Origin: Huiozyma naganishii CBS 8797
Lineage: Eukaryota > Ascomycota > Saccharomycetes > Saccharomycetales > Saccharomycetaceae
Length of the DNA: 64,000 bases
NCBI RefSeq assembly: GCF_000348985.1
Contig: NC_035923.1
Location: forward strand, 620,001 to 684,000
Direction: 5' to 3'
The notes under the pieces are model-generated. The model ran no database searches. It was not told the DNA's origin and saw only the letters and a program-made list of their open reading frames with translations. A program made the position numbers and the translations under genes. Of the stretch, positions 1 to 64,000 are shown piece by piece. How positions within the stretch are numbered: the first letter of the stretch is position 1; the number at the start of each line of letters is the position of its first letter.

Positions 1-1270
1 GGAATACCCTCTCGCATCTTCTGGTGCTCTTTTGATCATTTCGGTGTATGCCTTGACAGCACTTGGCCAATCGCCCTTGGTGAAGTACTCTTTACCTTCT
101 AGACGGGCCTCTTCTGCTTTCTCTGGGTTAATGTAATCTTCCACTTCTCTCTTCTTTTCCTCCTTTTCGGCATGCCTTAATTTTGCTAGGATCTCTGGGG
201 TCCTGTGTTCAGTTAGAGATTTTTGATAGTGGTTGATTGCCTCCTTCAAGTTCCCCATCTTAACGTACGCATTACCGATACGTGCAAAAGATTTTGCAAT
301 TATTTTGTAATCGGCTCTCATTTCTCTACCCTTTTCAATAGCTTCGTTCAAAGTATTTATAGCAGTGTCGTATTCCCCCTTTTCAAATTCTGCAGCAGAA
401 CGGTTATTCAGGTATGTGATATTATTGTCCAACTCCCAGGCCTTGTTGTAGCATGCAATAGCTTCGTCGAAGTTGCGAGCCTTATACGCTTTGTTACCTT
501 CGACTTTGGCTTCTTCGGCAGCTACCTTAGACTCATCTTGATCCACGTCCATCGATTCCGCCTCTGGTTCCGCTTCCTTTGGCTTTTGTTCCTGTTTAGG
601 TTCTTCCTTCTTTGGTTCCCCACCACTTGGAGACTCTGGGTTCTTTGGAGCAGAGTTGGACTGCGATAGGTCTGGCATGTTCAAATCAATGCCCATTAGC
701 GTACCCATGATAGTCATTAGTCTTGGATCGGAAAACAGATCTTGAGCTAGACCGTTTGGATTGCTTCTAAAACTCAAAAGTTTGGCAACCAATTGAGGAT
801 CGTTCATCAATTCTGCAGTCTTGGGGTTGTTCTTCAATTTTTCAATCAAGTTTGGGTCGTTGAACATCTCCGTCAAACCCAAATCAGGTTGGGCTTGTCT
901 TTGACTCTGCACACGTTGAATTTGCTCAATCCCCTCCTTGGCAATCTTGTTGTTAGCATCCAATTCTAACGCTTTCTTGTAACTGGCCTCAGCATCATCC
1001 AAGTTTCCCATCCCAAAATGAGCTGCTCCCTCTCTTGTGTAACCCTTAGCCCATGATGGGTTGATCTTTGTACATTCCAAAGCATCCTTTAAAGCTTCGT
1101 TAAATTTCTGCTCTGATGCATAGGATGCAGAACGATTGGAATATAAAACATGGTTTGGAGTTTCTGAAACTTCAATTGCCTTGGTGAAGAGGTCAACTGC
1201 TTCATCGTATTTCTTGGCAGCGAAGGCCGAATTACCTTGCTGTTTGTATTCGTCAGCCGTTAAAGACATT
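1..1270 (-). CDS. STI1: Hsp90/Hsp70 co-chaperone Sti1, N-terminal 423 codons (cut by window start)
   Basis: Cytosolic adaptor that bridges Hsp70 and Hsp90 during client transfer. The ATG at 1270 opens a reading frame that runs off the left edge, so roughly the last quarter is missing (S. cerevisiae Sti1 is 589 residues). The N-terminus (MSLTADEYKQQGN) is a typical TPR1 start and three TPR helices pairs fill about residues 3-110. A DP-type region rich in LTEMFNDPNLIEKL-like helices follows at about 140-190, then an acidic and Pro/Glu-rich linker, then TPR2A from about residue 260; the frame is cut inside TPR2B. Next gene is BUB3 in the same orientation, as in YOR026-YOR027 of S. cerevisiae. 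A perfect heat-shock element 200 bp upstream argues for Hsf1 control. Identification is firm. Confidence 0.97.
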
Positions 1271-1469
1271 TTATCACTATGAATGTATTTCTTCAGTGGT
1301 GTGAATCAAAAAAAGAAGATGCGTAACTATCTCTTTGATTTTACAATGTTTTAAGTAATCTAGTTCTTTGCCTTGCTGTCAAACGGGACCTAGGACAGTG
1401 GTACTATTCTCCTCTTACTTTATATGAAAACATTCCGTTTTGCCGGTAAAAGTGAAAAATATGCACATT

Positions 1470-1482
1470 TTCTAGAAGATTC
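1470..1482. promoter_or_regulatory. Heat-shock element upstream of STI1
   Basis: The sequence TTCTAGAAGATTC is a perfect three-unit alternating TTC/GAA array with 2-nt spacing, the consensus for Hsf1. It lies about 200 bp upstream of the STI1 ATG. STI1 is an Hsf1 target in S. cerevisiae. Confidence 0.85.
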
Positions 1483-1487
1483 TGCAG

Positions 1488-1495
1488 TCACGTGA
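1488..1495. promoter_or_regulatory. Palindromic TCACGTGA (Cbf1-type E-box)
   Basis: A perfect TCACGTGA palindrome lies 6 bp beyond the heat-shock element in the STI1 promoter. It fits the Cbf1 consensus; Pho4 binds a related core. It could also act for BUB3 terminator-side chromatin; only the motif is seen. Confidence 0.5.
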
Positions 1496-1626
1496 TGCCT
1501 AACAGATCTGGAGGAGATGGTTTAGATCATGAACTATTCAAGTGATGGGCGATGCCCTATGTCGACTATCTGTAGTACCAACAGGTGATGTATCGTGAAC
1601 TCGATCGTTTCCAATTCCTTTATCGT

Positions 1627-2619
1627 TTACAGTTTTATCAGATACAAACTGCTCGGCTGCAAATCAACGTCTTGAGAGAATGTTGGGTTGGTCTTGAAAG
1701 AGTCATCTGATGTGGCTACACATATGTACCCTTCATTAACAGCTATTTTGACTACGCTGTTTTCGTCAAATTTAGCAAACTGTTTTATCTTCCTTTTTGT
1801 AGTGAGGTTCCATCCTGAAATGCAGCCATCTGAGCCGCCCGTGTAAAGGATGTCAGAATTGGGTTCAAACCCTAAGGTGTCTACGGGGAACACAAATTGG
1901 ACATCAGTCAAGTTCATGCGATGGCATCTGAAGGCAAATTGTTTGGCAGAATCTTCAAAATACTCAACAGCAACCCTTCCATCAATAGAGCTTACAACGT
2001 ATCCATCACTGTTTGGAGTCAACTTTATATCTCTTACTTGGTACTTTAACGGTGAATCTACCCGTTTTAATAGTCCCATACCATCTCTATTCAAGGGCAA
2101 ATCACACCATTCAATTTTGTTACCTGTTAGAACCAGTATCAAGTAATTGCTGTTACAATCCATTGAAAGGATTTTGCCCTCTAGTTTCTTCTTTGCCGTA
2201 ATAGTGGCAGAAAATTCACTACACTCAAGCACTAGTATGGTTCCATCCCATGACCCCGCTATAATACAATTTGATCTCCATGGCAGCATTCGTATGATAC
2301 CGAGTTGGGCGGGATTCTCTTCAATTGAGACAAACCGATCTTCTTCGCATAGAGCCCTCAGTACCTCTCCCTGGACAGTTCCGACGAAAAACTGAGTAGT
2401 ATTATTTATGTGTATTATGCAACAGCTCAATAATGGATATTGATGGCGGATCCTTTGAAGTAATCTGACTGGTTCGGTTTCATTGCCGTATTCATATATC
2501 GATAACGAACCGTCCCATGCAGTAACCGCTATAAGAGATTGCTCAGTGTCAAAGCATATATCGCTTATATAATCATGTGAAACATCGAGAAGCCGTAAAG
2601 GTTCTGTATTGTTCATCAT
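1627..2619 (-). CDS. BUB3: Spindle assembly checkpoint WD40 protein Bub3
   Basis: Kinetochore checkpoint protein that binds phosphorylated MELT repeats and recruits Bub1 and Mad3. The 330-residue product is a seven-bladed WD40 propeller with diagnostic stretches DYISDI near the N-terminus, AWDGSL, VGTVQGE, SWDGTI, SSIDGRVAVE, TGGSDGCISGWN and ATSDDSFKTN, the last matching the Bub3/Rae1 family closely. Length is near the 341 residues of S. cerevisiae. Two adjacent Met codons (2619 and 2616) could both start; the first is used here. It lies between STI1 and HST3, all on the minus strand, the same trio as YOR025-YOR027. Confidence 0.96.
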   Translation of the reverse strand: MMNNTEPLRLLDVSHDYISDICFDTEQSLIAVTAWDGSLSIYEYGNETEPVRLLQRIRHQYPLLSCCIIHINNTTQFFVGTVQGEVLRALCEEDRFVSIEENPAQLGIIRMLPWRSNCIIAGSWDGTILVLECSEFSATITAKKKLEGKILSMDCNSNYLILVLTGNKIEWCDLPLNRDGMGLLKRVDSPLKYQVRDIKLTPNSDGYVVSSIDGRVAVEYFEDSAKQFAFRCHRMNLTDVQFVFPVDTLGFEPNSDILYTGGSDGCISGWNLTTKRKIKQFAKFDENSVVKIAVNEGYICVATSDDSFKTNPTFSQDVDLQPSSLYLIKL

Positions 2620-3040
2620 TTACCCTAGCTGTCTTTTTTATTCTTTTCATCTCATGCTAGGATGCTCATTCATACTTCAGTTTCATTTGTTTACATTTCG
2701 ATGAGAAAAAGTAGAGATATATTGAAAAGAAAGGTAGACTTGAATACAGTTTCACTCCATGCTTGAAAGTGTATTGATAATGTTATTCATTGAAGACTGA
2801 CAGAGGAGGTTGAGTGTAGTCACTATGTTTTGTAAAAAGTCCTATTTAAACTAGTCGATTGCGCTGTGTTTTTTCCTTGTATACTTGATAATAGAGATAT
2901 TTATATGCTTGTTCGGAATACACATGCAGAAGTGATTAACTTCGTTATACTTTACTTAGAGGAAATAGGTAGAAGATAAAATACAATGAAAAGGGACTGG
3001 AGTGAATACTTCGTAGAGATAATACTGTCATTTCAGCTCA
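2620..3040. other. BUB3 promoter / HST3 3' region
   Basis: 421 bp of AT-rich DNA with no convincing ORF, RNA gene or repeat. It should hold the BUB3 promoter and the HST3 terminator. Confidence 0.8.
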
Positions 3041-4537
3041 TTAGAGAGTTGAAATATTTTTTGCCCTTTTGCACTCACGAAAGTCATCTCCCGTAGCTAT
3101 TAGTTTTCGTTTAATGTCATTCAGAACGCCCCCCTTCATATCCTTTTCACCACCGTCTTTTTCTTCTAACATAAGTTCTTCTCTTACTGGGGTCGTGGGA
3201 GGTGTGTTGAAGCTTTCCGACTCTTTAGTTCTTTTGGTTTCTTCGGCTTTACTCTTTCTCAATTCGCTGGCCTCTCTTTTCAGCTGCCTTTGTCTTTCAA
3301 CTTGTCTTTGTGCTTTGAAAAAATCAGGGATTTCGTCTTCCAGGAAATCAACCCAGCTGTCGCAGTCTTCCCAGATTTGATAGTCGATAATGCCATGCCA
3401 CGAAGAATCACCGATGCTAGTTTTGTTGACAAGTACCACAAGTCCGCCCTTTTCATGGACCTGTTTGCTGATCTGTTTTACAAGTTTTTTAACACCATCA
3501 ACTTTCAAACTAGTACCCATGATAATAAAGAAGTCGGGCTTCCCCTTGCAGATATCAAAATTCAGGCCTTGAGATATTATTTCACCAGAAGGGTGGTTCT
3601 CACCGTACAGGACTATATTCGGCCTCAGAAGTCCAACCGTATCAACTACCCTTTTGCCCTGTTGCGACCTCTTCATATTGATTTCAGCACAATTTGGGCA
3701 AGAGGGAAGTTCTCCCCTGCGGAAAGACCTTGCATATGACCTACTCCATTGCACAATGTGAAAACATTTGGTACAGTTTAAAGTGTTCAGATCACCATGC
3801 AGTTGAACGACGTCAAAATTCTTCCAAGTGGCATTGAAGCCCTCTTTCTTTTCCTGCTCTTTTTCTTGTAGCTGTTGATGTATATTGTGCAAGCTATTGG
3901 TCTCTAGCTCATTGAGGTAAGTCTTGGTTTGTCCCTTACTCGACAATTCGAGACCCAGGTTGTTCTCTAAACCATCAATATTTTGCGTATAGCAACGCAG
4001 CATTTTATTTCTGTTTTTTAAGTGTGCAATAAATCTGTGTGTCTTGGTTGGTCTCGCTGTCTGGACACTGCTGTACAGCTTTTCCATGAAAGTAGCCCAG
4101 ACAGAGATCTTCATCTCGTCTCTAAACAGCGAAATATCAAACATCTCTTGGCCTGAACTAATGTTGATCTTCGGGTACTCCGATTTCACCTGCTTGTATA
4201 GCCCGTTTGCAGAACGAAAATCTGGGATACCGGCATTACACGAGATACCGGCGCCCGTCAGAACAATAATTCTCTTCGATCTGCTCAACGATTTATTAAT
4301 ATTCTGCAACAGCACATTATCCTCATCCAATTCTGAAATGTGAATCAGCTTTTCTGTAATAAAATCCTCCCTTTTCCTTCGCGGTTTAGCACCAACGACA
4401 GATTGGGCACGGACCAGTTTGCAGGGAATTCTACCATTTTCGACTGTAACCCTCCTGACTTGGTTTATCGTTAGATCCGTCTCGTCAAAGGACGAAGACC
4501 TTTGATCTCCTGTGAGGAGTTGTATAGACGTTGTCAT
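3041..4537 (-). CDS. HST3: Sirtuin NAD+-dependent histone H3 K56 deacetylase (Hst3/Hst4 type)
   Basis: Nuclear class I sirtuin expected to remove H3K56 acetylation after S phase. The start is the ATG at 4537, giving 498 residues; an upstream in-frame TTG is not a yeast start. Rossmann motifs GAGIS (95-99) and NAGIPDFRS (101-109), TQNIDG (184-189), the catalytic His of QLHGD (about 247), and the zinc cysteines at about 255, 258, 280 and 283 are all intact. A roughly 40-residue Gln/Glu/Lys-rich insert lies between TQNIDG and the catalytic His, and the C-terminal tail is long, basic and probably coiled, so it is longer than the 447-residue S. cerevisiae protein. Gene order next to BUB3 supports HST3 rather than HST4. 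Confidence 0.88.
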   Translation of the reverse strand: MTTSIQLLTGDQRSSSFDETDLTINQVRRVTVENGRIPCKLVRAQSVVGAKPRRKREDFITEKLIHISELDEDNVLLQNINKSLSRSKRIIVLTGAGISCNAGIPDFRSANGLYKQVKSEYPKINISSGQEMFDISLFRDEMKISVWATFMEKLYSSVQTARPTKTHRFIAHLKNRNKMLRCYTQNIDGLENNLGLELSSKGQTKTYLNELETNSLHNIHQQLQEKEQEKKEGFNATWKNFDVVQLHGDLNTLNCTKCFHIVQWSRSYARSFRRGELPSCPNCAEINMKRSQQGKRVVDTVGLLRPNIVLYGENHPSGEIISQGLNFDICKGKPDFFIIMGTSLKVDGVKKLVKQISKQVHEKGGLVVLVNKTSIGDSSWHGIIDYQIWEDCDSWVDFLEDEIPDFFKAQRQVERQRQLKREASELRKSKAEETKRTKESESFNTPPTTPVREELMLEEKDGGEKDMKGGVLNDIKRKLIATGDDFRECKRAKNISTL

Positions 4538-5071
4538 GACTTTTTCCGTTTTATATGTTCCCTCCAAAGCTGTAAAAGGGATAGAATAGGCTCAATATTG
4601 ACCTCACGTTCCAATTTTTTTTGGTCTTCCTTCCCACGAACTGCGTTAAAGGATAAATGCGTCCCCCTTTTGAGTATCTGTATTTAAGTAGTAGTCTTTG
4701 CTCAAGTTTCATACGACGTAATTTCCGTGTCTTCCCACTTTTTTTCTTCGTTGTTTAATGCACTTTTACTTTTTTGGGTACTATATTATGTTCTTACCGT
4801 ATTGGGTAAAAGAAGCCCTTCACTGTTTGTAGCAGTGGCACTTTTGACAGGTCCTCGTTGGGCCAGTTACTGTTGAGGGTAGCATGGGTTGTCGTAATCA
4901 TTTCTTTACATGGAAAAGGTAAGATGAAGATATAAAAATATATAGATGAGATCAGGAAGTGGAACAAAAAAACAAAAAGAAAGAACGAGGACAAAATGGA
5001 CCTCACGAATAGTAAACTTACATTTAGTTGTTGCTGTTTTTGCTTTTCCATGTATATTCAATCATCAGAAA
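4538..5071. other. HST3 promoter / SNF1 3' region
   Basis: 534 bp between HST3 and SNF1, both on the minus strand. Holds T-rich tracts and the small candidate ORF at 4794-4901; nothing else is supported. Confidence 0.75.
4794..4901 (-). CDS. Possible 35-residue small protein, unrecognised
   Basis: In the HST3-SNF1 gap an ATG at 4901 with an A-rich context (AAAGAAATG) opens a 35-codon frame starting MITTTHATLN and ending GFFYPIR. A TATA-like tract lies 30-50 bp upstream on the same strand. I do not recognise the product and a chance ORF of this size is quite possible. Only conservation in related species would make it a gene. Confidence 0.2.
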   Translation of the reverse strand: MITTTHATLNSNWPNEDLSKVPLLQTVKGFFYPIR

Positions 5072-6997
5072 TCATGCGTTTTGACTGTTCACGGCCAGCT
5101 CCATAATCAGTTTCGTGGTCAAATGTAAGAATGGGTAAGCAGAAAAGGTACTCATCTCGTCGTCGGAGATGGTGGAGTGTCTTGTTGCCTCACCGTAACT
5201 ACTCTCCCAACCATCGAACTTAAAATCGACCAGATAGTTGTTCGTCTCGATTTGAAACAACTGGATAACCATTTTCATCAGATCAGGAATCTTTTCGTTG
5301 TTGGTTCTATTTTGTTCGACGTCGTACTTCCATCTGACTCTTATGGTCCACAAATCCTCTTCGGAAGGTTTGGCCCACTCGGCACCTAGATTCTTCAAAG
5401 CAATGTAAATCTCGCCCATGACATCCAACGGGTACGAATGAGATCGTATACCGAAATGCCATCTCGTTTTCGATTTCTTGTTTACCAAAGGCGATATCTT
5501 AGACGCAGCTGGGAACCCCTGTGCTAGCATGTTAGCTCTGTGGATTTGGGGCAGAGACGTAGGCAAAATGGAGATCGTGGAGTCCTCCTCTTTCGACTGG
5601 TCCATGAAGGGAGCCTGGTGGTACGTTCTGTGTCTAGTCGTTGAGCTTGCGTGACGTTTCTTCTCATGACGGTCCTGTGGGGGTGCAGAACTAATTGGCG
5701 TCTCCTGCTGCAGTGCTTGCTGGCCGTCTGCGGTTTCAACGGCCGTGCCAGAAGCCTGCTTCTTTTGGTAAGATGGCGGAGCCTGCGCCAGGAAAGTGTC
5801 AAGTGCATCACCGTTGTTGGCAGACTCGTCATTGCCCTTGTTTAGGTTTTCCAAGAGCGATTTGTTTTCCTTCATCAGCATGTAGGCGTCTCTGATTTCA
5901 TTCAAGTTTGAGTTATCCTCGTTCGACTCCAATGATTCGTAGATTTCCTCTTTATCATAGCCCATAGTTCTCGACAATGCATTGACTAGGTCGTCATCAA
6001 TTTCCTCTGGCTGATTGTCCTCCATGGCGTCGTTGCCCTTACCCTCGAAATCATCGCCGTTTCCTCCCTTCAAGTAGTCTGGAATCAAATGATCGGGCAA
6101 GTCAACTTGGAACCACTCATCTTTGAATATCTCACTGATGCTGATTCTGTTCAATGGGTTGACAATCAGCATTTTCTTGATCAGATTGGCTGCACCGAGA
6201 GACAAGAATTTGGGTAGGATGTAGACACCGTTACTAATATTCTTGAACAGCACGGGGATGCTTTCATCATCGAAGGGCAAACGACGGCAGAGCATGACGT
6301 AGAGAATAACACCACAAGACCAGACGTCCACTTCGGGCCCCGCGTACAGTTTCCCACTGATCACCTCCGGCGCAGCGTAGTTGGGGGACCCGCAGGACGT
6401 CTTCAGGAAATTACCATCTGTCATAATGTTGGAAAGCCCAAAATCGGCGATCTTAACGTTCAGGTCCTCATCTAGCAACAGGTTTTCGGGTTTCAAGTCT
6501 CTGTGAACGATCTTATGTCTGTGGCAGTATTCCACTGCACTGATGATTTGCTGGAAAAACCTCCTGGCCTCCTGTTCGCTCATTTTGTCTCGTTGGATAA
6601 TGTAGTCGAACAGCTCATTGCTTGCAAACTCTATCACAATGATAATCTCATCCTTGGACTTGATGACATCGTACAGCTTGATGATATGTGGGTGTCTCAA
6701 CAACCTCAAGTACGAAATCTCTCTCTCAATTCTACCTTGCATATCGCTCTTGGCTAAAACTTTCTTATTGATGATTTTCAGCGCGACTTTTTGGTTTGTC
6801 GTGATGTGGTACGCCAGTTTCACTTTACCGAAGGACCCCTCACCCAGAGTCTTGACGATCTGGTAGTTACCGATTCTGGAACCATCGGACAGTCTCGGAC
6901 GCTGTCCACTAGAGGAGTGTGAACTCCCCCCACTGTGGTGGTGATGGTGGTGATGGTGGTGATGATGTTTCGAAGAGGCGTCTGATTGGTTATCCAT
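5072..6997 (-). CDS. SNF1: AMP-activated protein kinase catalytic subunit Snf1
   Basis: Ser/Thr kinase of the SNF1 complex, needed to relieve glucose repression and respond to energy stress. 641 residues against 633 in S. cerevisiae. An 11-residue His run (11-21) precedes the kinase domain (about 45-296): glycine loop LGEGSFGKV, ATP-site Lys74, HRDLKPEN with Asp167, DFGLS, and the activation loop KTSCGSPNYAAPE with Thr200 as the expected Sak1/Tos3/Elm1 site. A UBA-like autoinhibitory segment around 335-375 (LSRTMGYDKEEI) and the C-terminal Snf4/beta-subunit binding region (TRWHFGIRS onward) follow. It is divergent from the JIP4-type gene, matching YDR475C-YDR477W, whereas HST3 on the other side is a YOR gene, so two S. 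cerevisiae chromosomes are interleaved here. Confidence 0.98.
   Translation of the reverse strand: MDNQSDASSKHHHHHHHHHHHSGGSSHSSSGQRPRLSDGSRIGNYQIVKTLGEGSFGKVKLAYHITTNQKVALKIINKKVLAKSDMQGRIEREISYLRLLRHPHIIKLYDVIKSKDEIIIVIEFASNELFDYIIQRDKMSEQEARRFFQQIISAVEYCHRHKIVHRDLKPENLLLDEDLNVKIADFGLSNIMTDGNFLKTSCGSPNYAAPEVISGKLYAGPEVDVWSCGVILYVMLCRRLPFDDESIPVLFKNISNGVYILPKFLSLGAANLIKKMLIVNPLNRISISEIFKDEWFQVDLPDHLIPDYLKGGNGDDFEGKGNDAMEDNQPEEIDDDLVNALSRTMGYDKEEIYESLESNEDNSNLNEIRDAYMLMKENKSLLENLNKGNDESANNGDALDTFLAQAPPSYQKKQASGTAVETADGQQALQQETPISSAPPQDRHEKKRHASSTTRHRTYHQAPFMDQSKEEDSTISILPTSLPQIHRANMLAQGFPAASKISPLVNKKSKTRWHFGIRSHSYPLDVMGEIYIALKNLGAEWAKPSEEDLWTIRVRWKYDVEQNRTNNEKIPDLMKMVIQLFQIETNNYLVDFKFDGWESSYGEATRHSTISDDEMSTFSAYPFLHLTTKLIMELAVNSQNA
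6935..6967 (-). repeat. CAC/CAT microsatellite coding the Snf1 His tract
   Basis: Eleven consecutive His codons (residues 11-21 of Snf1), mixed CAC and CAT. A similar poly-His run marks S. cerevisiae Snf1 (13 His) and may be a pH-sensing element there. Confidence 0.9.
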
Positions 6998-7793
6998 GAT
7001 ATATTTTTCTGATGGAATACGTCCTTTACTCCTATTCTTCCAATTTCTTTGACTCCCACTCTAGAGATAGTATCTTGGTAATTCGAGTCCAAAAATACAA
7101 AGTATGTGCTTAACGTAAGCTCAATCTTGTTTCGGTGAGCCTAAAACGAAACAAAAACGGGAGGGAGAGCTAGCAACCTAATCAACTGAACAACTCTCCT
7201 TTAGAACCTCTTCTTTCTTTCTTTCTTTCTTCTTTTTTTGGGGGTCGAGAAACAAATATCGCTGGGCCCTCATCGTCAGATGTGATGTATGAACCGTGCC
7301 CTGTGATGATACCAAGCACCTGCCACCATCAACACTTCCAGACCGACCTCTACGTCAACGATACCTTATAAGACACAACACCATAACCGCTCATTTGATC
7401 TCGCGGGGGGGGTGATGCTGATCTACGTAGTGGGTCGAGAATTTTTTACATTAGATTTCCGCAGTCGGGCGAGGGACGATGGTAGACTGAATCGCACTCA
7501 ACAAAGGTAAAATCAGTTCAAAGGTTTAACACCCACCACTCACACCCTTCTCCTCACTGCTTTGCACTGCACTACGCACGGCTGTGTAGATCTTATAAAA
7601 CGTTCAAGGGAAACGAGGTATCAGCCTCCTCAGAAACGTCAAAATTGCCTTTCAGAGGGAAAAAAGGGCCCCCACTTAGTATTAGACCAGCACTCGGATA
7701 AGAACCTCTATATTTGCTAGATTCAACCCTGACGCTTGATCCTGGTTAGCATTTTTGCAGACGTTTGTTATAGGTGTACGTAGTGGGTGTAGT
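6998..7793. other. Divergent promoter region SNF1 / JIP4-type gene
   Basis: About 800 bp shared upstream region. Contains a CTTT microsatellite with a poly-T extension at about 7211-7239, a run of nine G at about 7405, and no convincing gene. Long for this genome, consistent with two regulated promoters. Confidence 0.75.
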
Positions 7794-9695
7794 ATGGACT
7801 GTTCAGAAGATGACGAAAGGTTGCGAACAACGTACAGAAGAGTGCGTTTTGACACTGTGGCTTCCACCACTGGAGATTTGCAGGGTCACTCTGCAAAATT
7901 CGGCAAGTCCGTCTCGTTTGATACAGTTCCCTCCGTTTTGGGATCCTCGAATTATGAGGGTAGTTTCCAAGGGGTCAGGTTACCGTCGCGGTTTGACGCC
8001 TGGGAGATGGATCAAATATCTGACAATGGTATCATATTCGATGACGTCGTTTCAAAATTTCACCATCTCTCGAACAACATGGATAAACTGTTCATCGTAA
8101 CCCCGGAGGGGAAAGTGGTCAGAAGAGATTATCCCAGCACGCCAATGATCACTAACGATTCGATGATTCTAATGCAGGTCCACGATCAGTGGCGCAGTGA
8201 TTGGGAAACAAAGCGGGAGAAATTGGTCACAAATTGGAACCGCATTCAAGAGAGACAAGGTATCTCACAGTACAAGACCCGCGGTGGTATCGGTACGGGG
8301 CTCAAGGCGAGGAAGCTAAGGCTGGTGAATTCGCAGCTCGAAAATGACTACATGCCAAGGACCGTGGTGTGCAATATCAGTGGTAGAAGGCACACATGGG
8401 TGGCCCTAGATTGGACACTAGATAGACTGGCCAAGAATGGTGATCATATCATTGTAGTGGCAAACCTCCCGAAACTAACAAAGACCAACACAACGCAAGC
8501 ATATGACCTGTACCCTTGGGGGGATACAGGGTACTCGGCGGCAGACGTTTTCCCAGCATGTTTGAACATTTTAGAGTATTCCAAATTCCTACTTTCTAAA
8601 AGCAACAAGCACGTTAAAATTACTATCGAAGTCTCTGTTGGTAAAACCAAAAAAATCTTGCTCGATGCAGTCAACTTATACCATCCAAATGCACTTGTAG
8701 TGGGGACGACAAAATGGGAAAGAACGGATACTTTGGTAGAAAAGAAATCCAATTGCTTGAAGGACAAGTTGTGTCTTTACTGCCCAATTCCAGTGTTTAT
8801 TGTCCCCGCTAAAAGAATGTACGTATTTGAACATGAGCTCCAAATCAAATACTCTACAAGTAAGCCACTGCCTCGAACTACGCCATTGCCAAATTTTACT
8901 CTCAACTCTTCTGACTCCTTCAGCACAGGTCATTCAACTAAAGTAAATACCAGTTCTAAAATAGTTAGGGCAATCGACTCAAAGGGGAACGACGACGTAG
9001 ATGATGCTGCCGTTGTGGACAAGCTATACTCTGTGGCAAGAAAATACAGGAGAGTGATGAGACAGCAGATCTCCGAGAACAAATTGGACAGATCACTTAC
9101 AGCATCGAAAAGACACTTGCTGGATTTGGACATCATAATAGATACCTCTACTAAATGCTCCATTGAAATCGACACTCTACCGCAGACGGAACATGACGCC
9201 CCATACAATCAGAACGACGATCTTCTGAAGGGGTTTGGAAAGTTGAAAAGAGTTATAACAGGCGGGACTCCAGTGTACCGTTCAAACCCTAGACCTATGA
9301 TAGATATGGTGGGGACGAGAGGGGATGCGGAGAGACGTTCCAAAACAAGGGTATCTCAAATCAAGTTTGCGCCTGCAGCAAAACAGAAAGACGGCTTAGG
9401 TGGGTTGGGGAGGAAAACCAAAGAAGTTGATACGAATAGCAGGAAGAAGAAGAAGAAAAAAAGGAAGGATAAAATCTCACAAAAGTTGGGTAGTACCAGC
9501 TCGAAAATGTCAGCCATTAGTGGGGGTCTGACGAGTACCACCTCTCATGAAACAACAGGTAGTAAGAGACTCTCTGTGTTTAAAAGTAACAAGACATTTT
9601 CAAGTAGAAGGGGTAGCAGCAGCAGCGATAAATCAACAGCCAGTACAGAGAGTAGCACCAGGAAAAGCTTATCCAAATTATTCGGTTTTAAGTAA
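7794..9695 (+). CDS. JIP4/YOR019W-family protein with universal-stress-protein-like fold
   Basis: Function unknown in S. cerevisiae, where JIP4 (YDR475C) and YOR019W are a duplicate pair. The ATG at 7794 gives 633 residues starting MDCSEDDERL; an earlier in-frame TTG is rejected as a start. Residues about 185-345 (RTVVCNISGRRHTW, WTLDRLAKNGDHIIVVANL, HPNALVVGTTKWER, CPIPVFIVPAKRM) form a USP/adenine-nucleotide alpha-hydrolase-like core. The C-terminal 150 residues are low-complexity, with a Lys-rich block and Ser/Thr-rich tail ending KSLSKLFGFK. Synteny is double: SNF1 on one side fits JIP4, MCO10 and DDL1 on the other fit YOR019W, so I do not assign one name. Confidence 0.85.
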   Translation: MDCSEDDERLRTTYRRVRFDTVASTTGDLQGHSAKFGKSVSFDTVPSVLGSSNYEGSFQGVRLPSRFDAWEMDQISDNGIIFDDVVSKFHHLSNNMDKLFIVTPEGKVVRRDYPSTPMITNDSMILMQVHDQWRSDWETKREKLVTNWNRIQERQGISQYKTRGGIGTGLKARKLRLVNSQLENDYMPRTVVCNISGRRHTWVALDWTLDRLAKNGDHIIVVANLPKLTKTNTTQAYDLYPWGDTGYSAADVFPACLNILEYSKFLLSKSNKHVKITIEVSVGKTKKILLDAVNLYHPNALVVGTTKWERTDTLVEKKSNCLKDKLCLYCPIPVFIVPAKRMYVFEHELQIKYSTSKPLPRTTPLPNFTLNSSDSFSTGHSTKVNTSSKIVRAIDSKGNDDVDDAAVVDKLYSVARKYRRVMRQQISENKLDRSLTASKRHLLDLDIIIDTSTKCSIEIDTLPQTEHDAPYNQNDDLLKGFGKLKRVITGGTPVYRSNPRPMIDMVGTRGDAERRSKTRVSQIKFAPAAKQKDGLGGLGRKTKEVDTNSRKKKKKKRKDKISQKLGSTSSKMSAISGGLTSTTSHETTGSKRLSVFKSNKTFSSRRGSSSSDKSTASTESSTRKSLSKLFGFK

Positions 9696-10010
9696 ATAGT
9701 GCATTGCAAAAAAGGAACTTAATCATAAGGTTCCATTTCCATAGTTGCATATATAATTTTTTCATTCATTCACGTAGCATATCATGTTTAAGTTCACAAT
9801 TGTTGCAGTCATTGGTTTACTCAGTGCTGCTTATAAGTAGAGTTTTGTTCAAAGTGCACCTACCGTTCTCTGCAATATAAACTGTTATGAGAGTTCCCTT
9901 TTTATAATTTTTATAAAGAGAAAATAGAAAAGTCAAAAGGGATAAGTCTTGACGGAGTTCAAAGGGGAGATGACTGAACTATTGTAAATAGTCCAACAGA
10001 GCAAAATACT
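9696..10010. other. Intergenic, JIP4-type gene to MCO10-type gene
   Basis: 315 bp, AT-rich, with TATA-like TATAAA motifs near 9880-9920 that may serve the next gene. No other feature seen. Confidence 0.75.
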
Positions 10011-10244
10011 ATGAGCGGATATAAAATTCTTGGAAGAACATTTCAACCACAGACCTTAGCTATTGCAACTTTGCTAGGTGTGGGTTCAGTTGCTGTATTT
10101 TTTTCAAGGAAATCTCCGTCAGCAGCTGGGACGCATGGTGAACAACCTTCGAAGTCTAAGGTTGCAGATAGTGACACCGATATTGATGTTGAAAAACTAC
10201 TGAAGAACATAATCAATGAAGATTCAACCGAAAAGAAGGTGTGA
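10011..10244 (+). CDS. Small mitochondrial inner-membrane protein, ATP synthase subunit k / Mco10 family
   Basis: 77-residue protein. The N-terminal pattern YKILGRTFQPQTLAIATLL with one transmembrane helix (about 16-32, ending VGSVAVFFSR) and an acidic tail with DVEKLLKNIINE resemble the subunit k (Atp19)/Mco10 family, whose members associate with the F1Fo-ATP synthase dimer. It lies between the JIP4/YOR019W-type gene and DDL1, exactly where YOR020W-A (MCO10) lies in S. cerevisiae, so MCO10 orthology is favoured by position. HSP10 (YOR020C) and SFM1 (YOR021C), found nearby in S. cerevisiae, are absent here. Short length limits certainty. Confidence 0.75.
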   Translation: MSGYKILGRTFQPQTLAIATLLGVGSVAVFFSRKSPSAAGTHGEQPSKSKVADSDTDIDVEKLLKNIINEDSTEKKV

Positions 10245-10316
10245 GTACGGAGGGGTGCAGTTTTCCGGAAAAATTATTATGCATTGTTATGTATGTATGA
10301 ATATATATTCTTTATT

Positions 10317-12374
10317 TTAGGAATTTTCTTTCACAGTTTGCATTAAACCACCTTCAGTAAGCTCGAGATCAATTCTTTGATGGAGTGACCTTTTCGTTAG
10401 GAGTTCTCTTAAAATGAATCCCGCAATATCTGCATCTTCAAAATAAGATACATGAGATTTTATTGTTGCGATCATGTCCATTTCAAGCGCATTAGGAGTC
10501 ATTGAATAGTCAATGCGCCCTGAATAATTTAGTTGTGTCATTAGATTTACTAAGTCCGACGGCAGTTGAACATGTTTATTTTTTTTCCTTCCCCTTTCTT
10601 TCTGGTCGGCAGAGGGGGAAGGCATCCCATCGAGAATATTATTTCCCACTTCCAAAACCTTCGAAGTTATTCCATCAAAGGCATTCAAATGAGGTATGTA
10701 CGCCTGCTTATAATGTGACATTTCTGGGTCAACAAGGGGTTCCATCCTATATGCAACTGGATCACACTCATGGTATAAGTTGTACAAGTCGGTGCAGCTA
10801 GGATAAATTACCTTCCTTAAGGCTTTGGTAGCAGATGTTCTGGGGCCTATCTTGGTTCGTTGGACTAATTTCAATAGACCTACAGGGGACCCAATGCAAA
10901 AAAATTTGTTGGTATCAAAATTTAAATGATACCTTTTGGAGTTGGACAGAATATCAAACAAGATAACGCTCCCCAGAGAGTGACCGATTAAATGAATTTC
11001 TCCGTTGAATTCGGTATTCCGTTCTTTGAATAACTCGTAAACAGTATTCAGTTGTTTCGTAACTTCGTTCAGTATCTGTTTCCGGTAGAATGGCTCTTCA
11101 TAAAGAAGCACATCCACTGCAATGTCGCCTAGCATTCGGCGGAGCGGGAGAATACCGTTTACTGTTATATTCGAAAGGGTGGGTAAGTCAGGATCTTTAG
11201 TGTTCTTGTCTACTGGTTCCGTTTGAAACCCAATGGTATGTCTCCATGTTATGGGGAGGACCTGTACCTGGCAGTTTGTCTTCCAGTCGTCTGTGCAAGC
11301 ATTTTTATTTATCGTTTGAAGATCTTCAGATTCTTGGTAAATTTTCTTTATGTTGGATCGCAGCAAGTTCACAGTATGGGAAAAGTTGACATATTCGTAC
11401 TTCTTTCCCAAAGTTTGACCAATTCCATGGACACACAAAACCAAATGTTTCACTTTTCTTTTTGTGGAATGGGTGGGCGAGTTGTTCTGATCAACATAAT
11501 CAGAATCACTCTTTCTTTTTGATCGTTCCTCCTCTATTTTTTTTACTTCACTCTTATCCTCTGTAGTAGGAGCGGACCAGTAAGAGTGCAATAGATTAAA
11601 GAAGTCCCAATTTGCCCAGGATACGTTTGACTCCTGATTTCTTTTTGATGTTCCGCTTTCAGGCATTTTACTCGATAGTTGTTCTTTATTCTTACTGGTT
11701 TCTCTCTGCGATCCATTCTTTGTTTTAGTACCGGTCTTATCTTGATCGGTCGAATTTAGCTCCTGCCTCACAATCCGAACACCATTTATCGTTAAGTACT
11801 GAGCTAGGCCGGACTTCAGATATTTCATATGCAAGGTTCCGCCGTCCAAATCTTTCAAGATATATGCTTCCTTTGCGCTGGTAAACATTACATACTTACC
11901 ATCACTGAAAGGGCCGTGATCAAGCTTTTCCACGCTATCAATTTCATCAGTGTCCGAGGAAGCATCAATTTGTTTAGAGAGTCTTTCTATTTCAAGAGTA
12001 AATTTTTCAGGTAGCGGTGTCCCGTCGGAATAAAACCAAACGCCCCTTCTAACTTCGTAAGATGGACCTTCCCAATATACGGGTTTCAATTCCATCTTTT
12101 GTAAGTCCACTGCAAACAGTTCATCCTCACTTACTGCAACAGATGTGGGGATGTTGACTTTGTCTGTATTTTTCTGAGTGTATATCGTTTGTAACTTTAT
12201 GGAGTCCTGCGTGGTGAACTTTTTGAACTCTTTGGGCAATGTATCTGGTTTGTACTTCTTTTCATGAGGTTTTGTCAACGGGACATCTGTGGCATAATAC
12301 CAGTTTGTGGAAATAGTTCTCACAAACGCTATGACCCTTCGGGCTGTGGACGGTTTCGATATTGAGGTCAGCAT
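10317..12374 (-). CDS. DDL1: DDHD-domain phospholipase A1 Ddl1
   Basis: Mitochondrial phospholipase of the intracellular PA-PLA1/DDHD family; the S. cerevisiae protein (YOR022C, 715 residues) acts on cardiolipin and other phospholipids. This copy has 685 residues with a basic, Ser/Arg-rich start (TARRVIAFVRTISTNW) like a mitochondrial presequence. A WWE-like segment (PSYEVRRGVWFYSDG) is near 105-120. The lipase nucleophile elbow IGHSLGS is at about 462-469, preceded by LVLCVHGIGQ (about 314), and a DDHD-type C-terminal region includes YRMEPLVDPEMSHYKQAYIPHLN and ends in the helix following SHVSYFEDADIAGF. It is convergent with the MCO10-type gene (73 bp apart), as in YOR020W-A/YOR022C. Confidence 0.92.
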   Translation of the reverse strand: MLTSISKPSTARRVIAFVRTISTNWYYATDVPLTKPHEKKYKPDTLPKEFKKFTTQDSIKLQTIYTQKNTDKVNIPTSVAVSEDELFAVDLQKMELKPVYWEGPSYEVRRGVWFYSDGTPLPEKFTLEIERLSKQIDASSDTDEIDSVEKLDHGPFSDGKYVMFTSAKEAYILKDLDGGTLHMKYLKSGLAQYLTINGVRIVRQELNSTDQDKTGTKTKNGSQRETSKNKEQLSSKMPESGTSKRNQESNVSWANWDFFNLLHSYWSAPTTEDKSEVKKIEEERSKRKSDSDYVDQNNSPTHSTKRKVKHLVLCVHGIGQTLGKKYEYVNFSHTVNLLRSNIKKIYQESEDLQTINKNACTDDWKTNCQVQVLPITWRHTIGFQTEPVDKNTKDPDLPTLSNITVNGILPLRRMLGDIAVDVLLYEEPFYRKQILNEVTKQLNTVYELFKERNTEFNGEIHLIGHSLGSVILFDILSNSKRYHLNFDTNKFFCIGSPVGLLKLVQRTKIGPRTSATKALRKVIYPSCTDLYNLYHECDPVAYRMEPLVDPEMSHYKQAYIPHLNAFDGITSKVLEVGNNILDGMPSPSADQKERGRKKNKHVQLPSDLVNLMTQLNYSGRIDYSMTPNALEMDMIATIKSHVSYFEDADIAGFILRELLTKRSLHQRIDLELTEGGLMQTVKENS

Positions 12375-12594
12375 TTTCCGTCCTCTTAGTCCAACCTACA
12401 AAAGAAACCCCCGGGGTCTTTAATGCAGAAGCAGGCGCTTCCTGTGTAGAGTCACCGCGCACATAATAAGATACGTTAACGTTACAGTATTTTTTAATGT
12501 AGGGATACATGCATTCCACATACTACCTTTATGTACAATTGTATATTTCACGAGATGCAGCAGACGAACTTAGCGGGAGGGTAATAAGCTACCT

Positions 12595-14493
12595 TTACGC
12601 AAGATCTACGTCCGAACCACCACGTAGCTTCGATTTTGCGCGCAAGTTGTAGTATTTGGATCGTGGTTCTTGCCCAGGTTCTTCATCCTTCTCGTTCGTG
12701 GCTGCCGTGGGATTCTTAGGTGGCGATCTCAGTCGCCTCTTTATAGGTGGTTCCTCCTGATCCTTTTCTTCAGTTTTCCTTCTCCTCAAGTTCATTCTGG
12801 TTCCAACCGGTTGTATCACCACAGGCGATGACGAATGTCCCTCTGAATATGACGACGGACTAGCATGTGTACTGGTGGTGTCTACCGCAACCGACTCAGG
12901 GCTTGTTCCCGGTGACGAGGAGCTAGAAGTCTGGTAGTCGGAATCCACGTCCTTCCCTGAATAGTTCGTGTCGTTAAATTGGTCCTTCTGCTTCGAGATA
13001 GTCGCCTCAAACTCTCCCGATTCTTCTGACCCCTCCGACACCTCGGCCTCGCTTTCCTGTTGTAAGACAACGTCCAGATCTTTTTTAGCGTCATGGACCA
13101 TTTCTAACAGTTCACCGAAATCATCTTTTTTGTACAGTTTCTCCAGATGCGACGTCCCCTGTGGCTTCTTGTCCGTGGCTTTCTGAGCATTTACCTCTGC
13201 GTTTATATTCACAGCGCTAGATTTCCTTAGATACCTGAGCCCTTCCGACTTGTGATTCTTCACTGGAGGTAAAGCCACGTCGTAGGGTAAGTACTCGTGA
13301 CCGGGATCCAAATTTAAGTCTTTGAACTTTTGTAAAACCGCAGGATCCTGCTGTTCCGCTGACAGCAGCTGCTGGTTTTTCAATATGGCAAGAGGTTGGT
13401 TCCTATATGTAATTTGATGCTTTAGCCGGGTATGGTTTGTGATTCCCTGCGCAGAGGTGAAATCGTTCCTGCCGCACGTGGCGCACGTTATAATGACAAG
13501 GATACCGTCAAATCTCCTGAAAATTGGTTCATTAGCTGTTGTCTTCCCAACAACCCCGCTATTATTTGTCAAACAAGAGGACACGTACGTTCTTCTATGA
13601 TGCGAGTTCATCTGGTTAGGTTTGAACTCTTGTATGTGTTTCCCACTTGCTGAGGGTGCCTTGTGCGGAGATATTCGGCCAGACGAATCCTTTGACCGCA
13701 TGGTCCTTGAATTCAAAATAGGTGACTCCATCATCTGGGACATCGTTGCGTTATCCATAATATTGCCCTGACTCTTGCTCCTCGTATGGTAGTGGTGTTC
13801 AGGTGCCGATGAGCTTGTACTTATTAAGGATTGTTCGTTGAACGACACGTTGCGTCGATGCTCCTCTTGTAACCTCCTCTTTCTAGTACTTTCTAATTCA
13901 CGTATTCTGTAGCTAGAAATCTTGGTCATCAATTCGCTATCGTCATGTAAAGTTTCGATCAAAGAAAGTTGCGCGTCTACTCTTTTTATTTCCCTCTCTA
14001 AACTGCCTCTTTCCCTGTGGTTTATCAAAATACGTAAATTCAGTTTATCGAGCAGCTCATTCTTGGCTGTTTCGTACTTTAATCTTTCCACATCCTCGCT
14101 CTCCCTAAACGAACCTCCAAACCGTTGAGTGCCGCTACCCTCATGTATATTCGACATCGAGATCACATCAGTGTTTGTATGCAGCATGCCATTATCGTTA
14201 TAGTCCTCGTCAGACAACTCATGTGGTGATTTGGGAGTAGCCACCTGGTACGTTCGGGGCAAATTACTACTCTGACTGGACGTCACGTCCGGTTCGTTAC
14301 CATTTGGAAACGCCATTCCAAAACTTCTTACACCTGTCCTCTGCGATCCACCCCTTACAGACTCAATATCAGGCATTAACCTCGCTTCAGCTATTACTTC
14401 TTCCCTCATACACCCACTGCTGCTGGATCCAGTAGTGGCGACGATGGAACAATCTGTCATATCCATAGGCAGAAACGGGAAAACTGCGGGCAT
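12595..14493 (-). CDS. AHC1: ADA histone acetyltransferase complex component Ahc1
   Basis: 632 residues (566 in S. cerevisiae, YOR023C). Ahc1 is a subunit specific to the ADA HAT complex and is needed for its integrity. The recognisable core is a Cys2-His2-like motif at about residues 335-360 (TCATCGRNDFTSAQGITNHT) followed by HQITYRNQPLAIL. Coiled-coil segments lie at about 130-220 (ERLKYETAKNELLDKL, ERGSLEREIKRVDAQL). The C-terminal third is acidic and Ser-rich, then basic with RMNLRRRKTEEK and PPIKRRLRSPP. Immediately follows DDL1 on the same strand as in S. cerevisiae. The assignment rests on the finger region plus synteny. Confidence 0.85.
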   Translation of the reverse strand: MPAVFPFLPMDMTDCSIVATTGSSSSGCMREEVIAEARLMPDIESVRGGSQRTGVRSFGMAFPNGNEPDVTSSQSSNLPRTYQVATPKSPHELSDEDYNDNGMLHTNTDVISMSNIHEGSGTQRFGGSFRESEDVERLKYETAKNELLDKLNLRILINHRERGSLEREIKRVDAQLSLIETLHDDSELMTKISSYRIRELESTRKRRLQEEHRRNVSFNEQSLISTSSSAPEHHYHTRSKSQGNIMDNATMSQMMESPILNSRTMRSKDSSGRISPHKAPSASGKHIQEFKPNQMNSHHRRTYVSSCLTNNSGVVGKTTANEPIFRRFDGILVIITCATCGRNDFTSAQGITNHTRLKHQITYRNQPLAILKNQQLLSAEQQDPAVLQKFKDLNLDPGHEYLPYDVALPPVKNHKSEGLRYLRKSSAVNINAEVNAQKATDKKPQGTSHLEKLYKKDDFGELLEMVHDAKKDLDVVLQQESEAEVSEGSEESGEFEATISKQKDQFNDTNYSGKDVDSDYQTSSSSSPGTSPESVAVDTTSTHASPSSYSEGHSSSPVVIQPVGTRMNLRRRKTEEKDQEEPPIKRRLRSPPKNPTAATNEKDEEPGQEPRSKYYNLRAKSKLRGGSDVDLA

Positions 14494-15113
14494 TAAAGAA
14501 TTTTGATGCTGCCGTTTCGAAATTTCAAGAAACAGAGAAAAAAAGAAACGACGAGTAACGGCGTGACTTTCACACTAAGAAAGCACGTTATGGTAGCGCC
14601 GCGAGAATTCGTGGTGGGGAGGGATTTGTAGTGAGTGGAGGAGAGGCGCCGCAGGTTGGTGTTCCAGTTGGAGTGGGCCACAGTTGAGAGTAGCTGGCTG
14701 CTTGTTGTCGCGAAAGTGTTTCAAGCTGTTACGATGGAGGTTTTTTTTGATTGTCAGCTGAAAAACTTATAAACACCCTCACCGTGCTTGTGTTTGATCC
14801 AGTACGTCGGGTCGTTGCAAGTAGGCTGTGTGATGAGCCCCGTATTTCGAGGTGGTCATAATCCATGTTTATGGTGGGAGTGTTCGGCGACAATGGATAT
14901 CTTGGTTTTAGAGCTGAATATCACAAACTTTAATATTCTATTTCTTTAACTTTGTTTTTTGCATTCTGCTAGATAGCACCGGTAGATAAACTACAAAATA
15001 ATAAAACTAGAAAAACAAAGCGTTTTTATCAGACATCAATAAAAACAAGGGCAATTATAATCTAAGATGGTCTGTATCCTTCATTCATGGGGTTACTCCC
15101 GCCTCAAAGGGCT
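14494..15113. other. AHC1 promoter / downstream of the SPO13-position gene
   Basis: 620 bp with GC-richer DNA near 14590-14720 and AT-rich DNA beyond 14930. No convincing ORF or RNA gene. Confidence 0.7.
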
Positions 15114-16286
15114 CTAATCACTTCCTTGATAAGTAGCGTCACCACCACTAGAACTGTATGTGATGGTATCGTCGTCGTTTGCCTCAGAACCCTTCGATAT
15201 ATCCTCTTGAACGTACAAATTGATTGATGGTGGGTAAGGTCCTGGCAAAAACTCCTTGTTATATCGGGCAAAATCATTATCAGGGTAGGCTGGAGGTGAA
15301 ATACTGTTTAGGTTCACAGAAAAAGAAGGACCACCTGAATATATCTTGTTACCGGGTTGCCCTGTAGGTTGAATTCTTTTCTGTTTTTTGTCATGCAATT
15401 CTACTCTATTCAGCAACGGGGAGACGTTTGTTGGGAAATTCATATAGCTGGTTCCAAACACTTGTCCAAAACTGGGTAATTGTTCAGCATTACTTCTTCC
15501 AACTTGGTTACCGTTGAAACTTGCATTTTTATTACTCGACTCCAGTACGTACCCAGGGTAATTGGAAAATCCTCGGAATTGACCACCAGGAGGGGATTTG
15601 TCGTTATACGCCCCAAATAACGGAGAATATTGATCTCCGCAAACACTAAAGAAATTGAATGGTGTATTGCAGTCGAAAGTTAGTTTTTCACTCTTCGAAT
15701 TCTCTAACGGTGTCGAGGTTGATTCTGGTGGGTGCTCAAAATCTTTTAAACATAACGAGCGGTCTCGAATTGGTATAACTTTGTTAGAGCCTGTTGTGAA
15801 GTTTTGGCTTTTGATTGGCTGAACCTCCTCCTTTAGTTGTCTGCCATTGTTGAAACTAACATTCTCATTCCCCTTATCTAAATTAAACCTTTCCTTGCTC
15901 AGCTTGATGTTCCCGAACCTCCGGCCATTATTCGAATCAGATAAAGTTATTTGACAGTTGTTATTGGGAAGAATATCACCACTGTATGGCTGTAGTCCTC
16001 TAATACTACCAGGTGCCCAGGAATACTTCTTAGGATTTTCCGGTGATTTCGTCAGCAGGACGTCATAATCATACTTAGCGTTCTCGACACTCTTCACAGC
16101 AGCAGGCTCTTTATTAAACTCTGCCACTTTTTTTTTCTTGGATTTGGTGCTCTTTGCTTGGGGTTTACTACCGTCAATATCCCCAGGTGGGATCTGAACC
16201 AAATTTGTAACTAGAGGTTGTAGTGGCTTTTTGCCTTTCACTACTTTGAACACTTTCCCTTGTTTTGATCTTGCATTAGTACCCAT
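15114..16286 (-). CDS. Disordered protein of unknown function in the SPO13 position
   Basis: 390 residues that I do not recognise by sequence. It is mostly low-complexity: basic N-terminus (KGKKPLQPL, KSTKSKKKK), Asn/Ser/Pro-rich middle and acidic C-terminus (SEANDDDTITYSS). Motifs seen are YSWAPGS (89-95) and an S-T-P (191-193), the latter a polo-box consensus. It is divergent from ARD1, and in S. cerevisiae the gene divergent from ARD1 (YHR013C) is SPO13 (YHR014W), a poorly conserved meiosis-specific Cdc5 partner. A URS1-like site lies 80 bp upstream, as expected for an Ume6-repressed early meiotic gene. SPO13 is therefore a reasonable hypothesis, not a demonstrated identity. Confidence 0.7.
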   Translation of the reverse strand: MGTNARSKQGKVFKVVKGKKPLQPLVTNLVQIPPGDIDGSKPQAKSTKSKKKKVAEFNKEPAAVKSVENAKYDYDVLLTKSPENPKKYSWAPGSIRGLQPYSGDILPNNNCQITLSDSNNGRRFGNIKLSKERFNLDKGNENVSFNNGRQLKEEVQPIKSQNFTTGSNKVIPIRDRSLCLKDFEHPPESTSTPLENSKSEKLTFDCNTPFNFFSVCGDQYSPLFGAYNDKSPPGGQFRGFSNYPGYVLESSNKNASFNGNQVGRSNAEQLPSFGQVFGTSYMNFPTNVSPLLNRVELHDKKQKRIQPTGQPGNKIYSGGPSFSVNLNSISPPAYPDNDFARYNKEFLPGPYPPSINLYVQEDISKGSEANDDDTITYSSSGGDATYQGSD

Positions 16287-16905
16287 TTTGCTTTGTAGCT
16301 GTTGTACAAGACCGACACCTGTCGTTTTTTCTTGTATCGATCACTAAATGTTCCCACAGAAGTTCTCGGCGGCAAGATTTCATTATTGTTTTTTCCTTGC
16401 GCTTTTAGATTATTGTGAAGTTTGATACAGAATAGAACAAAGCAGTATACAAACAGACTATGACACTACCTTCAAATATGAGGGGTAAGAGGACAGTTTA
16501 TCGCTTGTTGCAAAATACAACTGTGAACACCAAGAAACACAATTACAAAGATATTCATTACTGATGATTTATGTAAAAGGAACATAAATAAAGCTACTCT
16601 CTTATGTCATAGTTTAAAACTATCAAATAAATGACCAGCCCAATCCTGAGATTGAATTTCTGTTAAGGCCTGAAAGACATTCTACTTAATACTCCGTCAT
16701 CTTTCAAGATTGTCCGCTATATCAGTACAACTAAATTCTGCGATTTACTTAAGGTGAAAAAAAATTGTTAAAAAAAGTAGTGAAAAAAGAGTCGGTTTCT
16801 CTTCAAGTGTTACCTTCGTCAGTTGCAAAGGTGTTTGCTCAATTAAACAGACACAGGTCAATTCACTAATTTACAGGGACCAAGTGACTATATAAACACT
16901 TTGAA
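16287..16905. other. Divergent promoter, SPO13-position gene / ARD1
   Basis: 619 bp. Contains the URS1-like site near the left gene and A-rich tracts at 16755-16790 nearer ARD1, typical of a nucleosome-depleted promoter. A weak C/D snoRNA-like arrangement at 16553-16657 was considered and not accepted. Confidence 0.75.
16366..16375. promoter_or_regulatory. URS1-like (Ume6) site
   Basis: TCGGCGGCAA matches 8 of 10 positions of the reverse-complemented URS1 consensus (TCGGCGGCTA), with the GGCGGC core intact. It sits 80 bp upstream of the ATG of the SPO13-position gene. URS1 is bound by Ume6 and marks early meiotic genes. Confidence 0.55.
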
Positions 16906-17628
16906 ATGCCTGTTACCATAAGAAGGGCAACCATTAATGACATCATTTGCATGCAAAATGCCAATCTGCACAACTTACCAGAAAATTATATGATTAAATA
17001 CTACATGTACCACGTCCTGTCGTGGCCGGAGGCATCCTTTGTCGCTACGTCCACATCCAATGTGTTTGATGATGAAGATACTACCGGACAAGGGGGTGCT
17101 GGAAACGAGGAGGATTGCTTGATGTTCAACGATCCAATCAGTGGGAATTCAATCAAGCTGGACCCAACATACGTCAATCCAGGCGAAAAGTTGGTAGGGT
17201 ACGTTCTTGTGAAAATGAATGACGACCCAGATCAGCAAAACGAAGAACCTAATGGCCATGTCACTTCTCTAAGTGTAATGAGAACGTATAGAAGAATGGG
17301 TATAGCTGAAAAGTTGATGAGACAGGCACTATTTGCGCTAAGGGAAGTACACGACGCTAAATACGTCTCGTTGCACGTTAGACAGTCCAATAGAGCCGCT
17401 CTGCATTTGTACAGAGATACGCTAGAGTTTGAGGTCTTGAGCATCGAGAAAAGCTACTATCAGGACGGCGAAGATGCGTATGCCATGAAGAAAGTATTGA
17501 AGCTTGACGAGCTACAGATTAGCAATTTCACGCATCGGGGTTCCAGCGAGGAAAAGGTTGAGGATGATTTAACTAGCGACCTTCTGGAAGATATCGTCAA
17601 AAATGGTATTGACAACATTGCTGTCTAG
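16906..17628 (+). CDS. ARD1: NatA N-terminal acetyltransferase catalytic subunit Ard1
   Basis: Catalytic subunit of ribosome-associated NatA, which acetylates Ser, Ala, Thr and Gly N-termini after Met removal, with Nat1 and Nat5. 240 residues, close to 238 in S. cerevisiae. The N-terminus [20 protein letters not shown] and [11 protein letters not shown] are nearly invariant in the family. The GNAT acetyl-CoA loop [10 protein letters not shown] is at about 127-136, followed by [19 protein letters not shown] and the [14 protein letters not shown] signature. A fungal-type acidic insert (about 50-85) lies between beta strands, and the tail is acidic. Divergent from the SPO13-position gene and convergent with VPS29, as in YHR012-YHR014. 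Confidence 0.98.
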
Positions 17629-18107
17629 TATAACAGTGCATGTCTGTTCGTGTATAGTGAAGCGTACATAAACAGACAATCAAAAAATATATCACAATAA
17701 CTACATTAAAGATTCAAATGTGGGTGAGCAAGTTGCAAGATACAGGGTCTGCGGGACATCTACAAACAGAGAACGTTCTTTTTCCATTTTCTTTAAGGTC
17801 AGAGGTAGTAAAAATTAGGTAGCTAGAGTTTTTCCACACCGACACTAAAAGTGTCTCGAGCCAAATGCACTCATACTCATCATAAAAAAAAGGAAAGAAC
17901 TTCCTTGGTGTGTTTCGGAAGGTAACAGCAAAAGAACCTAGCTACACGTCAAAACTCTCAATGTTAACCTCCATCTCTTTATATAATTTTCAAATACAGA
18001 GAAAAAATGGTGAGATGCATTTGAATCATTTTGTACGCTCAGTGATAATTATGTTAGGGTTTGGGTTTCTCTCATATAAGTGCATCGTTGTTCTAGTAAG
18101 CGCTATT
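17629..18107. other. Convergent 3' region ARD1 / VPS29
   Basis: 479 bp between two stop codons. No ORF that looks coding; AT-rich segments likely provide polyadenylation signals for both genes. Rather long for a tail-to-tail gap. Confidence 0.7.
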
Positions 18108-19023
18108 CTATACAACATCCTCCTTCCGGTACACTATTTTATCGACCTTCACGTCATTGTCGATATATATGTAGATATACAAGGTGCAAGTGCTTCCTTG
18201 TATATCCAAAAGACAGAAGCTCGGCGAATTGGATCCCGTTATGGCTGATTCTGGAATATCTATATCTTCCTCCTTAACACTTTCGGTATCTTCTTTTGTT
18301 TCGCTCTCTGCTTCGTTATCCTTTACAGTCTTTTCAGTGTTTCCCACCTTCTCATCAGACACCTGACTTTCTTCTTCAGCCTTCTTGTCGGGTTCGTCGT
18401 TGATCTTTTTCGAAGGCTCAGATTCCACGACCCCTGGGTTGATCACAACTGGCCAGTCTGAATTGAAGGCTCCGGTACAACTGCCAGGGTTAACAAAGAA
18501 TTTGCCGCTCAAAGTGTATGCCTCTACATTATGAGTGCCTCCCCACAACATAATATCAACATCTAGCTGTCTTGCAAGTGCCAAAAGTGAGAGGGGATCA
18601 TTCTTTGGGACCACACTGTAGCCGCTACAACAACCGATCTTAAAGTCTCCCATCGATATTACAGAGTTGATGGGCATTTCAGCTTCCGACTCTGATGCTT
18701 GGTTTGTGGCTTGTCCATTCTCGCCAATAGACAAATTGGGCTCGTCTAAAGCACCCTTCACTTTCGTCATGTTGGGGGAGAGTCCCTGGAGAAAGTTCAT
18801 AAACTCCACCGATCGCGTACTATTACCAAGCACCGCTATTTGGGTTATTTTTCCCGGCACACTCAGCAGTTTTTTGAACTTGTTTGGTATATCCTGTTGC
18901 AGTAGAGTAAGGGTTGTTAGTAAAGTTGATAATTGTTCAGGAGGTCCCGGGAGTTGAAGGGTTCCATGTACATACAGTTGCACGATCTGGTATATACGCA
19001 TCACCAAGCACTAACAGCAGCAT
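18108..19023 (-). CDS. VPS29: Retromer subunit Vps29 (two exons)
   Basis: Endosome-to-Golgi retromer component with a metallophosphoesterase fold that contacts Vps35. Joined exons 18976-19023 and 18108-18893 give 277 residues (282 in S. cerevisiae). Exon 1 encodes MLLLVLGDAYIPDRAT and exon 2 resumes DIPNKFKKLLSVPGK, so the junction reproduces the family sequence. Fold motifs present: VLGN, GCCSGYSVVPKNDPLSLLAL, WGGTHNVEAY, FVNPGSCTGAF, then an acidic Glu/Lys/Asp insertion (about 190-245) and the closing SFCLLDIQGSTCTLYIY. The residue equivalent to His10 of animal Vps29 is Tyr here (GDAY), which should weaken metal binding. Start chosen at 19023 because the in-frame ORF start downstream lies in the intron. 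Confidence 0.95.
18894..18975 (-). other. VPS29 spliceosomal intron
   Basis: 82-nt intron. GTATGT 5' site begins at 18975, TACTAAC branch site occupies 18922-18916, and the 3' site is CAG ending at 18894. Phase 0. S. cerevisiae VPS29 also has a single intron near the start codon. Confidence 0.95.
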
Positions 19024-19237
19024 TTCTGGCGCACGTTTGTACTTCTTCCAGTGAAACGTTTATGCTCAAAGTTTATACATGGTGCTGCTATAGTTTTCGA
19101 ATTACAATCTAAAGATCGTGTTTTTTATTTATGTATTGCAATGCACTTGTCGATTTTGTAATGAGTACGGACGCATATCAATTGCTATTTACAGTTGGAA
19201 TATTCAATTATTCATGAGCCAAGTCGGCATTGTTCAG

Positions 19238-20590
19238 TTATATATATTTGTCGCCATTCATGTACGGAACTAAGACATCAGGGATTTTAATCTTGTCCGT
19301 CGAGGAGTCGTAAAAGTTTTCTACGAGTGCTAATATTATCCGTGGTACAGCCATTGCCGTGCCGTTTAATGTGTAAGCATATTGTGATGCGCCGTTTTCA
19401 TCTTTGAATTTTGTGTTCAACCGAAACGCTTGGAAATCCCTGCAATTTGAAGCACTGCTGACCTCCCCAAAAGTTCCCTTCCCTGGCATCCATACTTCGA
19501 TGTCGTATTTCTTGTATGCTGGGTTTCCTAAATCATTTGCTGGCATATTCAATACTTTTGCGTGAAGTCCCAACGATTCGATAATTTGTATCTGGAACGC
19601 CTTCAACTGCTCCAAAGTCGCTTCCGCAAACTGTGGTTTACACCAGCAAAACAATTCCACCTTGCTGAATTCATGAACTCTGTAAAGACCCTTGGTTTCT
19701 TTGCCTCTGGCGCCAGCTTCTGCCCTATAGCACCTGCTAACACCCACAAACTTTTCGACAGGTTCTTCTTTCTTCTCAAACGTGAGAACTTTGTCGAATC
19801 CTAGGGCTGCCAAAGATATCTCTGCCGTGGCGACAAGCCCCATTTCGTTATTAGTTTTATAGATCTGCTCCTCCCCGTTCATGTCTCTCGGCGTGAACCC
19901 ACAAGAATCAATCATTCCGAGCCGTGTTAAGCTAGGTGGTATGACAAAAGTGTAACCGTGTGGTTGTTGACAGGCCAAATCAATACTGTAATTAATCAAC
20001 GCTCTTTCCAATCTCGCACCCCCATTTATCAAGTAGTAGGATGAGGAACCTGATGTCTTTGCCGCCTGTTTAAGATCCAAAAGACCCTTTTTTGTCATAA
20101 TATCTACATGATCTAAGTTATGGTTTGGTGTAACCTTCTCATTTATCCACGCTACCACCTCTGGTTCCGTTGCCGGTACGGATGGGTGCAACAGATTTGG
20201 TAACGATACGTAAGTATCCTCAATTTCTTTCGAGAGGTCATTTTTGGTCTCCATTAGCACTTTGAACTGAGACTTGAGATCCCTTATTTGGGGAATTAAT
20301 TCGTTCAGACTGGTTTTGTTAGCTTGCACAGTTTTTTCCAGTTGATTCCTAGCCTTTTGTACATGATTTATTTGATCGTTGAGTGACTTGATTTTGTCGT
20401 ATTTTTCTGGCAATTTCTCTAAGTTTGCCAATAGCTCATTTTCTGCTACGAGCCCCCGCTTCTTTATTGATTCGTTATATTCGTTAATATGTGCAAGGAC
20501 GTACTTGATATCGATATGCGGTTTCTTTAAAAAAGTCCGAGGTGCACGCGTTATGGCAAACGAACGAATTAGATACCGGAAACGGAACAT
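19238..20590 (-). CDS. DIA4: Mitochondrial seryl-tRNA synthetase Dia4
   Basis: Charges mitochondrial tRNA-Ser. 450 residues (446 in S. cerevisiae, YHR011W). The first 25 residues (MFRFRYLIRSFAITRAPRTF) are Arg-rich without acids, a clear mitochondrial presequence. The N-terminal antiparallel coiled-coil arm, which binds the long variable arm of tRNA-Ser, covers about 35-130. Class II motifs follow: GGARLERALINYSID, CYRAEAGARG...TKGLYRVHEFSKVE (motif 2, about 285-315), and NGTAMAVPRIILALVEN (motif 3, about 410-426). Lies between VPS29 and RPL27, all minus strand, as in YHR010-YHR012. Confidence 0.96.
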   Translation of the reverse strand: MFRFRYLIRSFAITRAPRTFLKKPHIDIKYVLAHINEYNESIKKRGLVAENELLANLEKLPEKYDKIKSLNDQINHVQKARNQLEKTVQANKTSLNELIPQIRDLKSQFKVLMETKNDLSKEIEDTYVSLPNLLHPSVPATEPEVVAWINEKVTPNHNLDHVDIMTKKGLLDLKQAAKTSGSSSYYLINGGARLERALINYSIDLACQQPHGYTFVIPPSLTRLGMIDSCGFTPRDMNGEEQIYKTNNEMGLVATAEISLAALGFDKVLTFEKKEEPVEKFVGVSRCYRAEAGARGKETKGLYRVHEFSKVELFCWCKPQFAEATLEQLKAFQIQIIESLGLHAKVLNMPANDLGNPAYKKYDIEVWMPGKGTFGEVSSASNCRDFQAFRLNTKFKDENGASQYAYTLNGTAMAVPRIILALVENFYDSSTDKIKIPDVLVPYMNGDKYI

Positions 20591-20781
20591 GTAACGAGAT
20601 CGCTTTTTTTACTTCCTTCTTGTCTGATACCTTAATATTAACCCAATTTCCCATTTTTAAAAACAGATTTCTTGTGGAATCGTAAATAATATACTAAAAA
20701 AGAATTATATTTTTGTTTTATTATTTCAGTATTTCCTTTATATATGTGTCGAAACTATAAGAACAATGCAGTAACCAAAGC

Positions 20782-21519
20782 TTAGAATCTCAACTTGGAG
20801 AAAAACCATTGGTTCTTACCGGCTTGATGTCTTTCTTCGAAAGCCTTCTTGATGACCTTCTTGGCCTCCTCTCTTTGAGATGGCTGTTCGAAAGTTTCAG
20901 TAGAGACGACAGACTTGAAGGACTCAACGTCTAGAGTATATCTGGTTGGAAGCAAGTGGTTGTAGTTGACAACCTTGATGAATGGCTTGATCTTGGTTCT
21001 CTTGGCGACCTTCTTGGCACCAAGCTTCTTGGTGACCTTCAAAGGATATCTTTCAATACCGGCAACTAGAGCGTGACCGAATGGGTGAGATTTGGAACCT
21101 TCATCGTGAGGCTTGACGATGACGACCTTCTTACCGGCGTAACGACCACGGACAACAACAGCTGTAAAAAAAGTGGAGGATGATAACATTCATGAAAAAT
21201 GATATACCAAATCTTGTTAGTATTAAGTTTTTGTAATGAGGGAGTGGGGTTTTTGAGAGACACGAGAGACCCCATAGATAGGTTACCATTTTGAATATAG
21301 AGGGAGGACTGTATCCCAGGGGAAAACACCGCTTGTTTCTTTGAAGACTGTACTGTTCAATCAATTCATGCATGGATATTATCAGTTCCCAGAAACTTTA
21401 TCTTCCCTCTTGGTTCACACAGTTTCCCAGTTTCTCTTGTACTTCGTCCCCCAGTTTGATTTCCAATCTTAGTAGTGCAAATACATACCAACTTTACCAG
21501 CTTTCAAGAACTTAGCCAT
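20782..21519 (-). CDS. RPL27: 60S ribosomal protein eL27 (two exons)
   Basis: Exon 1 (21489-21519) encodes [10 protein letters not shown] plus one base, exon 2 (20782-21161) the rest, giving 136 residues, identical in length to S. cerevisiae Rpl27. The KOW-type start [34 protein letters not shown] and the invariant C-terminus [10 protein letters not shown] leave no doubt. Codon use is strongly biased to highly expressed codons. Both S. cerevisiae copies (YHR010W, YDR471W) are ohnologues; the neighbours DIA4 and TDA3 make this the YHR010W position. Confidence 0.98.
21162..21488 (-). other. RPL27 intron
   Basis: 327-nt intron after base 31 of the CDS. GTATGT begins at 21488, TACTAAC at 21222-21216, TACAG ends at 21162. 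Same position as in S. cerevisiae RPL27A. No snoRNA-like element was recognised inside. Confidence 0.95.
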
Positions 21520-22663
21520 TTTTTGATCTTATAATTTTCGGATGTCTTTACTTTGATGATAGAGAGAGTTACTAACTAACAAGAATGAAAAGAATTTGTC
21601 TTCAATAGGGTATTCAAAATGTTGAACATTGAAAAAATCTTTTGTCGCACATCGCGAGTCTGCTCTCTCCAGGCGGTAGGACCCACTGGCACGACTGCCC
21701 ACTGGTGGTGGTAGTGGTGGCAGTGTCCGCCCAGCCCGTCCTGCAAGCCCAGCCCAGGACAGGGCAGTTCCCCCTGGGGCCTCCGCCGGGACTCTCCAGA
21801 GAGACGGAGACGGGGGCGTGGGAGGGACGACAGACGAGAGGAACGTCGTGCGTCGTCTGCCACCTCAGCACGAGAGAACCAACACCCGCTTCGCCCCGCC
21901 TCCCATTTCCGAATCTGGAAATTAAAATCAGAAAAAATCAGAAACCAAAAAATACAAAAATGCACGGATGGTATTTAGCAGTCACAGCTGTTACCCAAAA
22001 GAGAAAGATGCAACAGGACCACGGGAAAAAGGGGGCCGTGGAGAGTGTTGCGAGGCAGCGGGGCACCAAGAACAGGGACAACTTGAAGTGCAATTCAATG
22101 GAGTAGGGTGTCTGGACTGCGATGAGTGAAGGGGGACGCTAAGTATGAGTAGTCGAAAGTGTGTACTTTGATAGTGTCTGCGTGCGTCTGCATGTATGTA
22201 ATAGGAAGCGGGCCCTTAGAACAGACGATCCACCCGCAACCCTTCCCCTCGCCTCTCTTTCTGTTTTCTCTTGTTGGGAGGCTCCAAAAGGGGACACAGC
22301 TCGGAATGCTGTTTCTGTCCATGTGCCTGTCTCGGCAGCAACACAACGATCCTATGAGTTGCATTATTGCTGCTGTGATGTGATGTGGGGGGGGTCCCCG
22401 GCGCGTTGGGGGACACGGTTGCAATATGTACAGACACACGCAGGCGGTATGCGTGTTGCAGTGGTTCTCTCCCTCTACAAAAAGGGCATGCGTGTCTTGG
22501 ACCCCGGGAACGGGAACAGTGGTTGCTCACTCTTTCTAATTAGTTGCTCTCACTCAACAGTTTATATCTTTCCATCTTAATAGTGTATTACTGCCTAGAC
22601 GGTGTCGAGTGGTCAAGTAATATCGTAGGAGACAAGAAAAGTAAGTGGTAAGCACGTATTACC
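21520..22663. other. Divergent RPL27 / TDA3 promoter region with a GC-rich island
   Basis: 1144 bp. About 21655-21900 is strikingly GC-rich, with G- and C-runs such as GACGGGGGCGTGGGAGGG, followed by a second G-rich patch near 22384-22425. Overlapping ORFs exist on both strands only because stop codons are rare in such DNA. I could not match the island to any structural RNA or RNA-polymerase III gene that I know. Confidence 0.7.
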
Positions 22664-24025
22664 ATGGATGGGAAAGAGAAAGTTACAGGCGAGCGCTCGG
22701 TAGAGATAGCGATAGTAGGTGGTGGTATTATAGGGTGTTCCATTGCGTACTACTTGACCAAGCATCCGAATTTTGATGCAAAACGGTACCATATCACTAT
22801 CTTTGAGTCTAATAACATCGCGTGTGCAGCGTCCGGTAAAGCTGGTGGGTTGTTGGCGTCGTGGGCTTTCCCTGCACAGATTGGTGCGTTGAGTTTTAAC
22901 TTGCACCAGTTGCTTGCTGCGGAGCACGATGGGGCTAAGAAATGGGATTACAGACATCTCGATACTATTAATTTGGAGGCTGATTTGAGAAGGGGGGACA
23001 GTCAGTTGTCGTTGAACTCTCTGTTGCGGAAGCAAAGGGAACACGCCAGGAGATTGGAGAAGAGCAAGAAATGGAGCAAGTATGGTGAAAGTTCTACACC
23101 GGAAGGTGATTGTGATGACACGGACGGTGGTGATGATGATGGAGACGACACTTTGATCGGGAAGAACAGGTCGGATTTGCCAACAAACCTACGATGGATT
23201 GATGGTAAGAAAGTCAAGAGTTGGTCGTATATCAGTGATAGTGCAGCGACGGCACAGTTACACCCTTACAAGTTCACAAAGTTTCTTTTTGGGGAGGCAG
23301 AAATGTCCGGGAGCGTCGACTTAGTGTACGGTAAAGTCACCCAGTTGAAGATGACTGAGGACAGGGAGACCATTGTTGGTCTCGAGTACGAGCCCGTCTC
23401 GAAGCATTCAGACCCCGCTAAAGCAGATGAGGACGAGCACGTGCGTAAAGTGCACAAAGTGGACAAGCTTATTATAGCCGCAGGGCCCTGGACCTCTGAG
23501 ATTCTCCCCGAATGCCCCGTTTCAGGGTTGCGCGCTCATTCGATCATCATCAAACCAGACGATATTTCCAAGATTTCACCGTACGCACTGTTCACCGAGT
23601 TGCAGATAAGCGACGCGGAGACTTTCTCCCCCGAGATATACACTCGCAGGGACGTCGTGTACGTGTGTGGGGAGGGCGAGGCGATGGCACTGCCGGACCC
23701 TACCCAGGACGTCGAGATAACGCAGGAGAAGTGCGATAAACTGTACAAATATGCATGCGAGGTTTCCCCCCTACTCAGCGCGGGGAAACTGGTGACGAAG
23801 CAGGCGTGCTACTTGCCCGTGCTGGACGTGGCGACGAGTTCGGGCCCATTGATGGGCGAGACGAACGTCGAAGGACTGTACTTGGCCAGCGGACACTCCT
23901 GTTGGGGGATCAACAACTCGCTGGCCACGGGTAAGATCATGTCTGAGATTGTAATGAACGGCGAGACCCTTTGCGCCAACGTCGAAAATCTGGACCCGAA
24001 GCTGTATTTCGACGCAAGGGTGTAG
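22664..24025 (+). CDS. TDA3: FAD-dependent oxidoreductase Tda3
   Basis: DAO-family flavoprotein; in S. cerevisiae Tda3 (YHR009C, 523 residues) affects endosome-to-Golgi recycling and topoisomerase-damage tolerance, and its substrate is not settled. 453 residues here. Dinucleotide-binding motif VGGGIIGCSIAYYL (about 19-32), FAD ribose-binding acid in TIFESNNIACAASGKAGG, and the C-terminal FAD motif GLYLASGHSCWGINNSLATG (about 405-424) are present. An acidic Asp/Gly-rich loop (about 143-165) interrupts the domain. The 3' half and SOD2 have strongly GC-ending codons compared with genes further right. It is divergent from RPL27, as in S. cerevisiae. Confidence 0.92.
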   Translation: MDGKEKVTGERSVEIAIVGGGIIGCSIAYYLTKHPNFDAKRYHITIFESNNIACAASGKAGGLLASWAFPAQIGALSFNLHQLLAAEHDGAKKWDYRHLDTINLEADLRRGDSQLSLNSLLRKQREHARRLEKSKKWSKYGESSTPEGDCDDTDGGDDDGDDTLIGKNRSDLPTNLRWIDGKKVKSWSYISDSAATAQLHPYKFTKFLFGEAEMSGSVDLVYGKVTQLKMTEDRETIVGLEYEPVSKHSDPAKADEDEHVRKVHKVDKLIIAAGPWTSEILPECPVSGLRAHSIIIKPDDISKISPYALFTELQISDAETFSPEIYTRRDVVYVCGEGEAMALPDPTQDVEITQEKCDKLYKYACEVSPLLSAGKLVTKQACYLPVLDVATSSGPLMGETNVEGLYLASGHSCWGINNSLATGKIMSEIVMNGETLCANVENLDPKLYFDARV

Positions 24026-24256
24026 CAGGGAAGTACGTAACTGTGTAGCAAGTCAATTGTGCGTGCGTGCTTGGCGTCTCCCCCACACCCTGTTTCTCTA
24101 CAGTGTACCAATCAGCTCCAGCGATGACTTGAAAAGAAGAAGACGAAAAAAAAATAAGTCACGTTTGTATATAAGAAAGAGGGGTGCGGAAAGGGATAGT
24201 CACTGGAGTTCCACCACTGCCAAAGTGCTATACACACACGAACCCAAGCTTGCGTA

Positions 24257-24967
24257 ATGATCCAGGGTACCGCCAGAACAGCATTGAAGACAGGTGCTTC
24301 CCGGTTTTTGAGCACCCCTCGTGTTTTCCAAAGGACGAAAGTCACGCTGCCCGAGTTGGACTGGGATTTTGGTGCGTTAGAACCGCACATCTCTGGCCAG
24401 ATCAACGAGTTGCACTACACGAAGCACCATCAGACGTACGTGAACGGGCTGAACACCTCTGTGGAGAAGATGTCTGAGCTAACTGATCTGCTTGCCCGCG
24501 AACCCACCCCCCAGGTGGCCCGCGAAATCATCGCACTGCAACAGAACATCAAGTTCCACGGGGGCGGGTACACCAACCACTGTCTCTTCTGGAAGAACCT
24601 GGCCCCCGAAAAGCAAGGCGGTGGCCAACTACCGGAGGGGCCCCTGAAGACTGCCATTGAGAAACAGTTCGGCTCATTGGACCAGCTGAAGACGCTGACG
24701 AACGGCAAACTAGCCGGGGTGCAAGGGTCTGGCTGGGCGTTTATAGTCAAGAACTTGGACAACGGCGGGAAGCTGGACGTCGTGCAGACGTACAACCAGG
24801 ACACGGTCACTGGGAACATGGTACCGCTCGTTGCCATCGACGCGTGGGAGCACGCCTACTACCTACAGTACCAGAACCGCAAAGTGGACTACTTCAAGGC
24901 CATCTGGAACGTCATCAACTGGGAGGAAGCCGCTAAACGGTTCGAGTCCGAGAAGATCCTGTCGTAG
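24257..24967 (+). CDS. SOD2: Mitochondrial manganese superoxide dismutase Sod2
   Basis: Converts matrix superoxide to hydrogen peroxide and oxygen. 236 residues (233 in S. cerevisiae). The first 27 residues (TARTALKTGASRFLSTPRVF) form an Arg-rich presequence before the mature start VTLPELDWDFGALEPHISG. Metal ligands lie in ELHYTKHHQTYVNGL (His53), the GGGYTNHCLFWKNL helix, and DAWEHAYYLQYQNRK. Gln/Gly features (GSGWAFIVKN) fit the Mn tetrameric type. Its codons are unusually GC-ending. Tandem with TDA3 and ERG11, as in YHR007C-YHR009C. Confidence 0.98.
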   Translation: MIQGTARTALKTGASRFLSTPRVFQRTKVTLPELDWDFGALEPHISGQINELHYTKHHQTYVNGLNTSVEKMSELTDLLAREPTPQVAREIIALQQNIKFHGGGYTNHCLFWKNLAPEKQGGGQLPEGPLKTAIEKQFGSLDQLKTLTNGKLAGVQGSGWAFIVKNLDNGGKLDVVQTYNQDTVTGNMVPLVAIDAWEHAYYLQYQNRKVDYFKAIWNVINWEEAAKRFESEKILS

Positions 24968-25148
24968 TCGTACAGCCGCTCTCTCCCTCTCTCCCTCTCC
25001 CTCCCTCTATTTATTACCTGTATGTACGTACAGCGAGCGTTTACAGTCTCTGCACCTGGACTTACCGGGCGGTCGCAGCAACAGCAGCGCTGGGCGCGTC
25101 CCTAGCTTTTTATCGGGCATCGCCCAAAGGGGCAATTCTGCGTTTTTT

Positions 25149-25156
25149 CTGAACGA
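25149..25156 (-). promoter_or_regulatory. AR1/SRE-type Upc2 site, inverted
   Basis: Reads TCGTTCAG on the minus strand, matching the TCGTTYAG consensus described for the anaerobic element AR1 that Upc2 binds. Lies 540 bp upstream of ERG11. Confidence 0.5.
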
Positions 25157-25172
25157 GGGTACAAGAGCCGTC

Positions 25173-25179
25173 CGGGTAA
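25173..25179 (+). promoter_or_regulatory. Reb1 site
   Basis: CGGGTAA within CCGGGTAAC matches the Reb1 core and probably helps set the nucleosome-depleted region of the ERG11 promoter. Confidence 0.5.
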
Positions 25180-25190
25180 CACCCCAGCGG

Positions 25191-25230
25191 CCTCGTTTAG
25201 CGCTGTCGTTCCTCGTTTAGCGCTGTCGTT
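25191..25230 (+). repeat. Perfect 20-bp tandem duplication carrying two AR1/SRE-type sites
   Basis: CCTCGTTTAGCGCTGTCGTT occurs twice head to tail with no mismatch. Each copy holds TCGTTTAG (25193-25200 and 25213-25220), matching TCGTTYAG. About 470-500 bp upstream of ERG11, a known sterol-regulated Upc2/Ecm22 target in S. cerevisiae. Confidence 0.8.
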
Positions 25231-25656
25231 CTTATCAATAGCCTGCTGCTGCGGCCCGGTCTGAGGGGAGGCAGTGTTAGCGGGTTTAACGTCGCGCAGC
25301 GCACCGCACGCAGCACGCTGGAAGAGGGCTCCGTTGCCCGGATGCGTCGGCTCAGAGGTATGGCATCGCATCGCGTAGCAGGCGGGACGCTCCAGGCGAT
25401 GCGAGTAACAGCACGCCTGGTGTCCCAGATACGAGTTGCCTCTCTGCCCGTTATTTTTCGTTTCCTCTGGGCTCTTGCTCGCTCGCTGTGCCCCTGCTAC
25501 GATGATTGATTAATTATTGCCTTGTGGGAAATAATTGTATATAAGGATACGCTTGCAACCTCGAGAACTGCACTTCCTTTTCCTTGCCTTCTCGTATCTG
25601 TGTCTCTTGTGATCATGTTTCCTTTTTTTGCTTGTGACACTTGTTCGTTCAATTGA

Positions 25657-27291
<1,635 letters not shown>

Positions 27292-27617
27292 ACTGGATTT
27301 CCCCCACAAAACGAAGAAAAAAAAGAAGAAGAAGAAGGATCTTGCTCTCAATGGATAGACGTTTTCTCTCCTCCATCTCTCTATGTAAACTAACTTTAGA
27401 CTAGACTATATTTATATCTTGCAGTCTCTCCTTCCCCAAAATTTGCAAAGAAGGAAGACTCTTTAATTATGCGAAAGAAAATAATTTATTTTTATTGCCC
27501 CCCCCAGCTTACAAACAAATAATTACTTATTAATGTTATTATTACAACATGAGTATAATACGCATACACATATATATGTAGATGCGTCAACACCCACATT
27601 TCTCTTGCTCGCCCCCA
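27292..27617. other. Convergent 3' region ERG11 / STP2
   Basis: 326 bp, mainly AT-rich with an A/G-rich tract just after the ERG11 stop and a run of eight C near 27500. Probable terminators; no gene. Confidence 0.75.
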
Positions 27618-29420
27618 CTACAGATTTGACCCGAATAAAAAGTTGTAAAAATTCAAGTACTCTCTCGTTTCTCTCATCTGTACGTCGTTAATCTTTGGTG
27701 CATCGAGCATGATCGTGCCTTGCTGTGGTTCTCCCTGTTGATTACCGAGAGTGTCCTGTGGGACCATGTAGTTGCCCTGCGTTGGATTCGAGCCCATCAC
27801 GTATACCTGCTCAGAGCCAAGGGGTTCTAAGAATATGGATGAATTGCCCGTGGATGCTAAATGTGAGGTTGTCAGGGCTGGGTGGGGCGTCACGGAAGGA
27901 CCCCCATGGACTTGTGTAGCGGGAAGATCTTCCCCGAATTCTAAAGAGGATGAAGACGAATTCGTCAATGTGAGCTGTGGTGCCGATTTCAGTGCCGACT
28001 GCAGGGAAAGCGGCGAAAGATTCACGAGAGACCCATTGAGTAACTGGTCGTTCGAAAACTCGTGTTGATACTGTGTTTGATTTGGTACTCGCTGCGAGTT
28101 GTGCTCCATTGCTGTCTGGGGTGTTGCACTCGTGGATGACTTATCGAATCGAGAGGTTGGCGAGTTTGTCGACAATATCTCGTTGTTTTGTTTCGAGCCA
28201 GTTTTGTTTCTGGGCTTGTACTTCCGCTTAGGTTTCTTGTGTCCTTGGAAGCTGTCCGAATTCAGAATCAGCTGGTCTTCGCCCAATTTCGATAGCACGT
28301 GGCGACTGCTTGCGTTGTTCGCTACGATCGCCATCGCCTCGACGGCCTCCTTATTGAGCAACACTTTTGGTTCCACCACACTCTCCGCACTGGACACAAA
28401 TCTCGAGTGGCCCGTGGAGGTCTTGATCATTTTCAACTTATTTTTCTTGGCCTTCTTCATATTCTTATTGATCTTGATCTCGTTGACGTACTGTTCCGGC
28501 AGCGAACTACATTGCCCACCCTCGATATGCTCTTTGATCCACTTGTCCGCGGATTCAAAATAGTCCCCACAGTGTGCACAGGTCCCGTTGGACTTACTCC
28601 TGTCACTTGGTTTCACACCATTCGGGTACACGAAATGCCTCGTTTTCAAGTGTGTCTTGTACGTGTCCCTCCTCGAAAACCCGCCAGTGTTGTGACATTT
28701 CAACTCTGTTCCGAGTGTGGCGTTGAAAAAGGGACAGTGATAGGCTTTGTCTATGGCGTGCTTCTTGATGTGCCTTGTCAAGTATCCTCTGATCTTGAAT
28801 GTTGCGTCACAGTAATGGCAGATGTACGTACCGACATCACTAGCAACGGCGGGTTTTGCATCCTCGTCTGCACGCTTTGGTGGAGATGTGTTGGCGTTAC
28901 TGTTCGGCGAGTTGCTGCTCTGAGGGGATATTGGTAAAGTATCCAGTGTATGTATGCTCCCTGCAGCAGCACCTGCATTAGGGTTGTTTATGTTATTGCT
29001 TTTGGTGCTTAGCTCGCTGGTCTTCAAAGTAGACGAGATCATACCGTTTGGTAAGATTTCCAACTGGATTGGGTTCTCCATCAGGTCGATGTTCATCGCG
29101 CATGGCGTCACGGAGGAAAACTCCGTGGACAGAGACTTTTCAATGGTCATCTTTTTGGGGAACATATCGTGCACAGAAATATCATCTTTTTCAGTCTTTT
29201 GGTCACTGTCTTCTTCAACAGCAGCAGCAGCCGTCGACGCCTTGCGAGTATATCTGGTCTTCTTCACGGGCGTTACACTATCACTATAAGGCACAATGAT
29301 GTCCACTAGTTGCTTGAGGACTTTACAGTTTCTTTTCAACCAGCCAGAGTTGAAAAACCCCCAGCTTCTGCTATCAGCAGTGCTGCTGGCACTATTATTG
29401 AGAGTCGAGACTGTAGGCAT
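27618..29420 (-). CDS. STP2: Stp1/Stp2-type zinc-finger activator of amino-acid permease genes
   Basis: Latent transcription factor cleaved by the SPS sensor (Ssy1-Ptr3-Ssy5) to activate amino-acid permease genes. 600 residues. The N-terminal segment SGWLKRNCKVLKQLVDIIVP resembles regulatory region I that holds the factor in the cytoplasm. Three zinc fingers cover about 195-330: YICHYCDATFKIRGYLTRH, then YHCPFFNATL...CHNTGGFSRRDTYKTHLKTRH, then CAHCGDYFESADKWIKEH. A basic KKPKRKYKPRNK follows, and the C-terminus is Ser/Gln/Asn-rich. STP1 and STP2 are ohnologues; ERG11 as neighbour fits the STP2 (YHR006W) position, though this may serve both roles. Confidence 0.9.
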   Translation of the reverse strand: MPTVSTLNNSASSTADSRSWGFFNSGWLKRNCKVLKQLVDIIVPYSDSVTPVKKTRYTRKASTAAAAVEEDSDQKTEKDDISVHDMFPKKMTIEKSLSTEFSSVTPCAMNIDLMENPIQLEILPNGMISSTLKTSELSTKSNNINNPNAGAAAGSIHTLDTLPISPQSSNSPNSNANTSPPKRADEDAKPAVASDVGTYICHYCDATFKIRGYLTRHIKKHAIDKAYHCPFFNATLGTELKCHNTGGFSRRDTYKTHLKTRHFVYPNGVKPSDRSKSNGTCAHCGDYFESADKWIKEHIEGGQCSSLPEQYVNEIKINKNMKKAKKNKLKMIKTSTGHSRFVSSAESVVEPKVLLNKEAVEAMAIVANNASSRHVLSKLGEDQLILNSDSFQGHKKPKRKYKPRNKTGSKQNNEILSTNSPTSRFDKSSTSATPQTAMEHNSQRVPNQTQYQHEFSNDQLLNGSLVNLSPLSLQSALKSAPQLTLTNSSSSSLEFGEDLPATQVHGGPSVTPHPALTTSHLASTGNSSIFLEPLGSEQVYVMGSNPTQGNYMVPQDTLGNQQGEPQQGTIMLDAPKINDVQMRETREYLNFYNFLFGSNL

Positions 29421-29912
29421 CTTGAAAAAATGTACGAGTAAGAACGCTTAAAATCGTTCAGGTGGTTGATATCCTGTCGTTGTTAATATTATTTTTTTTG
29501 TCTCCAGGATGCTAAACTTCCCCACCTCTTAACGCAGTTATATATATATATATATATGCAAACACAAATGAGCGAAAACAACGAAAACAACAAAACTGGA
29601 GAGTAAAGAAGCAGAAAGCGACAAGAATCGATATTTTCTATATACTGTTTTTTATTTCAAATTCCCAATTTCGAAAACCCCAGTTTTGCTGTTTTTGACA
29701 AAAAATTTTCTCGCGGTTTCCTCTTTTTGTCCGCGCAGACCGGCGCGCAGAAGCGGCCCGGGGAAGGCGCTCTCCAGGGGGGTTGCCCGGTCTGGGACCG
29801 GGCACGCTGCGGGTATCGAATTCCGGGAGCGAAGTGTTGGCGGAGATACAATTCCGAACAGCAGTGGGCACACGACCAGCCTAACTCCGGTTTCTTACCG
29901 GTGGCGGACAGC
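29421..29912. other. STP2 promoter / YMD8 3' region
   Basis: About 490 bp. Contains a TA dinucleotide run at 29539-29557 and a GC-rich patch at about 29730-29830 with a perfect hairpin at 29784-29804. No gene supported. Confidence 0.7.
29784..29804. repeat. Perfect GC-rich inverted repeat (9-bp arms, 3-nt loop)
   Basis: TGCCCGGTC / TGG / GACCGGGCA is a perfect hairpin. It lies 370 bp upstream of STP2 and 110 bp beyond the probable YMD8 stop. It could be a zinc-cluster binding palindrome (CCGG...CCGG) or simply an extrudable structure. Confidence 0.8.
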
Positions 29913-29974
29913 TTACCGCATTGATTTCAGCTCGTACTCTTGGATCTGCGTTTCGACAGTAGTGGAGAACGGGT

Positions 29975-31198
29975 CTATGATGTCGTTGAAGTTGTACCGT
30001 TCGTCGCTGTCCTCATCTGCGTCTGTACGGCCAACAGCAGCGGCGGCAGCTTCTCCTGGCGGTATGAGTTGCTCTGCCGCTTGGTCGGATGATGTTCGTA
30101 GCGCGTTTTTGTCCAGACGCTTGTTTTTTGTCTGTATCTGAAGTAGTTGTAGTAGCACACGTCCAGGAGTACAATAGACATCCCTAGGATGTTGTACACC
30201 CCGCTTATTCTCTCGTGCAGGATCCAGACACCGAACAGGATGGTTAACACCTCCTTCACGATGCCGGAAACGGAAAGAGTTAACACTTTGGCCATTTGTA
30301 GTATGCCGAACTCACTTAAAGTAAGCACGAAAACGGCCACACCGGGGATTACCATGAGTACGAATCCTCGTAGACCAGTCACAGCAGTGATTGTCAAGTC
30401 TGGGTTGAAATGTGTCTTGAACAAGTTGCAAGCGAACAATCCAGGGATGGGTCTCTCAACGATTAGCGCAGTTATGAGCAATGTCGCGCCCATGATGGGC
30501 GCCAGTTGGTATATCGTGTATATTGGGTGTGGTTTCTCCGGCTTGACGTCTTCCCTGTTTTCCCGTTGACTCTCCAGTGCCGCAATCTTGTTCGCCTCCG
30601 TTGCGTCCTGCGCTGGAGCCCGTTTCTTCAGGATCAATTGGGTGAATACCCATCGAAGTCCAGAGAGAGCCGCGCTCATTAGAACTAACAGCGCACCAAA
30701 CACTAGCGTCCCCTCGTCGGTGTCCTCGCCGCTTGTGCTGTTCGGTTTATACACCATCAGCGCAACACCAACAAACATCACAGACACTATCGCCCCAAGC
30801 TTCCAATGGAACTTCTCCAACTTGAACAGGCAACTGAAAAGCAACACAAACGCTATACTCGAGGACTTGACAATGGTGTACACAGACAGTGGGACGAACT
30901 TGAAGGAGACGTTACTGAACCCAATGTCACCAGCGGTTGCAACCGCAGTGGGTATTAGAAACTTCGCATAAAAACTCCATTTCACCGTCGGTATCGTCCT
31001 CGTGGTGTTCCTGTCCATGACTTTGATGTATATGTACGATAGAAACCACAGAGTAAACTGATGGAATGACGTGAGGATGATAGGGAACGTGACACCGAGC
31101 CCATCTTTCGGATCAAACATCCATCGGTTGTATATCGACAGGGCAATGGAACAGAAGTACCAACTCGAGATGTAAATGCCAAACAGCTGCCAATTCAT
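29975..31198 (-). CDS. YMD8: Nucleotide-sugar/triose-phosphate transporter family protein Ymd8, with a probable C-terminal frameshift
   Basis: Golgi/COPI-associated membrane protein of the NST/TPT drug-metabolite transporter superfamily; substrate unknown. The ORF gives 407 residues with about ten membrane segments. The start FGIYISSWYFCSIALSIYNR, WMFDPKDGLG, PTAVATAGDIG, SSSIAFVLLFSCLFKLEKFH and SGLRWVFTQLIL are near-identical to the family. After YYNYFRYRQ the reading frame turns into a basic, unrelated-looking tail. One base more in the A6 tract (T6 at 30124-30129 on the plus strand) would switch to a frame that stops at 29913 and ends in an acidic tail with QIQEYELKSM, resembling the S. 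cerevisiae end and giving about 428 residues (442 in S. cerevisiae). Confidence 0.92.
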   Translation of the reverse strand: MNWQLFGIYISSWYFCSIALSIYNRWMFDPKDGLGVTFPIILTSFHQFTLWFLSYIYIKVMDRNTTRTIPTVKWSFYAKFLIPTAVATAGDIGFSNVSFKFVPLSVYTIVKSSSIAFVLLFSCLFKLEKFHWKLGAIVSVMFVGVALMVYKPNSTSGEDTDEGTLVFGALLVLMSAALSGLRWVFTQLILKKRAPAQDATEANKIAALESQRENREDVKPEKPHPIYTIYQLAPIMGATLLITALIVERPIPGLFACNLFKTHFNPDLTITAVTGLRGFVLMVIPGVAVFVLTLSEFGILQMAKVLTLSVSGIVKEVLTILFGVWILHERISGVYNILGMSIVLLDVCYYNYFRYRQKTSVWTKTRYEHHPTKRQSNSYRQEKLPPLLLAVQTQMRTATNGTTSTTS

Positions 31199-31602
31199 TG
31201 GTGTGCCTGTTCAATGTTCTATGGTAGTGTAGCTGCTTAGCGCGTAATTAGGAGACTTTTGCAAAGATATCGCTTTCGACAGTGACAGAAAATGGAAAAA
31301 AGCGTTCGAACGGATAACAGATTTATCGGGACTGCTTACCGCTTAATGAAATAGGATAGTGAGTATATTCCAGCTTCCATCCGCTACGTGTTTTCAACCC
31401 TGGTGTTTCAAACTGGCGTATGCTTGTGACTTTCTTTCCTGTATTACATGTTTATATATAACGTTTATTCAAACATATTTTTTTTTCACTATCATAGGAT
31501 TTAAAGTTTCCGATGAAAGCTGCGCATGGACGGTACACGAACTTGAGGGAGGTATGCATATGTACGGGATATATAATAGTGGCATATAGCTACAAAAATT
31601 TG
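31199..31602. other. YMD8 promoter / downstream of the YML037C homologue
   Basis: 404 bp, AT-rich. Short ORFs only, none convincing. Confidence 0.7.
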
Positions 31603-32928
31603 TCACATCTTCTTCTTTGGCTGTAAAGGGACAAATGTATCTAGGCTCACGTGGCTGGGCGGCGTGTGTCCTCTCGAAGTACTATCATCGACAAGTTCAG
31701 GTACCACCGGTGGTTTTGATGGGATTGTGACCATCGGTCTTTCTTCCACCACTGGTTTTATATCAAATGCATTACCTTGTTCAAAATCCCCGAATTCGTC
31801 ATCATCATCATCAGCAGCAGCAGCAACTGCAGGTGGATCGCCCGCATCCTCCTGGCTACGCTCAACATTCACTTCAAGGGTTTTACTTGTAGGATGGTTA
31901 CGGACTGCATTATTAGGTTCCGGTGTACTTTCCAGATCTGGTTTTGACTGGTGTACCCCGCTATCATGATGCGTGAGTTCATCCACATCGAATTCAAGAT
32001 CACCCTCTTCGTGGATCGTCTCTTCCACTAAATCATGTATCTGCGTGTCATGCATATCAATCGGTATAGTTGAATCGCCAGATTCTCGTATTTTTTTTGC
32101 ACCACCCTCTGGCTTATCATGTTTTTCTTTGTGGTTATGCTTGGACTTATGCTTTCCCTTGGACCGACCCCCAAAAAACCATAATGCCGACCGTCTTTTC
32201 GATTTATGTTTGGGAAAACTCTCAGTAGGATCTTTCTTCTGCTTCGGCAGTTCACGAGCAACAAATTTCTCTAATGGATTGACGTGGAATGAGGAGTTTT
32301 GGAACGGATTCTTCTCTGGAGATGTTACACTACTAGAGCTGGTGCTGGTTCCCTTCGTTTCGTTTTCGGAGTCTTCAACGCCCCTTAATATGTAATTCCA
32401 AGACCGAGGACTACGGGGTACCTTTTCCATCTCTTCACTGACAATCCTAAATAGTTTCTTATTAGTGGGTTCCCTTTCTGTAGGTATGGCGTCTGGCTCC
32501 TCGTCGTGCTTTGAATCTTGAGGTAAAAAGATCTTCTCGTCTTGACTATGCTGCTCGCCGTTTGGATGGTTGCTGCTCCATGAAAACACTACTGGTGTTT
32601 CCATTTGTAAGACGGGGGATGCGCTCAGAGGCACATTCGATATATGCTGGTCTTGATACCAATTCCTTGATATTGACACGGCTTTAGAAAGTACGGTGCT
32701 CTTATCCACGGAATATACCTGAGCCTCAGCCGGATCATACCTTTTGGAATTGCATAGTTGATTCATGAGTTTTCTACTTCCCTCAACTTCATTCAACATA
32801 TCATAAAGACTGGCGTCATTTGGAGGTATCTCATCCTTTGTGTCCTGAGGAACTCCAGGGAATTCTGGTCCAAATACACTATTCAATAACTCGGTTACTT
32901 TGTAGTTTGCTCCAAGTTCACCTTCCAT
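31603..32928 (-). CDS. Homologue of YML037C, function unknown
   Basis: 441 residues, placed by gene order between YMD8 (YML038C) and CGI121 (YML036W) on the same strand as YML037C (340 residues, reported with clathrin-coated vesicles). The N-terminus ANYKVTELLNSVFGPEFPG looks folded; a SWNYILRGVE motif is near 178-187, and a basic region (KHKSKRRSALWFFGGRSKGK) is near 245-265. The C-terminal 100 residues are acidic, with a poly-Asp run followed by DEFGDFEQG, the kind of acidic-phenylalanine motif that binds clathrin adaptor (GGA/AP-1) ear domains, and DTFVPLQPKKK at the end. That motif fits the vesicle link but is my inference. Confidence 0.75.
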   Translation of the reverse strand: MEGELGANYKVTELLNSVFGPEFPGVPQDTKDEIPPNDASLYDMLNEVEGSRKLMNQLCNSKRYDPAEAQVYSVDKSTVLSKAVSISRNWYQDQHISNVPLSASPVLQMETPVVFSWSSNHPNGEQHSQDEKIFLPQDSKHDEEPDAIPTEREPTNKKLFRIVSEEMEKVPRSPRSWNYILRGVEDSENETKGTSTSSSSVTSPEKNPFQNSSFHVNPLEKFVARELPKQKKDPTESFPKHKSKRRSALWFFGGRSKGKHKSKHNHKEKHDKPEGGAKKIRESGDSTIPIDMHDTQIHDLVEETIHEEGDLEFDVDELTHHDSGVHQSKPDLESTPEPNNAVRNHPTSKTLEVNVERSQEDAGDPPAVAAAADDDDDEFGDFEQGNAFDIKPVVEERPMVTIPSKPPVVPELVDDSTSRGHTPPSHVSLDTFVPLQPKKKM

Positions 32929-33149
32929 TTAGCATCAACACATATACTCAATTGTATTATGGTGAAGGGTACTTCCTGGCGGGTTCTTGCTCGCACATAT
33001 CGCAGTATATAATAAACCTGAAATTTCAGTTTTAATTCAAGGACTGAGAATGATAATTTTTTTTCCATAACTAATTAAATACATAAGGATAATATCTTAT
33101 AGATCATCTCAAGCATCAACAGCGATTAAACAATTTTGCAGCTCCCTCA

Positions 33150-33674
33150 ATGTTACAGACGAAACTGCCACAGTTCCCAAAATATAAGGTAGATATCTCT
33201 TTGTTCAGAGATGTCCAGAACTCAAATGAACTGAAGACGAAAGTTGCAGAACTTCCGTATGCGTTCATTGACGCCAAGACGATTTGCTCCAGGGAGCAAT
33301 TACTCTCAGCAGTGTATAGGGCACTGGATGAAGTAACTTATAACAAAATGCGGACTAAGTCGCTTCATTCCGAATGTTTGTTGTGTCTTTCTCCAACATC
33401 GAATATCGGGGACGCCTTCCATAAATTTGGCATCAAGGAAGACTCAAGAGAGGTAATATGTTTACAATTGAGTAAAGTCGAGCAGCATGAAGTTCCACCT
33501 TTCCATGTCTTTGTTAAAGGCATAGAGGTTGCATTTGATGATGAGCATTTAGGGCAATTTTACGATAAAGAACTGCTCAGGAGAATATATAAACTAGATT
33601 CGTCGTCGCAACCTCAATCCAGGGAAAGTTTATCCCGTGCAGTGGTTAACGCAATCCATCTGAGAGGACTGTAG
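33150..33674 (+). CDS. CGI121: KEOPS/EKC complex subunit Cgi121
   Basis: Binds Bud32 in the KEOPS complex, which makes the t6A modification of tRNAs and supports telomere maintenance. 174 residues (181 in S. cerevisiae). Matching segments are LPQFPKYKVDISLF, AFIDAKTICSREQLLSAVYRAL, YNKMRTKSLHSECLLCLSPTSNIGDAFHKFGI and the C-terminal AVVNAIHLRGL. The frame is continuous from an ATG that gives the expected N-terminus, so no intron is needed, although S. cerevisiae CGI121 is annotated with one. It is divergent from the YML037C homologue and convergent with AMD1, as in S. cerevisiae. Confidence 0.94.
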   Translation: MLQTKLPQFPKYKVDISLFRDVQNSNELKTKVAELPYAFIDAKTICSREQLLSAVYRALDEVTYNKMRTKSLHSECLLCLSPTSNIGDAFHKFGIKEDSREVICLQLSKVEQHEVPPFHVFVKGIEVAFDDEHLGQFYDKELLRRIYKLDSSSQPQSRESLSRAVVNAIHLRGL

Positions 33675-33789
33675 AAAATACCTATGTATATACGAGGTTT
33701 AGTTAATTTGATAAAATACGACAAGAACAAATGAAAAGAAAGAAAACACAGCAGTGTGTCAAATAGGAAAGAATGGAAAGGACATTCAT

Positions 33790-36138
33790 TCATTTCGCTT
33801 CGACAGCCTTGTCCCTTTTGTAGTTTGCAAAATGGTTTACCAGTTCCAGTTCTGTGGACAACGTGTCGTATCTGTAATTGATTCTGATGTCTGGTACGTT
33901 TGTCTTCCCGACATCGTTACCGTCGACACCGGACTTTTCGAAGTCCTTCCCGATCCAGTGTTGTTTGATTTGGGCCTCCCACCCACTTTGCAGCACGGAA
34001 TTCCTTGCCAGTTCGCACATATCAACGTTAGATAGTTTGTAAATTTGCGCCGCGACGGAGTATTCCTCAATCAGCGGTTCCCTCGTGTACGAGAACTGTA
34101 ACGGATCATCCGTGGACAGGGAAACGTTCAACCCTCTTCTGAAGTACCTTGGGAATGGGTTCTTATCGTACGTGAGGAAAAGTGCGTTGTTCGACAGGGG
34201 GGACATGGCAATAGGAACTTGGTCTAAGTAGTACAGATACTGGACAAATGGCACTTTTCTCAATAGAATCCCGTGTGAGATACCTTGAGACAGCAAATAG
34301 GCTGATACCAGATGCTCTGGATCCCCGGCCTCCCCACAATGTGGTCTTAGCACCAGAGTTGGGAACCCTCTCTTTGCTCTCCATTGGTTCAACGAAGCCA
34401 TACTAGAGTATAAGCAGTAAAGGTAATAAGAGTAAGGGGGGTTTTGGGCAGCATCCCACAGGGAAGGTTTTGGGTATTTTTTGTGGAACCGACGGTCCAC
34501 TTTGGACTCGTCATCCACGGAGTCGAATCCGATAACTCTTTCCAAGAAGACGTGTAGTTTAGGGTGCGATTGTGGGTTTTTGGTCACCTCGAACAGTGGC
34601 TGGAACAGGTTTTTGCAAACATCGAAGAACGTCTCTACCAAGCCTGTTTTTTTGTATATGTCATACAGACGAGGGATTTGGATCAACCACCGAACGTTGT
34701 GTGAGATCAGTTTGTTGTCGATGACCCACGCAGCAAGCTTGTCCCACTCGTCCAGGGATCTCCCGTAGATGGAGATTCTGTACTCGCAGTTCTGGTACTT
34801 GGAGTTCTCCAGGTCGAACAGGACCTGTTTGGTAATATCGGCCAGGTACGACCCGTTGATGTAGTTGTTTGTCTTCAAGAAGATCTCTCTCAGACGGGAT
34901 TCACCTATAGGGTTGTACTTCAAGTTGAATTTATCGAACCGGTGGAAAGTGTCCTTGTGAGCGTGCATGTCCAGAGTGTCGATGGACAGATCGTAACCCG
35001 TCAGGTTCAAAGAGCGGAACACCTCGTCCAAAGTAAGTACTTTCCCATCTCTGAAAATGACCTTTTCGTCCTTATTGTGTCTCAACTTGTACTTGATGAA
35101 ACGCAGCAGGTGCTTTTGATTCATACAGGCAGAGTGGTGAACGTGAGTGTCCACTTTCCTGACGTTGTAGAAGTCCCTGTGTGGATTCCTCTTGGACACG
35201 CTCGTCTCCTGGTATTCGTTCAGCAGATAGTACAGGTTCCAACGCGCCTCCAAGTACTGTAACCTTCTAAACGCGAAGGACTTAGCTGGCCCATCAGACG
35301 AGATGGAAACCATTTTGTCCAAGTCGAGGTAGTAGTCGCGCAGAGTCGGAATATTTGCAATTAGATCCCCCCTGTCGCCAGCTCTGTTCACCGCATACGA
35401 GTCGTCCTCGTTGATGAAGTAGTCCCATTCTTTATCCTCACCAGGGATGATGCACTTGGAAAAGTCGAATACTTCAGCGTCCGGCTTGTTGACCACGGGC
35501 ACGACGGTCTTGGTGGCGTCGTTGTAGGATGGCCGAGGAGGTGGCGGGTATATTTCCCAGTCTGTGCTGTTCTTCGGATTCTGGTCGTTGCGTTGCATCG
35601 ACAACCCTTGGTACTTGGTCCTCAATTCCCTACAGTACTCCACTTTGGAGTACAAGTCGACCAGTTCAGGGGAAGGGTTGTCTCTTACTTCCTTGGACGT
35701 ATCATCGACGAGCATCCCATCTTGTACGACGCGGAGTCCTTCGTGTGAACCTGTGGGTCGACCCATGCGGGTGCACTCTTCAAACTGGGGACTGTATTCT
35801 GCGCACCCGCGGAGAGAGTCCTCGTCCTCTCCTTTGAGGGTGCACCGTGCAAGTGGCTGCCCAATAATCGCCGGGTTCACTCCCTTCTCATCGACTGCGA
35901 TCTTTTTGTTGTTATTCTCCAGCAATTGCCTGCTCTCGTGGTACGAGAAGTTTGCCGTCTGGAGCTCCGTGTTGGAATTGGTCAATTCCAATTCTCCGGA
36001 CAGCTTACCGTCCGCATCAGCTCCCTCCACGTCCTCATTCACGGCCATACTCGACATGGACTCTTCAAACCCGTCATGAGACGGTTCTGCCTCCAACGAC
36101 ATATGTTGAAACTTGTCCTCCGTATGTTCCACGTCCAT
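33790..36138 (-). CDS. AMD1: AMP deaminase Amd1
   Basis: Converts AMP to IMP and ammonia in the purine interconversion cycle. 782 residues (810 in S. cerevisiae). The first 230 residues are acidic and poorly structured. The catalytic TIM barrel follows, with metal-binding DTHVHHSACMNQKHLLRFIK (about 330-350), KFNLKYNPIGESRLREIFL, LRPHCGEAGDPEHLVSAYL (about 608-626), MSPLSNNALF, and the family signature LNVSLSTDDPLQFSYTREPL (about 680-700) with the catalytic Asp pair. Convergent with CGI121, divergent from SRC1, exactly YML035C's setting. Confidence 0.98.
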   Translation of the reverse strand: MDVEHTEDKFQHMSLEAEPSHDGFEESMSSMAVNEDVEGADADGKLSGELELTNSNTELQTANFSYHESRQLLENNNKKIAVDEKGVNPAIIGQPLARCTLKGEDEDSLRGCAEYSPQFEECTRMGRPTGSHEGLRVVQDGMLVDDTSKEVRDNPSPELVDLYSKVEYCRELRTKYQGLSMQRNDQNPKNSTDWEIYPPPPRPSYNDATKTVVPVVNKPDAEVFDFSKCIIPGEDKEWDYFINEDDSYAVNRAGDRGDLIANIPTLRDYYLDLDKMVSISSDGPAKSFAFRRLQYLEARWNLYYLLNEYQETSVSKRNPHRDFYNVRKVDTHVHHSACMNQKHLLRFIKYKLRHNKDEKVIFRDGKVLTLDEVFRSLNLTGYDLSIDTLDMHAHKDTFHRFDKFNLKYNPIGESRLREIFLKTNNYINGSYLADITKQVLFDLENSKYQNCEYRISIYGRSLDEWDKLAAWVIDNKLISHNVRWLIQIPRLYDIYKKTGLVETFFDVCKNLFQPLFEVTKNPQSHPKLHVFLERVIGFDSVDDESKVDRRFHKKYPKPSLWDAAQNPPYSYYLYCLYSSMASLNQWRAKRGFPTLVLRPHCGEAGDPEHLVSAYLLSQGISHGILLRKVPFVQYLYYLDQVPIAMSPLSNNALFLTYDKNPFPRYFRRGLNVSLSTDDPLQFSYTREPLIEEYSVAAQIYKLSNVDMCELARNSVLQSGWEAQIKQHWIGKDFEKSGVDGNDVGKTNVPDIRINYRYDTLSTELELVNHFANYKRDKAVEAK

Positions 36139-36318
36139 TCTGTCAAGATATAAAGGGGAAAGGAGCAGTATAAATTCAATTGCGGGGGTCGAATGTACGT
36201 CTTATAAAAACGAAAATAAACAAACAAATCTACCACAAAACCTAAGTTAGATCAAATACTTCCCTCACTTCAAAAAGAACTACCTGATTGTATAACCTCT
36301 AAGTGGTTCAATCCTATG

Positions 36319-36338
36319 TATATATATATATATATATA
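36319..36338. repeat. TA dinucleotide repeat
   Basis: Ten TA units in the AMD1-SRC1 divergent promoter, about 180 bp from the AMD1 ATG; may act as the TATA region. Confidence 0.85.
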
Positions 36339-36499
36339 CAATATCGTCACAGATGAGTGTCCCTCCTATATAACAGTTCCTTTTTCCTTTTTCTTAATTC
36401 TTACGCCCATCGAATTCTCCCTATTAACAGAATTTTAATAATTCCACCCAGACACCGGGTTTTACCATTTGGGGTGGTACTGGTGCGTGGGTGTTTATT

Positions 36500-36550
36500 T
36501 TAGGGCTTGGTGCGGGGTTGCAAAGTGTTCTTTTTGAAATTAGGGCTTGG
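36500..36550 (+). promoter_or_regulatory. Paired Tbf1-type sites (TTAGGGCTTGG twice)
   Basis: TTAGGGCTTGG occurs at 36500-36510 and again at 36540-36550, 40 bp apart. TTAGGGYT is the reverse complement of the Tbf1 consensus ARCCCTAA. They lie about 360 bp upstream of both AMD1 and SRC1. Confidence 0.55.
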
Positions 36551-36868
36551 TTTTAGGGGACAGTTTTTCCGGTTTTGTGTTATATTTCCCTTTTAGGATG
36601 GTATGTGTCCGAAACAGGGAATTTTTGTTTCTCTGTTTGGGTATTTCCCCATTTGGAATGTAATAGGGAAGGTCATAAATGTGGGACCCGCACGTGGAAT
36701 TTAGAAGGAAAGTACTATTCCGATGACCTGTGCTGTTCTTCTCTCTTGTTGTGTGAGAATACATATCTGTTGAGAGTGGGTAAAAGGCAGTGTGGTTTAT
36801 CTCGGAATCTGCTTCTTGCATCTTCTCTAGTCAGTACGAAAGCCCTGTAGGAGAACTTTATTTGCAAG

Positions 36869-39400
36869 ATGGATCTGAAATATTTGGAACCCGGGAGTGA
36901 ACCAGAAAGGCTCAAAGTTCCAGAACTGAGGCGTATCCTCACGGAGAATGACGTGGAGTACTCTCCTAACGCCAAAAAGAAGGCACTTGTAGCGATGTAC
37001 CACGAGTTTATTGACCCGTTGCTACCAAGTCTGAGGGAAAAGTTCCAGTTTAGTGACAGTTCCAGTGGTACCAAGAAGAGGAAAAGAAGGTCAGTGAGTC
37101 GTGATGTTACAGAGGAATCGGATGATAGTGACGGGTCGCTGTCGTCAGCGTCTTCTGTGGATGATGCTATCTTGGAGAGGTTACGCAGACCCTTAGAGAC
37201 ACCACAGAAGAAGAAACAGAGAGTCATATCGTCGGATGAAAGTGTACACAAAGGCGTGCAAAGAACCCCCATCGTGGATAAACTCAACGGTAAGGAACCC
37301 GTGAGAACACCACAAAAGTCTGTCAAGATCACGGAATTTGGCACATCGTCGTCAGAAGAGAGTGATAATGACACACACTCTAGTTTAACAAGAAGTCTGA
37401 ACAGCCAGGGATCGAAGAGTTCCAACCAGGCGGGGGTCAAGTACGATTTTTCTTACAAGAGAAGAACTTTGTCTCCGGATCTAAACAAACTGAAGATTTC
37501 TCCAGCGTTTGCCAAACAACTCAAAAATACCCGTAGTAGAAGCAGCGGTGACTCCACTAGGGAATGGGACACCGCACCCTCGCAGAGGCGTAAGGTCTCT
37601 ACACACCCTGATTCAGGGAGGGTTTCCGGTTTTGAATCGGACATTAACACATCCAACACAAACGCAGCCAATACGGCCGGAGACAACGACGAGCCCGTCG
37701 GAGAGAATTCAGAAGCGTCACGGTTGGTGGATTTCGAAAACATGCCGCAATTCAAAGAAACAGGGAAGGAGGCTTCCGAAGACGTACCACTTTTGGCAGA
37801 AGAAGGACCAGACGTAGACGTGGTTGATACTTATCCGGAGGACGATGACATTGTCGAACTCGTCGATCTAGACGAATCCGTCGACAGGAGCACGTTCAAC
37901 ATGGATTTGCTTTCTAACAGTGAAGTCGAAAAATCTCAACAAAGAGCAGCCGCAATGGAAAATGAACTTTCACCTGAGTTTCAAAGGTCAGAGGAGGAAC
38001 GGGATTCAAACACTGTGTCCCCAAGCAGTATGTCAGATTCAAGTGAAGATGACGAAGCCATACTAATAAGTGAAGATGACGAAGCCATACTAATAAGTGA
38101 CGAAAAGGAGTCTACTAGCACAAGCGTAAGTTCCTCGGTAGATCTGCCCGTCAAGCGTACCAAGAAACCGGTTTTATCTTTCCTCAACTTAATAAAGAAA
38201 CTGTTCTCCACACTACTGAAACTTGCCATTTTTGCCATCTTTCTCACAACTGTGTTGCTAGCCATATGGTATAGAAACGAAAAATTATACACTGGTTTTT
38301 GTGGACATGGAATGGTTGCGCCGTCCCTTCAGGAGCTGGCCCCAAGTTACAAATTTATGGCACATATTGATGATCTCTTGAAAGGGTATAAACCTCATTG
38401 TATTCCGTGCCCAGAGAATGCAATTTGCTATCCGTACCTGAAAATGAGGTGCAAGCCAGAGTACAGATTGGAGCGGTCAAAACTGGCATTCTTTGACCTG
38501 TTCCCGATCCCTGATAAGTGTGTCAAAGACAGCCAAAGAGAGAAACTGATTGCGGAGGTGGTTAAGAAATCATTGGAGTTTTTAAGAGTGAAAAACGCCC
38601 AAATAGAATGTGGGGAGGGCAATAACGACATTGTGAGCGGAATCTCAGAGGGAGACTTGTTCCAAATCTTCGAAGAGGCTAAACCGTCCTTTTTGGATAA
38701 TGAACAATTCGAAGAACTCTGGGAAGATGTCGTCTGTAAATTGAAGAACGAACCCGATATTATATACAGGCAAGTGAGTGATTTTGAATTATTTTCCACA
38801 GAGACAATGAAGAACACGTTTACTAACAGAACCAAACAGTTACACGCCGCTGAAAATGAATTTACAAACGAAGTCGCCCAAAACAATGGGGCCAATGAGG
38901 TTCGTGAGAAAGAGAAATCTGTTCAGCACAGATACAGCTCTTTAAAGTCAAACTATTTGAGATCATTTTCGAAGAAATATATCAGCTTGAGATGTCAATT
39001 TGAGCAGGACTTTTACAGAACTTACCAAAGATATAGATATTTTATCTGGGGAGCACTCGGTATTATTGCAGTTATCAAGTATATTGAGCATCGCTTAAAG
39101 GAACACTTCCGGGAGAAAAAGCTAGTAAATGACCTTGTTGAGAGAGTTATTGCGAAACTAAAGAAGAACAAGGAGGAGAACAAAGAAACTTCCTTTTTGA
39201 GTGCAGTCCAATTGAGAGATTCATTTCTTTCTGGAGAGGGGAATCTGAGGTATAGAAATAGTATATGGAACCGTGTGACTAAAGTGGTGGAGACTAAAAA
39301 TACAAACATCAAATCCGATTTGATTGAGGTACACGGCGATATTATGAAATGTTGGAAATGGATAGGAGAGACTACTCCATTATCCGAAATGTCTAAATAG
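36869..39400 (+). CDS. SRC1: Inner nuclear membrane HeH/LEM-domain protein Src1/Heh1, alternatively spliced
   Basis: Inner nuclear membrane protein that tethers rDNA and telomeres and supports nuclear pore quality control. The unspliced frame has 843 residues. HeH/LEM-like fold at about 12-46 (LKVPELRRILTENDVEYSP), basic NLS (KKRKRR, about 71-76), a long acidic Ser-rich stretch, TM1 at about 444-466 (LLKLAIFAIFLTTVLLAIWY), a lumenal MAN1-type Cys region (IPCPENAICYPYLKMRCKPEY), TM2 at about 723-740 (YFIWGALGIIAVIKYI) and a winged-helix-like C-terminus ending CWKWIGE. Overlapping 5' splice sites at 38770/38774 allow a long 821-residue form and a 668-residue one-TM form. Neighbours match YML034W; HEH2 is its ohnologue. 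Confidence 0.95.
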   Translation: MDLKYLEPGSEPERLKVPELRRILTENDVEYSPNAKKKALVAMYHEFIDPLLPSLREKFQFSDSSSGTKKRKRRSVSRDVTEESDDSDGSLSSASSVDDAILERLRRPLETPQKKKQRVISSDESVHKGVQRTPIVDKLNGKEPVRTPQKSVKITEFGTSSSEESDNDTHSSLTRSLNSQGSKSSNQAGVKYDFSYKRRTLSPDLNKLKISPAFAKQLKNTRSRSSGDSTREWDTAPSQRRKVSTHPDSGRVSGFESDINTSNTNAANTAGDNDEPVGENSEASRLVDFENMPQFKETGKEASEDVPLLAEEGPDVDVVDTYPEDDDIVELVDLDESVDRSTFNMDLLSNSEVEKSQQRAAAMENELSPEFQRSEEERDSNTVSPSSMSDSSEDDEAILISEDDEAILISDEKESTSTSVSSSVDLPVKRTKKPVLSFLNLIKKLFSTLLKLAIFAIFLTTVLLAIWYRNEKLYTGFCGHGMVAPSLQELAPSYKFMAHIDDLLKGYKPHCIPCPENAICYPYLKMRCKPEYRLERSKLAFFDLFPIPDKCVKDSQREKLIAEVVKKSLEFLRVKNAQIECGEGNNDIVSGISEGDLFQIFEEAKPSFLDNEQFEELWEDVVCKLKNEPDIIYRQVSDFELFSTETMKNTFTNRTKQLHAAENEFTNEVAQNNGANEVREKEKSVQHRYSSLKSNYLRSFSKKYISLRCQFEQDFYRTYQRYRYFIWGALGIIAVIKYIEHRLKEHFREKKLVNDLVERVIAKLKKNKEENKETSFLSAVQLRDSFLSGEGNLRYRNSIWNRVTKVVETKNTNIKSDLIEVHGDIMKCWKWIGETTPLSEMSK
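38042..38095 (+). repeat. 27-bp perfect tandem duplication within SRC1
   Basis: Two identical 27-bp units encode SEDDEAILI twice in the acidic region before TM1. The repeat is in frame and looks recent because no synonymous differences have accumulated. Confidence 0.9.
38774..38839 (+). other. SRC1 alternative intron with overlapping GCAAGT/GTGAGT 5' sites
   Basis: GCAAGTGAGT (38770-38779) contains two overlapping 5' splice sites, TACTAAC is at 38821-38827, and CAG ends at 38839. Using GTGAGT (intron 38774-38839, 66 nt) removes 22 codons in frame. Using GCAAGT (38770-38839, 70 nt) shifts the frame and stops at 38943-38945. The same overlapping-site arrangement drives alternative splicing of S. 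cerevisiae SRC1. Confidence 0.85.
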
Positions 39401-39709
39401 TATCTCACCTCTTCCGCTCCTGATCTCGAATGTGTACGTCTCAAGTGTATATGTAATGCCAAAATGATTATTATGATGAGAACTTTTCTCCATCTGTGAA
39501 TTTGAAGATAACAACATTATTTAGTATGTAGTATATTTTTAGATAGTGAAAATAAAAAATAATTCATGGTTTCGTTTATTAGGCGAGCAAAATTCTGACG
39601 TTTCGAATATGTAGTGGATATTAGAATTTTTAGAAAAGGTCATATGCAAATGAAGAGAGAGCTACAGAACATATCGTTCCAACCTCTCCTTAAATAAATA
39701 TGTAATGGG
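39401..39709. other. Convergent 3' region SRC1 / RAD52
   Basis: 309 bp, AT-rich, with poly-A-type elements; nothing else seen. Confidence 0.75.
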
Positions 39710-41080
39710 TCAAGGGTTGCGTTTAGGAAGAGCCATCGGATTTATCTTAGGTCTCCCTACTTCACGGCGCACTGTTCTTGGTTGCGTCGTGATGGGGATC
39801 GCCATATGGGCATTGGAGTGGACAACAGTGGATGGTGGAGCAAATCTGTTATTGTTTGGAGGAGGTCCTGTCTGGGGAAGAGGAGTAGCCGGTTTATGAG
39901 GTACGTAATTTGTCTTGGCGGTCGCTCCACCCTCAGTAGTGGTCATGTTCTCAAATGCGGGGACAGCCTTACCCTTTGCGGCAAACTTTTCGTATGCCTT
40001 GTCTCTGTTGAAATTGGAATTTTCGTTCTTAGTAACGTTTGCTGGTACTGGTTTGGAAGAAGTTTGATCAATCGTGTGTTTGATTGACTGTGCTTGATAG
40101 TTTGGATCAAAGTAGTTCTCCTGTGGAATTTCGGAATTCTTTTTCTGTAGCGATGAAGCAGCTTTGGCCGTTACAAAAGTGACTGGATCGTTACTTGGTT
40201 CAATAGCTTTATCACTCCCCTTGTGTCTGCTGCCTTGACTTAGGTCGTCATCCGGAAAATCGTCGCTAAACATCATTGAGTCGTCCAATAAATCCTCCTG
40301 TTCCTCCACAGTCATACCTTTTGCCTGAGGTGGTTTCCCATTGACAAGCTCTCCGACGTACCGGTTTACTTTTTTGGTCATATCGTTATCGGCCACCGTA
40401 TTCTGTCGTATATTTTCTGGTCTGAGCGAAGCGCTCTTCTCTTTTTCAGAGGGTTCTGGTTTTACGTTCGAGACAGCTATTTGAATCAGTTGCCTTTTCT
40501 TGTTAGGAAAATCTCCGTTCCTGTTTCCATTGTTGTCGATGGTGTTAGATCTCGAAACCTCGCTAATCTCATCTGACGGTCTGAACAGGTTCCCCTCATC
40601 AAAATCAGGAGGATCAAACTTGACTTTGTCGATTTTGGCCAAAAAGTCCTTGTCGTACAAACAGTTGCCCAGCGCATTACCAAACCCTCTTAGTGACCTC
40701 TTGAGTGCATCTGTGACGGCCGATTTCTTGGCCCTCTCAAAGGCAGCAGCTTTTCTCCTCTCGTTTTCTACCGTACCATACCCTATATCCTCCCTATAGG
40801 TTCCGTTAGCCAACGTAACCCTAACTATGGCAGTGCAACCTACGCAGAATTTGCCCTGTCTCTCATCTAGAAAATCTATGATGACATTCTTTACTTCGGT
40901 CGACCACCCGTTATAGCCAAAGATCTGGTTAGCAAGATTAATAGCTCTCCAACCTTCAATATATGCCACCCTGCTGGTCCCAAAACCTACTCTCTTGGAG
41001 ATATACTCTGGGCCTAGCTTTTTATCCAACTTAGCCTGAATATCATCCGAAGAGTGCTGAAAGCACTTCTTATCCTCCAT
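39710..41080 (-). CDS. RAD52: Recombination mediator Rad52
   Basis: Anneals RPA-coated single strands and loads Rad51 in homologous recombination. 456 residues (471 in S. cerevisiae). The conserved ring-forming domain covers about 15-185: RVGFGTSRVAYIEGWRAINL, IFGYNGWSTEVKN, DIGYGTVENERRKAAAFERA and KKSAVTDALKRSLRGFGNAL with its DNA-binding Arg/Lys. An acidic RPA-binding stretch follows (DLLDDSMMFSDDFPDDDLS, about 272-290), and the Rad51-binding region includes KAYEKFAAKGKAVPAFEN (about 377-394). Convergent with SRC1 and divergent from NDC1, as for YML032C. Confidence 0.97.
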   Translation of the reverse strand: MEDKKCFQHSSDDIQAKLDKKLGPEYISKRVGFGTSRVAYIEGWRAINLANQIFGYNGWSTEVKNVIIDFLDERQGKFCVGCTAIVRVTLANGTYREDIGYGTVENERRKAAAFERAKKSAVTDALKRSLRGFGNALGNCLYDKDFLAKIDKVKFDPPDFDEGNLFRPSDEISEVSRSNTIDNNGNRNGDFPNKKRQLIQIAVSNVKPEPSEKEKSASLRPENIRQNTVADNDMTKKVNRYVGELVNGKPPQAKGMTVEEQEDLLDDSMMFSDDFPDDDLSQGSRHKGSDKAIEPSNDPVTFVTAKAASSLQKKNSEIPQENYFDPNYQAQSIKHTIDQTSSKPVPANVTKNENSNFNRDKAYEKFAAKGKAVPAFENMTTTEGGATAKTNYVPHKPATPLPQTGPPPNNNRFAPPSTVVHSNAHMAIPITTQPRTVRREVGRPKINPMALPKRNP

Positions 41081-41452
41081 GTTCTGAAAGCTGGATAACT
41101 AAATAGAAGAAAGAAGAAAGGAGATAAAGTAACAACAAAGAAAAACTTCACCCTAGATCCTACAGACGTATTCCCTTATCAGGTCGAACCTCCAGCCCGC
41201 AATCTCGACCTGCTTCCCTAACAAAGCCAGCTTTTGCCATCTCGTTTCTGTTCAAAAGATGCAGTTATATTTTTTCTCCATATCACGTGCACTCCAAGAA
41301 TCAAAGAAGAAGAAAAATGAATAAAAAGATCAAAGTGAGAGATCCTTCACAGTGTTTGCGGTTCCATGTTGGAGCTGTGTTCGGTTGTCTGGATTGCTAA
41401 CGGTGAATTGTGCTGTGGTAGGAGCAAGTGACAGTTGTTGTTTGTTTACCGG
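41081..41452. other. Divergent promoter RAD52 / NDC1
   Basis: About 370 bp with a CACGTG palindrome inside ATCACGTGCA near 41283 and T-rich DNA. No gene. Confidence 0.75.
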
Positions 41453-43327
41453 ATGGAGTCGCATAGTGTTGTTAACGCACGGTTCAGCTACCATGCCATC
41501 TTCAGCGATATCTGTAAGACTAGGTTTAACCATCTAGTGAGGCGGTTGTTTTTGACGACCACGGTATTGCAAGCTGTTGCCGTGCAGCTGCTGACAAACG
41601 CGTTTGCGTCGCCGTTGGAGAGTGCGTTGCTTGTTGTGCCCAAGATGCTTGCGCTATATGTGGCTGCTCTGCTGATTATAATAACGAGGAAGAACTATCT
41701 ACATGTGAGATCTCTTGGTTACTCTACCGTTTCGACGCAAGCTTTGGGCCAGATATTTTTGTTCCGGTTTACCGTGTATCAGCTGATATTTTCTGTCAGC
41801 AGTTTTGCAACCGCATTGGCCATTGGGGACTGTCTCGGGCTCTCGTCAGGCTCGCCTGTTGCGTACAATGGGTCATTGTATGGACAATTCTACAGACTGT
41901 ACGTCTGGTTGTTGATCCCAACAATTTACAATCTGCAACATAACTTGTTTGATTTGGATAAATTGAGCTTTAATTTCGTGAGACAGTTTCAACCGCCTCA
42001 GACGTACATAGCGTCCAATCTAACAAAGATGGTTTTCAAGTCTCTATTTCTGTCTGGCCTTTTAACTGTGCTATCTCCGTTTGCGTTTGCCCTTTTGGCA
42101 CCCGTTTGGTACACTGGTATTTTGTCAGCACTCAAATTGGCCGTTTTGTCATTCCTGGTCATCTTGCATTTCGAGTTTGTCAATATATCATTTGACGCAC
42201 ATTTGTCCATTGGCTGTTTGCATAAGGGTAAGCCCATCTCGTCGTTGTCCTCGACGCCTATTGAGACGCTTGTCAGTGGGCTAGCGTCGAAGAAACCGTT
42301 CACGAAGCTGACTGCCTTCCAAGAGCTGTCCTACAGAGCCACTTTGCTAGATCCATCTTTACGATTACCAATTTACGAAAACTCACATAGAGGCACCAAC
42401 ATGTGGCCAGTTATTATGAAGGAATGTTTAGCAGTCATCCAAGAGACTAACGAGACGGTCGGGAAATATTTGACCACTGTGGAGAGAACTTTACAAGGAA
42501 CTAGTAAGCATGAGCGTTTAAACCCAACCCCAGAGTTTTCAAATGAACCTCTCTTTGGCAACTCGCCGTCCTTGTCGAAGCGTGGCTTCCGTGATGATCA
42601 CAACCTCAATTCCGATGTGGTACCGAATGGTATGGGATACCGCACTATGCCCCTACGCGATGAAAATATCTTTCTTAACAAATATGATCGCCTCAAGCGT
42701 AACGATATCAATAGCGCTATATACAGGGACGAATTTTTGTCTCCAAGGTACATTGACTCTCAACACTCTGTGAACGACACCATATTCACTCACAATACAA
42801 AAATCTCCAAGTTGATATCTCTGATATCCAATAGGTTACAAAGAGTGATGACCAATTTTTTCTTCCCATCCACCTTGCCGATTGATGGTATCATGGGGAA
42901 CAAAATGCAACTATCCGTGTTCGAGGCCTGGTGTCTATCCAAGAGTCGACAAGCGGAAAAACTTGTGCCCCTGTCAATATGCCATGCAGAAAGCGTTGTT
43001 TCGTTGATGGGGTTCCTAATAAACGGACTGGAGGAATCGCCAAGAGGCCACGTCGTAGCATCTGTAGGTGACGTGTTGAAGCAATTGGTAAGATCTGTTG
43101 GTATCTTGGGCAGGTTCTCGGACTGGAATCCAGATGTGCAACGTAAGAGTGGCACTACGAACAAGGAAGATGATAACTCATTGGATGTTATTTCCATACT
43201 GTACGAGTTGTCCATCAATGCATTTTTGGAGATCGTGTTAAAGTACGGCGTGCTACTAAACGACGTCCACCTGGATGATGATGTGGTCAAGTTGAGCAAG
43301 TGGGTATTGGACATGTGTGACGCATGA
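41453..43327 (+). CDS. NDC1: Nuclear pore and spindle-pole-body membrane protein Ndc1
   Basis: Multispanning protein of the nuclear envelope required for nuclear pore assembly and spindle pole body insertion. The ATG at 41453 gives 624 residues (655 in S. cerevisiae); an earlier in-frame TTG is rejected. The N-terminal half holds about six membrane segments (for example TVLQAVAVQLLTNAFASPL, LALYVAALLIIIT, FTVYQLIFSVSSFATALAI, FALLAPVWYTGILSAL, LKLAVLSFLVILHFEFV), ending with the ISFDAHLSIGCLHKGKPIS cytosolic transition. The C-terminal half is soluble, with FQELSYRATLLDPSLR and a helical end. Synteny matches YML031W. Confidence 0.93.
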   Translation: MESHSVVNARFSYHAIFSDICKTRFNHLVRRLFLTTTVLQAVAVQLLTNAFASPLESALLVVPKMLALYVAALLIIITRKNYLHVRSLGYSTVSTQALGQIFLFRFTVYQLIFSVSSFATALAIGDCLGLSSGSPVAYNGSLYGQFYRLYVWLLIPTIYNLQHNLFDLDKLSFNFVRQFQPPQTYIASNLTKMVFKSLFLSGLLTVLSPFAFALLAPVWYTGILSALKLAVLSFLVILHFEFVNISFDAHLSIGCLHKGKPISSLSSTPIETLVSGLASKKPFTKLTAFQELSYRATLLDPSLRLPIYENSHRGTNMWPVIMKECLAVIQETNETVGKYLTTVERTLQGTSKHERLNPTPEFSNEPLFGNSPSLSKRGFRDDHNLNSDVVPNGMGYRTMPLRDENIFLNKYDRLKRNDINSAIYRDEFLSPRYIDSQHSVNDTIFTHNTKISKLISLISNRLQRVMTNFFFPSTLPIDGIMGNKMQLSVFEAWCLSKSRQAEKLVPLSICHAESVVSLMGFLINGLEESPRGHVVASVGDVLKQLVRSVGILGRFSDWNPDVQRKSGTTNKEDDNSLDVISILYELSINAFLEIVLKYGVLLNDVHLDDDVVKLSKWVLDMCDA

Positions 43328-43610
43328 GCACCGCGCAATATCCATGGACAGTGAATGGGTTGATACAACCCAGTTGTGAGCATATAGCTGCGTATATATA
43401 TATATGTATACACATATATTTGTCTACCACGGACGGTACGTCTCTACAAACCGGAATTGCTGCTCTTTGGAAGGAATGATACGGGGAGAACGAGGGGAAT
43501 AGAAAAAAAAAAGATTAAGGAAGCCAATACATAAGAGTGCCGTAACGGGGAGACATATGTCAAATACGTCAACTAGAGTAAGAGGTTGATACCGTTCTTT
43601 TGTGTTCACG

Positions 43611-44096
43611 ATGTCCAGTTTACCTTCCAGTTTTGATCGCACCAATGTGGAGTTGGAGGAGCTGTCTTTCTTTGAAAGGGTGAAATTCCACTGTAAGCAG
43701 CAACCACTGGTGCCAATTGGTGCTCTTTTGACGACGGGCGCCGTGGTACTTGCAGGGAAGCACATCAAGGGTGGTAATCAGGTTAAAGCACAGTACTATT
43801 TCCGTTGGCGTGTGGTTCTTCAAGGTGCTACTTTGGTTGCGTTAGTGGCCGGTTCATTCTTGTATGGTTCGAAATACACTCAGAAGAGCAGGGAGGATCA
43901 GCTTAGAGAGAAGGCCAAAATGAGGGAACAGTTATGGATTAAGGAATTGGAAAGAAGAGACGAGGCTGTCAAGGAGAGAAAGAAGCGCGCCGAGAGTGTC
44001 AAGGCAAAGACGCAAGAAAATGAAGGTGCCATTAGAAAACTTGAAAGTGAACTGGCAGAACTGGAAAATAAGCTGAAGGGTGACGAAAAGAAGTAA
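43611..44096 (+). CDS. RCF1: Respiratory supercomplex factor Rcf1 (HIG1 type 2)
   Basis: Mitochondrial inner-membrane protein that stabilises complex III-IV supercomplexes. The ATG at 43611 gives 161 residues (159 in S. cerevisiae); a GTG three codons upstream is not used. The HIG1 domain spans about 15-105, with the QRRQ-type motif region near [20 protein letters not shown]. Two membrane helices are [18 protein letters not shown] (about 35-52) and [15 protein letters not shown] (about 73-88). The C-terminal 70 residues are a charged coiled coil ([20 protein letters not shown]). Follows NDC1 as YML030W does. Confidence 0.95.
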
Positions 44097-44605
44097 TATG
44101 GACAACAAGCAATATCCTGTTAATATTATTTCCTCATGAAGCTTCTTTCACTGTCATTACCTCTCCGCGTTCTGCCCCACAAAGTGTTTTATCTGTTATT
44201 ATTCCTCTAATCACTACTTTTCCAGGCTGCTTCGACCTTCACTCCCCCTTTGAAAGTCTTGTCGCTGAATATGTATGTATATATTTTATAGGCTGTTTTA
44301 GGATCACGTACCGTAGTAACGTCCGCTACCCTGCAGGCGGGGAGTAGGCCGTGATGGTAACAAGCTGCAACACACGTGATATCAAGGCCCAACTTTTACC
44401 AAATTTCTCTTTTCGCTGGAATTGAGAAAATGACACCTGTTATACCTTTGGAGATAGATGCTTCAAGGACTTGTCAGTAGGGTGTATATCCTTCGAAGGG
44501 CAAACAGCCAGTCAGTGTGGGGGGTCCTAATATCAAGGAGGTCAGATAACGAAATATATAGCTTGGTCTCGGATCTTAGTTTCTCACTCTAGTGCCCTGT
44601 TCGTT
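44097..44605. other. Intergenic RCF1 to USA1
   Basis: 509 bp. Holds a CACGTG E-box at 44373-44378 about 230 bp before USA1 and a TATATAGC near 44558. No gene supported. Confidence 0.7.
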
Positions 44606-47197
44606 ATGCCGGAAGACGATAGTGTTTTACTGTTGGAGCCACCTATACAGTGCTCCATCTATTCTTCAGATCTTGATCTGATAAACACGAATATATCTCT
44701 AAACGTACACCCGAAGACTAAAATATATCGGCTGCTTCAATACGTGCATTTCCAAGTTTCAAAAAATCAAGGGTATGGTACTACTGACCCACTTAGCGAT
44801 GTGTCCGGAGAGTCCAAGCAGGATCTGGATTCTGTGAGAAAGTTTTATTTGAAGTATAAAGACAAAATATGTGGGTTAGATACAAAATTGGAGGATGTGG
44901 ACCCACTCAAAGAGTCGCGGGCGTCTCTGGAGTTCTGTTTTGAGAGGGACACCACTGCAAATTTAGTACCGGAGCATAATCTAGATTACGATAGGGATCT
45001 TGAGTTCAATTCCGTGAACGTTATATTTGAAGTGAACATGCTCTCGACAAAGGGGCCCGTCCACATGTCTCAAAAAGTGAATTTCCCATTAAGTATTCGT
45101 TGCTCTAAATTGCAGAAACAAGTGTTGGACACGGTCAAATCTGAAGAACAAACCGGTGAATTTTGTAGGATACAGGGGGGTCACACCATAAACGATTTTG
45201 TAGCGTTTAAAGTGAAGGGTGCCGATCGGTCGACAGACCTCGTGGGTGATTGTGCCGATGTGTTTCTGGATTCAGCTTTGGAGGAACAACTAGACATCAA
45301 TCTACTGCCTACGAGGCACAGCACTGTTGTCGTGATGTTCTACATATTGCATCAGTTGATACCATTCGACTCTAACACACATTACGCTTCCCTCGAGCTC
45401 ATCTCTGATGCCAAGTTTTTCACCAACACGATGCATGTCACGAAATCCACAACTGTTTTGGATGTTAAAAGATACATCAGCCAAACCTGTAATACGTATG
45501 CCTTGAATGTTCCCCTCGATGAAATCAAGTTGGTTTATAAGGGGCAAAAAGTGCACGAGAAAAACTACGCTGGTCAAGATGCGCTGATAACAGACTACAC
45601 TCGGGACGATTTGAGTGCCGCTGTTCACGTTCAATTAATGTGCACAAGCGGCACTAAGATTGATACGTTTTGGGTCGAATCGTTGATACGTGAAAAGGAA
45701 GCCTTGCATCCTTGTATGCCACTTGAGCAGACCTCTAGTTCTGTAGACGTACCAGCGACGTCGGATAGTAATGCTAAGCCGCCCCAGGAGGCTCATACTT
45801 CAGAAGTTGATGATGAATCCATAAATTCCGTTCCACAGACACCGGAGGGTGATACGGTAGAAACTCTTACGACGATAGACCCTACCATTGTACATTACAT
45901 CAAGTGTCTTACTCCAGATGGGACAGAGGTGTTTTTGGAGGCCAATCGTTCAGAGGCATTGAACGTTACGTTAGAGGTGGAGGGATTCAAATTCTCGTTA
46001 TCTTCGTACCAATACACTATTACTGACAAGTATGTGGAGATTGACGATTCGATACTAAGAGCCGTGGAGGGGAAACTCGGAATGGATATTGAAGAGGACC
46101 GAACAGCTGATGTGGTCCAGGGGGGAGGAGATCAAGTACAAACGTGGGACGTTACCATGTTACGCCATTTAAGAACGGCGGTATTCTTCTGTATACTTGT
46201 TGGGAAAACGGTTTGGATGGTATTCAGTGGCACTTTTTTTCTTTTCATCTTTCTGTTTGAGCTTTCTATCTTTGTGCCCTTGAAATATCTTTGCATCTTA
46301 GCGTTTTGCTTTGGTATAAGGAATATTATGTCGCGACCAGAGATATATACGCAATGGGTAGATTTTTTCCATTTGGACGCTATCAGTAAGAGGACGCTTA
46401 CGAGTCTGAAACAGTTTTTGGATAGGCGGGACATGCCCAAGTATTTCTACAAATCCGTTGCGGAGAACGATGAGTACATTAACGTGTTTTCCATACCGCC
46501 ACTGAGGACATGTAGACTGGATCTGTATTGGGATGCTGGGATCAATTGTGCCAATGGTCGTGTTAGCGCTGACTGCTTGCAAGAGTTATTCGGGAAGGTC
46601 GCGAATGGTGAGTTCCCAGCTTCATCTATGACGGTACTTTTGAGAAAGCTGATGGAAGTTTACGAGACCCAGCCCAGGATTTTTCAAGAGGATGCCGCAC
46701 TCAGGAAATCCACGAACGGGATATTCGAATTGATAAGGGACGAGCAAGAGTACAGGTCCAGACCCGGGCTGCCCCTGTACAAGAGGGTATTCCAGAGTGT
46801 ATTACGCAATGTCAGGAATCTTGCACCCTCTTACATGCTTCAAAAGTTGCTGGAAAAAGTCGTGCCAGATCCAGAACATGATTACTACATCGTGGGTGCA
46901 CTCAAGAACATGACACTGTTCCTGCTGCTACTCGTTCCAGGCCTCAACACGTTTGTCGACAAAGTGGTTGAGGAGTACACAGAGAGGAGGAAACAGAGAG
47001 AGAGGGAGATGGCGGCGGCGACAGCGGCTGCAGCAACGGCGGCTGCAGAGAGCACTGCAAGGGCCCGTAGCGAAGAACCAGCAGAGGCAGACTCTGCAGA
47101 CTCGCCCATTGAGCGTCTTCCGACAACGACAGGCTACGGGGCGATGACAACGGGTGCGAATGTAAACGTAGGCGGCAGCCAAGACGAACAAGAGTAA
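44606..47197 (+). CDS. USA1: ERAD scaffold Usa1 (HERP-like)
   Basis: ER-membrane scaffold that links Hrd1 to Der1 and promotes Hrd1 oligomerisation in ER-associated degradation. 863 residues (838 in S. cerevisiae). A ubiquitin-like domain appears at about 255-350 (ELISDAKFFTNTMHVTKSTT, LDVKRYISQTCN, IKLVYKGQKVHEKNY). A linker rich in Ser/Glu follows. Two close membrane helices are at about 528-570 (AVFFCILVGKTVWMVFSGTF, FLFIFLFELSIFVPLKYLCI). The soluble C-terminal region carries the Hrd1/Der1 contacts, then an Ala-rich tract (AAATAAAATAAAE) and a disordered end. Tandem between RCF1 and TSA1, as YML029W. Confidence 0.93.
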   Translation: MPEDDSVLLLEPPIQCSIYSSDLDLINTNISLNVHPKTKIYRLLQYVHFQVSKNQGYGTTDPLSDVSGESKQDLDSVRKFYLKYKDKICGLDTKLEDVDPLKESRASLEFCFERDTTANLVPEHNLDYDRDLEFNSVNVIFEVNMLSTKGPVHMSQKVNFPLSIRCSKLQKQVLDTVKSEEQTGEFCRIQGGHTINDFVAFKVKGADRSTDLVGDCADVFLDSALEEQLDINLLPTRHSTVVVMFYILHQLIPFDSNTHYASLELISDAKFFTNTMHVTKSTTVLDVKRYISQTCNTYALNVPLDEIKLVYKGQKVHEKNYAGQDALITDYTRDDLSAAVHVQLMCTSGTKIDTFWVESLIREKEALHPCMPLEQTSSSVDVPATSDSNAKPPQEAHTSEVDDESINSVPQTPEGDTVETLTTIDPTIVHYIKCLTPDGTEVFLEANRSEALNVTLEVEGFKFSLSSYQYTITDKYVEIDDSILRAVEGKLGMDIEEDRTADVVQGGGDQVQTWDVTMLRHLRTAVFFCILVGKTVWMVFSGTFFLFIFLFELSIFVPLKYLCILAFCFGIRNIMSRPEIYTQWVDFFHLDAISKRTLTSLKQFLDRRDMPKYFYKSVAENDEYINVFSIPPLRTCRLDLYWDAGINCANGRVSADCLQELFGKVANGEFPASSMTVLLRKLMEVYETQPRIFQEDAALRKSTNGIFELIRDEQEYRSRPGLPLYKRVFQSVLRNVRNLAPSYMLQKLLEKVVPDPEHDYYIVGALKNMTLFLLLLVPGLNTFVDKVVEEYTERRKQREREMAAATAAAATAAAESTARARSEEPAEADSADSPIERLPTTTGYGAMTTGANVNVGGSQDEQE

Positions 47198-47844
47198 CAC
47201 TTGCCTGCATGCGGGAATGTAGCATTGTATACGTTAATTCTGTTAGTGTTAGAAAATCTCATTATCTAAGAAAGGGACGAAAATGGACCGTTCTTATTTC
47301 GGAAGGGAGCGAAACGCATAGTATTACGAGCAAGAGGCGCTGTGGGAATTCGGAAACCCTTGCTTCACCTTGCCCCACTCGGTACAGATCAACACCCTCG
47401 GATGTGTAAGCCGTTCTGCCGCCACCATCTCTTGCTACTACAGGCTGCCATCCGGCTCCCGCAACGACGCTGCGACGCACCCACACACCGCGCCACGGCG
47501 CGAGAGGGGTTTTCGGCTTTTCGGTCTTCTCTTACAGATGCCCTGTGCGGGCTTGCAGTGGCTCGGGTCGCCTCTTACTAAGAGACAATAGGTCGAGAAT
47601 AGTTTTCTGCTGAGATGAGCGTGCTGTTTAAGGGTGACCGTGGGGGACCTTGTAAGCGAGAGGGGGGGGAGGGGGCAGGTTGAAGACGAGTCAAGTACCT
47701 GCAATTATATAAAAAGAAGGAATTGAATCACGGTTTTCTTGTTCGTTTTGTAGTTTGCGTTTTTGCAATATTTTTACATTTCTCTCCTGATCTTGACAAC
47801 CAACCAACCACATCCCCATCCATACACACAACCTAATACACATA
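47198..47844. other. TSA1 promoter region
   Basis: 647 bp. Holds a Yap1-type site at 47575-47581, a G-run 47661-47675 with AGGGG stress-element cores, and TATATAAAAAG at about 47707 roughly 135 bp from the ATG. Short ORFs on both strands are unconvincing. Confidence 0.75.
47575..47581 (+). promoter_or_regulatory. Yap1 response element TTACTAA
   Basis: TTACTAA is the canonical Yap1 site, 264 bp upstream of TSA1, a peroxide-induced Yap1/Skn7 target in S. cerevisiae. Confidence 0.65.
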
Positions 47845-48438
47845 ATGGTCGCTCAAGTTCAAAAGCCAGCCCCAGCTTTCAAGAAGACTGCCGTCATCGA
47901 TGGTGTCTTCGAAGAGGTCACCTTGGACCAGTACAAGGGTAAGTACGTCGTGTTGGCGTTCGTCCCCATGGCCTTCACCTTCGTGTGTCCAACTGAAATC
48001 GTCGCCTTTTCCGACGCCGTCAAGAGATTCAGGGACATTGGTGCCGAGATCCTGTTCGCCTCTACGGACTCCGAGTACACTCTGCTAGCCTGGACCAACG
48101 TCACCAGAGCCGATGGTGGTTTGGGTTCCGTCGACATCCCTCTGCTGGCCGACACCAACCACTCCCTATCCAGGGACTACGGTGTCCTGCTTGAGGAGGA
48201 AGGTGTTGCTCTGAGAGGTCTGTTCGTCATCGACGCCAACGGTATCGTCAGACACATCACCATCAACGACTTGCCCGTCGGCAGAAACGTCGAGGAGGCT
48301 CTAAGAGTCGTTGAGGGTTTCCAGTGGACCGACAAGAACGGTACGGTCTTGCCATGTAACTGGACCCCAGGTGCCGCCACCATCAAGCCAACCGTCAGTG
48401 ACTCCAAGGAGTACTTCAAGGAAGCCAACAAGAAATAA
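47845..48438 (+). CDS. TSA1: Cytosolic 2-Cys peroxiredoxin Tsa1
   Basis: Thioredoxin-dependent peroxidase and, when hyperoxidised, a chaperone. 197 residues (196 in S. cerevisiae). The peroxidatic Cys48 lies in FTFVCPTEI and the resolving Cys171 in [10 protein letters not shown]. The GGLG loop (in [14 protein letters not shown]) and the C-terminal YF ([10 protein letters not shown]) are both kept, marking a type easily hyperoxidised and therefore dependent on sulfiredoxin. Codon bias is extreme. TSA1/TSA2 are ohnologues; USA1 and YOX1 as neighbours fit TSA1 (YML028W). Confidence 0.99.
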
Positions 48439-49606
48439 GTAAAGGGTTAAAGAGAGATTCCGGGGAGGACCGGTTTCCTCTTCTTTATTTTTTTGTTCTG
48501 GCCTCTCTCGCTTATATAATGATATCATTTTTCTTTACGTTGCTCAACTGTAGAGGCAAACGATGATGAGGAGAAGTTTAGATTTTATACATTTTTTGTA
48601 CCCTTTACAGTTAGCTATTTTATAAATCAATAACCTCTACCAACTGTGCTGTGACCACTGCGAAGGTCTGAATGAAAAAATAATTGAATTGAAAAAAAAG
48701 AAGTGCGATAAGATCTGGGCCTTACAATGTTTTAGCCACAGTTGGTGACTAGGTTGCCACCAGAAGTGCGAATGGCACAGTTCGTATACCCACGTAATCA
48801 ATGTGTTGCACGCGAGTGTGCGTGGTTGAATAAACCATGTAAAGTTCAGGTCGGTTAGCAACTCCTACGTATGTGACCGTGATTACTCGAGCGTCCCAAT
48901 CAGGAATACAGCCACAATCTCTCGACCACGAGTGTCAGTCCGGCCTCCCCTAAGAGACCCTCCGACACGCCGCGCGACGTTGTACGAACTATTCGCGTTC
49001 TGCCTCCTGCCCTCGACGCGAACGCCCCAAAAGGACGCTCCAAAAACAGATATCTGGCGACGCGTCGCGGCTCTCAGAAAACACCGCAGAACACAGTTGT
49101 GAAGAATGCGCCCGCTACAAATCATATTTCCCCTTTGGGGAAGACCTGTCCCAAAAGGGGAAACCACTTTCTGGAGACGCTGCCTCGATGCGGTATAGAG
49201 ATGGGGCCTGCAGTAAACACAACATTTCGAGGTTCCCGAGGGCTTAGCGTTCTGGGCACGGTACGTCGAGGAAATGCCCAATTGTTCAGTCCCAACTAAT
49301 AATAATTTGACTGCTGGATCGGGACACGATATTGGTTGGTCTCGTTGTTCGCTTTTCTTTTGTTTACTTTTGCACGGTTGTTTTTTGGCGCTTTTCCTTT
49401 CATGTTCACTTTTGGCGTGGTTTGGGTAAATAACCCAGGTCCATATATAAACGCGGATCTCTCAAAGTACGGAGGACCGCACCGTTGTTATTTCAATTCC
49501 CATGAGCAAACAAATTGATAAATAAATATCTTCTTACAACCCACAAAACCAGCTTCGAATATATACACACGGGTATTAAAATAAGCTGATCTGAATACAT
49601 CAAAAA
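48439..49606. other. TSA1 3' region and YOX1 promoter, with a GC-rich island
   Basis: 1168 bp. AT-rich up to 48720, then GC-rich from about 48880 to 49270, then AT-rich with a TATATAAA at 49444-49451 about 160 bp from YOX1. Holds an MCB at 49060-49065 and a matching pair CCCCTTTGGGGAA / CCCAAAAGGGGAA near 49130-49162. ORFs in the island are chance. Confidence 0.7.
49060..49065. promoter_or_regulatory. MCB element ACGCGT
   Basis: ACGCGT within CGACGCGTCGCG, with a second GACGCG at 49014-49019. MBF/SBF-type sites fit YOX1, a G1/S-expressed gene in S. cerevisiae. Confidence 0.45.
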
Positions 49607-50956
49607 ATGACATCAAATTTTGCTAGCTCAACCCCATTGCTGCCCTCCTTGGCATCTTTGTTCACAGAGGAGAAATCCCGCTCGGACCCGTGCTCACCAC
49701 TACTGGACTCCTTCAAAAACAACTTCAAAAGTGACACACACGGAATCATCAGGTTACCGCCCCTCGGTATCAACCGCCCCAAATCTGTCGAAAGCGCCCT
49801 AAGACACACGGCGAGTCTGCCCAGCTTGGCTACTTTGAAGACTCCCGTGTCAGACGACGACGTCGAATACACGTCCAAGGCACCCAAAGACGATGTGTGG
49901 AAGAAGGCGATCACAGTTGAGGATGATTTGGAGAGCAGAAGCACAGCAGTCCTAGAGTCGGCCGCTCCACAACCGAAGAGTGCTGTCCCCTCAACACCTA
50001 CCGCTATTCAGAAGGTAAAATCTATCCCAAACAATAACAACAACAGCGCACACAAGAAAGTGGATATGGGCGAACCCTTGAATGCAGTTAAAGCCACGTT
50101 GACCCCTACAACGGCAAGTAAAAAACGTGCGTTCGCATTCATAACACACTCTCAAGATACATTCGGTGTCAAAGAACCGAAAATTGACAACGCCCCACTG
50201 GCACGCAGGAAGAGAAGAAGAACGTCGACACAAGAATTGAACATCCTGCAAGCCGGGTTTGAAATCTGCCCCACGCCAAATAGACAACAGCGTGCGGAAC
50301 TGGCCGAACGGTGTGATATGTCCGAAAAGGCTGTCCAAATATGGTTCCAAAATAAAAGACAGTCCATAAAGAGACAGAGGAACAACGCTGCAAACAAAGC
50401 CGCTGGTCATCTGACCCCAAACACAACCGCAACAAATGTGCCCACAGACAACAGTTCACACATCGATAATACCTCTCACATGGAGCGTACGCCAATCACA
50501 AACAAAGTCAAGATTCCCACCCTTGATTCCGGTCTAAAGGAACACTCTACTCCAAAGCTGCAAATACCGGACAGCATTGTAACACCAACGAAAAAATCAC
50601 CCACGAGAAATGCTGCCTCCACTGAAAATGATTCTCCAGTGAAAATCAGTAACGCGACGTATACTCCATCTTCTTCAGTGAAGAGAGGTCAAGCGCTGAC
50701 TTTCCACTTGAAAACGGATAAAAAAATATTAACGCCTTTGAAGACTTCCCCTAAGAACAAAGTCAACAAGTTAATTAATGGATACACTAGCGATAACGGA
50801 CAGAACTCTAAAGCTACACATAACAGTCCGTCTGAACACAGGTTTCGCGCCACCAGTATATCGCCAGTGAAGAAAGGTGTGCCCAAGCTACATTTCAAGT
50901 CCCAAACCACGAGGGTTCCATTGAAGGATCTAGACACTAATATGTTCAAAAACTAA
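49607..50956 (+). CDS. YOX1: Homeodomain repressor Yox1 (Yox1/Yhp1 type)
   Basis: Represses early-cell-cycle-box genes together with Mcm1. 449 residues (385 in S. cerevisiae). The homeodomain lies at about 201-262, from RRKRRRTSTQELNILQAGF through CPTPNRQQRAELAERCDM to recognition helix EKAVQIWFQNKRQSIKRQR, with the invariant WFQN. Flanks are Ser/Thr/Pro-rich and disordered; several SP/TP sites could be CDK targets (PLLPSLASLF and SPVKKG segments). YOX1 and YHP1 are ohnologues; TSA1 and RPS18 neighbours fit YML027W. Confidence 0.93.
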   Translation: MTSNFASSTPLLPSLASLFTEEKSRSDPCSPLLDSFKNNFKSDTHGIIRLPPLGINRPKSVESALRHTASLPSLATLKTPVSDDDVEYTSKAPKDDVWKKAITVEDDLESRSTAVLESAAPQPKSAVPSTPTAIQKVKSIPNNNNNSAHKKVDMGEPLNAVKATLTPTTASKKRAFAFITHSQDTFGVKEPKIDNAPLARRKRRRTSTQELNILQAGFEICPTPNRQQRAELAERCDMSEKAVQIWFQNKRQSIKRQRNNAANKAAGHLTPNTTATNVPTDNSSHIDNTSHMERTPITNKVKIPTLDSGLKEHSTPKLQIPDSIVTPTKKSPTRNAASTENDSPVKISNATYTPSSSVKRGQALTFHLKTDKKILTPLKTSPKNKVNKLINGYTSDNGQNSKATHNSPSEHRFRATSISPVKKGVPKLHFKSQTTRVPLKDLDTNMFKN

Positions 50957-51307
50957 GAAAGAAACTAAACGATAGCGCGATCATTTATTTGACAAAATCA
51001 TTGGTTTTCTCTGCATCACTTTCTTTGTATCTCCCACTTCTACGTCTTAATATATATTCATGAAATAATAATGGCAATTGCATTTTCTTATTCCAGATAA
51101 AGTTTTGTCTCCAAGAGTTGAGCGCGAAAACACTGAGAAATACAGTCGACGTCCTCACACGACAGAAATCTGTTTGAACTTTCTTTATTTTTTATTGTAT
51201 TAATATATTCGATAATGTATATATAATGTGGAGGCGAGGTAATGATATTTAAGGATGAAGTAAGATAAAAAAACAACATATTACTATTTGGTTTTCTTTC
51301 TTCACGA
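50957..51307. other. Convergent 3' region YOX1 / RPS18
   Basis: 351 bp, AT-rich with several TATATA elements; nothing else seen. Confidence 0.75.
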
Positions 51308-52022
51308 TTAGGATCTTCTTCTACCAGTGGTCTTAGTGTGTTGACCTCTAACACGCAAACCCCAGAAATGTCTGATACCACGGTGGGCTCTGATCTTCTT
51401 TAATCTTTCCAAGTCATCTCTCAATTTGGACTCGACGTTGTTGGCCAATGGGTGGTAGTCCTTACCGTCAGCGATGTCCTTCTGTCTGGACAAGAACCAA
51501 GCTGGGATCTTGTAGTGGGTTGGGTTTTGCATGATTTGGACAACTCTCTCCAATTCTTCCTGGGTCAATTCACCGGCTCTCTTGTTTAGGTTGATATCGG
51601 CCTTCTTACAGACCAAGTTGGAGTAGCGACGACCGACACCCTTGATGGTGGTCAAGGCGTAGACAATCTTGATGTTACCATCGACGTTGGTGTTAAGCAA
51701 ACTGCAAATAAGTTTAGAATGTAAATTCAGATAAATTGTTAGTATATTGTAATGGGCATGAAGTGCAGCCAAGAGCGAACGTCGGAGTTGAAAAAAGAAG
51801 AAGGCACGTAACCTCGTAAGTGCTAACTCATTTGGTCTTCCATAAGAAGATGACAGCAGCTTTTGCGCATAACTATAGCTTTATTCTCTCGTATTGGAAA
51901 AATTCATCAATTAAGACTCCTCAAACAACTAAAAAACAGCACTTGGAGGTGGGGGAAAAGTGTTTTTAAACATACCGCAAAATGTGCTGGAAAGAACCTT
52001 GTTCCTGGACGACTAGAGACAT
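51308..52022 (-). CDS. RPS18: 40S ribosomal protein uS13 (Rps18), two exons
   Basis: Exon 1 (51976-52022) encodes [15 protein letters not shown] plus two bases, exon 2 (51308-51701) the rest, giving 146 residues as in S. cerevisiae. Hallmarks are [35 protein letters not shown] and the basic end [16 protein letters not shown]. The protein sits at the 40S head and contacts the P-site tRNA and bridge B1b. A Rap1-like site lies about 200 bp upstream. Position fits YML026C (RPS18B). Confidence 0.98.
51702..51975 (-). other. RPS18 intron
   Basis: 274-nt intron after base 47 of the CDS, splitting an Arg codon. GTATGT begins at 51975, TACTAAC at 51744-51738, GCAG ends at 51702. Position as in S. cerevisiae RPS18 genes. 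Confidence 0.95.
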
Positions 52023-52347
52023 ATTTACTCGTTTATTTTGTCGGTTTGTGGCGTTTCAAGCTCTTTGAAGTAAACACCGTTTATACTGTTTTGTCTATAT
52101 CTAACTTTGAAAAGTTTAGAACACCAAAAAATTTGCGTCCGCTTCACCAGTATGGATTAATTTCCCATTTGGGTGATTTTTTAGAAGCTATTTGGAAAAC
52201 TTTCTAAACTTTTTTTCACTCAAAGATTGTGTCTGGGTTTATTTCAGCGTCATACAAATTAGTAAGTTCCTCTCCAGGTCTTCCCCAAGGCGTCCAAGAG
52301 TGATATGTACAAGTTGCATTAGTATGAATTTATATGAGCGTTTCCAT
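52023..52347. other. RPS18 promoter / YML6 3' region
   Basis: 325 bp; holds the Rap1-like site and T-rich tracts. No gene. Confidence 0.75.
52228..52240 (-). promoter_or_regulatory. Rap1-like site upstream of RPS18
   Basis: On the minus strand AAACCCAGACACA matches 12 of 13 positions of the Rap1 consensus RMACCCANNCAYY. It lies about 205 bp upstream of the RPS18 ATG, the usual spacing in ribosomal promoters. Confidence 0.5.
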
Positions 52348-53202
52348 CTACTGACTCTCTTGCAGTATCTGTATGTTGCTTGGCGACTGGCTGTATTTCT
52401 CGGCTAAGTACTTCAAAGCATCCACTTCAATAAATACTTTGCTAGCCTTTAGTATATCATTCACTTCAACGGCCTCGCTAGTAGCAATATCCACTTTTTT
52501 CTTAAAGCGGTCCGTGTATCTGATTAAGTTCTCTCTAGGTTCGTTCGTTACAAATAGAAGTCTTTTGCCCTCAAAGTTGTTTTCCTTTAGGAACTTCTCA
52601 AACACTCCGCCAATGTAATTAACTGTAGAATCGCTGCTGCTTGTCTCCACAATGTCTATCTTGTCCATATCAGGCAACTCGATCACCTTCTCAGCGTTCG
52701 ATCCTCCAATCACATATATATTTCCCTTTTTATACTGTTGGGACAATGCACAATTGAATGCCAGGGCATAGATCTTCCTCGGTAAATCAGTGGTATAGTC
52801 GTTTGGCGCCGATCTTGCTAGTGCCCTATCCCCTGTGTGCCTTGTTGGAGAATTCGCGTCACCTGTTCTAGCATGGCCAGTACCCTTTTGGGGTCTGATC
52901 TTATGTCTGGAATACCCGTTTTCGCTTCTCCCCGGAGGGTTAGACGAGCCTACACGCCTGTTATTGTTCTCGTATACAACAGCTCTCCATAGTATATCAC
53001 GTCTCAGTGGGGCGTTCAAAACTGGAGTTGGTATTGGAATACATGATATTGGTTCTAATGACGGGAACGCCCTTAGCGAAACCAAAGCGTATCTTGGAGG
53101 CAGTGCAAAATTGGGGAGCACTTGCTGAGCAGTTCTCCCACCGGTAGATTGGAATCTTACGCACCTGGACAATAATGAATTGCCTGGCTTATAAGGCATC
53201 AT
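52348..53202 (-). CDS. YML6: Mitochondrial large-subunit ribosomal protein uL4m (Yml6)
   Basis: Mitochondrial L4 of the 54S subunit. The ATG at 53202 (a second at 53199) gives 284 residues (319 in S. cerevisiae); an upstream GTG is rejected. The N-terminus [20 protein letters not shown] is a mitochondrial presequence. The L4 fold includes [18 protein letters not shown], the rRNA-binding loop [15 protein letters not shown] (glycine-rich KG/TG/AR signature), and [20 protein letters not shown]. The C-terminal part ([35 protein letters not shown]) completes the domain. Same strand and order as YML025C. A Reb1 site lies about 110 bp upstream. Confidence 0.95.
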
Positions 53203-53313
53203 GTGAATCTCTGTATTAAAGATTGGACTAGCCCTTTGCACAGACGTGTTTGCAGCGTTAAGCCATATCGTCCATTTGTGATTAGTCCGAAAATGTACAA
53301 AGATATAATTTTC

Positions 53314-53320
53314 CGGGTAA
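53314..53320 (+). promoter_or_regulatory. Reb1 site upstream of YML6
   Basis: CGGGTAA in TTCCGGGTAACA, 112 bp before the YML6 ATG, matches the Reb1 core (TTACCCG on the other strand). Confidence 0.55.
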
Positions 53321-53690
53321 CATAATACTGATGGCCTCTGTATTGAGCAAGCTTAAACCCAGTAACCAACAAGAACAGTTTCCCAGCTAAATGCTGGTTC
53401 GAGTATATCTCGCACAAATCGACAGTACTGAGTATAACGAAAGACATCATCTTACGAAATCTGAAACGATAAGCTACTTTTACTTAGCTCTATTTCAAAC
53501 TCTTTAATCACATACAATGTTACTCTACACCTTTTCTTAATCTTATTTGAATACGACATTACATTTCAGCTTGATAAGACACTCGTCTTCAACCAAACGG
53601 GGTGGCATCCTTCCTATGCACTTCTTTGCCATGGCTCTTGTGCACAAAACAGATACAAAATTGTTTGACTACTTCTTATTTTAAGACAAT

Positions 53691-53703
53691 ACACCCGTAC
53701 ATT
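53691..53703 (+). promoter_or_regulatory. Rap1 site upstream of RPS17
   Basis: ACACCCGTACATT is an almost perfect Rap1 site, 182 bp before the RPS17 ATG, followed by T-rich DNA, the standard ribosomal-protein promoter layout. Confidence 0.8.
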
Positions 53704-53884
53704 TTTTATTTGGAAAATACAAACATTTTGTGCGTGATTTTCCTATTTTGGAAATACACCGAACTGAAAAATATATAGCTCTCTGATGAAGCCAAAGCTC
53801 ATACCAATTAAGAGTTGGGGCCTGCCAATTGCTTCATAGAGCTACAAGTAAACCGTTAAAATATAATAAGCAAACCAATACAAA

Positions 53885-54672
53885 ATGGTATGTTGAGGCT
53901 CGAATAATATGGGAACGAACAGAAGATATTGGAAATTTGGTAAACGTTGCGTGATCTCGTTTGGAAAGCATGAGGAACTGACCTTTTTACATGGATCCAA
54001 ACGAACGCTGACTCTTATTAGGTCGAATTATTGTTCAACAGGACAGTATATTTTCTCATGAAGGTATACTTTTTAAACGTGAGAGAGCTCGTTATTCCCT
54101 TTTTCCAAAAGAAGGAGGAATGATCATAAATGTAAACGAAGATTGAATGTTACCAAACGACACCATATTCTAATACTGTATCCACCATAACTATGCTTAT
54201 GCACAGTTGTACTAACAAATCCGTATGAAATTATTATCAATAATAATTGCCATTTTTAAAACAGGGTAGAGTTAGAACAAAGACAGTCAAGCGTGCCTCC
54301 AAGGCCCTAATTGAACGTTACTACCCAAAGTTGACTTTGGATTTCCAAAACAACAAGAGACTATGTGACGAAATTGCCACTATCCAATCCAAGAGATTGA
54401 GAAACAAGATTGCTGGTTACACCACCCACTTGATGAAAAGAATTCAAAAGGGTCCAGTCAGAGGTATTTCTTTCAAACTACAAGAAGAGGAAAGAGAAAG
54501 AAAGGACCAATACGTTCCAGAAGTCTCTGCTTTGGACTTGTCCCACCACAAGGGTGTTTTGAACGTCGACAACCAAACCGCCGACTTGGTGAAGTCTCTT
54601 GGTTTGAGCTTGCCGCTATCTGTCATCAACGTTTCCTCTCAAAGAGACAGACGTTTTAGAAAGAGAATCTAA
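53885..54672 (+). CDS. RPS17: 40S ribosomal protein eS17 (Rps17), start codon on its own exon
   Basis: Exon 1 is only the ATG (53885-53887); exon 2 (54265-54672) encodes [20 protein letters not shown] onward, giving 136 residues as in S. cerevisiae. Diagnostic segments are [49 protein letters not shown] and the terminal [12 protein letters not shown]. It is a small-subunit head/beak-side protein. One-codon first exons are known for both S. cerevisiae RPS17 genes. Divergent from YML6 as in YML024W-YML025C. Confidence 0.98.
53888..54264 (+). other. RPS17 intron directly after the ATG
   Basis: 377-nt intron, GTATGT at 53888, TACTAAC at 54210-54216, CAG ending at 54264. Phase 0. Confidence 0.95.
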
Positions 54673-57443
54673 GGTGGAAAATGATAATCGCATTACTTCA
54701 CAAAATATAAGTTAGTAGTTCAAGTATTGTACGTATTTCAAATTCCTTTTTGTATATGTTTCTTTCCGCCGTGTGTCAGTATTAGACGGGTTTTGTGATG
54801 GATGTGAGGAAAGTAGAACTGAAGCACTCCAGTAGGTAATACAGTACTGCCACCCGCTTCCTTTTTGTACTGGTCTTCAGTATTGTGTTTCAGCGAAAGT
54901 AAGGGGACGACAGTTTCTCCAAATGAGATTAGATATGGTGGGGGGGCGTCTTATATCGACTGGTGACCATAAAAATAATGACTTCGGTAAAATATCATAC
55001 TATAAGTTTCTATCAATTTAATCCATAGTAATTCGGCTAATTTATTATGAACTAGATATCATATCTCGATGATTTATATAAAGTAGATGAACAAGTTAGG
55101 TGTCAGACAGCTATGTTGATAAATAACATGTTTGAAATTTGTAACGACTTTTGTGCAGGTACCAAAATATCATATCACAAATAATTTACTCCAAGTCCAC
55201 TAATGACAAAGGTAATTCTCTTGCTTTTCTTGGTAAGTATGTATTCTTTTCTTGGGACTTTCCGAAGTATGTTGATGCGGTTTTCAGAATCAAACGATAA
55301 TTATCGACATACTATTACGATGAAGTTAGATATAATATAAGAATTATTTTGGTGTTAGTTATCCGTAATTTTGCGGAAAAGAAATCAAAATCTCTTACGT
55401 TGACTCTATGAAATATTCATGGACAAGTGTTAGAAACAGCCAAAGCGAGCATATTTCTGTTGAATTGGAATTAGCCAAATATATACCTAAATATCCTCAT
55501 TCTAATAAACCCTTTAAATAATGACATTCAAGGATGATGGTAATAAATAGGATTGTCTTCAGTATCAATGTACATACCTTATTCTTATTTGTCCAATCCT
55601 ACCTCTTTTACACTTGTATTTTATAATAGCTCTGATTTATGTACTACTATAAAAATTATGAACTTTAATGCAATTGAAACTAAAAGGATGGCAAAATACA
55701 CCAAACAAAAATATTGGTAAAACTAAACTTAATTGTGAATGTTTGGAAACTGTTGGATATTGGAAATCCGACTTTCGTACAATGTTACATTGCTTATCGT
55801 CATATAAAAGGTGAAAACAATTCATCGACAGTTTATGTAACTCTCCTATATAATGCGTATACGGGGGAGGAGCTTCCGGCGCTCGGCAGTGACCGTCTGC
55901 TGGAAGACCCTGCCACACCTCAAACATGCATAGTGCAGCATCATTCTTAGCTTCTAGCAGAAACAGTCTGATATTCTCACCCATACCGTATAGTTTGTTT
56001 TACTAGTTATAACAAATATACCAGCTTGTCTACGTAATTTTAGTTTGGAGGCCTTGCATTGAAACCTTATTTTAAAAGATGCTGAAACAGAAATCTTTAC
56101 AGTGTATAAACGTTCCGGAGAATGCGGCTTCGGCATATTCGAAATTTATCTTAGAATTAACGATACCATTAAAATTTTACAGTACTGTACTACGTAGAGT
56201 ATCAGACAATGAATCCATTACACGGAAAAGTCACATTTTATCCTCACATCCATAGTTCAAATAAGTCGAATGAATAAAGATGTGGTACTTCTCTTAGGCT
56301 CAATTGAATCTCTGACATCAATTTACAGGACAGATTATTCAGAGTTTAGCGTGAAGAAACCATTCACAAGTTGAATATCGAAAATCAGATTGAAAGTAAT
56401 GATCAATACCCACGATTATTGTTGAATAGGTTCTTGTTCGCCGTGGCTATTCATTGTAGTAGAGTAAAGATATGTTTTAGTTTAGGTATGACTTCTGGTG
56501 TATACTTAATATATAAGTATATGGTTCGATGATCTCTTACATTTTGCAACAGAGAGAGAAATCAATTTATTTGATGTAGTTGGGCTTTATATATATGAGA
56601 ATTTGCACAGAGTCAATGGTGTGGTTTGTCAATCTCTTACTGTGGTAATACTTCCACACTTGGAACATCATAATTTGTCTCCATATCATTTGTGTCTTTT
56701 ACCAAGTGTGTATCCTGTTTATGCCTATGATGATATCTTATCATCCTTATCATAGCCTATTTTATATATCCAGCAATTATATCAAACAATATATTTTTAA
56801 TTACCCAAGCATTCATTGCAGAAGTTTTTTGAATGAATGCTTTACACAGAATACAAAATGTGCTAAATATCTGTTGGCTTAAACAAATGTATTGGAAATA
56901 TGTTTTAATAGTCGCTTTTCAAGTACGATGTAGTTGCCTGAAATGTACCTCAGTTAAATGTGCACTATAGCGGACCCCAAGCAAGCATGCTTTTTGCCAT
57001 CCTTATACTGGCATCTCGAAACATGACTTTTTGAAGATAGCGGTAATTTTCAGAGGCACAAACTACTCAAAACCGTTTGTATTCACCAAAATATATGGAT
57101 GTTCTCATACTTTAAAGATAACGATGCACGATTTTGTTTATATACTTTTTGTTAGTCGGCACAGTGCTTCTGAATATAAAACCGTATCAGTTAGCATTTC
57201 ACAATCGACTGAAATGTGAACATGTGAGACCACTGCACAAAAATAACATCACCCAACATCAAGCTCGTATTCTCAGCAGAAAAAATTGATAAAATCACAA
57301 GGAAATTTGGAAAGCGATCCCGTAACCAAATTCATCCTTGGAACTCCATAAAAGTTTCTTCTCTTGAACAACGAAATTTGACTTCCTAGACTGTTCTAAT
57401 AACGAAGAAGTTGAGATATACTAAATAAACTTTCCTCATGTCC
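54673..57443. other. 2.8-kb AT-rich gene-poor interval
   Basis: The longest gap in the window. Apart from 3' and 5' flanks of RPS17 and VPS71, I see no ORF with coding character; the best is a 115-codon minus-strand frame at 55637-55984 without recognisable similarity. A locally GC-rich patch lies at 55861-55920, and a strong hairpin at 56807-56842. No tRNA, snoRNA, LTR or canonical point-centromere was identified. Confidence 0.65.
56807..56842. repeat. Inverted repeat, 11-bp perfect arms with 14-nt loop
   Basis: AAGCATTCATT (56807-56817) and AATGAATGCTT (56832-56842) are exact reverse complements. The loop ends in a run of T. May be an RNA hairpin or a remnant of a mobile element. Confidence 0.75.
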
Positions 57444-58226
57444 TCAACGTTGCGTACAACGCGTTTCATTATGCAATGTAAAACAGTTCAAAGAACAAAT
57501 CTTATCTCCACATTTAACACAACCTGATATACTGTCGAATCCGCCACAAATGGAACAAATAGTTATTAAAGAAAGGACCTTGAAGTATTTCTTGTTAGAA
57601 AGGTTTTGTAAAATAATGCTTCTATCTACTTGATTCATCATATCCAGGTAGGTATTTAGTGGTCGCTTGGTTAACATGATTTTTTTCAAAGAAGCAATTC
57701 TGTTAGTATTCTTCTTTTTCGGTTTTGGTGGTTTAGTGGATCTATAAGATACCTGCATCTTTGGGATCTCATACTTATTTCTGTTTGCCCTAGAAGCAGC
57801 GTCCGAGTCTGCATTTGTTATCGTTGTCGTGTTTGAGTCAATTTTATCCTTATTCATGCCTGTCAAACTACTAAGCAGACTCGGTATATCTGATAAATCC
57901 TGTAAATTCTCTGTATCTAGCTCCATGAATCTTCTCTTGGACTGTATAATTTGTTGCGGAGTAAACTTTTCTAGAGCCTCCAGGGTGGAGCCTTTCATAC
58001 CGGTATTTTCATCTGTTTGCCCAGTCTCCTTCTTTTGCGTATACAGCTTTGCTTCCATATCAGCTAGGGAGTAGTTGATTCTTTTGACGGACCTGTATTG
58101 GGAAGTCGCGTTTTTACTAATGCCGTTCTTTGGACGATACGATCGCGATTGTGGGTCTGCCGTGGTGTAATACACATTAGGGTTGTACGTTTTCTTGTCT
58201 ATTTCCTCTACCAAAGAGTTTCTCAT
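57444..58226 (-). CDS. VPS71: SWR1 complex subunit Vps71/Swc6 (zf-HIT)
   Basis: Component of the SWR1 remodeller that exchanges H2A for H2A.Z. 260 residues (280 in S. cerevisiae). The N-terminus LVEEIDKKTYNPNVYYTTADP and VKRINYSLADMEAKLYT are family-specific, PKPKKKNTNRIASLKK precedes the C-terminal HIT zinc finger (about 224-257: CSICGGFDSISGCVKCGDKI, then CSLNCFTLHNETRC) with all Cys/His ligands. In S. cerevisiae VPS71 (YML041C) lies on the far side of YMD8 and Ty/tRNA DNA; here it sits between RPS17 and NSE5, so it has moved. Confidence 0.96.
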   Translation of the reverse strand: MRNSLVEEIDKKTYNPNVYYTTADPQSRSYRPKNGISKNATSQYRSVKRINYSLADMEAKLYTQKKETGQTDENTGMKGSTLEALEKFTPQQIIQSKRRFMELDTENLQDLSDIPSLLSSLTGMNKDKIDSNTTTITNADSDAASRANRNKYEIPKMQVSYRSTKPPKPKKKNTNRIASLKKIMLTKRPLNTYLDMMNQVDRSIILQNLSNKKYFKVLSLITICSICGGFDSISGCVKCGDKICSLNCFTLHNETRCTQR

Positions 58227-59663
58227 TGCGAAACAAATGTATGGATTCTGATTTTCAATTTATGTTTCCTTCCGGCTTCTTTTTCTTCCAGTCTTTGTAG
58301 TTGTCCTGCTTAAGTTGAGCTAAGATTCTTTCAAATATCTAAAAAAAAAAAATCAATACGTGAATTTGAAGGGATCTACTTTACACAACAGAGTGCCTGT
58401 TTGGTGCTAGAAGTCGCTTCAAAAGAGTAATATTTCAAGCAAGCAGCAAACAAACTACTGTATAACATTTTTAGCACTTTAAAGTACTCAAAATGTTACC
58501 GTTGTATTATATATTTTGGGATATGTTATAGGTAGAAAGATTCCGGGTATTTTTTTAGGAGATGTAGGGTTTTGTAAGCAGAACAGCCCGAAACATGTCA
58601 GATGTGTTCTAGTCAATACTACAATTAATACATAAGTAATAGGAGAGATCCATATTGTTGGAATTCCGCAGATGAATACAGAAATGCGGTAAGAAGTAAA
58701 ATTAGAGACGCTACAATTGAGGTAGTGGTCTCGCCAGCTGTCATTCACGCGTTTTTACCCAGATTCGGTAGTAACGCGTAAAATGAAAGCTAACACAAGC
58801 CAAAACATTTCCTCTTTGGTTAGGAATAGCCGAATAGGAAAAGTTTTGCATCGTGGACGAAGTGGTTTATTCATCTCAGAATTAACCATATAAAAGCACA
58901 CGATATAGCTCGTTTTTCTCGAAGAATTTTAGCAAGATTAATATTTGATTTTATATTTTAATTAGAGGTTTCTTTCTCACTACGGTGAGGGCAAGAATTC
59001 CTATAATACAGGTTAAACAACTACATCCTGAGATGTCTTGGTCCAGAGGAACAACCAACAACAAGCTAAGATCCTTCGAGAGCTTCGATCACATATCACC
59101 CTTCAAAGAGTTTTTTTGGTTTCGCTTCATATTGGTATCAAATGGTGATTGATTTTACACTATAGTTTCAACGTTTGACCGGCAACGAAAGAGTGCACAA
59201 CCTCTGATTCGTAATTTACTGGTTGTTAAGTAATTGGAGCTGCACATGGAGTAGAATTGCGTTTTATTTCGAGGATCTGTCACCTTTCTCTAATGAAAAC
59301 TTTGGAATAACAGAGTAAAGTATTTTACAGCGAGACAGATTTCCCAATTCCATCACTGTGTGTATATATAAACTAAGATGTCAACATGCACAATTGAAAG
59401 GAACCTTGTAAACTTACTATATTTTACTGATCCCTGGTTGAGGAATTACTGTCTCCTCATATTCTACAAAAAATAGATTGGGCCGCCAGTGATCCTGCCT
59501 TCACAAGACCTCTTTTAGAACAATGATGTGTTTTTGTCTACTTAATATTGTAGCTCAGTACGGTGCTCTATGTCTTAACTCAATAATGCAAAATATAAAA
59601 GAGCACGATACAAAACGGTAAGAATATGTAAAACAGGGATTTTTTAAAAATCCAACAAGTCAA
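58227..59663. other. 1.4-kb gap between VPS71 and tRNA-Lys
   Basis: AT-rich. A TATA box (CATATAAAAG, about 58886) precedes a 39-codon ORF at 59033-59152 that I do not recognise. A TGTTGGAATTCC at 58656 recalls Ty LTR ends but no partner end was found. No other gene. Confidence 0.65.
59033..59152 (+). CDS. Possible 39-residue ORF, unrecognised
   Basis: ATG-started frame, MSWSRGTTNNKLRSF to ILVSNGD, with a TATA-like element about 145 bp upstream. No similarity recognised. It may be chance or a remnant. Confidence 0.15.
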   Translation: MSWSRGTTNNKLRSFESFDHISPFKEFFWFRFILVSNGD

Positions 59664-59736
59664 GCCTTGTTGGCGCAATCGGTAGCGCGTGTGACTCTTA
59701 ATCACAAGGTTAGGGGTTCGAGCCCCCTACAGGGCT
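59664..59736 (+). tRNA. tRNA-Lys-CTT: tRNA-Lys(CTT)
   Basis: 73-nt intronless tRNA. Acceptor arms GCCTTGT/ACAGGGC pair (one G-T), the D arm is GGCGCAATCGGTAGCGC, anticodon loop CTCTTAA carries CTT, and the T arm AGGGGTTCGAGCCCCCT includes the B box GGTTCGAGCCC. It is nearly identical to the S. cerevisiae tRNA-Lys(CUU). A T-rich stretch (from about 59741) follows as pol III terminator. Discriminator is T. Confidence 0.97.
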
Positions 59737-60151
59737 TCTTTATTTTTTCCACTTTTCGAATTCATTTTACAAGCGTCACAATATATTTTCGAAATGAATG
59801 GTTGTATTGCGAGTGTAATAAGCTCTCTTGTGTTACCAATGCGTCCTGTGTCTGAAAAATTGAAAGGTATAATCGTCGAAGAAAAAAAGAAAACTCAGAA
59901 ACGAAATTTTAAAATCGTATCTATATTTTATGTGATACCTCCATTCCACTGCTTCCTGTTTCTATTTAGATGGCCTAAACTTTCAAAGCAACAAGTATAG
60001 TCAAAGAGGAACGAGTAACTTGAAACTGTCGTACCTAGAAAGAAATAGCTTGATATATCTAAAATAAATTGATTTTTCTTTTTAATTTCCAATATGCCGG
60101 ATACTACCTTCTAATGAGGTTAATAATGCAAGTTTAATAGATTGTTCTGAC
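59737..60151. other. tRNA-Lys to NSE5 3' region
   Basis: 415 bp AT-rich; pol III terminator tract just after the tRNA, nothing further. Confidence 0.7.
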
Positions 60152-61705
60152 CTATAGATAATATATAAAATGTTTTGAAAGCATGAAGCCTTCTTTGGTT
60201 TGAGGAGAAATGACCTTGGTTATTGATTTTTCAACTGCTGTATCCCAAGCGGTAATGATATCCCGTAGTATGCATACAAATTTGGATTTCTTAATACCGT
60301 CCTTCTCATGGATAAATTCAAAGTACTCGAATAATGCTAGCAGACAGGTTTGGATCTGGTATATTTCTAAAACTACGCCGGCCTTTGACAATTCCTGGAG
60401 TTTGAGCAGCAAATATGAATGGATAACCGATGTCCACTCCTTCAAAAAGTTCCTTATAGAAACAATTTGATCCACTAGATTAAATTTGAGGTCTGTTATG
60501 TCGTTAATAATCTTTTCATTGATGACGGGCATGAATGCGAGCTCCCTTTCTCTGTCATAAGTTTTAAAAAAAGCTTGAAAATACTCAATGCTTTTTAATC
60601 CAATTAGCTCCCACGACAAATTATTCAAAAAGTCATCCGTTTCTAAATGAATTGTGCACAACCGATGCCCTCTCGGTACGGTAATTAACAAATTGAAGCA
60701 TGCAACAAGCAGTCTTTTTCTTAATTTCATCGATTTCTCCAGTATATACGATTTTGGGTACTTGAATCGCGGCACAAACGCCTGAGACAGTTGAGTTTCA
60801 TCGTTGTATACCGGTTTGATTGTTTTGTTTCTTGTCCTATCATCGTTACAACCTGTGAATAAGTATTCTGTGAATAAAGGCCCGAAGTGAAACGTATCAA
60901 TTATTTTCAGAAATTTAACACTTGGACTCTCTGACAATCGCTGTACAAACGTCCTCTTCTTTTTTTTCGACAATGTAATTTCATTCAGTACAAAATATTT
61001 TTGCCTGAGATCTAGCAAGTCCAAAAGGAGGTTCACAATGGGATCCCATATTTCGTGCGCCGACATAAAGTATGTCACCCGTTCATCTAGAGAACATGCC
61101 AGAGTCCAGCGTAACATGTTGACAAACTCCCCTCGTTTACTCAATTTCAAATGCAACAGTTGGTTATTCAAAACATGTTCTTTTTTTGTTAAAAGACTAA
61201 TGTAGGATTTGTACGGATTTTGAAGCTTCGAATTCCAATTTCTTGGATGATGACCATGTGGAATGAGACAATCTAATGCGAAAAAGAATTGGCATCTCAG
61301 CAGTTCTAAGTTGTACCGTCCGTGTGCTTCAACATCAAACTCTTTTAATAGATTGACGTAGAATCTTAGAATTTTCACAGCCCTACGGTTCAACGGTTGC
61401 CGACAGACATTGTACGGATCATTGTCTCTTAGCTGGGGTTCTTTGTAGTGCTCCGATATGGTAACCAAAGTGAACAGAACAAGGATAACGTCAAACGGCA
61501 CAACGGGAATATCTAATTGACAATTTGCATTGTATATTTGATACTCTAGAAATAGTAAAACCCCATCGTAGTTGTCAAGCAAGCTAAATGAATTCAGTAT
61601 CTCAAAAGTTCTTAAACATTTTTCTGTTAATTCAACATGATAATGCTTCAGTAAATCATCCTTCCCACCTGATACATAACGGACTGAACTGTGGCACGAA
61701 TCCAT
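60152..61705 (-). CDS. NSE5: Smc5-Smc6 complex subunit Nse5
   Basis: Essential, fast-evolving subunit that with Nse6 regulates and loads the Smc5-Smc6 complex in DNA repair and rDNA maintenance. 517 residues (556 in S. cerevisiae). No catalytic motif; the protein is wholly alpha-helical with leucine-rich helices (TFEILNSFSLLDNYDGVLL, FDVILVLFTLVTISEHY, LELLRCQFFFALDCLIPHG). Assignment leans on order and orientation: minus strand, divergent from APT1, then UNG1, exactly YML023C-YML022W-YML021C. Start at 61705 is the first ATG of the frame. Confidence 0.85.
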   Translation of the reverse strand: MDSCHSSVRYVSGGKDDLLKHYHVELTEKCLRTFEILNSFSLLDNYDGVLLFLEYQIYNANCQLDIPVVPFDVILVLFTLVTISEHYKEPQLRDNDPYNVCRQPLNRRAVKILRFYVNLLKEFDVEAHGRYNLELLRCQFFFALDCLIPHGHHPRNWNSKLQNPYKSYISLLTKKEHVLNNQLLHLKLSKRGEFVNMLRWTLACSLDERVTYFMSAHEIWDPIVNLLLDLLDLRQKYFVLNEITLSKKKKRTFVQRLSESPSVKFLKIIDTFHFGPLFTEYLFTGCNDDRTRNKTIKPVYNDETQLSQAFVPRFKYPKSYILEKSMKLRKRLLVACFNLLITVPRGHRLCTIHLETDDFLNNLSWELIGLKSIEYFQAFFKTYDRERELAFMPVINEKIINDITDLKFNLVDQIVSIRNFLKEWTSVIHSYLLLKLQELSKAGVVLEIYQIQTCLLALFEYFEFIHEKDGIKKSKFVCILRDIITAWDTAVEKSITKVISPQTKEGFMLSKHFIYYL

Positions 61706-61984
61706 CCATACATGCAGATTTCACTGGTTAGCACAGCGAATGTACTCCGTTGTCACCAGATTTCGTGCACAGCTGTGTTTTGTCACCTTCAAGCATACAC
61801 CATCTCTCGAACTGTAAATTGTTCAAATTCGTACGAAACGACGAAAAACATCAAAAATTTGTAGAAGTTGAGAAAAAAAAATCTGGAGTGAAAAATTTAA
61901 GCGATGCGATGAGCTCTTCTCCAGAAATCTTGCTCCTCTATAAGAAAGAACGTTGGAACCAGCTTTTTATCCAATCATTACAAT

Positions 61985-62548
61985 ATGTCTATCAAAGCTT
62001 ATGCCGAGGAGCTAAAATCTGCTCTTCATCAATATCCAAATTTTCCCAGTGAAGGTATTCTATTCGAGGATTTCCTACCGATCTTCAGAAACCCAGACTT
62101 GTTCCAGAAACTGGTCACTGCATTCAAACTGCACCTAGAAGAAAAGCATGGTGCTGGTAAGATAGATTACATCATCGGGTTAGAATCTCGTGGGTTTTTG
62201 TTTGGCCCATCGTTGGCACTGGCTATGAACGTTGGGTTTGTGCCAGTGAGGAAAGTCGGCAAGCTTCCTGGTGAGTGTGTCAAGGCCACTTACCAGAAGG
62301 AGTACGGGACAGATGTCTTTGAAATGCAGAAGGACTCTATAAATAAGGGTGCCAACTGCATTATCGTCGACGATATCATTGCCACTGGTGGATCTGCTGC
62401 CGCTGCTGGGGAATTGTTGGAAAAAGTCGGTGCTAACCTACTAGAATACGATTTTGTCATGGAATTAGATTTCCTGAAGGGCAGGGATAAATTGAAAGCA
62501 CCTGTCTTCACTCTCTTGAGTGGTCAGGAGGAGGCTCTTAAGAATTAA
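61985..62548 (+). CDS. APT1: Adenine phosphoribosyltransferase Apt1
   Basis: Purine salvage: adenine plus PRPP gives AMP. 187 residues, the length of S. cerevisiae Apt1. LESRGFLFGPSLALAMNVG (about 67-84), the flexible catalytic loop KATYQKEYGTDVFEM, and the PRPP motif IIVDDIIATGGSAAAAGEL (126-144) are intact. APT1/APT2 are ohnologues; between NSE5 and UNG1 this fits APT1 (YML022W). Confidence 0.98.
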   Translation: MSIKAYAEELKSALHQYPNFPSEGILFEDFLPIFRNPDLFQKLVTAFKLHLEEKHGAGKIDYIIGLESRGFLFGPSLALAMNVGFVPVRKVGKLPGECVKATYQKEYGTDVFEMQKDSINKGANCIIVDDIIATGGSAAAAGELLEKVGANLLEYDFVMELDFLKGRDKLKAPVFTLLSGQEEALKN

Positions 62549-62676
62549 AGAGGCTGAAAGCCTTTTGGTCCTTATTGTATAAATTTTAGTTCATAATAGT
62601 AGATATAACACTTTTACTGCCCGCATCACGGTTCATTTCTTTCGTCCTCTACCAGAAACGAATATAAGTCACGGTC

Positions 62677-63741
62677 TTAAGGATGTGAGTTGGCCTGTGC
62701 AACTTCTTCCAGCGAAGTTCCTGAAACAACACTCCAATCGATCATTTTTTCGCCCCGCTCGTTATGAAGCCAATCATTGATCTGTTTAAAATGCAAATTA
62801 CCAAAAAACCCTCTGCTGGCGCTTAACGGTGAAGGATGTACCGATTTCAACACCAATAAGTTCGGAAAGTTTTTCCAAGTCGATTTACCGCTCTCCTTTG
62901 TAACTTTCTCTAGCAACCGCTCAACAAGCTTGATCGCGTTATTACCCCATAGCAGGAAGACAATATTTTTACCTGACTTTTCCCTATCTTGAATCAATAG
63001 TTCCACTATTCTGGAAGTGAAGGTTTCCCAACCTTGCTTGGAATGTGAGTTCGCACTATGTGCTCTCACAGTCAACGCAGTATTCAATAGCAAGACACCT
63101 TGTTTAGACCAACAGGACAGGTCACCCTTTGAATTATCAATTTGGAAGTCCGCGTAATTGGATTTTAGTTCTTTATATATGTTTTTCAGTGATGGTGGTG
63201 CGGGGGTAGGTGATTTGACGCTAAACGCCAACCCATGCGCCTGGTTGAAGTTATGGTACGGATCTTGACCAATGATGACAACTTTTACCGCGTCAAACGG
63301 GGTCATCCGACTCCACGAGTAAATGTCCCCTGGCGTGGGGAAGACTGTTTGTGTCGATTGTTCACGCTTCACAAAATCTTTCAATTGCAGAAAGTACGGT
63401 TTTGTAAATTCCTCTTTCAATTGCTCAAACCAAGAATCCTCCAACGTCAGAAGCTCCAAATTCAACAAATCGCGGGTTTTGGCATCTAAGCTTCTTGAAA
63501 ATTCTTCCTTGATTTTATTGATTACAGGCTTTGATAAATTGGGACTCACCTGTTCCGATGCTTTCTCAACTTTGGTAACTTTTGTTGTTACTGACGCGTC
63601 AGCTTGAACAGTGGTTAGTTTATCATTGCTGTCAATTCTGGCCCTCTTGCTAACTGAGCTACCAAAAAAATCCTGGATACTGGTCTGTCTTTTCTGGTTC
63701 TTCTTCACTATATCCGACGTCATTTTCCACACACGCCTCAT
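62677..63741 (-). CDS. UNG1: Uracil-DNA glycosylase Ung1
   Basis: Removes uracil from DNA in nucleus and mitochondria. 354 residues (359 in S. cerevisiae). The N-terminus carries a PCNA-interacting box QTSIQDFF (19-26). The water-activating Asp160 is in IIGQDPYHNFNQAHG (157-170), VLLLNTALTVRAHSANSHSK holds the uracil pocket Asn, and the minor-groove loop SVHPSPLSASRGFFGNLHF has the catalytic His. Two near starts exist, 63741 and 63723; the longer adds MRRVWK, which may strengthen mitochondrial import. Convergent with APT1, as YML021C. Confidence 0.97.
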   Translation of the reverse strand: MRRVWKMTSDIVKKNQKRQTSIQDFFGSSVSKRARIDSNDKLTTVQADASVTTKVTKVEKASEQVSPNLSKPVINKIKEEFSRSLDAKTRDLLNLELLTLEDSWFEQLKEEFTKPYFLQLKDFVKREQSTQTVFPTPGDIYSWSRMTPFDAVKVVIIGQDPYHNFNQAHGLAFSVKSPTPAPPSLKNIYKELKSNYADFQIDNSKGDLSCWSKQGVLLLNTALTVRAHSANSHSKQGWETFTSRIVELLIQDREKSGKNIVFLLWGNNAIKLVERLLEKVTKESGKSTWKNFPNLLVLKSVHPSPLSASRGFFGNLHFKQINDWLHNERGEKMIDWSVVSGTSLEEVAQANSHP

Positions 63742-64000
63742 ACACTACCAACCGAGCAAATACTGTCATCCCAGACACGACCAAACCGCTTGAGTCAAGA
63801 ACTGAAAAGTTTCGGGGCATCTCTTCTGAAACTGGAAAAAACCCAAAATGGAAATGGAGGGAAAGTGTGGACTCGTTGAATAAGGGAAAAGGTCACCTCC
63901 CATGAACCCACGGAAGAGCGACTGCTAAACCTAGGACGTATAGTAAAAGTTCACACATGGTCTCTATAAGGAGTTCACACTCATTGGCCAATTCTCGGAA
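63742..64000. other. UNG1 promoter to window end
   Basis: 259 bp with no ORF that continues out of the window convincingly; presumably the UNG1 promoter. Confidence 0.6.

Follow-up and report, generated by a model that had tools for sequence, protein, structure and literature searches.

Overlapping 5' splice sites in Huiozyma naganishii SRC1/HEH1 and apparent constraint on the predicted short-isoform frame

The window analysed here, a 64,000-nucleotide stretch of the Huiozyma naganishii CBS 8797 genome (contig NC_035923.1, positions 620,001 to 684,000), contains at 36869-39400 (+) one open frame of 843 codons. The locus raises the question of whether this frame is the protein as read or conceals a spliced gene with two products of different membrane topology, as is known for SRC1/HEH1 (YML034W) of S. 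cerevisiae. The product carries a HeH domain (Pfam; 41 bits) and an MSC (Man1-Src1 C-terminal) domain (340.9 bits), both above the cut-off. The genes for AMP deaminase, Rad52 and Ndc1 adjoin it, an order that we take to be the one around S. cerevisiae SRC1 and that separates SRC1 from HEH2. Thus, judged by its domains and neighbours, the gene is the SRC1/HEH1 orthologue. A search of the genome (10,845,821 bases in 13 contigs) returned a second MSC gene, at C3:561424-562419, which codes for 711 amino acids and is taken for the HEH2 paralogue. It resembles SRC1 in encoding an MSC-domain protein, but its linker is much shorter and it has no counterpart of the SRC1 intron or of the 22 residues that this intron could encode.

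Two side observations concern the SRC1 genes themselves. Exon 1 in H. naganishii contains a perfect tandem duplication with a 27-nt period (38045-38100; EDDEAILIS twice), each copy of which includes a branch-point-like TACTAAT. The Henningerozyma blattae relative TBLA_0C01910 (P0081; 1148 aa) is listed with a Zn2-C6 domain (PF00172) in addition to HeH and MSC, as the result of either gene fusion or a faulty gene model.

The candidate intron opens with GCAAGTGAGT (38770-38779), in which a GCAAGT and a GTGAGT donor overlap, and continues to a TACTAAC and a CAG (Table 1). Within the gene, GCAAGTGAGT and TACTAAC occur once each. The branch A is at 38826 and the CAG ends 13 nt beyond it, at 38839; an earlier CAG, which ends at 38829, lies only 3 nt past the branch A and is too near for use. 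A splice from 38773 to 38840 takes out 66 nt for a product of 821 aa; one from 38769 to 38840 takes out 70 nt for a product of 668 aa, with its stop codon at 38943-38945. The retained form would have 843 aa. The motif coordinates, the two removals and the three product lengths had all been given in the initial annotation and were reproduced by sequence and frame arithmetic, as was the lack of an in-frame stop that makes the retained form possible. The genome (10.85 Mb) holds 17 copies of GCAAGTGAGT as such, against 4 of the reversed control, and a single copy followed by TACTAAC after 30-60 nt, against 0 for the control. The looser pattern GTGAGT-N30-60-TACTAAC matched once in the window against 0.05 expected, with one match in 5 of 100 shuffles.

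Table 1 Features of the H. naganishii SRC1/HEH1 gene, in window positions; splice products and helices are predictions.
Feature	Position	Strand	Basis or remark
SRC1 exon 1 to the upstream (GC) donor	36869..38769	+	HeH and first part of MSC
SRC1 exon 1, downstream donor variant	runs to 38773	+	
First membrane helix, residues 448-466, common to all three possible products	38210..38266	+	hydropathy and model
Upstream donor GCAAGT, GC type, leading to the 668-residue short form	38770..38775	+	sequence, frame arithmetic, short-frame constraint
Downstream donor GTGAGT, overlapping GCAAGT, leading to the 821-residue long form	38774..38779	+	junction site shared by the spliced records of relatives
SRC1 intron, 66 nt (70 nt from 38770), in frame, stop-free	38774..38839	+	retention adds 22 residues
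Branch point TACTAAC	38821..38827	+	sequence
3' splice site CAG	38837..38839	+	sequence
Short-isoform tail, 35 residues including the junction Ser, and stop; shifted frame	38840..38945	+	
Exon-2 block of strongest short-frame constraint; long frame NGANEVREKEKSV	38885..38923	+	first among 341 overlapping windows in the sliding test; 205 compatible cells out of 272 changed ones
Second membrane helix, residues 724-740 of the 843-residue reading; not in the short form	39038..39088	+	
Exon 2 as read in the long frame, with the linker, second membrane helix, C-terminal end of MSC and stop	38840..39400	+	

The initial annotation had likened this arrangement to the overlapping 5' sites by which S. 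cerevisiae SRC1 makes a long and a short isoform, and PMC3983031 upholds that description of the yeast gene: wild-type cells show about 60/40 short to long, both forms are stable in upf1 mutants, and loss of Hub1 cuts the short form threefold. As summarised in PMC8431670, the S. cerevisiae short form is without the second helix and C-terminal domain; its tail is given as about 49 residues in PMC8393842, against 35 residues predicted in H. naganishii. The H. naganishii gene shares with its orthologue (Src1-L/Src1-S) a pair of 5' sites set 4 nt from each other, a single 3' site, a long form with two membrane helices and a short form with one helix plus a frame-shifted tail, the products here being predicted. 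It differs in having a shorter intron with no stop, where that of the S. cerevisiae-like unspliced row P0039 has one. The genome also holds HUB1 and, on C7 (L013), SNU66, the latter with one HIND-like motif by a pattern that we assume to represent such motifs. For S. cerevisiae Snu66, by comparison, two HIND motifs are reported (PMC4141198).

In the mechanism we propose, a single branch point and a single 3' site would pair with one or the other of the 5' sites, which lie four bases from each other. Use of GTGAGT would keep the frame and lead on to the second membrane helix and the MSC end of the long form. Use of GCAAGT, a GC donor, probably aided by Hub1 bound to Snu66, would shift the frame into the 35-residue tail, and the short form would stop beyond its single membrane helix, leaving its C-terminus on the luminal side. 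The anatomy, frame arithmetic, domains, neighbours, HUB1 and SNU66 and the constraint on the short tail described below are observed, and by analogy with S. cerevisiae we infer the use of both donors, the action of Hub1 and the two topologies. It is very probable that the gene is an SRC1/HEH1 with a two-donor switch as in S. cerevisiae. The gene identity, intron anatomy and two-topology reading put forward initially are supported, with the short-frame constraint as added evidence. The two-donor switch itself is already known from S. cerevisiae; the evidence for short-frame constraint and the openness of the intron in relatives extend the initial annotation.

Of the two helices attributed to the long form, the first is clear, with a 19-residue hydropathy of 2.39 at residue 448 and a modelled helix at 434-475. 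The second fell below the 1.3 cut in the initial hydropathy scan; the highest mean over 17 residues there is 1.48, at residue 724, compared with 2.14 in S. cerevisiae Src1, and AlphaFold2 places a long helix, 723-769, in this region. The model has a mean pLDDT of 56.9 and was used for order and helices only. In it the linker 645-691 is disordered (pLDDT <50) and the retained-intron residues 636-657 lie at the edge of this poorly ordered linker, so that retention should still give a two-helix protein. No hydropathy peak above 1.3 was found within the 22 intron-coded residues.

To compare relatives, three protein searches were combined, for a total of 85 proteins, 31 rows of which were not scored at the splice point. 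Searches of viral and genome contigs yielded no DNA from a related yeast. The relatives were compared as proteins, with the donor seen through the residues that it encodes, and protein tests replaced a codon comparison. The splice point lies directly after an Arg-Gln pair, and in S. cerevisiae Src1 (P0043) and other spliced records exon 2 begins directly after the same Arg-Gln. The unspliced rows (n = 54) read R-Q-V-S in 47 cases, R-Q-V without S in 6 and R-H-V-S in 1, where R-Q-V-S is the read-out of CAA GTG AGT. Raw ORFs of relatives stop shortly behind R-Q-V, and 24 of the 54 unspliced relatives stop inside the intron. The proposal that the overlapping donors are conserved therefore holds at the protein level, by the 47 of 54 rows with R-Q-V-S, the donor bases themselves being seen in H. 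naganishii only.

The single R-H-V-S row is P0079, and on this reading its upstream donor would be GCAYGT, not GCAAGT. The rows with R-Q-V but without S at the same point are distant ones (P0061, P0062, P0065, P0066, P0069 and P0071), which suggests, at the level of protein sequence, that the overlapping donor is younger than the position of the intron. Rows P0003, P0006, P0007, P0010, P0026, P0041, P0047, P0048, P0055, P0057 and P0077, all from named Saccharomycetaceae, read straight through the intron. These records probably represent unrecognised splicing in annotation, and the records of several species that read through the SRC1 intron give a doubtful protein. Row P0046, from a 2,686-base contig, has the short-form junction and a 50-residue tail and falls beside Saccharomyces in the tree. 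Its junction and tree position alone mark it as a putative Saccharomyces transcript, and P0040 and P0046 were presumed to be, and treated as, one species.

The first part of exon 2 appears to be under constraint in the short-isoform frame. The predicted H. naganishii tail is identical to the P0046 tail at 9 of 35 positions, compared with 4 of 35 for the long linker. When synonymous codons were shuffled with the long protein kept, the short-frame likeness had p values of 0.0022 (global) and 0.0013 (local); without gaps it had a p value of 0.00045, or 0.0056 minus the first four residues, and codon shuffles of the Saccharomyces side gave 0.00005. The reverse test, which kept the tail and measured long-frame likeness, fell short of significance (p = 0.09). 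The tail length is uninformative, as 0.54 of codon shuffles are open for 34 codons. By these likenesses, the short tail of H. naganishii appears to be related to the known short-isoform tail.

A second set of tests used the linker across the family. Of 45 linker rows, three were taken out: P0079, which had been cut wrongly, P0011, which is in another frame, and P0042, whose annotation is odd. Across the remaining 42, two long-linker columns hold residues with NAY codons (column 19, N 18, D 16, H 7 and Y 1; column 27, 40 of 42), and such codons fix the first two bases of the short-frame codon as A-T/A-C. With one row per group, 24 of the 42 rows entered the compatibility test and 25 relatives the sliding test. 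Within the block of strongest constraint, the 205 changed cells compatible with the Saccharomyces short tail, out of 272 in 24 representatives, compare with an expected fraction of 0.38 and were matched in 0 of 400 simulations, related rows not being independent. With the gene's own DNA as reference, the sliding test placed this block first, with a z of 11.3. The short-frame background had a median z of 3.2, with 95% at 7.5 and another stretch at 9.0, and the other shifted frame peaked at 7.5 elsewhere with a median of 1.9. Because the background is raised in both shifted frames, the BLOSUM-based null is too generous alone, and we rely on the rank and on the codon shuffles. Such constraint supports use of the GCAAGT donor.

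In Naumovozyma dairenensis (NDAI_0C00790; P0011), a match to the Saccharomyces short tail lies behind R-Q-V-S in the frame of the protein's own second helix (score 70; shuffles 24.6, sd 4.9, 0 of 5000). Its match to the H. naganishii tail is weak (p = 0.087). Either the splice forms have swapped roles in this species or the sequence contains a frame error.

Retention of the intron is the basis of the first alternative to be weighed, a gene with three outputs in which retained mRNA would also be translated into the 843-residue form and selection would keep the intron readable, as proposed for PTC7. We consider it rather unlikely. The intron is 3n and stop-free in H. naganishii, and the extra 22 residues would fall in the luminal linker, where, with the linker modelled as disordered, an insert is likely harmless. 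The initial annotation had called the missing stop odd; it is indeed missing, but this is not unusual, as among the 74 relatives found with the exon-1 query (P0079 and P0004 stand outside this count) the intron is open in 25, contains a stop in 23 and is unscored in 26. The annotated records are biased towards open, because a spliced record gives no view of the intron. Among raw ORFs only (n = 40), 13 are open, 21 closed and 6 unscored, against a chance of 0.06-0.11 of being both 3n and open (about 0.09 at the length and composition of the H. naganishii intron). Grouping at a distance of 0.30 left 4 open, 11 closed and 1 mixed (n = 16; p = 0.007 with the mixed group counted as open), at 0.25 7 open and 13 closed (n = 20), and at 0.15 10 open and 18 closed (n = 28). 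These figures may favour a kept frame. Against it, the rows are related and were set against a simple chance model, a quick tree of 72 rows needs no fewer than 8 switches between open and closed, and Saccharomyces, Kluyveromyces and others have a closed frame.

The intron peptides vary from genus to genus. In 27 open rows they span 21-32 codons, so that changes in intron length kept the frame. Compared with nine relatives, however, the H. naganishii peptide is unlike eight, and only K. africana is alike (p = 0.0005). Conservation of the 22 residues as protein had been proposed as a sign against splicing; eight of the nine relatives do not show it, and K. africana may. Its peptide, also of 22 codons, is identical at 10 of 22 residues, and splice signals dictate 5 of these 10. 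The likeness could stem from the protein as well as from RNA signals: constraint on the branch site or on U-rich RNA, as in the stretch that follows the donor, might produce it too. PMC2911113 describes stop-less 3n introns as counterselected in general. PTC7 has a stop-free 3n intron in many Saccharomycetaceae species, according to PMC3597508, and its insert bears a membrane helix and changes the protein's location, as described in PMC4607428. The H. naganishii SRC1 intron is likewise 3n and stop-free. Unlike that of PTC7, the SRC1 insert is a hydrophilic linker extension that has no hydropathy peak or membrane helix, many relatives lost or never had an open SRC1 frame, and retention is here a prediction.

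A second alternative is that GTGAGT alone is used and GCAAGT is the unavoidable read-out of the Arg-Gln codons, with no short form made. In four coding stretches AGG accounts for 39 of 136 Arg codons and CAA for 47 of 81 Gln codons. As both are common codons here, GCAAGT needs no special cause, and GC donors are weak. We nonetheless judge this improbable, since the short-frame constraint in exon 2 would have no reason if the short form were absent, and HUB1 is kept in the genome. That there is no intron at all, the 843-residue frame being the protein and the motifs arising by chance, is very improbable: the frame is open and the records of several relatives read through (e.g. P0057, P0010 and P0007), but the motif combination is unique in the genome, those 24 unspliced relatives stop within the intron, the HEH2 paralogue is without the 22 residues, and S. 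cerevisiae Src1 is spliced at the same place (PMC3983031).

The two-donor switch matters because, in budding yeasts, alternative splicing that yields two functional proteins is rare. As of 2013, according to PMC3597508, function had been demonstrated for the long Src1 form alone, and reviews of later work, including PMC8431670 and PMC8393842, describe short Src1 as limiting ESCRT recruitment to the nuclear envelope. The titles and abstract openings of the literature searched contain no treatment of short-frame constraint or of a readable SRC1 intron, which is weak evidence of novelty, and Hooks 2014 (PMC4202332) lists introns of K. naganishii, the species now placed in Huiozyma from Kazachstania, with SRC1 unnamed in its main text. 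As a tentative possibility, which we hold to be less probable than the switch, the 4-nt choice and the readable intron may together yield three proteins. The first ~30 codons of exon 2 would then be dual-frame, with selection across the family mainly guarding the short frame. The short tail would be an ancient functional peptide that predates the yeast whole-genome duplication and stands in the second-helix frame in Naumovozyma dairenensis, and the intron would also be kept translatable in H. naganishii and several other genera. Short-frame constraint from Eremothecium and Lachancea to Kazachstania would date the switch before the whole-genome duplication and, if this constraint holds, the short tail would be a defined target for experiments.
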